Of a stretch of DNA of 64,000 nucleotides, positions 1 to 64,000 are shown piece by piece. The stretch is from NCBI GenBank assembly GCA_963920765.1, contig OY987251.1, positions 11,659,219 to 11,723,218 on the forward strand, given 5' to 3'. The notes beneath the pieces are model-generated. The model saw only the letters and a program-made list of their open reading frames with translations, had not been told where the DNA came from and searched no databases. A program made the translations under genes and the position numbers. The first letter of the stretch is position 1, and the number at the start of each line of letters is the position of its first letter. This DNA is from Ulota crispa (lineage: Eukaryota > Streptophyta > Bryopsida > Orthotrichales > Orthotrichaceae).

Positions 1-1589
1 TTTAAGAGATGAGAATTTAAAATGCATGCTTATAGGGCCCTATGTACATGATTATAAGTGAGATATAGTATTCTAACAAAAAAATCTGGGTTCATTGCTC
101 ACGGATCCCCGCTCACAATATAGCATTCCTTGCAAAGTATCCAAAAACCATCACCCAAAATGAGCATATCAGAAGCTATTTCTACATTTCAATGGCCTAA
201 AAGACAGTAACCGAATACAAATACAAATCTCCAACTTTGGAGCAATTGTTCAAACACACACAATTGCAATAGGAAATTAGACAACCAGGTACAATTAGCA
301 ATATCCACATTGTGAAGAACATTTAGTGAAGGGCTGTCACATACTAAAGTCGCGACTGATATCATAGCAACACTGGCATGCCTTAGGTACATGGTTAGGC
401 ATATCAGTTACTTGATTCCAGTACCTAAACTCTGCACTAATACAGTAGTGCCTCTTTAAGATGAATCTGTATAAGAAAAAACGGTTAGCTAAGATGAAGG
501 AGATGACTGTCCCTGACGGTTGTGAAGCTAAAAAAAATGTGTTTGGTTACAATGAATGCTTTCCTTACACAAAATGAATATGCTGTCTGGATACCTTCAT
601 CTTATTGAGGCATCACTGTACCTAGATCTTCCCTACATACCCTGGCCAAGTTTAGCAAAATTTCTACCAAGTTTTTTAATTTTAGCTAAACAGAATGTGA
701 ATTCCACAGTATTGTATTTGAAATTTTAGCACATTCTAGCCATTTGAGCTACTTATGAAATTATATTTGGGGTCACTGCTACTCACATAATTTAGGTGTC
801 AACCTTTCGCTATACCGAAAACTCATGAAACGAATCGAACTAAAAGTTGAAATGTAGGGATTACCTCGATTTTCAAATCTTTGTCACAGCATTCTAATAT
901 TAACAAATTTTGGTGTAGGTTCTGCAAATCAGAACACTGAGAACAGTCCAACGGGTACGTTACTTGAAAGAAAATACAAAACCCTATTCGGCCTCATTAT
1001 GCTGAACTTTGCACTAAGGTCAAGCGCGTACCTATCAATTAAGGACCTGTCAATGCCCCATGATTAGTCGATACACAATTGTGCATAAAATCCATCATCG
1101 TATAAAACACAAAAAAAGCACACCCGAAATCATTTAAGCTTATTAAATTTGGTGATTCTAATTACCTCGGACTCAGATAGGTGGCCCCTATCAACTGCAA
1201 CGAGATATACAAATTCAAAAGAGCAAGGATCGTCATCAATTTCAAGGTGTTTGCGACGCAGGTATTCTGGCCTCCCAGAGAACAAATGACTAAAAATAGT
1301 TATATTAGCCTCTTCACCAGCAGGGGAATACTACACACCCCTGCACGAAGCAGAGTCGGTAAGTATGGAACGGAGCAGAAAAAAATGAAAGAAAACTCCT
1401 ATTTCGGTAACTTTTCACAGCAGACATTGGATTCCAAGTCAGGGCCATTTAGGACTACACCAATACGGTGTCGCCTGCCAAGAGAATACCTCTTGGATAT
1501 CTTTACAATATCAGGTTACAATCTGTTTATCCGCCAATGAAACAAGATATCTCCGAACTTTATGAACACTTACAAAGTAAGGAACCGGG
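1..1589. other. Intergenic, downstream of RPT1
   Basis: No gene is recognised in this stretch. It is AT-rich and contains one short inverted-repeat element at 443-618, listed separately. The open frames here are short, have no recognisable domain and are not preceded or followed by convincing splice sites. The 3' untranslated part of RPT1 (minus strand) must lie just below 1590. Confidence 0.5.
443..618. mobile_element. Short TA-flanked inverted-repeat element (copy 1 of a 170-bp family)
   Basis: The left end reads CAGTAGTGCCTCTTTAAG and the right end is its imperfect inverse (TTGAGGCATCACTG), with TA on both sides (441-442 and 619-620). Related copies lie at 17682-17858 and 57055-57221. The length, the CAGT terminus and the TA target site fit a non-autonomous Tc1/mariner-type element. 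No coding capacity is seen. The class assignment is inferred from ends and target site only. Confidence 0.75.
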
Positions 1590-4500
1590 CTAATTGTACA
1601 CCATGTACTTGGGTGTCGCACTAAACTTCTGGTAACCTTTAATGACCTTATTGACAGCTTCCAAAAAGTCCTTCTCTGTCACAGTTTTCCTACGTGCTCG
1701 AATTGCGTACATGCCTGCCTCTGTACACACACTCCGAATATCGGCACCTGAATAACATAGTACTTGCATTAGTTTTGCAATTTCAGGTCACTGTTGACCA
1801 ACAGATATTCATAATTCTTCGCCCATCATTTTCATCGACGTCTTTATATACCATGTTGAGTCATGATATTCAAGTACTCTCCACTATCGTCTCTTTTACT
1901 GTCGTCACGTGAAAAATAACTCACCACCAAAAACCAAGCACAGACAGTCCCTAGCAACTACTTACACACTTGGAGACATATCAAACTTTTAATAAATCCA
2001 GTTACATGGTTTATGCGTACTCATACACCCAGTATCAAAGACATGTGTGAGATCCTGATACTATAAGTATCTACACTAAAAATGAGGCAATAGAAAGGGA
2101 TTGGATTAACCCTAAGGTTAGAATCCAGTGCACACATCAGCTTCTAAGAGAGCACAACAATTCACAGTCCTAGATAATAAGGGTCAAACCTGTGGAATTG
2201 GGGCAAAGGCGCGCAAGAAGCTCAAACCGAATGTCTCGCTCTATATTCATAGTCCGTGTATGGATCTTGAATATCTGGGTTCGACTCTCAAGATCAGGTA
2301 ACCCAAACTCCACCTTACGATCCAATCGACCTGGTCGTAAGAGGGCTGGATCTAGCGTATCAGGTCTGAAAAAATACCAAATTACTCTTAGTACTGATTT
2401 GATAAACCTACTTGCTTGCCTACATGAAAGATAACAATACCGCTCGCATCAATTTGATCGTATGAATATTCACTAACTATTTGCGTTGCAAAGGAGCAGC
2501 ATCTGTATGTATGCTTGCAATGTAAACATAACTAAATGCGATACTAATTCCTCATTGTGTATTTACAAGTGCTACAGCTACTTTACAGATTTATTACATA
2601 ATATTACAGCAAATAAAATCTTTAACAATACAGGAGGAGTTTACCTATTGGTTGCCATCAATACTTTAATGTTGCCACGAGCATCAAAACCATCAAGCTG
2701 GTTGACTATTTCAAGCATCGTCCTTTGAACCTCATTGTCACCTCCTGAACCATCGTCAAACCGAGCACCTCCAATGGCATCGACCTCGTCAAAAAACACA
2801 ATGCAAGCCTTCTTCGAACGAGCCATCTGCGCAAGCGTACCATAAATAAGAGGCAGTTGCAACTGAGTTGCAAGAAAACATACGAATCTACATCTAAATA
2901 AACAAACACTACGTCGGCATGATAATGATTACATAAATGGGATTCAAAGACACTAGATTTCAATCATTGAGCAAGTTTGACCATCTGCAATGCAATGTAG
3001 TCATAGCAGGTAAGGCACGAGAAAAACTCTTCATGACCAACCAATACCAAATTTGATAGACATGGAAAGATTAGCATTAATATTACCTGAAAAAGTTCAC
3101 GAACCATCCGAGCTCCCTCTCCTACATATTTCTGAACAAGTTCGCTGCCAATAACACGAATGAAGCAAGCATCCGTCCTATTTGCAACGGCTCTGGCTAA
3201 CAACGTCTTGCCAGTTCCAGGAGGGCCATAGCAAAGAACTCCTTTGGGCGGGTCAATTCCTAGTTTTACAAACTTCTCAGGATGCAACATTGGCAACTCC
3301 ACCACCTGTTGAAGACAACCATGGGATTTCCGTGTATCAGACTAGGTAGCAATCTGATGCAATAACGACTTAAAACCCATGCCATGTACCTACAAAGCAT
3401 CATCAGTGTTGCACCTAACACATTATATAATTCTATGACATTACAGTAGCACAATCTGTAGGTATAATAGTAGCAACATCACATACAGATCCAATCTATC
3501 CCCAAAAAAGGAAGAATATTTCAATAAAAGAAATCTACAAGATATATAGAGGATACACTACAGATACACTGACCTCACGCATCTTTTCTATTTGTTCTTT
3601 ACAGCCACCAATGTCATTGTAAGTGACATCTGGCTTTTCCTCTACCGTCATCATTGTGACACTTGGGTCGATCTTAGGTGGCAACGGAATCTGAATTTGA
3701 TACTTGTTTCGATCTACCCTGTACATGTCAATAGACACTAATTACGTAAAATCTTGACCAGAACACCAGCTTTAAATCACCATCACCTGACTTAACTGGA
3801 GCAATAGATACAACCTTAACATAAAAGCCATGGGCCTGAAAGGCATGTTAAAACAATGACTAGATCAAGGGGCCTCATTCAGCTAAAATAAGCTGGAATA
3901 GAATGTCGAGAAGACTTACCCAACACGCATACCCTCCTCTATGTCTGTTGGAGAGACCTTGTCGCCCAATCCAACGACAAACTGCCAAAACATCGAACAC
4001 ATACTTAAAGATCAAGTGTTGAATGAACCTAGAAAAAGAAAGAACCCTAACAGCATATCAGTCGAACAAATCATGTCCAGCAACTCGCATCAACTATTCA
4101 TGATTAAATGAGACAAATAGAATTCAGTTTCCGACTCATGGAACAAAAACTCAGCAGTGATGCAGGTCTGGTGACGACAAAAAAAGGGCTTTTAGAACAT
4201 ATTGTATATAGGCAACGATGAGAATATTATCGTTGCCTTAGAGAAGCTATTCTCTTATTAGTAGAAGAATATAAGACGAGCAAAATTTAAATTGTTCGTT
4301 AATAGTTTCTTATATTGTAGAAGCAATATAATACCTTAGCAATCTGCTTCACATTGATAACATACTTGGAGTCTTCAGTATTGGCGTTGATAATTTTTGT
4401 ACACCTAGCGACCTGTTAGAAGCAGTAAAATGAGATACAAATATCCAATTAACATCTGTGAAGAAGCAGATTTCATAAAAACTCAAGCTTTTCCCAAATA

Positions 4501-7005
4501 AAATGCCAACAAAACATGCATAGAAATGGGAGCTTCATTTACCTGCAATGGTTGTTCTTCTTGCATCATCTGCTTATCTGAAACAAGATCCCATTGACTA
4601 GGCACTGCCAAACCAGTGTCTGATTCCTTGATTCCTGCTCAGAGGATAAAAAGGCTGGCTGTCAGAAGCCAGCAAACGTTTGCCAACATTTCAGGGAATA
4701 TGGCCATGAATGGGTATTCCTAACAAATAAAAGTATCGACTACTGATTGCACATCATTGGGGAAAAAGGTTTCAGCAAAGTTGTCCACTTTCCACGCAGA
4801 GAAGCGATGGAAATTCCATTCTAATATTGTACTGCAATCGCATGCATATGTTAATTACCAGAAATCATGATTTCATGTGTTACAAGCGGTGGAAAACATA
4901 AGCATACCACACAAGTCATTGACCTTCTTAGCCATCTCTTTGATGTCTTTCTCGGTTTTCTTGATAAGGTTTGCATATGGACCCAAGCCCTGCAACAGCA
5001 AACGTCCACAACATTATTAAACGAGAGTTATCTATTTTCAAAGTCGATCCGAAGCAGGCCAGAATTCAACAAGCTAAACCTTAAACCTCGGAAAAATCCT
5101 GAACAACATTTGATAGAAGCAGTAATGCTTCACAGCATTGGTTTCGCATGAAAAATCCACAGAAACATCCAGCACACGGAGAAAAATTACCGCTGTAAGT
5201 ATCTCGAACGCAGAGTGGTAAAACCCTCAATCATAGGAAGCAAACTACCCCTAGATAGAGAATTATATGAACGACAATTTAAGCACTTTAATCCACAAGA
5301 GTGTGGTTTTTGGGATATGCACGATGCGGTGGATAAACATTCGAGTAAAAAAGCCAAATCTATGAAAATCGAATTTTATTACTACGTGTGAATTTCTTAT
5401 TCAATTTCAAAGGGGAGATTGTAGACCACTACTTGTGAATAATGAACCCCCATTTCTATTCAAAGATCAGTGGCCACAGACATTCAAATCACGTTATACT
5501 CACACCACTTGCTCGTTGGCCCCGGCCAATTGCAGGAATAGATGACTCGCTGTTGGTAATAGTAACCACTATAGGAGACGAGACAGGAACAGATCCCAAA
5601 CAGTTTTAGTTCTGGTCGTTACAACTATTGATTCTGAATTAAAATAAAGTACTTGGGTGCAAACAATGTCATCTCTTACAGAACTACTACGACTGCAAGC
5701 CATCGACCGTGTGCAAACGAACCTTTTCACAGGATGACCTAAACCCTAAATTACTAGAATCAACACTAAATTTAGGAAATAAAAAATCCTACTGCAAAAA
5801 CATCTGCAGAACAACATAGTGCAAACAATCCGCGTGCAATCTAAACATACATCACAGCTTGCCTGCATAGAATTATGAGCGCCACTTACCACAAAGCCGA
5901 TTCAACACCTGATCTATCTAGGGTTACAAAAGTAGTAGGAGTACCAATGTCCTTTCCAAATAACCAAGCACCGCCAACAGAAACAAACAGATAATCTTTC
6001 CTAACGACCACTCCAGAACCTCAGCTCAAATGCCAACGTTCAAAAACGACAGCACAAGCACATGAACAACAATCAGACCGCGCAACTGAAGATTTTAACC
6101 AACTCTCTAATGCCATCACAAAGGTAGCGTTCACAATAAGACTAGACAAAGCGATCCTCACACTACCAAAATCACCGTGATTATTTTAATTGTATTAAAC
6201 TGCTTAGCACAATACTGTCTTCACAGGAATTCAATTTGAACATTCCTGTAGTACAGGGCATTTTTTTCTGGCAACACCGACATTTCTAGTCCAATCACAG
6301 GTCGGCCCTCCAGATTTTCACAAACCTGATTGGATTAAATCTATCGGTGTCGCCAGAGTTGTGCGAAAATTCGGTCACCCGAGCCACGAGATACCACAAA
6401 GCCAATTCATCACCCGATCTAACCAATCACAAAACTCGTCGTTCCATTCGAAACATCCACGCACCAGCACCAGAATCGCAAATATTTACCTGAATAAATC
6501 AGCGCTAAAAAGATGCACCGTACCCTCCAAACCTCTCAAATCCCAAATCCAAAGTAGAAAAAAAGCTATCGCTATATCGAAAGCAAAGATACAAAGCTCA
6601 TGGCGAAAACAAAACGATGCTGCCATAGCTAAAAACTTATGAAACTGAGAAAATGTTGTTGAAGGAGACTCCTACTTTAAATCTCCATAACCTTAGCTCA
6701 ATGAAGAAAAAAAAGAAAAAAAGAAAATCCATAACCTTAGCTCAATGAAGAAGAAAAAGAGCGTAAGCACATGGACGACTGCCTTGCAATTGAAGACATC
6801 AACCGATTGTCTGATTCCATTAGAATAAACAGCAAGCTCAGGACAAATGTGAAATGCGAAATTCGAGAAAGAGAGAAAGAGAGAATATTGATAAAGGGAG
6901 AGAGTAGAAATGGAGACGTACGTAGGTTTTGAGGAGAGCGATGTCGTCCTCGTCGAGCGGAGGTGGATTCTTCTCCTTGAGGAGATCGTCGGCGATGTCC
7001 GCCAT
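1590..7005 (-). CDS. RPT1: 26S proteasome regulatory particle AAA-ATPase subunit RPT1 (subunit 7)
   Basis: RPT1 is one of six AAA-ATPases in the base of the 19S particle, which unfolds ubiquitinated substrates and feeds them into the 20S core. Ten exons on the minus strand, in order: 7005-6922, 4989-4908, 4634-4543, 4412-4335, 3981-3920, 3718-3574, 3305-3087, 2826-2645, 2365-2190 and 1747-1590. All junctions are GT-AG and all phases close, giving 425 aa, the usual RPT1 length. The N-terminus ([16 protein letters not shown], then [13 protein letters not shown]) matches plant RPT1. Exon 7 holds Walker A (GPPGTGKT). Exon 8 holds Walker B ([16 protein letters not shown]) and the sensor region LMATNR. 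The C-terminus ends [10 protein letters not shown], the RPT1 tail. Intron 1 is long (about 1.9 kb) and AT-rich, with a small tandem duplication near 6690-6765. Nothing looks broken. Confidence 0.97.
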
Positions 7006-7339
7006 GGCGTCGCAGAGCTCACCGGGCGAGCAGCGGCTATGGCGTGGCAGAAGGTGAGGAGTAGTGGAAATCGGGTTTAGGGTTTCGAGGTAGAACGGAG
7101 CAGAATAGTATTGTAGCTCGGTTGCGAGTGCTTTGCTTCGAAAGATGAAGAAGACGAAGACGACGACCGTGAAGCTGAAGCCATGAAGTTTTTTTTATTA
7201 AGATTTAATCATACTACTAAATCACAAGGAACTCTATAATATCACATCACGACGTTTGTAATATGTTCAAACCAGGAATTTTTTTTTTTTTTTTTCCAAC
7301 CAATGCTTGTGTGACATTCTTTGAAAATGGTTTGTAGCC

Positions 7340-7695
7340 TGCAGGCTTCATCTTTTTTTTTGGTTGGAGTTGAAGGTGACCCTTATGCATGGATTTTTGC
7401 AATATGATGGGATTTTTTTTGGAGGCAAAAAATATTCATTGACATTTTTTTGAAAATATCCAAATAATCATTGGCAATACTTAATTATTGCATGGAATTG
7501 TATTAGACAATACCTCAAATAATTTTAAAGTGATGGCATCAATTTTCAATTTGACAAGAATTTTATGGAAGCCTAGATTGCAATGCAATTTTCATTATTG
7601 CAAACTGGCATTTTTTGAAAAAAACCCCTCTTTTTTTTCTATAGGTTTGAAGCTCACCTTTTTTTTTTTGAGGCAATTGGGCCTTAAATTGCCAA
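7340..7695 (+). repeat. Dispersed repeat, copy 1 (second copy inverted at 42545-42905)
   Basis: About 350 bp here recur in reverse orientation at 42545-42905. Shared landmarks include TTGGTTGGAGTTGAAGGTG, a stretch ending in CAATACCTCAAATAATTTT, and GGTTTGAAGCTCACC. The copies differ by many small indels, especially in T and A runs. No terminal inverted repeat was found, so the class is unknown; a decayed retroelement fragment is possible. Confidence 0.75.
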
Positions 7696-7925
7696 AAAAA
7701 AAAAAGAATTGGTTCAAACTCTGTGATATTATAGATACAATCACATTGACCTTTGTAATATCACATCTTGACCTCTCTAATATCTCATATTTAATCAATT
7801 TTGGGTTTCACAACTATTCTAATACGAACACTTAGCATAGCAAGAGCCAGCTGTAAGTAATTAACTAAAAGATCACTTTTTTAGTTGTTCAAACTTTCAT
7901 GATAAATTACACCAAACAGTGAATT

Positions 7926-8193
7926 TAGGTTGTCTTAAGTTACTTTGATAAAGTTACCTCATAACTCAACTTTAGCCACTTGGAGAAACATGCAACACTC
8001 TTAATGCTACAATGATTTTGGTTTTGTGAAAAGTTCTAGCTTCTATGCTCCTTGGCTTAGGTGCTTGTTTATGCGCCCAACTTTTGCTTGCTTCCTCCAA
8101 TGTTCATCATAATAATTATTGACAAAAATTACTATAATCTTGGTGAATACTAAATAATGTGAAATATTGATAAATTAGTATGGGGCAACCTAA
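7926..8193 (+). mobile_element. Inverted-repeat element with GGTTGCC/GGCAACC ends (copy 1)
   Basis: The left side contains AGGTTGTCTTAAGTTAC and the right side GGGGCAACCTAAATGC. Similar structures lie at 16829-17077 and 62177-62436. All three share an inner GTTACCTCATAACTCA-like segment next to a GCCACTTGG motif. This suggests a short non-autonomous family. Exact ends and target duplications were not resolved. Confidence 0.5.
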
Positions 8194-11040
8194 ATGCACT
8201 ATTTGGTGTAGAAGATAAAAAAAAATTGTTGTGTAAATTTAAAAACTGACTAGTAGCCTTGCCAACTCTTTGTGCCATCATTTGCTCTTTTTTTTTCTCT
8301 CTTTTTGCAACTTTTCATCCATACTTTTCTTCTCCCTCCCTCCTCTCTTTTCAAATTTCTTGTGATAGAAAGATACTAGATGCTTTCCAATACAAAAAGA
8401 TAGACAAATAGATAAATAGACAAGTAGATCACATTTATTTTTGGCTTCTTGTTTGAATTGAGGAGGTTGTTCACACTGTATATCAAGTCATGTTAAATTC
8501 TCAACATTAAAAAATTTGATGACTAGTTGAGAGGTTAAGAATTGGAACTCCTATCTTGGAAATGGGAACTTATAGTTTGAAAGTTGGGACTTGTAGCTAC
8601 ACCATGTCCAAAGTCCATATTATTTCAAGAATGCCTATATGGTAATATTTTTTTAAAGTTTTAGTGCCAATAGTGGAAGTTTGCTCAAAGTTGAATGAAA
8701 AGGAGATCCAACTTAAGAGCCAAAATTCAACAAAAAATTGCTTAAAAAATTCAAGCTTGTTTATCATTTGTGTTTTTTATTATCCCTTACAATCCAATAA
8801 AGTTGGAAACTTGCACTAAGATGTGACTTGCATAAGGGCTTAGAATTGAGCCAAATTCCACAAAATCCTCAAAATGTGATTGGTTAAGAGTCTAGAAATT
8901 GAGACTTATAGCTTTGCACTTTGTTCCAAGTTTTAAGCTTAGAGTTTTTATAGGACCTACATGGTGGCAATTATTGGAAATTTTGAACAAACAAAGTATA
9001 AACTTATTCCAAAAATTAAATACATCAAAATTAAAACTACCTTGGGAGCCAAGTTCCAATAATTGTTTTGTGTATAAGATTCAAAAAGCTCTTTTAACAA
9101 CTTTCACACTCTTCACAATCCCATGAATTTGAGAGGTTTGGCTTTGAATTGAGACCTATAGGCCTAGAATATGGAACATGGTTTCCAAGTAGAAACCACC
9201 ACATTTGTACCATAGTTTAAATTTTCACCCAATTTTGTGCTGCCCTTTAGTAAACTAATTTTTCCAAAAAAAATCATAAAAAAACTCTATACAAACAACT
9301 TCTTGTTTCTAAGTCTAACTTTGTTGAAAAAGTATATTGAGAGGTCAATTATTGGACACTACAATGAATATAGCACTTGGTGTTACATGCACAAATTTAT
9401 GTAGAAACCTCAAAAAAAAATGACACAAAATATTGTCACATACACTATTTTTAGCATCACCTTAATTTATGTATGAAAACAATCTGGAGCTCATTTTAAA
9501 ACACCTTTAATATCAATATTTCAAAGTTTAATTGACAAAAATTAGACTTTGAGCGGTATAATGTTGAATTTGTATTGAAAATTTACCTATTCTACATTAA
9601 AGGGATATGCAAAATTCACCATGAATTACTTGTGGCACTACTGGCCTCACTTGGAATCATGAGCACAATATTTGAATCTAAAGGTCGAGGATTTTGTGAG
9701 CAATTTTTTTGATGAGCCCCAATTGTTTAGTATATTATTCTGTTTTGTTTATACAATTTTTTTGATTGAAGTTTTAAATTTCAATTGGATCTCAAATTTT
9801 ATAGGTACGACTCAATGAGTACATGATAAACATCTCATGAAAATGGCAATAAGTGTATTTTTCAGATTCACAAAGTTTTTTTGTTATTCCTACTTGTTCA
9901 CACAAATATAGTGTTACACAAATATAGGGTTAATATCTTCTTCAATTAGTGTCAACATTTCAAAAACTGATCTCACATATAATAGTGTAATGGTCCTTTC
10001 ACACCAAGTGTTATGGGGTAAACTAGAGAGTCAAAAAGGAGTGCTATGAGCCTTAGCACTCACACTTGGAGTACTATGGAGCACCAAAAATGACGTGGAG
10101 TCCACGATGGTATCTTTTAACACTCACAATTGTTGAGTGTTAGCAGTAGTGTTACGGTATTGTAGCAACTTACAAAAACATAAATTTTAGGATTGTTGAG
10201 GGAGTGTTATGGAGGTGGGGAGGAGGCACATGGTTAAGTTAGTTGTTAACATTGCTATTGCTTTATGTAAAACTCTAGTGTGAACCTACAACAAAAAACC
10301 TCTCAAAATATTTAGTTTCAAAATCAAAACTATGTGAATACAAATTGGATTTTTTAAGCCCACCAATACTAGTGTCTAGTAACGCATTTTCCATAGTATT
10401 GGGTGCAAAAGGGGCTTTAAGTGACACTTCATATTATACAAAACACTATTTAATACTAGTGTCACTAAATTTTTATTATTATAAAAGTAAATGCCATATT
10501 TGATGTACATAAACAGAAACTTCAACCTCAGCAGTTTATGTTTAACAATATCATCTAGGTCTCATACCCTAAAATGTTGACCCTTTTAAGACTAGATGCT
10601 AAGATGTATGATAAATACACTAAGAATCGACCACTTTCCAGTCGCTTGGTCTTTAAAGGGTTAACAAGGTGAGGAAACAACCACCTAAGCTACTCCCATT
10701 GTTACATGACTGATATCCAAGCTCAAAAACGTAACCTAAGGAAAAGACAAAGCTCAATACCAGAAAGGCCGGGCAATGTTTCCAAGTACAAACTCTTTCC
10801 GCTGTCAAACTGTGTCTAATAAAGAGACATACAATCAAGCACACCTCCATATCAATTTGGCTGAAAAGTGCAATCCTCTGCCACACTCAACTAAACCCAC
10901 TCCAGTAAGGGTTTAAGACGGCCTCACAACAAATGCAACAAAACCACAATCACAAATCCAAGGGCCATAAGTCCTTAAATCCACCCAACAAAAAAGACAC
11001 AAACATGAACATCAGTGAAAAAAACATCGATCCAGTCCCA
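8194..11040. other. AT-rich intergenic tract without a recognised gene
   Basis: The sequence is low-complexity and AT-rich, with no protein-like open frame. It holds one very short TTAA-flanked remnant at 10581-10660 (listed separately) and otherwise unassigned, probably repetitive DNA. It sits between the RPT1 promoter side and the 3' end of the FBPase-like gene. Confidence 0.5.
10581..10660. mobile_element. Minimal TTAA-type element remnant
   Basis: An 80-bp segment begins CCCTTTTAAGACTAG and ends CTTGGTCTTTAAAGGG. It is flanked by TTGA on the left (a decayed TTAA) and TTAA on the right. The ends resemble those of the larger elements at 15766-16671 and 18030-18935. It is probably an internally deleted relative. 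Confidence 0.5.
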
Positions 11041-13653
11041 TTAATAAAAATAATCGTCTGCAACAACATCATCATCGTCATCATACTCACGGTGGATGTT
11101 GATCACTTGCTGAACGTCACCATAACTTTCAAGCTCCGAAACATCAGCCCGGCTTCCAAGGAACAACGACAATCGCTGGTGCAAATGAGTGGGTTGAATC
11201 TCCAACACACGGCGCATCCCATCTACAGCACGCCCTCCACCATTCTCCACCAAGAAGCTCAGAGCGTTGGCTTCATGGACGAGGTGCAAGTGTGCACGAG
11301 GGTTCATGGCAATCCCGCCATACAAGATGGTTCGATGCAGGTCCGCAACGAAAGAGGAAATGTACTTCGCAGAGTAGCGTCGAGCGTTTTGACCCCGCCC
11401 TTGCCGAATGGTGTCCACGTACTGGCGTAACCCGTGAGGCCAATCAAAATACCTCCCATCGTTGATAGAGTACACGTTGCCTGCAAAAACAAAACACACC
11501 AATGTAAGGGCCACTTCACACTATTGCTAAAGGTCAAGAGGCCGCCGATTTTCACCAATAAGATTGCAAGAAATCAAGAGTTTGGCCTCTTGATCCTTTA
11601 CACTAGAGGACACACTCCAAAGTCCCTCACCCTACATGACATTACTCTTTCATCCAAAACAACTTTCTCTCAAAAGAAGTTTGGGTCAAGTAAAAATGGA
11701 AACCCAAACAATTATACTTTTTGTAAAGTGATCAAAAGCAACAAGATCTTGACCGTTTGATTTGGAAGGTCTAATATATGATATAACTTTGGATTTTGAG
11801 CTTGGCCTTTTGAGGCTTCACACTATGATCATTCAAGTTGAGAGGCTATGGAAGTTCATTGCCAAGAGTTTGGACTTTGGACTTGACCTTTGGAAACTTC
11901 ACACTAAAAACAACCAAAAGTTCCGAAAACAATATTTTATTACCTATTTCAACCTATTTCTTTGACCTCTCAACAAAGTTTGGCCATTGAATCTAACAAC
12001 CTCTCAACTTGGTTGGCTATAGTGTGAAGCAGCCATAAACCCTGGAATTAGGGTAAGTTTATAAAGATACTAGGAGTTTTTGAGACACAAATACATTTGA
12101 GAGTACTTAATACAATGGTGCTTGGACAAATTAATGCTATGGGAGAGAAAAAACCGATTACCATATCCAAGCATTGATTTTAAAGAAACACTCATTCAAC
12201 TAACCTAAAACACACAAAAAGTGAGGACCTTGACACTATCCAAACATTTCTCTTACAAAGGTTGACCTTATCCGAGCATTTGCAAAGTTTAGGGTTGAGA
12301 GAAAAAACCTCGTTCAGGAATCCGAATGTCCGGGTGAGTCAAGACAAACTCGCCCACATCGTCGTCCAAGGTAAACCCATGCAAGCCCGTTCCAACAGAA
12401 AAACACATCATGGTCGCTGAAGAGTAGATACCGTAACCGGCAGCCACGAGCCTTTCACCGCGCTGCATTACATTGATGGCTGCCTTCTGTCCCAAGGGGA
12501 GATGGTCGGCTTCTCGGAGCCGGTAGTAAATGCTGAACATGGTGCCCGTGGGAGTGAGCTCGTCGAAGTCGTGCGACCCGTCGAGGGGATCGAACACGAC
12601 CACATACGGGCCGTCACCAAACCATGTGGGAGCCTCGTCCTCCTCCGACGAGATGGCTGCCACTTTGCCTGAGCTTCTCAGAGCCATTTGCAGTATGTTG
12701 TTCTGCCTGCCAGCAAATTTTGAGCATTGTTAGTTCAACGAGCTCCTGTTGCAACTCTTCCATGTTTCTAATCCACCATGGATCTTCGTCTCAGCAAATC
12801 TCTCTCTTATGTAAAAGGTTTCTGAAACAATCCGGTTTTAACTGGAAACATGAAAAAGCGAGCTCCTGCTGTTTTACACAAATTTTTCGTGTTTCTGATC
12901 CACCATGGAGCTTAGTCTCAGCAAAACTCTCTCTACAATGCTATGTGAAGGTTTCTGAAACAATCCAGTTTTAACTGGAAACATTCAAAAATCTAATACG
13001 AATGTGTGAGCAAAAGGAACGTGACGCACCGAAAGAATGCGGAGTGACAGCGGGTCATCCCGTTCCCAGCCTCCAAGAGAAGAGTCATACGGAGATGGAG
13101 AAGAGGTCAGTTCCTTAGGAGAGGACAGAACTGCGGCAATATGCTTGCAAGCCCCTTGGATATGCGCCATGAGCACCACCAAGTCCACATCGACATTGGA
13201 GCCTTCGGTTCCAAGAAACGCAGTTAACGTGATCACGCCCTCGGCGTTGCGAGTTGCGGCGTACGAGCTCAGAGGCGCTCTTCGAGAATAACTCTGCTTC
13301 GGAGGTGATGACGGTGCCCGTCGAGCTCTCGGAGGTGCGGAATTGCTGAACCAGCGGGAAACACCGGACGGCCGGTGCGGCACCTTCACCACTGGCGGAG
13401 ATGCGAAGTAAGTGTACTCGGAGCTCAGAGGTGGAGGTTTTTGTAGCGGCGGTTTTGGTGATGGTCTTCGGATGAGGTAAGAGAAGAGCCTGGACAGAAG
13501 CGATGGCGATGCTGTAGGAGGAGAAGGACGAGGTGGTGGTGGCGGTGCTTGGATTTTTGAGAAGAACGGTGCGGTAGGTTGTGTTCTTGCATTATAGCGG
13601 TGTGTGGCCAAGGGGACGAAGCAAATTAAGAAGAGAACCAAATAGGCGTTCAT
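11041..13653 (-). CDS. Chloroplast fructose-1,6-bisphosphatase II-like protein
   Basis: FBPase-family enzymes hydrolyse fructose-1,6-bisphosphate; the cpFBPase-II branch is plastidial and lacks the redox-regulated cysteine loop. Three exons: 13653-13030, 12702-12309 and 11480-11041. Junctions are GT-AG and phases close, giving 485 aa. Residues 1-130 are a Pro/Ser-rich leader starting with a hydrophobic run (MNAYLVLFLICFVPLA). The core holds SSEEDEAP and FDPLDGS (metal and phosphate ligands), PTGTMFSIY, the long cpFBPase-II segment from GYGIYSSATMM through YSINDGRYFDWPHGL, and ELESYGDVQQ near the end. The tail is unusually acidic (YDDDDDVVADDYFY). The usual signature near the substrate lysine, KLRLxYExNP in many FBPases, reads HLHLVHEANA, so activity is uncertain. 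Intron 1 contains a tandem duplication of about 120 bp. The N-terminal leader is the least certain part, but no later methionine would keep the first fold segment. Confidence 0.88.
12735..12985. repeat. Two-copy tandem duplication in FBPase-like intron 1
   Basis: Two units of roughly 120 bp each contain CGAGCTCCTG, then TTTCTxATCCACCATGGA, CTCAGCAAA and GTTTTAACTGGAAACAT, in the same order. Together they fill most of the 327-bp first intron. The splice sites themselves lie outside the repeat. Confidence 0.8.
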
Positions 13654-13788
13654 GGAGAAGACTAGAAATTAAAATCCTCAACTACCGCTTCTCAATGCTA
13701 ATGTTGAAATACCTGCTCGGCACACGCAATCTCGAAAGTGTACAAAACTTCCAACGCTTCGTCCCTTGGATGCTTCCAACAAGTGCAA

Positions 13789-13956
13789 ATGGCGAGCTCA
13801 TCTGCTGGCTCCCTTGCTCTCGTTGCTGCCTCGTCCGATCCCGTCTGGCATCGCTCCGTGCACTTCGCCATTCAACCAACACTCACACGCTCCGCATTCG
13901 TATCGGCAATTGAGACTCTCAGAAGCTCCGGTGAACTCTTCTCGCAGCTTCATTGA
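13789..13956 (+). CDS. Short unassigned open frame, divergent from the FBPase-like gene
   Basis: A 55-codon frame starts at an ATG in a GC-richer patch 135 bp upstream of the FBPase start, on the opposite strand. It begins MASSSAGSLALVAASS. Codon and base composition look more gene-like than the surroundings, and the frame could be the first exon of a divergently transcribed gene. No family is recognised and no convincing downstream exon was found. It may equally be untranslated leader or promoter DNA. Confidence 0.2.
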   Translation: MASSSAGSLALVAASSDPVWHRSVHFAIQPTLTRSAFVSAIETLRSSGELFSQLH

Positions 13957-14240
13957 TACACCACTCGATTGCTGCGATTTTACATTGCTCGCCCGCGCGG
14001 CTATGAGATTGCCAATCAAGCAATCTCAAAACTAAATTTCTCAAAACTAGAGAACTTCTCTATTTCAATGTCCTCGAGAGCTGCATGTTCGGCGATCTCT
14101 AACCGAAGAATTATAATTTACAGCGCAATCGCAGTAGCGATTAGCTACAACAATTTAAACGCCGCTAGAAAACAGAGCAAAGATCTTTCTTCACCGCCTT
14201 GGCCTTCCGAAACTTTCACGCATATCTCAAACTAATAAAG

Positions 14241-14783
14241 AATAAGCCTCTCTGTTTTGTTTTAACACTAAAAGCCGTCACTAAGCTTAGCACAGACTTA
14301 GCATAAATTTACAGAAATGCTCCTACCTTGCTACAAACGCAACAAGCATTGCAAACACTGCAAAGTCAAGGACGTCTTGAGATTACAGCTTCTTCTTCTA
14401 ATTATTGCCTCGGTCAAATAAGAAATAAGCCTCTCAGTTTTGTGTTAACACTAAAGACCATCACTAGCACAGATTTAGCATACAAATTCACAGAAGTGCT
14501 CCCGCCTTGCTACAAACGCAACAAGCATTGCAAACACCGCAAAGTCAAGGACGTCTTGAGTTGAGATTACAGCTTCTTCTTCTAATTATTGCCTCGGTCT
14601 AATAAGAAATAAGCCTCTCTGTTTTGTGTTAACACTAAAGACCATCACTAGCACAGACTTAGCATAACAATTCACAAAAATGCTCCCGCCTTGCTACGAA
14701 CGCAACAAGCATTGCAAACACCGCAAAGTCAAGGACGTCTTGAAATTTCAGCTTCTTCTTCTAATTAATGCTTCGGTTCTTCC
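14241..14783. repeat. Three-copy tandem repeat, period about 182-185 bp
   Basis: Units start at 14241, 14423 and 14608, each with AATAAGCCTCTCxGTTTT. Each continues through an AACACTAAA motif, a CTTGCTACxAACGCAACAAG motif and CAAAGTCAAGGACGTCTTGA, and closes with GCTTCTTCTTCTAATTA. The copies are highly similar, so the array is recent. It lies upstream of the FBPase-like gene. No open frame runs through it. Confidence 0.92.
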
Positions 14784-14978
14784 TCTATTGAGTCTGTAAA
14801 GGGAAAGAGAAAAATATACTCCGATTTGTGATGAAACGCTGCAGGCCATGGCCGTCCTCAATGATGTGGAAAATGTCTTGGAGATGGTGAAGAAGGAGAA
14901 GCGAGAGACAGGTTTAGTGCAAGCTGTTCCTTGAACTCAGTCGTCGTCTGTCTCTGTGCCGGGGATGTTCGTCCAACG

Positions 14979-15068
14979 AAAGGTGAACGGAAGGTGAACG
15001 AAAGGTGAACGAAAAGTGAACGGAAGGTGGACGGAATGTGGACGGAATGTGGACGAAAGGTGGACGAG
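14979..15068. repeat. Minisatellite, 10-11 bp unit
   Basis: About eight units of the type AAGGTGAACG(A/G), drifting to AATGTGGACG toward the right end, are arranged head to tail. Minus-strand translation gives a spurious Phe/Arg/Ser/Pro repeat frame; nothing supports it as a protein. Confidence 0.9.
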
Positions 15069-15319
15069 GTACGATTTTGGACGGAAGTGGGTGCAGATTT
15101 CAAAGTTCAAATCCAAATTTGCGGCGCTGGTTTCTGAGAGTTTGTCAGTACTGGGGGTCTGACTGTCTGAGAAAGTATCCAGGAAGAACCGACATTTTAA
15201 TGGGTTGTCAGGTGGTTGAAATTGCAGAAAATCCGGTTGAATTTGAAACCACCTGCTCAAAAATCGGTCAACTTCTGTAATAATGATAAAATAAAATAAC
15301 AATATTATATTATATTATA

Positions 15320-15742
15320 AGGTATCGGCATTCATAAGCATCAAACTAACGATTTTGGAGTAGGAAATGAAAATCAATTGATGAACTTTGAAATAATATT
15401 GTCAAGTTAGAAAGAGGAAATTTAAAATATTGGCATCAATTTTAAAGTTTCAATTGCAGGCATTTGTTCACAAAGATTTTTCAAAGTCCAAATTCATTAA
15501 AATTGTATAGCTGTGTGTAAGAGATGCTAAAAACAATGCTTAAGGGTTTTTAAATAGTAAGATGGGGCACTCAAAATTATCATTTTAATCACCCAAAACC
15601 ACCACTTTGTTACCTATAACCATCACTCTGTCACCCACAACCATCACTTTGTCACCCATAACCATTTGATTTTATATTTGACAGTCCCTGATGGTGTCAG
15701 GTGATGCCCATGGGGACATGACAAAAATGGGTGTTGCTACCT
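15320..15742. mobile_element. TA-flanked inverted-repeat element, AGGTA...TACCT family (long form)
   Basis: The left end is AGGTATCGGCATTCATAAGC and the right end ATGGGTGTTGCTACCT, with TA on both sides. The interior matches the element in the AIM24 intron (44601-45008) along its length: GATTTTGGAGTAGGAAA, TTGATGAACTTTGAAA, AAAGTTTCAATTGCA, and repeated CCATCACTTTGTCACC motifs. It is non-coding. The TA target site fits a Tc1/mariner-type non-autonomous element. Confidence 0.85.
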
Positions 15743-15765
15743 TAAAGATAGGCAGTGCAACTTAA

Positions 15766-16671
15766 CCCTTTAACGACCACACCCATTTTCACAGAATCCA
15801 CTAAAAATAGGGGTTGTAAGCTTAAATTTGAAATTGACTCAAATATGGACCCATTTTCAATAATCCAACCGTACAAATGGGAAGTACACCTTGTTTATTG
15901 TAAAGCACCAAAATTTCAGCTAGATCTACTGTTGGAGGTGAAATATTATAATGATTGAGTGAGCCGTATATGGAAAATCTCTAATGTTTCATTCTTGTTT
16001 AGTTTTGAATGTTAACCTTTCATGCAAGTTTTGATTGAGAAGAGCCTTACATTTCTAGAAAGCGGGGTTTCCCACCTTTCCAACAAGACTAGTTTCACAC
16101 AAAATAGACAAAAATAGCAATCCCAAGGTGTAGGTAAGTAGACAAAAAGGGTCAAAAACCCACTTTCTTTGCTACCCTAAAACGGTTCTACAAGAAATTT
16201 GATAATTGTTATGGAAAATTTGATTGGTGAAAACAATCAAGAATTGGCCTTAAATGTAAGATGACAAATTTTAAAACCAAAATGACAACAACATTTCAGT
16301 AGATCTTCAAATACAACAATTATACTATTACCATATATGAAAACAATACAAGCATATTTCTTAAGCAATTTGAGATTTTTTAGAATTGTGCAATTGAAAT
16401 TTGACATTCTTCTTGCATACTTGATGTATTGTGTTGTTGCTTTGATCCATCTTTGACAAAAAAATGGATACGTATTTTGAAGCCATGCCATATAAACACC
16501 ATTATTTGTCAACTCACATACCCAATTGCATTGTTATTTTTTAGATGGATGCAAAATTCTTGTGATCACATGCGTACTTCAAGATCAAATTCCAAATTAT
16601 TGAGCGATTTCAACCTACAGGCCAAAAACCACTCCCAACGACCAAAATATGGTTGTGTGGTCCTTAAAGGG
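15766..16671. mobile_element. 906-bp TTAA-flanked element (piggyBac-like, copy A)
   Basis: TTAA lies at 15762-15765 and 16672-16675. The left end is CCCTTTAACGACCACAC and the right end GTGTGGTCCTTAAAGGG. A second copy of exactly the same length lies at 18030-18935, colinear throughout. There is no long open frame, so it is non-autonomous. The TTAA target and CCC...GGG ends are typical of the piggyBac superfamily. The superfamily call is inferred, since no transposase is present. Confidence 0.85.
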
Positions 16672-16828
16672 TTAAGGAAAAATTGGTTGAAAATGAGAAA
16701 TGCTAAATTTTAGTTGATGAAGTCAAAATTTCTTCCCAAACATTGGTTTGCAGTCTATTTTGTGCAAGATGAAGTAATGGCCGTACAGTGACTTGCTTAA
16801 GATGTGTATTCTAAAAAGGTATTGACTT

Positions 16829-17077
16829 TTGGTTGCCTTACCTTGGAAGGTTACCTCATGACTCACCACTCAGCCAATTGGCCACTTGGAGGGGCACAAA
16901 ATTCTCCAAATACTAGGGTTTCATAAGGTTTATATCATGGACTCCACTAGTTTTTTTTCCTGTAGTGTTGTTGTTGTTACTAGGCCCCTAATGTAGTAAC
17001 TATTGATGAAAATTAATGCAATGCAAATATGTATGTATACAATGTAAAATGTCAAGAAATTAGTGTGAGGCAACCTA
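16829..17077 (+). mobile_element. Inverted-repeat element with GGTTGCC/GGCAACC ends (copy 2)
   Basis: The left side is TTGGTTGCCTTACCTTGG and the right side GTGAGGCAACCTAAATGC. The interior contains GTTACCTCATGACTCA and GGCCACTTGG, as in the copies at 7926 and 62177. Exact ends are uncertain. Confidence 0.5.
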
Positions 17078-17681
17078 AATGCAATATCTTGTGTAGTTAT
17101 CTTGTAATTTGGTGTTAGAATATTTAATAACGTTAGGACTCACCTTTTATGAATAAGGAGGCAATGTTGCATTCAAAGAAACTATTTTGAGGAAGTTTGA
17201 GTATGTACCTTACTTGAAAATCAAGCTAACGTTACAAGGGTAAAACCTCCTGTTGCATAATTGCTTTTATTATGAACTGTTACCCTTTTTTTAAACATTT
17301 GTTCAGTGGCTTCAAAATAAATCAACCATTCAACGGCATAGAGAGACCATAATTTGAGTGAGCAAGCGATTCATGAAACTTGCACCTCTCCCTCTTTAGA
17401 TCCTAGATTGAGCAATAGCTACTTCAAAGCTGTAGATTGTGAGCAGCACCTATTGTTTGGAGAGAAATTTTAGATTCACCAAAAAAAACGGTCTATTTCA
17501 CTTTCGACTAGTTTTTCAGAAGCATGCACCAGAAGATGTTTCTTGTACTTATATTACTTGATTGGTATGATTGATTTTTGAAAAATGTCCAGATTTTTTC
17601 CCCCCTGTACTTGCAAATATCAATCTATTAACAAAACACTAATTGCTGGTTCTCTTCAAATCCGTTTGATGTTTCAAGATA

Positions 17682-17858
17682 CAGTGCTGCCTCGATAAGA
17701 TGAAGGTATCCGCAGAAGCATATTCATTTCATGTAAGGAAAGCATTTATTGTAATCAAACACATTTTTTGTATTTCCCCTATAGTCAAGGACAATCATTT
17801 TCTTCATCTTAGTTAAGCATTTTTTCTTATAAAGGTTCATCTTAAAGAGGCACTATTG
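17682..17858. mobile_element. Short TA-flanked inverted-repeat element (copy 2 of the 170-bp family)
   Basis: It begins CAGTGCTGCCTCGATAAG and ends TCTTAAAGAGGCACTATTG, with TA flanks at 17680-17681 and 17859-17860. The interior (AGCATATTCATTTCATG, AAGGAAAGCATTTATTG) matches the copies at 443 and 57055. Confidence 0.8.
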
Positions 17859-18029
17859 TACTGCAATGAAACTAAGTGAATGAAATTTGGGCTTTATGAG
17901 AAACCATATTGGCATCCCAATTCCCAACCTCCTAAAAATATAGAATTTGAAACATAGTGGGACATGTAACTTGGGGCATTGAATGAAACCGTTGTCCTAG
18001 TTTTTGAACTTCGTAACCAATTTAATTAA

Positions 18030-18935
18030 CCCTTTAAAACCACACAATTTTTCCCAAAATCCACTAGAGACTGGGGCAATAAGATCAGATGTGCATTTGA
18101 AACATATATAGACCCAATTTGAATAATCCAACCGTTCAAATGTGAAGGACACCTTGTTTGTTACAATGCATCAAGATTTCAGCTAGATCTATCGTTAGAG
18201 GTGAAATATTATAATGATTGAGTGAGCCACATATGGAAAATCTCAAGTTTTTCATGCTTGTGTGGTTTTGAATGGTAGTGTTTCATGCAAGTTTTGATTG
18301 AAAAGAGCCTTACATTTCTAAAAAGTAGGGTTTCCCACCTTTCCAACAAGACTAGTTTCACACAAAATGGATAAAAATAGCAATCCCAAGGTGTAGCTAA
18401 GTGGATAAAAAGGGCCAAAAATCCCATTTTCTTTGCTACCCTAAAACGGTTCTATAAGAAATTTGAAATTTGTTACAAAAACTCCGATTGGTGAAAGCAA
18501 TCAAGAATTGGCCCTAAATGTAGGATGAATTTAAAAATAAATAAATTGATAACATCATTTCAATGGATTCTCAAATACTACAATTGTACTACTACCGTAC
18601 AGAGAAACAATACAAGCATATTCCTTAAGCAATTTGAAGTTTTTAAAGATTGCACAATTGAAATGTGGCATTCTTCTTGGATATTTGATGTATTGTGTTG
18701 TTGCTTTGATCCATCTATGACCAAATATGGATACGTATTTTGAGGTCATGATGTATAAACACCATTATTTATCAACTCCCATATTTGATTCTATTATCGT
18801 TTTCTGGGTTGGATGCAAAATTCTTGTGATCACAAGCATTCTTCAAGATCATTTTCCACACTGTTGAGCGATTTTACTGTATAGGCCAAACGCTACTCTC
18901 CCGAACCAAAATATGGTTCGGTGGTCTCTAAAGGG
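18030..18935. mobile_element. 906-bp TTAA-flanked element (piggyBac-like, copy B)
   Basis: TTAA lies at 18026-18029 and 18936-18939. The element starts CCCTTTAAAACCACAC and ends GGTGGTCTCTAAAGGG. It is colinear with the copy at 15766-16671, same orientation and same length, with scattered substitutions and balanced indels. It contains no transposase. Confidence 0.85.
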
Positions 18936-19780
18936 TTAAAAATCCTCCCTACCAGTGGGACGTAGTGTGAAGTTTGAACTCATGTGCATGAAGAACTAGC
19001 AGTTCATAAATTGCTAGCCAATCAAAATACAATCTAATTGGTTGAACTTTGAAATTACAAGAACTTTTTTTGGCCAAATATTCAAAAAAACTGTTTAATT
19101 ACAATGCGAGTATATGCAATACTTGGTGACAGTTTGTGAAAAACTAGTAGAAAATGGAACACGCCTTGTAAAGTTCAAGAAGTTCCCCTAACGTTGGTTT
19201 GAACAGACCCTTAGAGCAGCCTCAACGTCAAAACAATATACGGATGCAATAAAAGGGTGGATATATGGTCCAGTGGATCAAAAATGGCACATTTGATCTC
19301 ATGTAGAGTTCAAAATTTTGAGCTTTTGGTAGGATTTCTATAAGTATGGATCATAAAGTGTTTATTTTTGGGTAAGCCTATGTAGCAATTAAGAAGACTT
19401 TTGCAAAAAAAAAACTAAAAAACGAAAGAAATTTTTAAAAATATTAAGATATTGACGCTTAAACATTCAGCCTTAATCTAGGCACTAAAAAGTTCATGAC
19501 TATTATTGTATGCCACTTGTTTAAAATTATAGCACGTTTCCAAAATACATAAAAGATGCTAAATCACATATGTAATCCCCATGTATGCATTATAGCTAAT
19601 TTGATACATGTTATTTATCATTTTTATAGGATGCTGTGAATGGAATAGTCCAAATGTACGCATTGAAAAGTCTCTTACTTCTTATATTATCAATTTCAAG
19701 AAACATTGATTACATAATTTGTTTTATGAACAAATATAGAATATATTCACTAATTTAGGATGCTTCCAAGTTCTTTCTTC

Positions 19781-21060
19781 TATAGTGCGTGCCACCCTAA
19801 ACCAACAAAGATGCAACAATCATATTAACTATTTATAGCAACTCTCAAAAAATTATATCTCTTTGTAACTACAAGCAATGAGATGTTATGAAAAAAGTTA
19901 CAAAGAGAAATTGACATTATCATTTGCCAAAAAAAGTCATCATCATCAAAAATGCTCGGGGGGGGGGGTTGACTCTCCAATTTTTAGTAAACTACATGAG
20001 ATAAAAAATAAGGTTAATTTTATTCATTTGAGATAAATTTTATATTTTTTTTAGAAATACCATAGCACCAAAAATATGTCTATTACTTCATTATGTGTAA
20101 AATATGGTGGTGAATAATGCCTCCATTTTAGAATTCTGTAGAAAAAAAAAGGGTAGGAAACATAGGATCCTGTAGAAAGTGTTTAGTAGGATGAGCTTGA
20201 TTATTATTGATGTACAAGTTTGAATGAAAAATTAAGTATGTTATGTCCAAGTTTTGAAAAGAATGGAGGAGAATTTGTTTAGAATTACTTTGACAGCTAG
20301 GCTAGAGCATGCAAGCTTGTGTGCAATGTAGGATTGTGATTGGTTCTTTGCTTAAGCTTTTGTGTGGTGTGGGACTATAATTTGTTGTTTGCATAAGATT
20401 GTGTGTGGTGTGGGATTGATTGGTTGATTGCTTCAACTTCATGTTCTTTGCTGCGTTTTCTCATTCAAAGGTGTTCTTTTGTAATTCAAATGCTTGTAAG
20501 GGCCAAAGTCTTTTATAAACCCATTGTATACGCATAATTTTTTCTTATGATACTTTTGTGTTTGTAAAAAAAATATGGTTTGAAAAATTAGGTCATATAA
20601 CCATTTAGAAATAAGCATAGGGTACCCTAAAATACACTAAAGTAGCTTTTTATCTAAAAAAAGGGAGGAAAAATTTACCTTGAAAAATCTAAATACCCCC
20701 CAATTAATTACCCCATTATCGCAGGTGGTGTCCAATTGTAAAAGGGTGTGACTCCCCCAAGCAAAAATGGTAACTATTGGACATTTTACACTAAGAGGGC
20801 AAATAATTGGCCACCCTAGCACTCGTTGCCTCAATACTAATAATTAATTTGCATGAAATTGACAAGTTGACTAACTAAATTGATAAAAATCCAAAGTGGA
20901 ATCATGCTACTTGGTCAACGCGTTTATGTCCATCGTGACAAGTACAAGAAGTGTCATTTTGATAGTGGAGCAAGTCTTAGCTAAAAGCTAATAAAACAAA
21001 CTACCCATAAAATTGGCCACTTTCCATAGTTTGTTGGTTTATGGTGGCAAGCACCGTATA
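19781..21060. mobile_element. 1.28-kb element with about 30-bp terminal inverted repeats
   Basis: The left end reads TATAGTGCGTGCCACC then CTAAACCAACAAA. The right end is the inverse, TTTGTTGGTTTATGG then TGGCAAGCACCGTATA. A short relative with the same ends lies at 37690-37915, and a single end occurs near 35331. No coding frame is evident inside, so it looks non-autonomous. The superfamily was not determined. Confidence 0.7.
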
Positions 21061-24000
21061 AGAAATAAGCCTTGCAATCAAAACATGTTACTAAAAATTA
21101 AATGGGACATCAATATTGGTCCATCTAACCGTGCATCTCCCCAAAAGGCTTACAACAATGAAATCTTAAGCTCCTTAGGTTGAGGTGGTATGGGGGACCC
21201 AACTGTATAGGTGTATTAGGCTTGCCAAATGGAGGGATCAACATAGTTGGCTCAATCAACAACCTCACACAACTTTGGATGTTGTCATGATGTTACAGTG
21301 GAAGCACCCATACTCAATAACTTCAATAATTTTGCAACAAACTACAAAGAGTTTGAGGTAAAAAATAATTTTCTTGTGTGGAAAGATAAGTAGTATTGGG
21401 ATTGCATATTTTTCATAATTTTATTTGCAAAATTGAATTTCTTGTGAGTTTTGGGAGTCAAAAAGTGCTTTGAACCCATTGCCAACCTAGACTCATGCAA
21501 TTCCGACAATAACCAAACTTCTTTCCACTCATTACTTCCTTCTTCATTTTGGGACATGTGGCATGACTTAAGTGATCACAACCTTGAAAAGGACAAAAGA
21601 ATGCATTCCCAAGCACATATCCTTGTTGATATTGGAAATAGCGCACCACCCTATTGGTTGGGTATAAGATGTTGTTGGCTATGGATGTCTCCAAGTTATC
21701 AATTACGCTTTGCTACCTTGCTTAACCCCTAAGGATGTTGCTATATTGTATACGCTCTCTTGCGTTGTATACAAATGGGGTATTTGGGTAGCACATGAAT
21801 CGTACTAGAACTGTAAATTTCAAGACAAGTCATAAACATACTAGCGATCAACTAGGATTTTTTTGGCATTTATCATCAAGCCATTTATTTCAGTTCTAAA
21901 TGATCCTTGTATGAATACAATCAACACATTTGGTAGGCAATATCTTTAGGGGTTAAAGTTGGCAGCAGCAAGCTACAAAATGCTGCTCCAAGGCTCTTTG
22001 TTGGTGCGCACCTCAACCACATGCACAATCTACTGTTCCTGTTGAGTCCCATGTCTATAAAAATCCATGTTCCCACCTCCATATAACCGTTGAAGTGCTC
22101 ACATGGCATGGCCCTTCAGGCTGCTCTAAGCCTCTAAAATCTCACTCAGTCTGGTTTCCGTAGCTTCCTTTCTGTCTTATTCTTTCATTTGAATTTGGGA
22201 CACCAGAATGGCAGTCCTGTTCAAACTTTCACTGCCGAGAGGATAGCTGTATGCTGCATTGTCAGTGTCAGTAAATGGGTCATTTGAAAAGGAAGCCATT
22301 CAGCTACTATACAGCAGCAAGTGGTTAAAAAAATAGTCTATAAAAGTATCAGTACAGTATTCAGCAAGCAAGGATTGACTGCTGTACTTTATTGATTCAC
22401 TGCAGTCCTCAGTCTGGTTGGTACATGCAACCCAGATTTCAAACCATATGTGAGCGTCCTCAGTCTAGGCAAGATGAGGATACAATGTAGGTGGGTCCCA
22501 GCGTAGCGAGAGAAAATTAACCCTAATCCGCTTAGGAAGCTAAACAAGAACCTCATGGCCTTGGCACAAGAGCAATCTTTATTGGCATTCAAAGGAAACT
22601 TGCAAAGCTTGAAAGAGCTAATTACTATTAGTTTAGTTGGTAAGTGCAATCAATTCTCTATTAAATTCTTTTGCAATTCTTCCATCCTTCTTGTGATCAA
22701 CCTTTGCTTGGTCCCTAATAGTTCCAAAGATGATTGCACAATGAGGTCACAGACTCCTCTAAGAGATTGCTACGGGAATTGCACACATAAGAAGGCCCTC
22801 TTTTTGCCATTTCCAGAGCTCTTACATGTGCCTCAATTGAGGACACCCTTATGATATAAATGATGGCATTGCAACTCCCTAGCATTGGTGATCCCAAATG
22901 TGATTTTCACAAAGTAGCTCAAGTGGTCAACTCCTAAGGGTAAGGTAGGAAGTCCCTATATTGACCCTTTACCATGTCATTTGCATTCTTGAGTGTGCTA
23001 GGCTCCTTAGCAATAAATTGTTCTTCTCCCCAATGTGACTTTTGTCCAAGTTTTGAAATCCAAGGCTAAATTGTACACAAGGAAAGATTTGTCATTCAAA
23101 ATTCAATAATTGGTTTTTTTTTGCATTTCCATTGGCTAATAATACACTAAAAGCCGGTTCTTCCCCCAAACATTGGGTAGGAGATCGAGAGGAACTTTTG
23201 GTGCCACTAGCCATATCAAATTATGGTTTGAAATCTAGGTTGCATGTAAGGTAAACATATCGTTCACCGAGTGTCACCCAATGCCGACCCCTAGTTTTGA
23301 GGTGTGCAGCACTCACTGTTGAACCCATAGTGGAGCAGTGAATGCCATTTGTACAAGCAAATCATGCCACATGTCAGCTAGGAGCTAGTTTGGGAGGGCT
23401 GGAATTGGGACAATCAAGCACATGTATAGGAATTCATACAAGCAATTCCAAGGATAGTTTAGAGCTGCTAATAGGGACCTTATGAGTTGCAACTTTGCCC
23501 TTTAATATAAAATAATCTACAATCTTTTTTTCAACAAAAATTAAGTTCCATGATAACCTGTTGAAAGGCTAACCCTACAGATTTTTTCTGGAATTTTTTG
23601 AAACCTTGAGGTACCCCAAACCCTTAAACGCTCGGGTATTGGTACGTTTACCTTACCCAACCAAACTGAGGATCCATGGGTCCTTGCATTGAATCAGTAG
23701 GGATTAGCAAGCAATCCTCCTTGCTTGCTGAGTACTGGTACCCTTACCATTATCACCGTCCATTCAAATGTCATTGCAAACTCCCCATCATATAAGTTTT
23801 GAGTTTTTGTACAAACATCAATATGATGTTCTTGTACTGTACCATGAAACTATCTTCTTCAAAATCTGGATCCAAGGGTACCTAAAATTTAGGGCCTTGG
23901 GATTTGTGTGCTTTTTTTTTAATGTACTTTGCTAAATGGGGCGGCGTCACATTATGTCCCAAGTCTTTCCAGTGCCACATACTGAACTCTCAAATTCTGG

Positions 24001-24726
24001 TGGAGAGGTTGAAATTTGTGACTCATCAGTAGCTTCACCTTGTGTCACATGTACTGTGAATTTCTCCAAATCTGAAGATTTTTCAAAATCTGGCTGGTCC
24101 AGAGGTTGAAAAATGGGAACTCGAAGCTATAGGATTACAAATTTCCCAATCAAAATCTTATGCTTGATAGACAAACAATTTTCTCTTATAAAAAAAAATC
24201 CATCACACGTGAAAAGCTTTGGCTTCTCAAACCCCATTATTTTCTATATATGTATAGATGCACGCACGCACATCAAACGATGCATGCACAAACATGTATA
24301 CATACATTTAAATTTGTTTGTGTAAATGCATATATGACCCAAGAAATTTGGTTCTTTGATCCAAATGTAAACGAAATTTAAGGTAATAGAATCATTTTAT
24401 AAATCTTCATGCAAGCAACCACTAACTTCAGTATATATATGTATGTGTTCTATGGCATTTTTCATATGTTATTTAGAAAACGATAAATAGTCCCCTTTCA
24501 ATACACTCAACAAGCTTTTCTGTGTTTTTATCCCTAATGAACTCAAAATCCATATTGCAGATGACAAACAAATTTAAAGTTGTCTTTTATTTTCATTTAT
24601 TGCGAATTTTCAAGATTTTGTGTGGAGTTTCCAGTATTTATAAATGAGTATCTTACCTAATATAGTATGTCCTGAAAGATTACAAGCATGTTTCATTTCA
24701 AAAAATGAATAAGATTTTAATTCCAC

Positions 24727-24848
24727 TAAACACCATATTCATTAAATTGGGAATTTTGTAACATATTGGGTTTAGGGTGATCAACTTAAATCAACCATTA
24801 GGGTACAACTTGGGAATCTGGTTTTCCCAATTTAATGAACATGGTGTT
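24727..24848. mobile_element. Short inverted-repeat element with ACACCATATT...AATTGGGAA arms (copy 1)
   Basis: The left arm contains ACACCATATTCATTAAATTG and the right arm CAATTTAATGAACATGGTGT, almost exact complements. Related arms occur at 61683-61942 and around 63013-63240. Confidence 0.65.
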
Positions 24849-24932
24849 ACTACAGCTTTTCAAAAATGACTTCAAAGAAAAAAAACAATAGAAAAGTCTT
24901 AAAATACAATTGTAGCAAGAGTTTTACATTTA

Positions 24933-25265
24933 AGGTACTAACAGTTCAACATCCATAACCATCATTGTACCCATAACCATCACTTCTAAAATCTTGGAAA
25001 ATCTATGGAAGTGAATAGATGTAATTACAAGGATGTACAACATGTGAACATGAAACCTTAGTGTTGATATTAGGTGCAATTGCAATTGGCTGTTTAAAAA
25101 TTGACAACTTACTCTCATAGTATCCAAATAATACATTCAAAAGTGCAAACTCCTCATAATTTTTCTCTTGCTAATCCTATAATTTGCTAAATGTTTAAAC
25201 TAAATGTTTATTAATAATCATCATGCTCAAAACCCTTAACTTGGCGGTTATGGGTGCTGCTACCT
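24933..25265. mobile_element. TA-flanked inverted-repeat element, AGGTA...TACCT family (medium form)
   Basis: The left end is AGGTACTAACAGTTCAAC and the right end TTATGGGTGCTGCTACCT, with TA on both sides. Read in reverse it matches the element at 46070-46267: AAGGGTTTTGA then CATGATGA, TAGCAAATTATAGGATT, and AGATTTTCCAAGATTT. The 46070 copy is an internally deleted version of this one. Confidence 0.8.
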
Positions 25266-25913
25266 TAAAACTTGCCCACAGAATCCTTAAAAAATCACTA
25301 GAGTATCAATTCAAAATCCATCATTTTAAAATTTGGATTTCAAAGTTGTATGGAAAATTATTAGTTAGAACAATGAATAATTCAACGAAATGGACTCAAC
25401 ATGCAATAGTTTACACAATTAGTTTTAAATTCAAAAATTGAACTACGTACTCTTCGCACTCACATTCTACAACACATGGTTGGAATTTCAAGCGTTTGGA
25501 CTACACATGTTATTTCAATTACCACTCCCAACACTAACAACTCTAAATTGCATTGAGTAAAAAAATAAGTGAGTATGTGAAGCCCGCTAACAAGGTAACT
25601 CATAATAAGTTAGATGATTTTAATATGTTATAGCTTTTACTACATATCTCATAATGTAATTCAAGTGGCCAAAACGCTGAACAACGTTGGCAAATATGCA
25701 CCTCAAGAAACTGAGGTGCATGAAAAATGCTCTCATATAAGAGCTACGTTGCCAAGTTGCATTATGAGTAATTATAAAAAATTGTGACCAAAACCTTATT
25801 CGAAGAACAAAGGTTAAAGGGCATGTCACACCACCACACGATCACACCACACTAACCAAATCTAATGAAATTTACTTCGAATTGGGTAAAGTGACCTCAC
25901 ACTATTTAAAATA

Positions 25914-27256
25914 GGGAATTGATATGTGTACACCGAAGGTTTGATATATGCACACTAGGGAGGGGTAAATTTTAGATATTTACCATCAACAAGTTGAATT
26001 TGAAAAATTTGAATTCAATTTTGGATTTAGAGACCATGATTTACTTTGAAACCAAAAAGGAGATACAATTGAACAACATCTAGAGGAAAAACTTAGCTTT
26101 TTTTTATAAACAAAGGTAAAAGTAATAATTTGTCCCCTAGCTAAACTCTTCCACTACTCATTATTCAATTGTAACCTCATTTTTAATTCTAAACTAAATC
26201 AAGATCTCTAAATCCAAACCTAAATTCAAATTTTCCAAATTCAACTTGTTCATGGTAAATATCTTAACCCCTAAAGGCCCAAACAGTGTTCTTTGGCAAC
26301 ATAGCAATTTTGGGTAGCTCACTACAAATGTATTTTTCACTTTTTTTCTTTGAAATTTTCCCACATGATGTTTCCAAGGAGTAGCTTTAAGGCCCAACAA
26401 ATTTCATAACTTTTGACTTCATGGTTCATAAGTTATTGCATGATATGTAGTTTTCTTTGTTCGGAGGTAGCTCGGGCAGCTCAAAAAAATTCTTTAACAT
26501 TTACAGTTTTTGAATTTTGTTTTTTGAAATTAGTTCTCTAGATATATATGTCCTTGGGAAGCTTTGAATCATTCAATTTTCATCAATGAGATGAAAGTTA
26601 TGAAGAGATCTTGTTTGCGAGTAGTTATGGATTCCCTACTCTAAAAAAAGCTTTTAAGTCTTATGTTTTACTCAATTTTTAATATTTTGAAAAAAAAATA
26701 AAGCCAAAGTATGTAGATTGTTGATTAAAACATTTCAACCATTGGGATTGGACTTTTTGTTTTTTATAATTAAATTCTTAACAATTTAGTGTTTTGTATC
26801 ATTCTCTACTTCTTTTTACTTACTATTTTTTTCCTATGTGTTATACATTTCCAATTGATTTGAAAATTTTCAAGTGTGTACTTGACTTGCCAAAGAATGA
26901 GTACAAAAAATTACAACCATTTTGAAATGTTTTTCATACAAATATGACCTTGTGAAGTGCAGCTGCTCAGATTTTTGCAGGGACAAAAAACGACTTTTTG
27001 TCAATTCAAACTCAATCATTTAACAATCCACCTAGCAAAAATTTCTGAGATTTTTTCCACATCTTTGGATAGTAGTGTACTACAAGATCTTACGGTTAGA
27101 TGTGTCCAAAAATACCTTTAATCTAAAATTTGATACTTGCACTACAAATGACAATTTTGGGACAATTTTGATGAAAACATAGTCAAAAGCCTTTTGAGGT
27201 TAAATTTATCCCCCGTGTGCATACAACAAACCCAGGGTGTGCACATATCAATTGCC
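25914..27256. mobile_element. Hairpin-type element (GGGAATTGATATG ends) interrupted by a nested element
   Basis: The ends are GGGAATTGATATGTGTAC at the left and GTGCACATATCAATTGCC at the right. The left arm (25914-26110) is complementary to the right arm, which is split by an insertion at 26264-27203. Without that insertion the element would be 407 bp, matching its relatives at 40315-40727 (413 bp) and 43570-43970 (401 bp). The outer flanks show only an imperfect 9-bp similarity. Confidence 0.8.
26268..27199. mobile_element. 932-bp TTAA-flanked element nested in a hairpin element
   Basis: TTAA sits at 26264-26267 and 27200-27203. The left end is CCCCTAAAGGCCCAAAC and the right end GTCAAAAGCCTTTTGAGG. 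Joining the flanks through a single TTAA gives GGTAAATATC-TTAA-ATTTATCCCC, which matches the complement of the intact left arm (GGTAAATATCTAAAATTTA). This shows an insertion into a pre-existing TTAA with target duplication. It belongs to a different subfamily from the 906-bp elements, and no transposase is seen. Confidence 0.85.
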
Positions 27257-27727
27257 TTAAACTATTGTGCTAATTTGCAATTATTTCTGTACCAATACGT
27301 CAAAACCTTTTGGGGATTATTTGGTTTGACACAGTTAAACTGTCCTCACACAATTGTGTGAAAACATGGTTAAAATTCATCCATTATGGAAAGATGTTCA
27401 TCCAAATGAATGAAATTCTCCGGCGAAAAGGTTTATCATCTGTCAGATTTATTTCATCCAAAACCGGATTCTGTTCCATCCAGTTGCACAACAAACGATA
27501 GCTGCAATCTCCTCGGACGCCTTCCTTCACTAGAATTTGACAATCAGCGTGCGAGGAAGCTCAAATCTCGCCAATGCGGCGATTCACTAAAGCTTACAAG
27601 TCTATCGACCGAATAATTTGCGAAGAGCGCAATCTAACGAGCTCTTTTTTCGGATTCCTGACATCTTTTGCTCCAGTCTCGAGGATTCTCTAGCCTTTGA
27701 AATTTCAACACCAAGTTAAAAGTGGCC

Positions 27728-29997
27728 ATGGCGCTGCTGCGGTCACTCGACATCACTAGCACCGTCTTGACCTCTTCGACTCCACCGTCAATTTCAACCT
27801 ACTCCTCATCTCGTAAGTGTTCGTTAAAAGAAAATTTCATTAAATGCGTGTAATTTTCATGAATTATGAGTATGCGTGTAAATTCTCAGAAGGTTTATAT
27901 ATGAATGACCTTATCAGGCGCAGAGAATGGATCAATTAGGGTTTCATCAAGGTATCGAAGCAGCACGCTTGCTACCGCAACATCAAATTCGGCAACAACG
28001 ACGATGAGCCAATCGTTCATGCAATGCAGTCGACGCCAGGGGATTTCATTCTGTGCGGCGTCTGTTTTATTGGTAGCAAGTCCGGGATCTGTGTTGGCTG
28101 AGGAGAACGTGAAGAAGGAAGAAGGCGGGACGACGTTTGTGGACGGGGTGCTGGAGCTCTTCGACCCTGACCAGGTGACGAAGACGGGGAAGAAGCTGCC
28201 GAAGAAGTACGTGAAGAGTGTAAGAGACGTCGTGAAGAACTTGCGAGAGTCTTTCACTCAGGATTCCAACGACGGGGCGAAGTTTAGGCGGAATGCGGAT
28301 TCTGCCAAGGAGTCCATCCGCGAGTATCTGCAGAACTGGAGGGGCTCAAAACTCGTGGAGTCAGAGGTTTGTTGCCAAAACCCTAATCGCTGTCATCAAA
28401 CCCTGATGGCTGTCACCAAACCCTAATGGCTGTTATCAAACCCTAATTGCTGTTGTCAAACCCTAATTCTTGTTATCAAACCCTAATCCCTGTTATCAGG
28501 CACACGAACGAGCATCTGATGTGCTTGCATCTAATTCTACTGCGTGTTCTTTTACCTTGAGATTGATTATTCTAGTCCGCTTCATCTTAAGCATTTTAAC
28601 CAACATGTATGAGTGTGTTTTCACTGGAGGGGCTCAAAACTCGTGGAGGCAGAGGTTTGCTGTCAAACCCTAATCACTGTTATCAGGCACATGAATGAAC
28701 GCCTGATTTGCTTGCATCTAATCTACTGCGTGTTCTTTTTCTTAAGGTTGATTTTACTAATCCGCTTCATCTTAGGCATTTTAACCAACCTGTAGCAGTG
28801 TGTTTTCACTGTGAATTTCTTTTAAAAATGTGGAGAGATCATTTTGGTGTTTAATAGTATGTTTTAGATCAAACTTTTATCACTACGTATGAATATCTTA
28901 TGCTAAATGGGAGGTTATAGAACACTAATGTAGGGAAGGGACAGTAGATAACTTCATTTCCATTCAGAGATCGTAGGGAAGGAACAGTAGATAACGGCAT
29001 TCCCATTCAATGACCAATGACCATAGACATTTCGGCAAGACTTTCTTACCTCTCGTCACATGCGGAGGGTGTGTTTTTTTCATTTGTTCTATTAAATATT
29101 CTTCGAGCATCCGCACCCTTACACGCAATCGAAGATGCGTCAAGTGTTTACATCTACTTCTGAAGAGCTCTCAAAATTCTTGTCCTCCACCCTTGCTCTT
29201 TAAGCATACTCCCAAATAGTCAATTGACCAATCATCAAGTGAAACATAGGATAAAACTCACTAAACTTAGGATGAATAGCGATTTCAAGGGCCATTGCTT
29301 GACACGCTTAGTTTAAATGTCAAGAGAACGTTTTGAGGGGCCTGAGCACTTATCATCCAAATGTTGTGTTGCATGTGTCAGACCCTGAGCCCTGAACGTG
29401 TAACCGTGCGGATGCTCTTAGGACATGAATACATCTAACGTAGAAGATACATCTTTCATCTCTCGAAGCATTTTTAACTATTATGTGGGAGATTGAAAGG
29501 TGGCTTAATTGATATCGCTGAAAACATATCGATTCGGGTACTACCAGAGTTAAATGCTTTAGGGATCAAGTTTTCCTCAGTAAGTTGACGGTTTCTTATG
29601 CAATCATTCAAAGTGAGACGTTGTAGACCAGGATTGAAGGAAAGAGAGATGATAACTTCATTGTATTAATAATCCATGGTTATGGAGATTTAGTCAAGTC
29701 ATACATACGTACAACTTGCTATTTGAAGTTGCAACCAAGTGTTTGAAGAAGATTTGCAGCTGGTAACAGGGGTTGTTAAAGGATTATGGAAATCAGGTCT
29801 CTAAGGTTATTTAGGATCTCTACCTTATATTTTGGTGGTGGAATTGTTTTGTTTTGCAGGATTCATACATAGCTCTTGAGCGAGCGTTCCGTGAGTTAGG
29901 CAAGTTCTATTCTTCAAAGGGGCCTCAAGCTGCCTTGCCGGAAGACATAAGGAACCGTGTATTGGAAGATCTCAATAAAGCAGATGATTCTATTTAA
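27728..29997 (+). CDS. Psb27-family photosystem II assembly protein, probably the H2/LPA19 type
   Basis: Psb27 proteins are small thylakoid-lumen helical-bundle proteins that bind CP43 or D1 precursor during photosystem II assembly and repair. Three exons: 27728-27812, 27918-28366 and 29860-29997. Phases are consistent and give 223 aa. Residues 1 to about 90 form a Ser/Thr-rich plastid transit region. A lumen-targeting segment follows: SRRQGISF, a hydrophobic run ASVLLVA, then an A-x-A-type cleavage site at SVLA. The twin arginine suggests the Tat route. The mature part holds YVKSVRDVVKNLRESF, SIREYLQNWRGSKLV, ALERAFRELGKFYSSKG and LPEDIRNRVLEDLNKA. These patterns fit Psb27; H2 rather than H1 is inferred from remembered motif spacing and is less sure. 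Intron 2 carries a tandem duplication that copies the exon 2 end. Confidence 0.88.
28336..28790 (+). repeat. Tandem duplication (288-bp offset) copying the exon 2 end and splice donor of Psb27
   Basis: The segment starting CTGGAGGGGCTCAAAACTCG at 28336 (inside exon 2) recurs at 28624. The copy keeps GTGGAGGCAGAG followed by GTTTG, so a second intact-looking donor lies at 28654/28655. Downstream both copies share TTATCAGGCACA, a CTTGCATCTAAT motif, CTACTGCGTGTTCTTTT and CCGCTTCATCTTA. Confidence 0.9.
28378..28498 (+). repeat. 22-bp tandem array with telomere-like CCCTAA cores
   Basis: About six units of the form AAACCCTAATGGCTGTTATC follow directly after the Psb27 exon 2 donor. The unit contains CCCTAA, half of the plant telomere motif, but the period is 22 bp, so this is a minisatellite and not a telomere relic. 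The second copy of the larger duplication holds only one unit. Confidence 0.9.
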
Positions 29998-31930
29998 CTG
30001 TGGTGTATTTGTGTTTATTCATATGACCGAGGGGGCTTTTATTAGGCAGGGTCTTATCAGCGATTTCTCTCCGGATATGTCATTTGTGTTTCCTTAGTCT
30101 TGGCATTTTGTAGTGTTCTTAGGCATTAATTTCTTTGAATTGGTCTCAGAAATCTAACCTGTTGAGAATTTAGATCTCTTATAGTAACATAGGTACATAA
30201 TTTTGCTAGCCAGTCGCCTGTGAATTTCGGTGTTTGTGAATAGTCTACTTCCAAGTTAACCTAGGCACGTGGATTGTATTAAAAATTATGATATTGCGTA
30301 GCCTAATAGTGAGTTTCACATACCACCAATTGGGCTATCTTCCGCAGATTATCTCAGTTCTTGTGGATGCTACCTCCCCATTTGGCAGGAGCTCGTGAAC
30401 TATTTCAATAGTTAATTAAAAAATCCCGCTGAATGAAGTGAGTTCCTCAATCAGTAATTGAATTTTTTCACACTATCTCTATCAGAACTCCTTTGTAAAC
30501 TCTTCAATTGATTCTCCGTTCCACCTTTCAGGGCTCCACTCACTAGTTATCAACAGTCTTCGTGCAGGGTGGACCATCTGTGTACAAAACTTCAACGAGA
30601 CCAGGTAATAAATGGTTACAAGCTTCAACCTGATCAACAATGTGCAAAAAATTACTATCAAACCCAGACCAAAAATTTATAAACAGGACAAGAACTGAAA
30701 CTCCCTCAAGGAAAATTCCACGACTTCCAAAGGTGCAAAATATTTCAATCCTCACTACAGGGACTGTCAGAGCACAGATTTCTAATGCGAGATAGTGAGA
30801 TGTCTCAATTTCATTTTACTTCAAGAAAGCATGCAGCTGAAACAAGTGAGGGCCAAAAATGTTTGCTCCATCTCTCTCCCAAAGATTGGCCCATTGGAAT
30901 TTCAGTAATTTTGAGGAGGTTGTATGAAGGTTTATTGGACCTAATTTTTAATAAAGTTGTAGTGAACACACGGTGTTCAATGGTTGTGATGATTTAAAAT
31001 TTGGACCCGTAGGAATAATGTATTTTACAATATGATCTTTGAAATTGGAATGAAAATCATGAAGTTCCAATGGGTCAATCTTTTAGCTAGACAGAGGGAG
31101 TATTAGGGCGTCCATCCATGCTCTGTCACTGATTGGGAAGAGCAATAAACAATAGTAATATGCCCAATTAGTGCTCATGGAAGCGGCTTTAGTATCAAGT
31201 ACATTTGGTGACCTTTCACCAATGTATAGGTCATTTTTGAGTTTGTTTCTTTCTTGTTCCTGCCAATTATTTGTTTGTTCCTGCCAATTATTTGTTTGTT
31301 CCTGCCAATTATTTGTGAGGACTATTTGCAACACCCCTTCCACATGAAAGTACCTAACTCAATAATCAGCGACTTTGACTCTGCGAACTTCCACCCATAA
31401 CCAGGGGCCTCCTTTCATGTGAGGGGAGTGGTTGGTGAAGCTCACTGTAACTCACCCATAATATGAAAATCCCTATTTTTTTGAAATTCCATCCGACCAA
31501 TTATCAATGAGGTCTATTGTTCACCCCCTCACATGGAAAGAGGCCCTAATCCTGCTTTTACAAAACCGCCCCCTACCCCCTCACATGGAAGGAGGCCCTT
31601 AGAGATGTTTTACCAATACTAGCCCTAAATCTGCAAAAATTCGAGTCTGCATGACGCCCATTTCGGAAACAAGAGCAAGACTTGTCTACAAGATCTTCAT
31701 CAGTAACTTCTAATGGCATGGGAATTGCTGCAGAAAGTGAGCAGGGGACGATGAAGGAGGTGTACGCTGTATGGTTAATCTAACGTGGATTATTTTGCAA
31801 CGGAGGCGAGTTTGGCGCTCATAGCAACTTATTGGACTGTGGAAAAGGATGGATTTCAGGGAATGGGGTTGACTTGCGATGGCTACGGTACCGACGGTGT
31901 TGCCCTTGAATGTCGACTTCACAGCTTTTC
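29998..31930. other. Intergenic between Psb27 and FANCL
   Basis: It holds the Psb27 3' region and then AT-rich DNA. A 21-bp unit (TTCCTGCCAATTATTTGTTTG type) is repeated three times at 31256-31316. An imperfect inverted motif, GGCCTCCTTTCATGTGAGG against CCTCACATGGAAAGAGGCC, lies within 31405-31605. The FANCL first exon probably lies at the right end (31.7-31.9 kb) but I could not fix it. A frame reading ATEASLALIATYWTVEKDGF at about 31795-31855 is a candidate without a clean ATG or donor. Confidence 0.5.
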
Positions 31931-32939
31931 AAGTGCTCCTGCCTGTCAAGGTCTCTTTTCTTCTTCACAACTCTCGTCACCTTCGTTTCTCCTGTTTTCT
32001 GGAGTTGCATTCAGGGTTTAGGGTTTTAGGGTTTTAGGGTTTAGGGACCAAAAACAACAGTCTTAGTACTTAATATGGAAACTCTCTTTTCTCCAAAAGA
32101 CTTTCTGACCGGCACACGGAATGCTGTTCACCAATTCCGGAGACATAGTATTTGACTCCATCGGAATGATATCTTTTTCAATATGGTCATTCGAGTTGGT
32201 CACTTCAAAACAGGCACTCTCGGTATTATACCCTGAACCCATAAACCTTTAAACCATCAATGTGCTCCTGCTTGTCAAGGTCTCCCTTCTTCATAAGCCT
32301 CGTCGCCTTCGTTTTTTCTGTTTTCTGGTAGTAGGATTCAGGGTTTAGGATTTTAGGGTTTAGGGACCAAGCAACAGTTTTAGTAGTTCGTATGGAAACC
32401 TCCTCTTCTCCAAAATGCCTTTTGATCAATACACGGAATGCTGTTTCAATAATTCTGGGGATATAAATATTTTACTCCATCGGAATGATAATCTTTTCTA
32501 ATCAATCGAGTTGGTCATTTCAAATCAGGAACTCTCGGTCATAGACATTAAACCCTAAACCCTAAAACCTTAGAACCAACAAGCCCTGGCTGTCAAGATT
32601 TCCCTTCCTCTTCACAACCCTGAAAAGGCTTTCTGTCTGGAACTGCTCTTTATCACCTTCGTTTTCCTATTTTCTGAGATGTACATTCAGGGTTTAGGGT
32701 TTAAGCTTTCTAAAGGACCAATTCACTGTTTCAGTAATTCATATAGAAACACTCCTTTCTCCACAAAATGCTTTGACAAATACACGCAAGGTTGTTCGCT
32801 CTTTCTGGGAATGCGATGTTTTGCCTCCATCCGAATGATGTTTTTTCCAGTACGATCAAGCGAATTGATCATTTCAAAGCAGGAATACTTGGTCCTAAAC
32901 CCTAGTTAGGGTTAGGATTTTAGGATTTAGGGTGTGTAG
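31931..32939 (+). repeat. Three-copy tandem repeat, about 320-350 bp, with interstitial telomere motifs
   Basis: Units start at 31931, 32261 and 32581. Each contains a CTGTCAAGGTCTCCCTT-like start, CCTTCGTTTTTTCTGTTTTC, a TTTAGGGTTTAGGG or CCCTAAACCCTAAA stretch, ATGGAAAC then TCTCCAAAA, ACACGGAATGCTG, and a CCATCGGAATGAT motif. The units have diverged by perhaps a fifth of positions by eye. The array ends about 80 bp before the first confidently placed FANCL exon, so it probably lies in intron 1. Confidence 0.9.
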
Positions 32940-33018
32940 GTTTTCCGGATGAATTCGAAGTTGTGGGTCGGGTTTAATCTTGTCCAGGGATATTGAATTC
33001 GCTAAACGGTGTGTGCAG

Positions 33019-36000
33019 GGCAAGGAATTTGTGGTGGGAATTCACAATGTGGTGGCTGGGAAGTCTCTCAGTATTGCGAAGCTCGATTGTTGCAGTGAGC
33101 TGCGGAGGTTGCTGACAGGGTTCGAGCATATCATACAAGAGGTGATTTATATTGTACTAACTATAGCACTTTTTCCCAAATAAAAGTATATTATTGTTTT
33201 ATGTTTATTTTCATATGATTTTCCTTTACGCTCTTTAGGAACAAGACTCTTTGATTGAAAGATTGAAAAATCGAAAAACCATGTTTAAAAACTGTAGAAT
33301 GGCTTTATTCTTATTACCACCTGTTACAGTTATATCAGACATTCTTTGGAATTATGGTGCCTAGCATGCTAAAACCGCTTTTATCTCATTTTCAGTGCGC
33401 ACCACAACTTTTTTGAAACCAGTGCTTTAGCATCTTTCTTTGAGTAGAGACGGTAAAACATAAGGCTGTACATACTGATGGGAGGCAACTGTGACAATAC
33501 TTTTTATCGTTGCTGATTTCAGAGATTGAACCAGAGTTTAGACGTGACAACGTTTGTGGAGGAGCTCAAGGATGTTTTGGTTTGTAAAATCTTGCTATTG
33601 CTTTGTTGTTTTTAAGCAAGTTTGAGAGCAGTGCTAGAGGGCAATGGGGAACTTCATTTTCTTGATATCTTCGGATTTGAGATTTGAAGGTGCTGGACAT
33701 AAAGATTTTTGAATCAGGAACATATCTTGCTCGCTCAGCCTCAGGTTAAGTTACCTTCATCGGCGTTTTATGGACGAATTCACTCAGAAGTAAGTCACAC
33801 TTGAATATCTTGTGATTTTTGTTTTGGCTCTTCCTTTTCCAAGTTGATTTCTTTTTAGCCAGGCATGGATGTTTTCATAAGTCGACCTTATGTTTGCAGA
33901 TAGAGGAAGTTGGCTGGGAACACGTTGCATGGATTGCTCCAAGTTTTATGTCCATCCATCTTCGGTTCTTGTGAGTTCTCCAAACCTGTGATTGAACTGA
34001 CTTTTGCACTATTCACCATTTTTGTGCTTGATTTGGTATCCAAAGGTAGAAATTCTATTAGTGACACTTTAAGCATTTTAACATATGTAGTAATTTGGTT
34101 TTTTGGAAGTGTTTTTTGATCTAGAAAGAGATCTTTGAATACAAGAGCCAAACACTTCTGAGATAAAAAAAAATCATCACTTTCTTATGCGATTAAGTCC
34201 AAGCAATGCATGTATCTATGAGTTGTTGTTAATAGGGGTTAGTATGTGAGAGAAAAGCAGGCCTCTAATCTCCAAAATAAATAAGGTACACTAATGGTTT
34301 CTCTATTATTCTTAGAAGAGGGAATCTGATATGGAAGTTTTGCCCTTTTTGACTGTAGTGACCAAGCAACACGCGAGCATCTCGTGCAAATACAGATTTC
34401 ACCAGATTACCCAGAAAGAGAGCCTTCGTGCAATGCTGTGAGTCATTCTTTTGAAAACTCCTGTTAAAGTACTCAAAATACAGGACTAAAGTATAATCTT
34501 TTACTTGTTTCATTGTATCCCGCACCCTAGAATTAGGCTCGGTATCCAAATAGAATTAGGAAAAACGGGCATCTATTTTTAAAATGACTAAGAGGGCTTC
34601 GTATGTGGCATCTAAAGCAATTTTATTGGAATATCAATCTAACAAGAGCTTCAGGAGTATTAAATCAGAGAGCTGAACAAAAACAAGAGTCTCTGAATCT
34701 AGATAGTAATTCAGTAATGATAAATATTGGAGTTTTTTTGAACCACACAAAGTTATGCCAGAAATTACTAGGTTTGCCAGCCTTTTTTGTTGGAGTTTGA
34801 CGCTTAAATTAGCCAAAAATTGAGATGCTTGCAAATAGGAAAGCATGACAGATACAAGAAATTGCAGGACCTTCCTATTGCGGTGGAGATACAATGGCGA
34901 GCAGGAGGTCGACTGAGGGATATTCTCTCTCAATTCAAACAGGTAAAGTAGCAAACTTATACCGGTAGTTTCCAGTTTGTTTGATTTGTTTCTCTTGTTA
35001 GAATGGGATTTTCAAAATCTAGTTCTCATTGTCAAGAGGATTCTAATGCACTAATATACATAGTATTCTGATGTTTTATGAATAAGGTCTAAAATTTCAG
35101 TGTTGTTTTTTGGTAGGGTGAGGAAAATTGTGGGTAGACTTTGTCTCTACAACTATTGCACATTATCATGTTCACTAGATTCTAACTTTTCTACTTGTCA
35201 TTGATGTTATGGGCTACTCAGACCTTCAGGTCTCTCACAAGAAAGGGTTCACTAACTTGATTGCTCAATCAATTTGCGGCGCTCTTATGTTAGATTGGAA
35301 TTCATTTATATACCAATGAAATTTTAACTATAGTGCAAGACACCATAAACCAACATATGTTTTACCAAAAAATGTCAAATAGTCGCTGACTTTTGAATGC
35401 CAATAACTTTTTTTTGGCAAACAATATCTTCAATTTGTTTTCGTAACTTTTATCCTACAGTGATGATTGGGATAAAGCCAATGCCTTGGGCAAGAAAAAT
35501 ATTTTCACCATATCCAAGCATTGACCATAAACAAACACTCCATTTAACTGGAACTAGAACAAAAGAAAAAGAGAGAGTGGGAACTTGACACTATCCAAAT
35601 GTTTTTCTTACAAAGGTTAACCGTATTCACACATCACTGTATTGGGGCATGTAGGCTGTGGAGAAGTACCAAGATTTCTGGACGGTAATGGAGGACATTG
35701 ACAAGCATGTCTGGGTGATGGAGCCAGAGCATCCTTCACGTTCAAATTGCTTCCGCCGCATTGCTCTTGGTAAGAAAGGACAAGTCATAAGCTTGCTTTC
35801 TGAACTTCAAATCTGGTATTATCAATAACTTGTGCTCTAGGCGTTGACAAATATTGACAAGCATGGCATACTCATTTGGAGTTGGTGCAAAATTGCACTT
35901 GGCAAGTGTTAAAAGGCATAGTGGAGCAATAATCTATGTCTCAAACAATAATCTATGCCTCAAACAATCTATGCCTCAAATTTTATTTCTTTTTGTCTCC

Positions 36001-39000
36001 TCTTTTAGCTTTTTGAGCTACGTAGTTAGTTTTAAAGTTTTGGCAAGGAACTGAGCGTGTGGGAAGATTCTAATTAAGGAGTTTGGATATTTTTGTCCTT
36101 TTCTCTATTTCTTAGTCGTTTGACTTGTAAATGACTTTTTGACTCCTTGGATTTATTATTGCATAATTTTTTACTAACTTTGATTTTGCATCATGACAAA
36201 TTTACTATGTGACAAATAAAATACTGTGTTCACTAGCGTAGACTTTGAAATCTTGGTGTGTGTAAATCTCAAGAAGCGTTAGGTGTTTTTTTATACATAG
36301 ATGGTCATTTTTGTAAGGTTTTCTTCTAATATTTGTTAGGATTTTTGTTTGCTGTTTGTGATTTTGAGGGTTGTTGCAATTCTGTGCAGGTGGCCACTGC
36401 TCATTGTGCATCAACGTTGAACCGCTTTCACCTCGAACATTGCCAGAGTAAGCGAACCTTACTCTAAACAGATTTCAAAATTCAAATATTCCTTTTATTA
36501 ATTAACCCCTCTTTCCCCAAATGGTCAAAAGTGGTTGCTTCCACACCTGTATTTGTTTAGTTTGAAATGAATCATTCAGTAAGCTTTAAAATGTACCAAT
36601 AAAAAGATGAAATCACACCTTGCATTTATCTTTCCAATGGAAATATTTTCACTTTTTTCCTTTCTATTTTGAAATCCTGCACAACTCTCAAAATTTTGTA
36701 CTAAAAATACCAGCCCCATGTATGCAGTCTCGTTTGAGAATCTACTCTTCTGGCGAAACAAAAATCTCAGTAGTCTGGGGCTTTAGCTTGTTTCTTACTG
36801 GTTTTCTGCTTGAGCTGTTTTGTTTTACCAGGTACAGGTTTTTTGGGTCTGACACAGCAGTTGGCCCTCTTCGACTACGCATGTCCTGCAACATGGACAA
36901 CTGGTACTGCCTCCTCCTCAAACATAATCTGCCATAGCCATGTTTTGTTTCAAAGTGCCAGACTTGCAACATCCAAGCGCACAAAGCTCTAAAAACTGGT
37001 ATAATTCTGAGGTTCTAAATAGGTGCTTTTTGAGAAGAATCACATGACATTATTCAACAATGGTTCCAAGGTGTCTTTGGAGTTCTTGGGAGTTCATGTT
37101 GTAAAATATGTTAAATATCTAGATTAACTAGCAAAAGGAGAGCATTTGCATGCTCTTTGTTGTTGAGTTTTCAACCTTTGACCACTGTAGAATAATTTGC
37201 CTCTTTTACCCAACTAAGCCTCTTGCCATGTCATGCTACTCTTAAAACTTTGCCATTTTAAGTGAAATTGTGCCTGTTTTTCTTTCTTCTCATCTTTTTT
37301 CGTTTCTTTTCATTGCGAGTTTGTCTGATCTTGTGACGTGCTCGAATCCGATGGGCAGGAAGATGGAGAGGCTGGTGAGAGAAAACTTGGAGGATGTTTT
37401 GGGTGTCACCTTTCCATCTCCACAGGATTCCGACCGGGACGACGTCAGCTCAGAGTGCATTATTTGTTACAGCTATCGGTTACTCGACGGTAATAACCTC
37501 TAACTCACCCTAAACCCTAAACCCTAAACCTGCTACAGTTCCTGACAAATATGAAGAGATTCTTTGTGTCACTGAAATCATGCAAAGGGTCAAATCAACT
37601 TAACAACAAAACCCTCCACACTTTCCTTCTCTCTTGTGAGCAAAGTTGCAAGGTTCTTACAACATGTTGGGTTGCTATTGGTCATTTGGTCCAAGCAAGA
37701 CATCATAAACCAACAAAGATCTAACAACCAAATGAGTTGTCGTAACACCCCTCAGTAAGTTGAAACTCTTTGTAACTGTAAGTAAGGTTTTAGAATAATA
37801 GTTAAGAAAACAAATTGAAATTATTGTTTGCTAAAAAAAAGTTTTAGGCATTAAAAGTTGGCAACTCTGACATTTTAGGCCAATAGTTTGTTGATTTATG
37901 GTATCTTGCACTATAGAAGCCTTAAATGGTTCAGCTTTTTGGCATGTTTTTAGACTGGGGTGAGTTTTGTTTTGTTTGCAGGTAAGGAAGGGGCAAGTGA
38001 GAAAGGCAGTGTGCCGGACCGTGTTTGTGACAATGGGAACTGTGGCCGGCCTTTCCATACCTCATGTCTGGCTGAGTGGCTTCGCTCTTTACCCACCACA
38101 CGCCAGTAAGTCTTCTTCACTCTAACTTTTCTTCTCTATCTTTTTATTTTTAGTTTTTTTAGAGAGGTTGTTACGAGGTTGTTCGCGTAGGATTGCACTG
38201 AAAAAGCATCTTGTAGGTGTTTGCATTTTTTAAGGGGCGCTTTACACTATGTTCCGTTCTTCTGTCCTAAAATGATTGTCCACATTCAAGCCCCAACCTT
38301 TTTTCATTAGTTTTGAGTTGGTCATATGGAATCTTTCTTGTTTCCAATTCAATTTTTTTTGACAAACTCATGCAATTAGCTTCATTGATTCTTGTAGTAT
38401 AGAATTTGGATTGACATGAATTATGTTATTGTCAACATAATCAATGAAAGTAGTGCAAAAATGTTGCAATAAAAAACAAGGACAATCATTTTAGGACAGA
38501 GGGAGTACATGATAAGCTGGTTTTGAAAGTTTTAGCGTCAATAAAGTGAGATTCTGCTATAAAAAATTGAGTGTAACAAAAGTGGAGACCCAACTTGGTT
38601 GCCAAGTACCAAAAACTTTTTGCTTAAAGTATTCAAATCTTTTTTTGATATTATTTTTTGTTGCACTTTTCGGTTCTACAAAGTTTGAAATTGGCATTGA
38701 ATTGGGACTTGTAGAGTTAGACATGAGAGTTATCAAGTTTTATGTCACCACTGGTTGTTCGTTACTTGTCTACTATCAAAAGTCACAAAATCATTCACTT
38801 ATTGTCAATTTTACTTTGAAACTTTTTTTTTGTGTCCATCTACGTGTAAGTTATGAATGAGCTTCATACAAACTTTGTTTGGTAACTCATAAAAGCATCT
38901 AGATTGTTGAGAATAGTCTTCTCAATTGACCTGGCTTGTTGCAAGCTGCGTATTTGAAAAAGTTTCATTGCTTCCAAAAAACAACAACAGTTCCTAAGAG

Positions 39001-39332
39001 AGTTAGCATCCACAATGTAGATGATGAACAAACAATCTCTAAACAATGTTGCATTCATTGTATTAGGTGGATTTTGTTCATCCAACTCTTAAACGAAAGT
39101 GATTGAGATATGCTTTGCATTTTTGTTCTTATTGATTTCTAATGCTTGTTGTTACACTTTTGCGACCTATTTTCCTTAGGAAATTTGCCATTTCCTTGAT
39201 ACTCGTTAACACTTTTATGGATTAATTGACAAATGTTGATTATTGCGTTTAACTTGCAGGTCCTTTGACGTACTATTTGGCGCTTGTCCTCATTGCTCAC
39301 ATCCAGTCATTGTGAAATGTTCTCTCTCTTGA
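33019..39332 (+). CDS. FANCL: Fanconi anaemia E3 ubiquitin ligase FANCL (first exon not placed)
   Basis: FANCL is the RING/PHD-like E3 that, with UBE2T, monoubiquitinates FANCD2 during interstrand-crosslink repair in the nucleus. Twelve exons: 33019-33141, 33523-33579, 33718-33789, 33900-33970, 34359-34437, 34868-34942, 35655-35769, 36390-36447, 36832-36903, 37359-37489, 37982-38105 and 39260-39332. All phases close, giving 349 aa plus an unplaced N-terminus (human protein 375 aa). The ELF part reads QGKEFVVGI and ELRRLLTGFEHIIQE. The central UBC-RWD region has IEEVGWEHVAWIAPSF, EHLVQIQISPDYPEREPS, FWTVMEDIDKHVWVMEPEHP and RRIALGGHCSLCINVEP. The RING-like finger has CIICY, CDNGNCGRPFHTSCLAEW and CPHCSHPV, with every C4HC3 ligand kept. 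The exact acceptor of the first listed exon is a choice between 33019 and a site about 30 bp upstream. Confidence 0.95.
37690..37915. mobile_element. Short relative of the 1.28-kb inverted-repeat element
   Basis: The left side reads AAGCAAGACATCATAAACC then AACAAAG and the right side TTTGTTGATTTATGG then TATCTTGCACTATAG. These match the ends of the 19781-21060 element. It lies in the FANCL intron after exon 37359-37489. Confidence 0.7.
38250..38505. mobile_element. Stowaway-like MITE in the last FANCL intron
   Basis: The right end, GACAATCATTTTAGGACAG then AGGGAG, complements the left end (TGTTCCGTTCTTCTGTCC then TAAAATGATTGTC). TA flanks both sides (38248-38249 and 38506-38507). CTCCCTCTGTCC with a TA target is the classic Stowaway end of plant genomes. 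A lone similar end occurs near 31090. Confidence 0.85.
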
Positions 39333-40314
39333 CACCATCTTGTTATTGGGAGAACCGGCAGTAAGTGTATTCCTAGGCGATGAAATTGCGAAAGTACCGG
39401 TTGAAATTTGAAATCACATAGAAAAACCAATTATATTAAAAAATAATTGTATATGTGTAGTACAAATACAGGCTTCAATGGAACTTTTTTATGAGGAAAC
39501 TTTACTTGTTTTTTTGACAGTAAGATTTCATGTAGCTTATGAAAAGGTGTTTCATCTTCTCTAAAGCAAAAAGTGTCTGTTTGTCATGGGTAACTCAAAA
39601 TTCTCTATCTAACACCAAAATTTTGAAATTTTCTATTATAAAGCATCAAGTATCAAGCATTGGAAATTTGAAATTCACAAAGGGAGGGTGAAAGGTCATT
39701 AGAAATTAAGACAACGCAAAGCGCAGGCCAGGCATACTAGAATATATTAATTGCTTAGGCAATTTTGTTCACGTTTTTCTTGATCAGGAACGTCTTAAAA
39801 ATCTTCAGCAATTTTAGTAAAAAGGAGAAGAGGCTTTGGATTGAGAAAAGCCAAGCTGGAGGAAGTTTGAGGAGTTTGCTTGAAAGGAAATTGGACCTAA
39901 GGGAAGAGCCATTGTATCAATTAAAGTTGAATGTGAGGAAGTTTGAAGTAGGATCTTGTTTGAGAAGCGGGCTAGTGCAAAGGGACAAAGTCTCTTCTTT
40001 TAAATGAATACAAATGCAAAACTCTAGATAAAGAATTATGACTTCTCATTACAGTTTTTTCTTCAGAATTCTTTGAACATGTTTGTAGTGGTTATTGGTG
40101 AATATATTATAATTGATGTTTTGTTGACTTTTTTATAACAAAAAATGCTAAAAAAATCCCAAAAGTTGCTTTTCTAGTGTATTTTGGAAGCATGTATTTC
40201 TTTTCTTTAGATTTACATTTTATACATAGAAATCATCTTTTTAAAATTGAGTTTGACTAATAAAAATGAAGCTAATTAAGTCTAGTTTCTACTCCAACTT
40301 GAGGATTTGAGGAT

Positions 40315-40727
40315 GGGAATTGATATGTGTACCACACACCCTTTCAATTACTATACCACACCCCAGAGTACATTTTAGATTTCTACCATCAAAAAGCTGA
40401 ATTTGAGAATTTGGAATTCAGATTTGGACTTAGAGAGCATGATTTCGTCTAGAACCATAAAAAAAAGTTGCAATTCAACAACATCCAATGAAAAAGTTTA
40501 GCTAGGGAAAAAAGTATTACTTTTACTTTTGTTTGTAAAAAAGATAAACTTTTTCATTGGGTGTTGTTGAATTTCAACTTTTTTTGTGGTTTTAGACTAA
40601 ATCATGGTCTTTAAGTCCAAATCTAAATTCCAAATTCTCAAATTCAGTTTTTTGATGGTAGAAATCTAAAATTTATTTTGGGGTGTGGTAGAGTAATTGA
40701 AAGGGTGTGGTACACATATCAATTCCC
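40315..40727. mobile_element. 413-bp hairpin element with 9-bp target duplication
   Basis: The whole element is a near-perfect palindrome. The left end is GGGAATTGATATGTGTACC and the right end GGTACACATATCAATTCCC. The arms meet around 40525, at TTGTTTGTAAAAAAG. The flanks are TTTGAGGAT (40306-40314) and TTTGAAGAT (40728-40736), a 9-bp duplication with one difference. A 9-bp duplication is typical of Mutator-like elements. It is non-coding. Confidence 0.88.
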
Positions 40728-42544
40728 TTTGAAGATTTACAAAATATGAATACTATTTTACAATTTGAACTTTGGTCCGACAATCAAGGATCATTGATCT
40801 TCTATTTCTAGAAGTATATAAAATTTTGATTTACACCATACTATTCAACAATGAAATTATGTTTAAGTTGCTCCACACTAATTACTTGACATTTTACACT
40901 ATATAAATATACAGGCTATATTTTCCAATTAGTGATGTATTGTCTATGGTTTACACCTACTATAATATCATAAATATTGATTGTATGTGATAAGTGTGAT
41001 AAAATAGTCAAAAGCGTGTGGTACAAATATCAACAGGCTGACACAAAAGTTGCAATTTCATCTTTATTTTTCCACACCTCATCAATTTTCACTCAACAAA
41101 TTTAGCAAAATTAAAATTTTTTAATTGATACTATGAGCAAGATTGAAGCTAAAAAAAAGCTAAAGTTGCAACTTCTATGTCAAGCTATATCTTCAAACTA
41201 GTGATGTTTTGCTTGTGGTCCACACTTACTATAATATCACAAATAATGACTATGTATAGTAGGTGTAATATAATAGTAAAAAAGGTGTGGTACATATATC
41301 AACGGCTAAATACTTATTGATTTTACAATAGTTCTCATCACTAATTATTACAATAAGTTACATATGAAGGTCTCAGCAATTGGCAATAGTAACGAAGTTG
41401 CTAATAAACAAACTAGCAATGTCCAAGTTGTAAACCATGTGAAATCCTAATATCTAAAAAGTTGCTTGCGCCACCAAGTGGCCAAACAATGAGTCATGAG
41501 GTAATTTTCTAGGGTAAAGCAACCTTAATGCTATATTTAGTGTATACTATAGTGTGCAACATGGGTAACATGCTGAAGTTGTGATATTAGCATCTCCACT
41601 AGGGGCTTCCCTATCCTTATCCCCATTTGGATGGTAGGGGAGCAAAGATAGGGAAAGAGAAAGGCACACCCCACTAGTTCTTTTTCATAAGGGAGATTTT
41701 TCCTACACTATTACTAAAATGGGTTGGAAGAGGTGGGCCAAGAGAGGAAATAGGAGTGAAAATGGGTAACAAGTTGCATTTTTTTAAGAAAAAGGAGGAT
41801 ATAACTACTACATTTGAGTTCCCTATATGGCCTCTCGTATAGGAAATTAGGGTTCCCTCTCATTTGGATTCTTTATATATTTGGGGAAAAAGCAAGGTTT
41901 TTTTTTTTTTTTTTTTTTTTTTTCATTTTACAAAGGTAGAGCGACTCCAATAGTGCAAGGACAGAATTGGATAGAATTGTCAAATGTGGACATCCATCCA
42001 TAAATTGTATTAATATTAGTAAACTTCATCCAAAATTTTACAACTTTGGTGTTGGCTTGGAGAAGGATTTGACAATTTCATCCATTTTTTCACCGTATTT
42101 TTCAATGTTGCAGTAGCTAGTGCCCATTTGAGGTAAGATTTAGGCGAATTTTTGCTAGACCCTAGGATGAAGGCTCTTGGTGGGGGAGGGTTCTTCCATA
42201 TCTGGATGAGATGGGGAAGTCCCCTAGGGTCAATGTTTTTGTTTTGGGCGATAAATTGCTAGAAAGCTACAAAAAATTTGATGAGCTTGAAATTAGCATC
42301 AAAGCCAATGAAAATATTATTGAGTATGATTTGCCACAATTCACCAATGAAGGGACTGCTTTTGTCCCCTTTTCCCACATGTCACACCACAATCATTTGT
42401 TTTAAATGCCTTTTTGCACTAAAAATTTGGGGATTGTGTGTGGACTTCACCAAAAAATAAATGAAAGAAGCTAGATTTGCACCCAAAAAAAAAAAACAAT
42501 CGCCAAATTAGCACCAAACACAAAATTCCAATTTAAACATTGCC

Positions 42545-42905
42545 TAGCAATGTTTTTTTATTTGAGCAATTTAAGGCCCAATTGCCTAAAAAGAAAGGTG
42601 AGCTTCAAGCCTATAGAAAAAAAAAGGCGGGATTTTTTTTCAAAAAATGCCAAATTGCAAGAATGAAAATTGCATTGGAGCCTAGGCTTCCAAAAAAGTC
42701 TTGTCAAATTGAGAATTGATGTCATCACTTCAAAATTATTTGAGGTAATGTCTAATCCAATTCCATGTAATAATTAAGTAATGCCTAAGGTTATTCGGAT
42801 ATTTTCAAAAAATGTCAATGAATATTTTTTGCCTACAATAAAAAAGTCCCATGATACTGCAGAAATCTATGCATAGGTGCCACCTTCAACTCCAACCAAA
42901 AATAG
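42545..42905 (-). repeat. Dispersed repeat, copy 2 (inverted relative to 7340-7695)
   Basis: Read on the minus strand it follows the 7340 copy, including GGTTTGAAGCTCACC-like and TTGGTTGGAGTTGAAGGTGG-like stretches, with small indels in homopolymers. The class is unknown. Confidence 0.75.
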
Positions 42906-43569
42906 GATGGAGCTTGCAAGGTACAATCCAGAAATCGGGGAGAACCGACGGTTAGTGTAGTGGCAGCCGATTAAAATTGCAAAAAACCCGGTTGAAACTT
43001 GAAACTACTAGTTAAAAAATTAATCCATTTTTCTAAAATTTCTAAATATAGTATGTTTACAGTAGAAATTTAGAAATTTTACAAAAAATAACTGGTGCAT
43101 GTCAGCATAAATCCGGTTGAAACTGGGAAATATTGGATTACAGTAGATGAAGCTAAAATTTCTCCCCGGACACTGGTACAAACCATTCTCAGAGAACGCC
43201 ACACAAGCATTGGTCGGAAAACCAAAAAAAACCCTGCTGCCTAGTGTGGAGATGCTCTACTACGGAGGTGAATGCGCACGTGCGGCGACCTCACGAGCTG
43301 AGGCGACCTGCTCGACACCGCAAGCAACGTCGGAGAAGCTCCAGGGCAACCTGATCCACTCATCTCCCACGCGGCTCTGCCGGCTCCCCCGCGACCCGCG
43401 CCATAGCTGATAGCCCCTCCCAAAAATTCCCCAAAATTCCACAAAATTCCCCAAAATTCCACAAAATCCCCCAAAATCGCCAAAAATCGCCAGAAACCCC
43501 GCGTACCGACCGATCGAGAAGGACGCTCCCTGACACCCTTGAACGGTTGAATTCCAATGCTTGCCAAAT

Positions 43570-43970
43570 GGGAATTGATATGCGTACCACACTTTCTTGA
43601 CTATCCCAACACACCCCGGGGTAAATTTTAGATTTCTACCTTCAAAAAGCTGAATTCAAGAATTTGGAATTCAGATTTGGATTCAAAGACCTAGATTTTG
43701 TTTGGAATCATAAAAAAATGTTGTAATTGAATGACACCCAATGAAAAAGCTTAGCTTGGGGAAAAAGTATAACTTTTCTTTTTGTTTATAAAAAAGATAA
43801 GCTTTTTCATTGGGTATTGTTTCAATTAGAACTTTTTTTGTGATTCTAGACAAAATCACGGTCTCTGAAATCCAAATCCTCAAATTCAGCTTTTTGATGG
43901 TAGAAATCAAAAATTTACCCCGGGGGTGTGGTGGGATAGTCAAAAAGGTGTGGTACGCATGTCGACTCCC
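43570..43970. mobile_element. 401-bp hairpin element with perfect 9-bp target duplication
   Basis: TTGCCAAAT occurs immediately on both sides (43561-43569 and 43971-43979). The ends are GGGAATTGATATGCGTACC and GGTACGCATGTCGACTCCC. The arms (CAAAAAGCTGAAT at the left, AATTCAGCTTTTTGATGG at the right) pair along almost the whole length around an AT-rich centre. It is the cleanest member of the family with 25914-27256 and 40315-40727. Confidence 0.92.
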
Positions 43971-44456
43971 TTGCCAAATACTGTACTGTACTGCAAGTGC
44001 AAGTCTCCCCTCACGCGCCTACTTTTCCGCCGAGTACGGCAACGATGCCTCACAACAAGTACCGTCATCCCAACAGTCCTTGAGAACAAGTCCACTCTCC
44101 TCTCCAACTCTCCAAGCATCTCTCAATTCTCTCCTCTTGATTGTCAATTACACGGCTTCCACAAGCTCGAATTCGTCATATAGACACTGCGAACTCAGCG
44201 CAAGTGCAGAAACCTTAGCATTACTCCTAGAATCCTGACATTTTTATACTTGTAGAGCTCCTGAGCATCACCAATCGACCGTGACGAACAGCACAAGATC
44301 GATAGAGCGGAGACCAAGGCGGAGTAATTCAGAAAACAGCACGCGAGAGATCGATCGAGCAAGCGAGATCCAAACGGAGGAGTTCTGAGAACAGCTCGAG
44401 TGATCGATTGATCGACTGGAGTCGGGATTTTTGAGGAGTTGCGGTTTCGAGCGGTC

Positions 44457-45956
44457 ATGGCGAGCTCGTTGCAGCAATTCGTAGCAGACACGCGGGACCA
44501 GCAGCAGCAGAATCAGAATCAAGGTGCGGCGTTCGCGGTGGAGAAGCAGTGCTTTCTGCAAGTGAACCTCGGCGTGCCGAGCTCGACAGGCGGGGTACTA
44601 AGGTAGGAGCATCCAAGCGTGAAATTAAGGATTTTGGAGTAGGAAAATCAGTTGATGAACTTTGAAAATTAAAAAAAAATAGGGTTAAGCTAAGAAGAGG
44701 GAAATCAAAAATATTTGGTATCAATTTGAAAGTTTCAATTGCAAGTATTTGTTTATAAAGATTTTTCAAAGTCCTAAATCATTGAGATTGTATAGTAGTG
44801 TGTAGGAGATGGTCTTTAGTGTGCTCATACGCTCATAACACTAAGTAACTTGAGGAGTTCTTAAATAGTGAGATGGGGTACTCAAAACGGTCATGCCAAA
44901 ACCATCACTTCATGATCCATAACCATAACCAATTTTTCAGTATTTGTTAATCTTGGTAGTGTCAAGGCATGTTAATGGAGACACCGGTGAGCATGGGTGC
45001 TCCTACCTTAAATCACTGAAATTGTATAGTTGTGTACAAGAAATGTCTTTAGTGTGCTCATACGCTCATAACATTAACTTGAGTTCTTAAATAGTGAGAT
45101 GGGACACTCAAAACTGTCATGCCAGTCACCCAAAACCATCACTTTGTCACCTAAAACTATCACTTTGTCACCTAAAACCATCACTTTATCACCCTTAACC
45201 AAATTTTTTTTGTTGTAATTGTCAGTGACAAACATCACTAACACAAGTAAGTTATCGTGGATGGGACACTGTCTAACTAACTGTGAGGGGGTGCTCCTAC
45301 GCTTCAGCCACGTGTGGATGAAGACGGGGTCCATGGTAGCGTACCAGGGCGACTGCAAGTTCGAGCGAGAAGGCATGCTGGACCACGGCTTCAGCAACAT
45401 GCTCAAAAAGCAGTTCACAGGCGAGGGCGCCTCACTCGTCAAAGCCTCCTCCAAGACCCGAGCGCAGCTCTACTTAGCCGACAACAGCAAGCGAGTCACA
45501 GTGCTCTACCTGCAAGGCGAGTCCATCGTCGTGAACGGCGACGATCTGCTAGCGTTCGAACCGAGCGTGTCGCACAAGATCACCATGATGAAGAAGCTGT
45601 CGTCGATCGTATCCGGGGGGCTGTTCAATGTGAGGTTGCAAGGGCAAGGCTTCGTGGCCATTCTGAGTCACGGCCAGCCTCTCACTCTGCTGGTGGCGCC
45701 CGGGTACCCGCCTGTTTTTACTGACCCGCAAGCCACGGTGGCGTGGTCGGGGGATCTGGTGCCTGATTTTAAGTCGGATGTTGGGTTGAGGACGTTGCTT
45801 GGGCGAGGCAGTGGGGAGAGTTTTCAGATGAAGTTCGATGGCAGTCGTGGGCAGGGGTTCGTTGTTGTGCAACCGCATGAGGAGATTTCTGCGCCCACGT
45901 CGTCCAGTAGTAGCTCTGGCTCCAGTGGCTCCGGGCTCACCAACCTCCTCATGTAA
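44457..45956 (+). CDS. AIM24 / DUF124-family protein
   Basis: AIM24-family proteins are beta-rich proteins found from bacteria to mitochondria and plastids; the yeast member affects mitochondrial inner-membrane organisation, and the biochemical role is not established. Two exons: 44457-44602 and 45308-45956, joined AG/C to give a serine, 264 aa in total. Exon 1 reads MASSLQQFVADTRDQQQQ, then AFAVEKQCFLQVNLGVPSST. Exon 2 reads HVWMKTGSMVAYQGDCKFER, MLDHGFSNMLKKQFTGEG, LQGESIVVNGDDLLAFE, GGLFNVRLQGQGFVAILSHG and PVFTDPQATVAWSGDLVPDF, the usual order for the family. The C-terminus is a Ser/Gly run. No transit peptide is obvious. Exon 2 is distinctly GC-richer than the surroundings. The sole intron is almost entirely a transposon-like element. 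Confidence 0.9.
44601..45008. mobile_element. TA-flanked inverted-repeat element forming the AIM24 intron
   Basis: The left end AGGTAGGAGCATCCAAGC begins two bases before the splice junction; the right end is GAGCATGGGTGCTCCTACCT, with TA on each side. The interior matches the 15320-15742 element. From 45009 a second copy of the right-hand half follows (TAAATCACTGAAATTGTATAG and onward) and ends GGGGGTGCTCCTAC at about 45300, seven bases before the splice acceptor. The intron is thus a composite of this element. Confidence 0.88.
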
Positions 45957-46033
45957 CTTAGAGCATCCCCTGTAACTTAGAGCATCCCCTGTAACTTAGA
46001 GCATCCCCCTCCTCATGTACTTTAGAACATCCC
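45957..46033 (+). repeat. Short tandem repeat after the AIM24 stop codon
   Basis: The unit CTTAGAGCATCCCCTGTAA occurs three times, the last degraded, starting at the stop codon itself. The stop-proximal sequence CTCCTCATGTA is repeated once more further on. It probably arose by slippage in the 3' untranslated region. Confidence 0.85.
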
Positions 46034-46069
46034 CAATCCAGCCGTAACAGAGGCACGGAAAAGCATGTA

Positions 46070-46267
46070 AGGTAGGAGCACCCATAAGCGTCAAACGAAG
46101 GGTTTTGAACATGATGAGTATCAATAAGCAGCTAGCAAATTATAGGATTCTATTAAGAACAAAAAAAAATGAGTTTGCATTTTTGAATGTACTCACTTTC
46201 ACAGATTTTCCAAGATTTCAGAGATGACGGTTATGGGGACACTGACGCTTATGGGTGTTCCTACCTT
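46070..46267. mobile_element. TA-flanked inverted-repeat element, AGGTA...TACCT family (short form)
   Basis: The ends are AGGTAGGAGCACCCATAAGC then GTCA at the left and TGACGCTTATGGGTG then TTCCTACCT at the right, about 25 nearly exact complementary bases. The interior matches parts of the element at 24933-25265 read in reverse, with a deletion of about 135 bp. It sits about 115 bp after the AIM24 stop, probably in the 3' untranslated region. Confidence 0.85.
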
Positions 46268-47310
46268 TACAAAGGCACTGAAAAGCATGTACAGAGAGTT
46301 AAACCGGTTTCGTGATTCTGTTTTCGTTCCTGATAGCTCAACCTACTTTGTAAATTCAGGGCAATTTTTTGTAACGAAAGGAAGCCAAACTAGCAAGATT
46401 TGGGCCACTCTCTGTTGGTCCCTCCATTTATTCTCGAATGGACTATCGAGAGGTGCAATCTGGCGATCGAAATATAAAAAAATGCCCTGTTTGTAACCAT
46501 TGGTATAAGCATTGTACTCCAACCTTACTCCCAATGCCTTCCAATTGTACCACATGTATATAGACTATTTCAACGTGGGAATGTAAGACAGGGCATACCG
46601 AAGTGCAGCCAAGTGAAAAGAGATCATGTCCTATCTTAGATTTTTAATTGAAATGAATGCAATCAGTGCTTTCGAAGTAAGTTGAGAGGTACCAGGAAAG
46701 TCGAGCTGTAAAATAACCGGAAAGCAGTTCAAGTCGTGTCCATGGTCTGGTCTGGGAATTGTATCATCAAACACAACCCTCTGCATAACCCTGTCCAGGC
46801 GCATGGCAAAGAAAGATAATGGTAGAGAACCATAACCCTCTTCTTCATAGTCCTAATCTGATTTGCCGAAGACCGGCTTATTGCTTCCCCATAACTCGAT
46901 CAGCTTGGTTATGTAGCATACAACTTCCTTGAGACAGCTACTGGTAATGTAACGAAATAATTAGATTGCAGTAGCAACAGTAAGAATTCGATTGTGGAGA
47001 AGCATCATACTTCTTTTTCTACAAGAAGGCCAGCTAAACTGCAACAAAATGAACCACGGAATTATCTATGCAAACATAGAAAGAGGTTTTCAGGATCAAC
47101 AAACTTCTCTTTATAACTTCGACTTTTCTTACAGTTAACCTAAAATTAATGGTCCTCATGCCTCACCAAACTCCACAAGGTGATGGCCAGATTGAACACA
47201 AAAAAACGAGAAATAAAAACAAACGGAATCCATCCACATTGATGGAGGTAATATCAAGGAGTCAAATTCCGCTGGATAGATTAGGTAGTGACGGTTGAAT
47301 TCTAAGATCT
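46268..47310. other. Convergent intergenic region, AIM24 and Hip 3' ends
   Basis: The two flanking genes converge here. I see no repeat, RNA gene or further open frame worth naming. The right part should hold the Hip 3' untranslated region. Confidence 0.5.
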
Positions 47311-50300
47311 TCAGGCAGCAGGTTGACCTGGAGCTCCACCAGCAAACTTACTGAACATTTTGGCAATTATAGGTGCAACCTTAGGATTTCCCTGATGCTT
47401 CGCCAAATTACTGGGATTCTTCATCACTGCACAACCAGAAAGTAGCTGTCAAAAGACAAATCATTTTTCATAGATGAAACTACATCATTTTTACAAGTCT
47501 TGAATGTACAGATTTTATTGGCAAAATTTTGAATTTAATGTGATTTCTTTTCTGTAAAAAACTATTAAAATAACATTTAATTGAAAAAATCTTCAGAAAA
47601 GTCTTCGTTTATTAGAGTAAGTGTAAAGTACAGTGAGAATCTATTTTCTATACAAACCTTGTATTTTGGTGTTGGAATTTGAGAGTTGATTTGAAAATTA
47701 AGAGGTGAACATGTTGCGTAGTGTGTGGTCTAGGGATAGACCCTTAAAATTTGCAGATGTTACAGAAATGCTCGGTACTTGAGTTTTCAAGAAGTAGAAT
47801 AAAACCTAGGGGAAACTCAGGTATAACCAAACAGCATCCACATAGTGAATGCTGAGACCTCAAAAAGCTAAGAGGAAAAAATGCCCGCCAGATAGGACCT
47901 CACATATCTGACAGGATCTGAAATGTACACATAAAAGGTGACCTCTCTGTTTTCAACAGCGACGGTTCAAACCATACGAGAACGATTGCAAATAGAGAAG
48001 GTCGTACCATCTTGTAGAGCTGCCATAACTTCCGGATCGGAAAATGCACTCATAAGCTCCGGGTCCTGCATGCATATATTCGAGACTGTAAGTAAAAACC
48101 TCGCAATTAAGCCTTAAATGATGACAAGCAATATCAGCATGCACTAAAGAGCACAAAATAGTAACTACTCTGTTGATTGTCAACACCAGAGAGTTCAATA
48201 GTAGTAACCAACTTGGAAAGAAAAAAACATGGATTGTGCTCTGCCAATACTTACGTTGAGAATCTTGCTCATGTCGATGCCTCCAGGCCCTCCACCGCCC
48301 ATACCTGGCATGCCACCCATGCCAGGCATTCCACCCATGCCAGGCATTCCACCCATACCTGGCATGCCTCCCATACCTGGCATGCCGCCCATACCAGCAG
48401 GCATACCACCCATACCTGGCATGCCTCCCATACCTGGCATGCCACCCATGCCTGCGGGCATGCCCCCTGGAAATCCTGGCATGCCTCCGGGTCTTGCTGA
48501 AGAACGAGGGGGTGCTGCATTTTCCGCCTTTTTGGCTCTAGCATATGCTGCCTGTACACACCAACAAGCAATGACCAGGTAAGTTAGTCTACAGTTTTGC
48601 ACTTAATTTTCAAACGACACAATATGAATCCAAAACTGCCTATCAAATTCTTCATCTCATAAACAACGCCCAGAATACATAACTGTCGTTAAGATTTCTG
48701 AACCCAAATTTGGAATTTTCATCAACTCTAGAATGGAAAACAGAAAAAAGCTCAGACGCAAGTTAACCCTTAAACGACCGCTCTACGTATTACATAGTAA
48801 ATACGCTGCCGTATAACTGGCATTTGCTACCAATAAAAAGTTTTAACTTGGAATCTTGACTAGCTCACTAGAACCGCATTGATCTATATTCTAACTTCTT
48901 TGTTCATCTCAAAAGTAGTAAAGGTGTGGATGCATTCCAAATACAAGAAAATACGAAATACTGTATTGGCCGCAAAGGGCTCCTCGGTCGTTTAAGGGTT
49001 AAAACACGTGAAAAAAACCTGAGCCTCAGCACGCCTTGCTTCCCTTTCGCGAGCAGCCCTTTTCTCGTTCCTTTCTTTTCGCAAGCGATCATACTTCCTT
49101 CGGTGTTCATCAATTTTTTGCACATTAGGCTCCACCTACCAGAATAGACATGGATCAATAGACAGATCGCAGCATGATATATTACATGAAAGGAATACCA
49201 ATGCAGGAAACAGCCATGTATACAAGGTATTCTATGTATACTAGACTAAAATAAGTATTTTAACCAACTGATCTTGTAGTAATAGCAGGCAAAAGAATAC
49301 CTTTTTAAGAACTTTCGCAGTCTCTTCATCATAGTCAAGCCGACACGCCAAACGTAAGTCCTTGGCCGATTCTTCCCAATGTCCTAACAGTGCTTTGGCC
49401 TCACCTCTCCACTTATAACCCTTTGCAGAATCTGGGTTGATCTGCCAGAGACATATTTCAAATATGAGCCATGAATATAAAAACTCAGCGCTTCTAAAGG
49501 TTGCCAAATGTCTCAAACACACAGTAACATAAGCTGGAGCGACTCTAAAGGCCTTTTTCTAAAGCAGCACCAACAGAATTCGATAAATAAAGACAAACAC
49601 CGTTTTTGAAGTTACTATAATAACTTGGAAATCACTCTCTTTAGGTGTTGAGAAAAATAAAATCATCACATTTAATGACAGAAAATGGGAAATAACTGGT
49701 GTTGAATACGATAAAAAACGATTAAAACAAGAACGACAGGATTGTCAAGGATACAAAAGTGAGGCATGGCCGCTGCACCAGAAGCATAATCATCACAGAC
49801 AATGTATGTCCCTCACCTTGATGGCAGCGTCAGCATCCCTAATGGCAGCATTCGGCTTCTTCATTTTAACATACACACCAGCTGTTCGCCACAAAAAAGC
49901 TTAGTTATCATCTGAATGATACATTTCAAAAAAGTCTGTCGTATTCAAGATATCGTCTAACGAGTACTCTAATTTCATGTATTAAGTCATACCTCGGTTA
50001 CCAAACAGGATGCCTGAATGTGGATTGCAGATTATGGCCTCTGTGAAATATCCAAGGGCTTCGTCCAACTTTCCTGTAACCAGAAATAGCAAGTCCATAT
50101 CTTGAGAATTAAGCAAGCCATCGACTTACCACAGGACTCTTTTAAAAATAAAATCAAATATTCAGGGACAGCAAGATAATGTGTTTATAGAAAATTCAGA
50201 AAAATAACAATTGAAGTGTTTCATTCTATGCACAATTAATACAAAAATCCAAACGTAAATTTGTACAGGATTCAGTCATCAACAAACAGAATACTCTCGA

Positions 50301-53300
50301 AAACCAGGTCTTCAGCCACTTGCTAACGATTATTGCACGATGTTTGATCCAAGGTGAAACTTTTCAATAATAAGTATCATTCATAACTATCCTTCACCGA
50401 GGTAATCCTGACATGCTTACCTTCGGACATGGCCTCTATGGCTTTGGCTTTCGACAGCTGAGCCTCGTCCATCTTCTCTTCAGTCACCTCCACATTTTGA
50501 TCACCCATCTGTAAGAAACCCATGATAAACATTAGATTTGAGGCAAGTTTCGTCCTGATTTTGGCGTTGCAAACCAAAAATGCGCAGAGCTTACGAGACA
50601 AAAAAGCTCTAGCTTGGTGAGAATGCTGTACAGAGCTTAGCTTTCCTGTACAAGTCGAATGGAAGCACCTCACACGAGCACAAAGTCACAGCTAAAATCT
50701 AACCAACTATTATGAGAATGACTACAAAACTTCTCAGCTTATCTAGTACTCCAACAAAAAAAATGGGTGCACAATCACACAACGAGAAATCCCGCAATTA
50801 TATAAAAACCGTAATAAACAAAAAGTGTGTTCAGACAGAAAAGACTTGCCTTCTGCGGAGGCTCATCGTCAGGCTCAACAACGCCCTCATTTTGTAACTC
50901 GAGGTCTGACTCGTCATCAGTTACATTTTCATCTTCGTATGTCTTTGGTGGCATAGATTTCTCCTCCATTCCAGGCATGTCATCATCACTTTCTACATCT
51001 TCCTGTAAATCAATCACCAGTTAAACATCATATCCAGGGAGATGTACTAGAAAGACAGGCAAACCGGAATAAACCAGGGTAAAGCTTGTTCCAAAATAAA
51101 AAATCTAAGTGAATATTAGAACAATTATAATGAGAACAATAGTCAAATAATAAGAAGTGCCATAGGCTTGTGATTCTAAGGAGATAACCATTATAATAAA
51201 TATCCAATGAAAAATATATAAGGAGATTCATCACAAACTACCGCATCTCCATGTTCATGTCCATGTCCATGTCCATGGCCTTCAGGGCCGTGACCCGGGC
51301 AGCAGGGAGAAGGTTTGGCTTCTTCCCCATAGGCAACTGAGGGAAGCTTCGCTCCATGCCTGTTCAGAGATCATTAACCTCCCGATTAACATTTGAACAC
51401 ATGACAAGAAGTTTTTTAACAAAGCATAAATTACTCAGACGTCACAGGAAAAAATGCGTACCGCTAACACAAAAGGACACAATGAACACTCTGAGCCGTT
51501 CTATGGAGAATCAAACAGTTTAATCCCAGGAAATGCTAACGCCCAAAGTTTAGATGTAAAGTTAACGGGTAAAAAAATTCCTCAAAGAGAGCAAGTATAA
51601 AAACCATCACTGCTTCCCAACCCGGTGGAAAATTGATTAAGAAATTCATCTTGGATCAGCATAAAAGAGACTTTAGTTCACGTACTGCAGCTAAAACCTT
51701 TAGAACCACAAGTGTTTTCCACTAAGACTCACTGAGACCTAACACATTAACATCATAATTGTACAGACCAAGCTTCAGCAGGTTTGTCTTATACCATACA
51801 CATAAAAATAATAGGGAAATTTCATGGATACACCTGAAGTTTGCAATATTTGCATAGATACCCGTACTTTTTCAGAAATTGCACAAATACCCTTGGACCA
51901 AAAATTTCGGCGTTTGTTTTGTTGTTCATGCCACTTCCCTTCTTCCTTTGTGCGCACGTTGCTTCTTTTTTGTTTCATTACATTCCCTTCTTCAACATTG
52001 GTCATGAAGAAAGTACAAGCACAACAAATAAATGCCTAAAAAATATGCTCCAAGGGTATTTGTGATACTTCTGAAAAAGCAGGGGTATCGATGTAAATAT
52101 TGCAAACTTCAGGGGTATCCATGAAAGTTCCCCTAAAAGCAAATAGCCATCACGCCATCGAAGATATCCCCGTTACAAGTATAAGCTACAAATTATAGCC
52201 TCTCTGCAAAATACGTTACGAGAAACCAAGCGGTATTATATTCACATTACTCGGACAATTAAAAATCAAACCTGTTACGGTTATCAGGTTTAAAAAATAA
52301 AAGAAATCTACATTTGTAAGAAATGGTTATAACAAGGAGCTGCACAACATAGGACGTCCTTCCATATTGTCAGCAGAGTTACTCCACAATGCAATTTCAC
52401 CAAAGAACCATTAAACATTTTCAATGATAGATTGTTTGAAACGAAACTTCGGCGAAAATGAAAAACACCATATCACCTTCACTTAATAACAATTTCTCAC
52501 TCACCATGGAAAATTTATTGCAACACATCAACCACCGACACAACTACCAACACTCCCTCGACCAACACGACCATCGACACAGCCTCAAACTGAAAGCTAC
52601 AGTTACAAGCTACAAATCCAAGACTTCCTCGCGAAACATGCTACAACATAATCAAACGCCACAATTTCCATGCTATCCGCAAATTAAAAATTGCACGAAA
52701 TCCCTGTCTGAATCGCCACTACAAGAAGTTGCACAACGCTAAAAGTCCTTCCATATTAGCAGAAAATTTACTCCAAAGGTCACTCTGTTCAGCGCAAATA
52801 ACAGAACCATTAAGCATTCTCAAGAACAAATCGTTTGAAGCACGACCTCAACATTTTACGCAAAAACGAAAAAACAGCATATCATTCGCACAATTACTCA
52901 ATCCGCTCTACTTATTTTACATTAAACAATTGCCATCGCCATTCCATCATAACCTTACATTCGCCATCAAAAACTCATCGCAATACATCAACTCAACAAC
53001 AACGACGACGAGCATTCTCAAGAACAAATCGTTCGAAGCACGACCTCAACATTTTCCGCAAAAACAAAAAAACAGCATATCATTCACACAATCAATACGC
53101 TCTATTTTTTTGTGGTTAAACAGTCGCCATCAAAAACTCATCGAAATACATCAAACAACAACGACGAGCATTCTCAACAACAAATCGTTTGAAGCACGAC
53201 GCTCAATATTTTCCACAAAAACGAAAAAACAGCATATCATTCGCACAATCAATCCGCTCTATTTTTGTTACGTTAAAAAGTCGCCATCGCCATTTCATTA

Positions 53301-53907
53301 TAAACTTACAGTCGCCATCAAAAACTCATCGCAATACATCAACTCAACAACGACGACGAGCATTCTCAAGAACAATTCGTTTGAAGCACAACATCAACAT
53401 TTATCACAAAAACGAAAAACAGCATCAATCCGCTCTATTATTTCTACGTTAAACAATCGCCTTCACCATTCCATCATAACATTACAATCGCCATCACTAT
53501 TCCATCAGAACTTTACAATCGCCATCAAAAACTCATCGGAACACATCAACGACGAGGATTACCAGCACTCCTCAACTAACGCGATCACCGATCCATTCTC
53601 TCTAAATAGAAACAACATCATCAAAGGCATACGTTTAAAAATTAAACTCTGAACGCTCACCTCTCCAAGTAGTCTCGAAAGAAGCGCAAGGATTACCGGC
53701 ACTCCTCAACCAGCACAATCACCGATCCATTCTCTCTAAATAAAAACAACATCATCAAAGAAGGCATAATGATTAAAATCAAACTTCGAAGGCTAACCTC
53801 TCCAAGTAGTCTCGGAAGAAGCGCAGCGCCGGGTTGGCCAGCAACGCCGGACTCCCTTCCAACTGCTGCACGAACAGCTTCAGCTCCCGCAGCTTTGTGG
53901 CGTCCAT
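47311..53907 (-). CDS. Hsc70-interacting protein Hip (FAM10/ST13 family)
   Basis: Hip is a cytosolic co-chaperone that binds the Hsp70 ATPase domain through its TPRs and stabilises the ADP state. Eleven minus-strand exons: 53907-53798, 51359-51242, 51002-50850, 50508-50421, 50073-49993, 49881-49817, 49441-49301, 49135-49019, 48551-48255, 48065-48008 and 47426-47311. Phases close and give 447 aa. Order: N-terminal dimerisation segment ([17 protein letters not shown]); an unusual Cys/His-rich stretch ([15 protein letters not shown]); an acidic region ([20 protein letters not shown]); TPRs ([55 protein letters not shown]); a charged helix ([16 protein letters not shown]); a GGMP-repeat linker in exon 9; and a C-terminal STI1/DP domain ([19 protein letters not shown], then [20 protein letters not shown]). 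The intron after exon 3 starts with GC (AAG/GCAAGT). No thioredoxin domain follows, so it is not TDX. Confidence 0.96.
48290..48490 (-). repeat. Coding GGMP repeat tract in Hip exon 9
   Basis: The nucleotide sequence repeats units that encode GGMPGM or GGMPAGM about ten times. This tract is typical of Hip proteins, but here it is long and regular, implying slippage. It also creates mirror open frames in other frames that are not genes. Confidence 0.9.
48768..48998. mobile_element. 231-bp TTAA-flanked element in Hip intron 8
   Basis: TTAA lies at 48764-48767 and 48999-49002. The ends are CCCTTAAACGACCGC and TCGGTCGTTTAAGGG. The interior closely follows the element at 61439-61664: GATGCATTCCAAATACAAG, GCAAAGGGCT and AACTTCTTTGTT. 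It is a non-autonomous piggyBac-like element by target and ends. Confidence 0.9.
51814..52133. mobile_element. 320-bp long-inverted-repeat element in Hip intron 1
   Basis: The left arm is GGGAAATTTCATGGATACAC then CTGAAGTTTGCAATATTTGC; the right arm is GCAAACTTCAGGGG then TATCCATGAAAGTTCCCC. TA lies on both sides. The inner arm portions CAGAAATTGCACAAATACCC and GGGTATTTGTGATACTTCTG also pair. A relative lies at 60552-60887 in a rhomboid intron. Confidence 0.85.
52812..53560 (+). repeat. Imperfect tandem repeat (4 units, 156-199 bp) in Hip intron 1
   Basis: Units begin with AGCATTCTCAAGAACAA at 52812, 53011, 53167 and 53359. They share TCGTTTGAAGCACGAC, CAACATTT, CAAAAACGAAAAAACAGCAT and CAATCCGCTCTATTT motifs. 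A 307-codon frame runs on the plus strand through all units (52729-53652), opposite to Hip. It repeats [15 protein letters not shown] in frame, but its composition is that of the intron. Confidence 0.85.
53566..53837. repeat. Tandem duplication (137-bp offset) copying the Hip exon 1 end and donor
   Basis: The segment with ATCACCGATCCATTCTCTCT, AACAACATCATCAAAG and CTCTCCAAGTAGTCTCG occurs twice. On the minus strand the downstream copy carries CGCTTCTTTCGAGACTACTT then GGAGAG/GTGAGC. This is the end of exon 1 (RFFRDYLE) plus an intact-looking donor at 53661/53660, inside intron 1. Confidence 0.92.
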
Positions 53908-53924
53908 GACGGATCAAACGAAAC

Positions 53925-54610
53925 CTCGAATCGGCGACCTTGCGATGATCAGTTTCATGCAATCGCACACCAAATGTTCTGCCAGATTTTTACAGGAAGT
54001 TCGGATTATGCGAGGACCTTCGAAGTTCTGGAAGCTTCAGGGAGAATTAGGGCTACGGATATGGGGTTGGAAGGGGGTCGAAGTATCTAGTAACTTACCT
54101 TTGTCAGTCAGTTGCCAAGTAAGCATTGATCCGGGTAAGTGATGCGGTTCTCTGCTGAAATGTGTTGCTTTTGGGGACGGATATTGAACGGGTGTTAGAA
54201 TATCTACTTGTTGGCCAAGTAACCATTGATCCGGGTAAGTGATGCGGTTCTCTGCCGAGATGTGTTGCTTTTTGGACGGATATCGAACGGGTGTTAGAAT
54301 ATCTACTCTTTGAATCGGCAACCTTGCGTGGATTAGTTTCATGCAAAATTCCAAATGCACACCAAATTATTTTGCCAGATTTTTACAGGGAGTTCGGATT
54401 TTGCAAGGACCGAGAAGCTTTGAAGTTCTGGAAGCTTCAGGGAGAATTAGGGAGAATTAGGGATACGGATGGGGTTGGAAAGGGGTCGAAGTATTTGTCA
54501 GTTGCCAAGTAAGCATTAATCCGGGTAACATACGGTTCTATGACGAGATGTGTTGCCTTTGTGGGCGGATATCGAACGGGTATCAGAATATCTACTTGTT
54601 GGATTTTTCG
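53925..54610. repeat. Nested tandem duplication upstream of the Hip start codon
   Basis: A block of about 385 bp (AATCGGCGACCTTGCG, GATCAGTTTCATGCAA, CCAGATTTTTACAGG, GTTCTGGAAGCTTCAGGGAG and onward) starting at 53925 recurs from 54311. Inside the first block a 100-bp unit (AAGTAAGCATTGATCCGGGT then AAGTGATGCGGTTCTCTG) is itself doubled at 54118 and 54218 and recurs at 54507. It begins only 18 bp upstream of the Hip ATG, so it duplicates leader and probable promoter. Confidence 0.9.
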
Positions 54611-54714
54611 GAGGCCTAAGATTTTTTTCACCAGCTCTGACAGATTTTGACCACTGCGGGGTCTTTTCTCCAAATATAATCCAATCTGAGGAGGATAGCA
54701 AAGCGTTCACTCAC

Positions 54715-54847
54715 TAGTAGAAAATTGTGTAGAAAACTGTGTTGAAGTCAACATAAATTACATTTTCATGTTTCTAACGCAGAAATTTGTATTAGAAGCA
54801 TGGAAACATCATGTAATTTATGTTGACTTCAACACAGTTTTCTACTA
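54715..54847. mobile_element. Short hairpin element upstream of Hip
   Basis: The left arm has GTAGAAAACTGTGTTGAAG then TCAACATAAATTACAT; the right arm is its complement (ATGTAATTTATGTTGACTTC then AACACAGTTTTCTAC). The loop is about 40 bp. The left arm has an extra partial GTAGAAAATTGT in front. It is a probable MITE without clear target duplication. Confidence 0.75.
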
Positions 54848-54960
54848 AAAACTGTCGCTTAGAAAAAACACAGATATTTTAGGCTCAGTTTACTGCACAT
54901 AACTTATGTTGATGTGAGGTTAGGGTGGATAAGCACTGGTTTTTCACCACCCAGAAAATA

Positions 54961-55147
54961 GGGAGTTTCATTCATCTCAAAAAACAATGAACAAATGGTC
55001 GTGAACAAGTTTTTGTGCACCAATGAATATGCAATGACAACCTCTAGGAGGTCGTCATGGCTCGTTCACGCCGTGCCTTGCGTATGTTTTTCACAAATTT
55101 GATTCATGTGAACAAAATTGCTCGTGAATGACATATTTGAAACCCTC
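54961..55147. mobile_element. TA-flanked inverted-repeat element, GGGGTTTCA family (copy 1)
   Basis: The ends are GGGAGTTTCATTCATCTC and ATTTGAAACCCTC, between TA flanks (54959-54960 and 55148-55149). It shares GTGAACAAGTTTTTG, an AGGAGGTCGTCATGGCT motif and GTTCAC motifs with the copy at 57378. Confidence 0.75.
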
Positions 55148-57054
55148 TAATGTGAGAGTTTAGATATTTACTATTGGGAGATGGAATTTGAGAATTTGAA
55201 CTCATACTGGGATTTAGAGACCTTGCTTTAATCTAGAACTCTTGGAGAGGATACAATTGAAAAAAGAAAAAAAATTGTGAGCAAATTATTATTATTATCT
55301 TTGTTTGGAAAAAAACTTAAGCTTTTCCACCTTGGTCTCACATTGATGTATGGGCAATAAATTGAGCCAATATTTGACGGCGACAGGATTTTGAGGCAAC
55401 ATTCTGGGAGAACTGGCTATCATTATAAAGTCAGCCGGTTGAAATTGCAAAACAATTGGTAGAAATTTAAAACTACAAAAAAAAACTGGACAAATTTTCA
55501 TAATGAGAGGAGTTTGATAATATTAATAACGTAGATATATATTTGGTGCATGCTTGTGAAAATTTTGTTAAAAATGGGAAACTCAAAAATTTAATGAGCA
55601 AAGCTCAAAAATCTTCTTATAAGGTTCACTTATTTATTTATATATATAAGGATATTCTATTTCTTTATCCCTTCTTAATTAGGTCATGGTTCATTCACAC
55701 TTAGTGTAAGGAATGGTGTTGGTTGTTATGTTGGGAATGAAATGAACTATATTTTTGGACTAAATTCACATTGCTAAAACCACTTCTAGTGTAGATTTAA
55801 GATCACGTCTTAAACACATTCTTTCAAAATGTTCACCATTACCTACGAAAGGAAATGACCTCATGAAATATTACAAATCAGATGACTAATAGGAAGAAAA
55901 TAAAAAACTAGAGTTGGGTTCGTTTTAGATGATGAATAGATCCATTTTGATCAAATGAATGTGACAAATTTAATAGGGATCATTTTCATTCAATTTAGTC
56001 ACTTAAACGGAAAACGTTTATATTTTACAAAAGAAAATTCTTACTGTACAGCACGTACGTGCTTTTGATTCATCTACAACTTTTTTCAATTATAATTTTT
56101 CATTTTTTTCATCAATTCACTTTGCCTCTCAATTTTATATGAGCACTTGTATTATTATTTATAAGCATGTACTATTGCACCATAATTGATTCTTCACTAT
56201 TTTCTTTGGTAGCTCCCAAAGGAACCACATAAGTCATATATTCCATAGTAGGTGAAATTATCTTTTGTACAATAGTTTTAGGGTATGTGAGCTGGTCTCA
56301 TATAATTATATAACAACTTTATTGAAATGTAAAGAATATGAATAGGGAATTACTATTGCGACACCCTAAATTGCTCACGGAACACTCCATGTGAGCATGA
56401 ATTTTGATCATCTAGTGCTATTTTTGATTTTTTCAAGTGGTCCGTCATTCATTCAATCACTGCAAGATTACCTCATTGAACGAAAACATGAGAATCACAA
56501 AAAAATTGTGGAAACATTATTGCACCAATACTATCTTTTGATGTAAGTAACTCAAGAGTCCTATATTTTTAATTTCAAATGTAAGCGCACTACAGCTACT
56601 CGCATCCCCAATACATCTGAAAATTTTCTCATGTTAAGCACACACATGATTTAAAAACTACCATAAACCAAGCCACTGTGTAAGTACTACATATGAGTAT
56701 GCATTTACAAGCCCCTCTCAGTCCTTGGAAAGATTTTTTGAGCTTTGTGGATTAACTTCTGGCATTTTCCATTCTCAAATTTTTCTCAAGCTTACACCAT
56801 ATATATCCTGTACTTCACTACACAATACGTTTGAAAAGAAACGCGACTAACTTTTTTCTTGTAGCTTCAAAGTTCCCTGTTTTTTGCATTTTAACCAACC
56901 GACAATACACCAAGTGTCAGTTCTCCAAGCACATTGGGCCCACTTATTCTCCAAGGCAATCTCGTTTGGAGTGAGATGTGAGGAGGACGATGTCGGGAGA
57001 ACAGTATCCGTTTTTGTGATATTTTTGCTAGGGACCCGAGTATCATAACGAGTA

Positions 57055-57221
57055 CAGTAGTGCCTACGTACGATGAAGGTGTACTGACAGCATATTGTAA
57101 AGAAAACATTTATTGTAACTAAAAGATTTTTTGTAGTTCTTCAACTGTCAGAGACAATCATCTACTTCATCGTAGTCAAGAGTTTTTTCTTATAAATGTT
57201 CATCTTAGCAAGGCACTACTG
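57055..57221. mobile_element. Short TA-flanked inverted-repeat element (copy 3 of the 170-bp family)
   Basis: The ends are CAGTAGTGCCTACG and AGGCACTACTG, with TA at 57053-57054 and 57222-57223. The interior GAAAACATTTATTGTAAC and GAGACAATCATCTACTTC match the copy at 17682. Confidence 0.85.
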
Positions 57222-57377
57222 TAATGTGGGTGCATCGACACTATTGAATCGATGCATCCATGGTAGTGATATTTATGCTTCAATATTAGTGATGTTGGTA
57301 TGTTGTAATCATCTCTAATTTATGTTTCGCCCCTAAACAAAGGCCAGCCTTTTTCAATTTCCACCCTACTAGCAATA

Positions 57378-57548
57378 GGGGTTTCATAAATCTCAAAAAA
57401 AAGGTGAACAAATGGTTGTGAACAAGTTTTTGTTTACTAGTAAATACGCTATAACGAACTCCGGGAGGTCATCATGGCTTGTTCACAAGTGAATAAAAAC
57501 TTGTTCACAGCCATTTGTTCACTATTTATTTGAGATATTTGAACCCCC
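57378..57548. mobile_element. TA-flanked inverted-repeat element, GGGGTTTCA family (copy 2)
   Basis: The ends are GGGGTTTCATAAATCTC and GAGATATTTGAACCCCC, between TA flanks. Strong internal pairing: GAACAAATGGTTGTGAACAA at the left against TTGTTCACAGCCATTTGTTC at the right. Confidence 0.85.
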
Positions 57549-58625
57549 TAATTGAGATATCACAGAGACTGCTCCCACGTTAAGATCTCAAGAAGAAGAA
57601 GTGAGTAGAGGGCCAAGGCAAACTAGCCCCTTCATTGTCCTTTTCCTAGAGAGCTTAGTCAATTTCTTAACGTGGTTGTGAGGCCAAAGTGAAAAAGCTT
57701 TGCTTTTTCACATTTCAAATATTTTGGAAGTTTGGATATTTATCATCAAAAAGTTGAATTTGGAAACTATAACTTTGGTTTTGGATTCAAAGACCTTGAT
57801 TCAATCTAAAACTCTGAAGAAGGATGTTATTGAACACTACAAAAATAGGGAGCAAATTATGCCCAAGAATTACAGAGCTTTTCCACCTTGACCTAAAGAC
57901 ATGGATAGACCGTGGACAGATCCCTCACGAACCATTCATCTAGGCAGGGGCAATGAGGGGTCAATTCACTTCGGGCTGAAGGCCCATTCCCACTGGACAA
58001 TTGGACGTGTTGGGGTGAGAATCTTTTTGTCTTCTTCCTTGACGTGGGTCCACCAACATGGGTTTGAAAGGAGTCTCTCAAACATATTTAGAATGCGTCA
58101 GTAAAACAAATTCTCTCATATGATGCATTTCCCCATTTCAAGCAACTAATGAGAAGGTTCCATGTATAACCTCAAAAGGTGGTAGTAATGATGTGGGACC
58201 TTCTTGGTGGTGGGGTTTTGAAACTTTCTCATGCTTTTAGTTTTTGCTTATATATTTTTATTCAAATACAATCCTCTTACGCATCTTGCCTATGAGAATG
58301 AGAATCCATGTGACTCATGTAGAATAGTAGAATAGTGATCACTGCTGACTCAACGGCTGGTGAACGTCCTGGTGAGAATGGGGCATGAGAAGAGGGGGGA
58401 AACAAGGAAGGAGTAGGATACAATGCCATTAGCTTGATGCCAAGAGGCTCTCATATCGTTGATTGCCATGAATATTACCGATCACAGCTGGACCTACAGA
58501 CGGGCATTTGCAAGAACCAACGATAAAAGGATAGGGCGTCTACGAACTGATACTTTATGTCAGCCGGGCGGCAATTATGATGGCAATGAACACTATGTAA
58601 GTCTCCTGCTTCTAAACTAGTTTAA

Positions 58626-58842
58626 CCCCTGAATGGCCCAAAAGCCCTTTGCGGTCGTATGTACGGCCTTGTATACATAGACATATTTGCTGCCATGAGA
58701 ACTTTTCAAAAAAAATTATGCACCCACCATCATACAATTTTTCAATATGTATGGTTATAACACTTAATTTCCAACTGATTCTGAATATTGGTTGCGACCA
58801 TATTTGGTACCGTACCTCTAGAGCCCAAAGGCCCTTTAGGGA
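58626..58842. mobile_element. TTAA-type element (217 bp, slightly decayed right end)
   Basis: TTAA precedes CCCCTGAATGGCCCAAAAG at the left. The right end GAGCCCAAAGGCCCTTTAGG, then GA, is followed by TTAA. The GGCCC-containing arms link it to the nested element at 26268-27199. Confidence 0.7.
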
Positions 58843-60130
58843 TTAAGCTTAGTCCTCGAATGTTTCATCTTCTTTCTGTTACAACGACGTGTCGTGCAAT
58901 GGAACAGGTTTGAATGCTTCTGTGATGGATTTGTTTTTAATGGGTGATCGATTTTGAGTATATATATTTAGGGTTTAAACGTGTGCCTAAAAACCCATCT
59001 ACCTTGAGCCAATACAAAGCCTAAAAAAAATCAAAGGAAAAACATGCACCAGCCAATTGAAAATTCAGAACAAAAAACATTATTGCACACAACGAATATA
59101 CTGAACACAAAGTGAGAAAGACACAGGCACACGGGAGATAACAGCAAAGTCGGAGAAACCAAGATCATTCCCTAAATGGCGAACATTCAAAACTGTGTTC
59201 CTATAGCAGCTGAATTATTCAACAGTAGTATAATCACAAGGGCGAAGTGCAGAGTGACTCAACATTCAAGTACTAAAATCAAAACATAAATCAAGCACAA
59301 ACGAGTGTAAACAACAAAGCACAAAAGCAGTATAAAATTTGCAACAAGAAATCTGATAACTTTTGTGAATAAAAATCACAGTCGATACAACAATCGACAA
59401 GAACATGTAAGGTTTAATTTTCTTTCAAACCCAATCCGACGTGATCTAGATCTTCCCTCGTAGACCATTTCTAACTAGTAAATTACAACCAAGAGGGGTG
59501 TCAAAGTGAGAGCTCTCAGCTCAACAACGAATTCTCAAACGAATTTTCAGAGGAAAGGAAAAACCTAGTTAAAAAGAAATGGAGAAAAACCTTGCACTAG
59601 AAAATGTGAGCTACTACAGTCACGGTCTAATTAGAATTCAAAAATTCCATTGCCCTAGGTAGGAACGCTAGAAGTCAAGAGATTACCGAGACTTCAAGCC
59701 AAAACTATAGGGGTGTTACCCATTTGCACTAAATACTGGAAAATCTTCAAAAACACCAGAGTTTCATAATGCAACTCTCAAAGTCATGGTTGTCACATTG
59801 GCCCAGCCCTAAACCGCCCATCCCTCCAACGCAAACACAAATGGTCAAAGCTCAGAGGCAATCACTTTCTTCTCCCTGTTCACTTTTATAAGTATAGGCA
59901 AGGACAATTGCAATTGTTGCAATCGCACCCTAATGTCCATACCATGATTCTAGCATGAACAACCACCTTGTCTGGCCATATCTAATAGCACCCTAACATG
60001 AACAACCACCTTGCTCAGACATATCCATCCGCATGTCTTATCCAAGAGCTAAATCTTGCCCAAAGTGACAACCCAATCTTGCCCAATGTGACAGCCCAAC
60101 ACCATGATGAAAGTGCTAAACATCTGGGTT

Positions 60131-63100
60131 TTAGACAAAAGGTCTGGGACAGGTCCACTTGAGATGTGGAACGCAAGCCAAGTAATGGCACCAGTGGCAG
60201 CCTTTGTTGGCCTTGATGTCGAGGAATAGAATCACACATCCAGCAATCAACAATCCCAGCAAGATAAAAAATGCCAGCACTCGCAGCAGCTTCTGTGATT
60301 TCGTGTACATTCGCACAGGTGGCAAGTCAGAGTGTTCGTTGTTCACCTCATACGCTTCCAATTGAGTTAAGTTGCGTGTGTCCTTGTATCCTAGCTGGGG
60401 CCGCAATAGCAGCACAAACCCCAGCAACAACCCGATTAGAAACCCACCTACATTGGCGAAGTTGTCAACCTGCGAACACAGTGGAGGAGATCCAACAATT
60501 AGTGAATTTTATAACCAATGAAAACATGAAAAGTGACAACATAACAAGATAAAAGAAATTTGTGGATACCCCTGAGGTTTTTCCATATTTGTATAGATAG
60601 CTTTGGTCTTTCAGAAATAGCACAAATATCTTTGGACCATAATTATCAGACATTTGTTGTGCACATTACTTCATGGCCAATAATAAAGTATGGCCAATGT
60701 TAAAGTAAGGGTTGCGTTAGAGCAGAAAAGAAGTACCGTGCGCAAAAGCAAGAATGATGTGGCATGCACGATAAAACAAACAAACGCCTGAAAACTATGG
60801 TTCAAATTAGGTTATTTGTGCACTTTCTGAAGAACCAGGGGTGTCTCTACAAATACTGCAAATTTCAGGGGTATTTATCAAATTTTCTAATTACAAAAAA
60901 TAGGACATGCCTGACTAGGGTAACTCCTTGCAACGGGATAACTTTTCAGTTCATTTTGGTATGTGCCTAAGAGCATGTCAAAGACTGAAAAAGCCAGATG
61001 ATCACCGGTGGAGTTGAGAAAAACTGACCTGGGGCATGAGTCCGAATCCCACGCTGATCAAAGTAAACAGAATCAAGTCCACGAACTTGAACCCGCGCCG
61101 TCTGATCACGTTCCAGTTGATGAGCATGTCCGCAAGACAGGCACCGATCAGCCCCATCACCGCGCCTGAAGCTCCCGCAAACACTTGGTTCTGCACCAGA
61201 AGCGCCGACAAGACGCTCCCACCGAATCCTGAAACCACGTAGATTGCTAACAGCTTCAAAAAGCCGAAATTGAGTTCCACTCGCAACCCGATGATGAGGA
61301 GTGCCAGCAAGTTCAATATTAGCTGTAGCACACCACCGTTGATGAATATGGCTGATAACAGTCTCCACCCTTGGCCGCGGTGCACCACCCTGGTCAGATC
61401 AAACCCCAATTCATAATCAGCAATCATAATCAACTTAACCCTTAAACGACAAGAGGGCATTGTATATACACTGCCAGATAATGGGCATTTGTTACCAACA
61501 AAAGGTTGTAATTTGGGATCTCAAATAGCTCACTATGACCGCATGTATCTATTCTCCAACTTCTTTGTTGGTCTTAGATGTAATAAAGGTATGGATGCAT
61601 TCCAAATACAAGAAAAATACATCGTATTGTATTGGTCGCAAAGGGCTGCCTTGTCTTTTAAGGGTTAAGTGGCTAAAGAAAATAACACCATATTAGGTAA
61701 ATTGGGAGAAAAAGGTGTCCCACTTTGTTTTTCCCCAAACCCAAAAAGTTAGATTTGAAAGTATCAAATTCACTCTGAGTCACTAAAATTTTTTCCCTTG
61801 CAAAATCCCTCCTCTTAGGTGAGGACACGTGTGCAAAAAAAAATGTTAAGCTCAATTTGAAAAGATCACCTCAAACTTTTGAAAGCAAGTATGAAAGTCC
61901 CAAATTATACCCTTTTTCCCAATTTACCTAATATGGTGTTAAATACTACTAACCAGTGCAAGGTGTAAGAATTGAACTTCAACACTGTAATATTCATATT
62001 TTCATAGCTACATACAAAAAAAAAAAACTGATGAAAGATACTTGCTAAATGTGACCACAATTGTGAACGATGACCCTGGTATAAATTAACAACTTCACTT
62101 TTGATTGGATTTCGATTTAGGTAGGACTTTGGTGAAAAAGTTAGTTCTGAAGGATTAGTACACTGATTATTGCGTTCAGGTTGCCCACACTAATTCCTCG
62201 GTCTACAGTTTACACTAATATTCCAATAATTTTCGTCAATAATGATTGCAATGAACAATTTTCAAAAGGGCTTGCCAGCAACAACAAAGCTACAGAATAA
62301 CAAACTAACATGAAAAGGACATAAATCATGTGAACCTCTACAAATTAGACAGTTGCTTGCGTCTCCAAATGGCCAAGCAATGAGTCATAAGGTAACTTTT
62401 TCAGGAAAAGGTAACCTAATTGTGAAAGCAACCTAAATGTAATATTCATTATACATAATTTGTGCTGGAGTAAAATCCAACCTCGTGGTCACATGATTTT
62501 CACTCATCATACTGCTGAAATCACAATGACCTTTATACTATCACATCTTGCCTTTTGTAACATCACCACTCCAATCTCTGTGATACTATCACACAAATAC
62601 AATTTGAGAAGTTTACTGAAATTTCAACTTTGCATTCTATATAACATAAGAAAATCCTAGCTAATAATTTCTGACTACAATATGTAACATAACAAGCACC
62701 AACATCCACTCATTTCCTCAATAAAAAGTGCAAAAATTAGAAGTTGTTATTCATTAAACTGGGAAAAAACACTTTCTCAAAACATATTTTGGAAATAATG
62801 AATTTCATATTTGAGAGAATATTCCCATGATTTGAAATGAATATTTTAGACAATTCCTGTAAGAAATTTCATCATTGATGTAAAGTCTAAAATGCAGAAA
62901 TCATCACAATCATAATGTTCACTCAAAATCACTAAAGAAAAACTCTTAAACATGAAAAAATCCAAAAGTTCCAACGTGCAGGTTTTTTCCCAATTTAATA
63001 AAATAAAGTTGTTAATACCATATTTGTTAAATTGGGAAAAACAGTACATTTTGGGACTTTTGAAGGTTTTAGATGACCACCTAAAACCGAACTCGCAATA

Positions 63101-63769
63101 TTTTTTTGGTAAACGTGCCCTCACTTGAGAGGAGAAATTTGCAAGGAAAAAATTTTAATGACTCATATTGAGTCTAAGACATTCAAGAGTACAAAATGGT
63201 ACCTCTATTTTTCCCAATTTAATAAAATAAAGCTGTATAGTTACTGTAAAGGCTTACAGCTAAGTATAAAGTGCAGAGAATTTATGTGTTAAAGTTTTGT
63301 AGTACCTGGTGCTTTCGAGGGCGCCCCACTTCAAGAGAAACCGCCTCTGAGGTCCCAACATGGGATTCTCATCCCAAGGCTGAAACGAGAGCGGCTTCAA
63401 CCACTTCCCAACACACTTCTTCCCCGCAGGCAGAACACGACGAGGACAATCATTAGAGTACATCATAAGCACAAACACAACGATGAGGGCGATGACAATG
63501 GCAGGCGTGGCGATGGGGATGTAGTGGTACTTCCGGAACAAGATGGGGTGATGCTTCTCCGGCAGTGGCGACGGGGGCTCGAACTGGTGCTCGTCGTGGT
63601 CGTGTACTCGAAGTCGGAAGTCCGGCGCTGATTGCTGTTGTTGATGCTGATGTTGATGTTGTTGTTGCTGGACATCACGTAAGGATTGGGTGGTGCGCAC
63701 GGAGCCGAAGGGGCGCTCTCGAGGTCGGTCCATGTTCCACGCCGGGTTCTCGATCACGTTCATAGGCAT
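60131..63769 (-). CDS. Rhomboid-like membrane protein lacking the catalytic histidine (probable pseudoprotease)
   Basis: Rhomboids are intramembrane serine proteases with a Ser (TM4)-His (TM6) dyad. Three exons: 63769-63306, 61389-61029 and 60469-60131; GT-AG junctions, 387 aa. The cytosolic N-terminus is Gln/His-rich (QHQHQHQQQQ). TM1 is around AIVIALIVVFVLMM, followed by a Cys-containing loop. The core reads GQGWRLLSAIFINGGVLQL, GASGAVMGLIGACLADML and, at the TM6 site, VDNFANVGGFLIGLLLGF. The C-terminus is Cys-rich (CHWCHYLACVPHLKWTC), as in plant RBL proteins. The Ser of GASG is kept. The TM6 His (VDNxAHxGG in active plant RBLs) is Asn, and the TM2 motif HGGxxH is NGGVLQ. All catalytic and oxyanion histidines are therefore absent, although the frame is open and the fold intact. 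Function is probably non-proteolytic (client binding or trafficking), by analogy with iRhoms. Confidence 0.93.
60552..60887. mobile_element. 336-bp long-inverted-repeat element in rhomboid intron 2
   Basis: The left arm is AAAGAAATTTGTGGATACCC then CTGAGGTTTTTCCATATTTG; the right arm is AAATACTGCAAATTTCAGGG then GTATTTATCAAATTTTC. TA lies on both sides. It is related to 51814-52133, including the inner CAGAAATAGCACAAATA motif. Confidence 0.8.
61439..61664. mobile_element. 226-bp TTAA-flanked element in rhomboid intron 1
   Basis: TTAA lies at 61435-61438 and 61665-61668. The ends are CCCTTAAACGACAAGAG and CCTTGTCTTTTAAGGG. The interior is colinear with 48768-48998 (TGGATGCATTCCAAATACAA, GGTCGCAAAGGGCTGCC). 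It lies about 45 bp from the exon 2 acceptor. Confidence 0.9.
61683..61942. mobile_element. Inverted-repeat element with ACACCATATT arms (copy 2)
   Basis: The left arm, TAACACCATATTAGGTAAAT then TGGGA, complements the right arm, TCCCAATTTACCTAATATGG then TGTTA. The flanks allow a TA or TAA target. More divergent arms of the same type occur at about 62745-63016 and 63013-63240 in the same intron. Confidence 0.75.
62177..62436 (-). mobile_element. Inverted-repeat element with GGTTGCC/GGCAACC ends (copy 3)
   Basis: The left side contains CAGGTTGCCCACACTAATT and the right side AAGCAACCTAAATG. It also carries GGCCAAGCAATGAGTCATAA, the reverse of the motif in the 16829 copy. It lies in rhomboid intron 1. 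A partial copy is near 41460-41550. Ends are approximate. Confidence 0.5.
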
Positions 63770-64000
63770 CTCATCCGCAATGTTGAGCAGAGCAGTTCAG
63801 GACGAGAACATTGTCGGTGACATCAGCAGCAGCTCTCTCTCTGACGAATAAGCTTACTGGTTGCATCAAGATGAGAGAGAGAATCTCTTAGCTGCCACAT
63901 CGAACCAGAACAGCAAATCAGTGATCGAAACTCACACACCTTTCAGTAAAACAACTGTGACAGATGCTCCATTTAACTAAAAGAAAAACGCGTTATTCGA
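63770..64000. promoter_or_regulatory. Probable 5' leader and promoter side of the rhomboid-like gene
   Basis: Immediately upstream of the start codon on the minus strand there are GA/CT-rich runs (AGCTCTCTCTCTGACG and GAGAGAGAGAATCTC on the plus strand), common in plant leaders and core promoters. No TATA box could be assigned with confidence, and the window ends here. Confidence 0.35.

Follow-up and report, generated by a model that had tools for sequence, protein, structure and literature searches.

The window analysed here is a stretch of 64,000 nucleotides from Ulota crispa (contig OY987251.1, positions 11,659,219 to 11,723,218 of the forward strand), and it contains on its plus strand an AIM24 gene with a single predicted intron. 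The gene content of the genome agrees with a photosynthetic land plant: 56 matches are to chlorophyll-binding proteins and 25 to the NAC domain, a land-plant marker, many of the latter being fragments of exons. The coding part of exon 1 begins with the ATG at 44457 and extends over 44457..44602, while exon 2, including the stop codon, occupies 45308..45956; both align with a paralogue, and the predicted protein carries the Pfam domain PF01987 (E 6e-31). The intron is accordingly placed at 44603-45307, with the G of the donor GT at 44603, and the 3′ edge of exon 1 reads ...GTA CTA AG|GTAGGAGC. The candidate splice donor (44603..44604, AAG|GTAGGA) is a prediction that agrees at 7/9 positions with the donor consensus. 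Read without splicing, the frame stops at codon 50. Among 53 frame-compatible donor/acceptor pairs ranked by a simple consensus score, the predicted pair 44603/45307 takes second place; the pair ranked first, 44524/45225, would retain approximately 80 bases of the intron and lose approximately 26 codons of exon 1 that are alignable to the paralogue.

The spliced product aligns with the paralogue at 190 of 229 identical residues and is gap-free across the junction (GGVLSHVW / GGILNQVW). Both exons are under constraint. Exon 1 shows dN 0.19 and dS 1.35 over 46 codons (dN/dS ~0.14) and exon 2 shows dN 0.10 and dS 1.05 (dN/dS ~0.09), ratios that span all the time since duplication rather than just the time since the insertion discussed below; over the whole 229 codons dS is 1.10 and dN 0.118. 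Proteins encoded at 25 loci of bacteria and archaea share 38-58% identity with AIM24, mostly near full length; because this search covered prokaryote genomes only, the likeness does not show horizontal transfer. These 25 homologues leave the junction undecided, as the linker varies among them (one locus, L029, was compared in part). A short repeat, TGTAACTTAGAGCATCCCC, is present in about four copies at 45944-46034, around and past the AIM24 stop codon, and no RNA families were detected in the 64-kb window.

In sequence alignment, a single transposon family accounts for nearly the whole length of the AIM24 intron. Short indels aside, positions 44601 to 45303 align with this family, followed by just TCAG and then exon 2. 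In the preferred alignment, the intron boundary lies two bases inside the element boundary on the left and four bases outside it on the right. A target-site TA (44599..44600) directly precedes the terminus AGGTAGGAGC of a full-length plus-strand element, E1 (44601..45008, by alignment with the family), the terminal inverted repeats (TIRs) of which read AGGTAGGAGC.../...GCTCCTACCT. The inverted arms of E1 (44599-44618 and 44991-45010) are 90% complementary, and exon 1 closes with the two bases (AG) that open the element terminus. As the original prediction had it, the intron begins two bases inside a TA-flanked inverted-repeat element, the terminus meets the exon edge as AG|GTAGGAG and forms the predicted donor there, and the remainder of the intron consists of the element and a second copy of its right half. 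The spacing that it gave, seven bases between this second copy and the acceptor, has to be corrected: in the preferred alignment the copy extends to 45303, which leaves four bases (TCAG) ahead of exon 2, and seven is obtained by counting from 45300.

The second copy is the right half of another element, E2 (45009..45303, plus strand), which matches the right half of E1 at 81% identity over 144 nt and closes with GCTCCTACgCT, an end that bears one extra base. With indels not counted, E1 diverges from the family consensus by 7.2% in its left part and 10.8% in its right part, and E2 by 9.4%, values similar to those of other copies. The right TA of E1 (45009..45010) is at the same time an internal TA of E2 (CC-TA-AATCA). 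Because the E2 right half starts exactly at this internal TA, the arrangement is most simply explained by insertion of E1 into E2, after which recombination between direct repeats would have left just one of the two left halves. Two other origins were considered and are disfavoured. A double element that was already mobile as one unit finds no counterpart among the 39 other scored places, none of which spans it (40 of 2,588 candidates were scored). Tandem duplication within the intron agrees poorly with the distance between E1 and E2, approximately 19% over 144 nt where each lies only ~7-11% from the consensus, and with the coincidence of the E1 right TA and the internal TA of E2.

Toward the 3′ end of the intron lies CTAACTAAC (45273..45281, plus strand), 27-31 nt 5′ of the intron end, which resembles the branch-site motif and may serve as the branch site. 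The family consensus carries CACTAAC at the corresponding position. The idea that every family copy brings a marked branch site was rejected, as the exact CTAAC is present in just 4/24 copies and CTRAY in 11/24. The final four bases of the intron (45304..45307) are read as the right target-site TA, now TC, followed by a putative target-derived acceptor AG, giving TTCAG|CC.

The element family is abundant. Its 23-base left end, allowing up to two mismatches, has 7,575 matches in the 274.8 Mb genome against none for the reversed control; because some copies match at both ends, the copy number is estimated at ~3,800 to 7,575. Part of the AIM24 intron is matched at E <= 1e-81 in at least 39 further places (40 of the 2,588 candidates scored). 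A 421-bp consensus was built from 24 oriented copies at 22 loci, and these copies diverge from it by a median of 8.3% (range 4.3-24.2%). With TA on both flanks in 57 of 73 end pairs (two being the window's own), inverted termini, short length and high copy number, the family fits the class of TA-target miniature inverted-repeat elements, and its mobility, proposed from three related copies outside genes, is upheld by the end matches and flanking TAs. The three copies are all present on the plus strand of the window, and interior kinship is found for one: the member at 15320..15742 aligns in its interior at 70.5% over query positions 10-340, while the element at 24933..25265 and the short element of 197 bp just 3′ of AIM24 (46070..46266, with TA on the left side only) are shown to be related by their termini only. 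The 16-base terminus, at up to three mismatches, has eight occurrences in the window, where 0.59 are expected and 100 shuffles give at most three. Since the family ends, AG|GTAGGAG, are inverted repeats, insertion in either orientation supplies a donor-like site (7/9). A donor-like terminus may be common to several element families.

The sole AIM24 paralogue found in the genome is situated on C6. It is without the element and has two introns of 337 and 1,274 nt, as read from the sequence. Intron 1 interrupts TTG AAC CAG|GTG TGG where the window reads CTA AG|..|C CAC GTG TGG, so that, in spliced coordinates, the paralogue intron lies 4 nt further downstream, and it is unrelated. An intron of unrelated sequence at the same position in distant plants had been named in the original prediction as a sign of an old intron invaded later, and half of that is found here: the paralogue intron is unrelated, but its position differs by 4 nt. 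Paralogue intron 1 was also considered as another repeat; a genome search that skips very common words matched only the intron itself and returned no second copy. The second intron of the paralogue leaves no trace in the alignment of the window gene, which does not have it. Within this second intron lies a different element (L023:1088-1413; TAAGGTAGGAGGCTTG.../...AGCCTCTTACCTTA), the end of which also begins AGGTAGGAG, and an element of the same kind recurs at L062:1922-2246.

The AIM24 paralogue and the paralogue of a rhomboid gene of the window are 0.6 Mb apart on C6, which suggests a segmental duplication; the best paralogues of the neighbouring FBPase gene are on C1 and C2, not C6. If the duplication was segmental, the window AIM24 probably once had both introns of its paralogue and lost them. 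The possibility that the window gene is a retrogene that re-gained an intron is weakened by the proximity of the AIM24 and rhomboid duplicates on C6, the FBPase gene notwithstanding. The window rhomboid gene, on the minus strand, has an intron of ~1.9 kb (~61390-63305) with splice sites placed by eye, and its closest paralogue (C6:5385988-5386671) is one open frame of 374 aa that does not contain it. Introns thus turn over between these duplicates. As a second element-made case the rhomboid intron was rejected; it has repeats inside, and none was seen at its donor.

On balance, the AIM24 intron probably arose when a TA-target miniature transposon landed in an exon that was until then uninterrupted. 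The target would have been GTAC-TA^AGCCAC. Upon insertion, the element end AGGTAGGAGC would have supplied the donor AG|GTAGGAG, the opposite end a pyrimidine-rich stretch (GCTCCTACCTTA) and the interior a branch-like CTAAC, and the acceptor AG, the sole missing signal, would have come from the target itself (TA-AG). Splicing would then remove the element together with one copy of TA-AG and rebuild CTA AGC CAC exactly, leaving the protein unchanged. Later, a second copy would have landed inside the first, at a TA, one of the two resulting left halves would have been lost, and the acceptor would have drifted from TTAAG to TTCAG. At the level of sequence and frame, removal of the element restores the AIM24 reading frame, and we infer that it is spliced out in vivo. 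The observed right end is GCTCCTAC(g)CT-T[C]-AG, where GCTCCTACCT-TA-AG is expected, so that a lossless insertion needs one inserted base and one substitution there. TAAG is found at two of the 15 TA sites in the spliced AIM24 coding sequence, and CTA^AGC is one of these. Divergences of 7-11% from the consensus, set against a paralogue dS of 1.10, probably place the insertion long after the duplication.

An older intron may instead have stood at the position of the paralogue intron, with transposons inserted at its edges, the original sequence deleted between or next to them, the splice sites moved 4 nt upstream and the donor left inside the element end. We consider this somewhat unlikely, though it draws on the paralogue having, only 4 nt away, an unrelated intron that is unique in the genome search, and on a duplication that looks segmental, from an ancestor that probably had introns. 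Under pure gain the neighbouring paralogue intron is a coincidence, one made less surprising by the fact that just two lossless TAAG sites are available, given selection for harmless insertions. Replacement of an old intron, for its part, requires that intron's total loss as well as two compensating shifts of exactly 4 nt, either of which alone breaks the frame; the window copy also lacks the second intron of the paralogue, which makes the loss of more than one intron plausible in any case. What favours gain is the placement of AGCCAC, which sits downstream of the element and contiguous with GTGTGG in the window. It agrees with the end of paralogue exon 1, AACCAG, at 4/6 positions and with the end of the paralogue intron at 2/6. 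Since this counterpart of the paralogue exon 1 end lies downstream of the element, insertion is preferred over invasion of an old intron, which would need CCAC to match the exon 1 end CCAG by chance (3/4; probability ~0.05, or ~0.04 for the 6-mer match).

The exact target may also be drawn differently, as CTA^CGC TTC AGC, in which case the element would have lost five bases from its right end, the first downstream AG would have become the acceptor, and Arg-Phe would have been removed from the protein. The right end is then accounted for by a single 5-base deletion, the flanks remain in frame once joined, and the target CTA^CGCTTCAG scores 75, 69 and 74 against 72, 66 and 75 for the lossless target, a small advantage under two of the three gap settings. 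Of the 15 TA sites, four are frame-compatible with the first AG under such a target and three more with the second. We nevertheless regard this target as improbable, because the joined exon would carry two codons that the paralogue does not have, at the very place where splicing removes them. Most improbable of all is that the element is retained, with the gene broken or an alternative start in use. Splicing is a prediction, and the exon 2 frame is open upstream as far as 45219; against this, both exons are constrained (as measured since duplication), the frame is intact despite elements 7-11% from their consensus, and the lone in-frame Met codon in 45219-45308 would be an unconserved start.

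The AIM24 intron works like a transposon-derived introner, judging from its sequence architecture. Introners with features of DNA transposons have been surveyed (Gozashti et al. 2022; PMC9860276), and that survey reports none in land plants. As in the introners described there, one splice site is predicted to lie in the AIM24 element and the other to come from the target, intron ends coincide with element ends, and TIRs are found in many of the families. The cases described have target duplications of 3-9 bp in contrast to the TA of the AIM24 element. Introner families also make many introns, whereas none of the 72 other end pairs examined in this family appears intron-like between GC-rich exons. 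Single transposon insertions spliced as introns of plant genes provide another parallel. One review lists 35 events of transposon insertion, from Oryza, Drosophila, Oikopleura and Zea, and transposon-made introns have already been reported from rice and maize (PMC3443670). The maize Ds and rice cases resemble AIM24, where splicing is predicted, in being one insertion spliced as an intron; they differ in that the AIM24 TIR is itself the predicted donor and the TAAG target makes the event lossless. The family further resembles Tc1/mariner-type miniature elements in its TA target duplication, TIRs, short length and high copy number, while moss Tc1-like ends are CAGT...ACTG as opposed to AGGTAGGAGC (PMC4054914). 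A further paper that names both introners and mosses only cites the 2022 survey (PMC10487979), PMC3488318 and PMC12550479 gave nothing decisive, and no description of introners in land plants was found in the open-licence literature searched, as far as its accessible text goes.

Whether the family makes introns repeatedly was approached through 70 element loci besides the window, chosen by similarity or exact ends, 53 of them from C1. Eleven of these gave no end pair; the other 59 and the window yielded the 73 end pairs, among them three pairs with a shared right end; decayed ends were missed. AIM24 is the sole pair with both flanks at GC >= 0.50, GC serving as a proxy for coding sequence. None of the 72 others, a sample of ~1-2% of copies, reaches this value on both sides, and one reaches 0.45. 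No coding exons split by an element at the exon edge were seen near the sampled elements, by eye and by GC; the gene pieces near them comprise an RdRP (Pfam), a MEI2-like gene (weak RRM_2) and, by eye, dehydrogenases, a Rab and a histone. In the MEI2-like gene, called by eye with a Pfam RRM_2 match below the cut-off, a family element lies within an apparent intron, shortly 5′ of the next exon (L004:1423-1824), and represents an ordinary intronic copy. With GC-rich sequence to both left and right in 0/72 other end pairs, it is not established that the elements form an introner family, and the label introner-type that the original prediction applied does not carry over in its strict, many-intron sense. 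By the rule of three, 0/72 sets an upper bound of ~4%, which leaves room for many intron cases among thousands of copies.

The origin of new spliceosomal introns is a long-standing question, and at the AIM24 locus an intron is still legible as a transposon. The gain model implies a contiguous ancestral exon resembling CTAAGCCAC. It also entails a simple rule, in which a TA^AG target combined with a donor in the element terminus predicts which insertions become introns harmlessly, and this rule is testable genome-wide on thousands of copies. On the sampled copies, the AIM24 intron looks like a single case so far. A broader reading, in which an abundant land-plant element that is donor-like at both ends makes lossless introns wherever it lands at TAAG on the coding strand, with AIM24 as one of several, seems unlikely at present; if true, land plants would have their first introner-like family.
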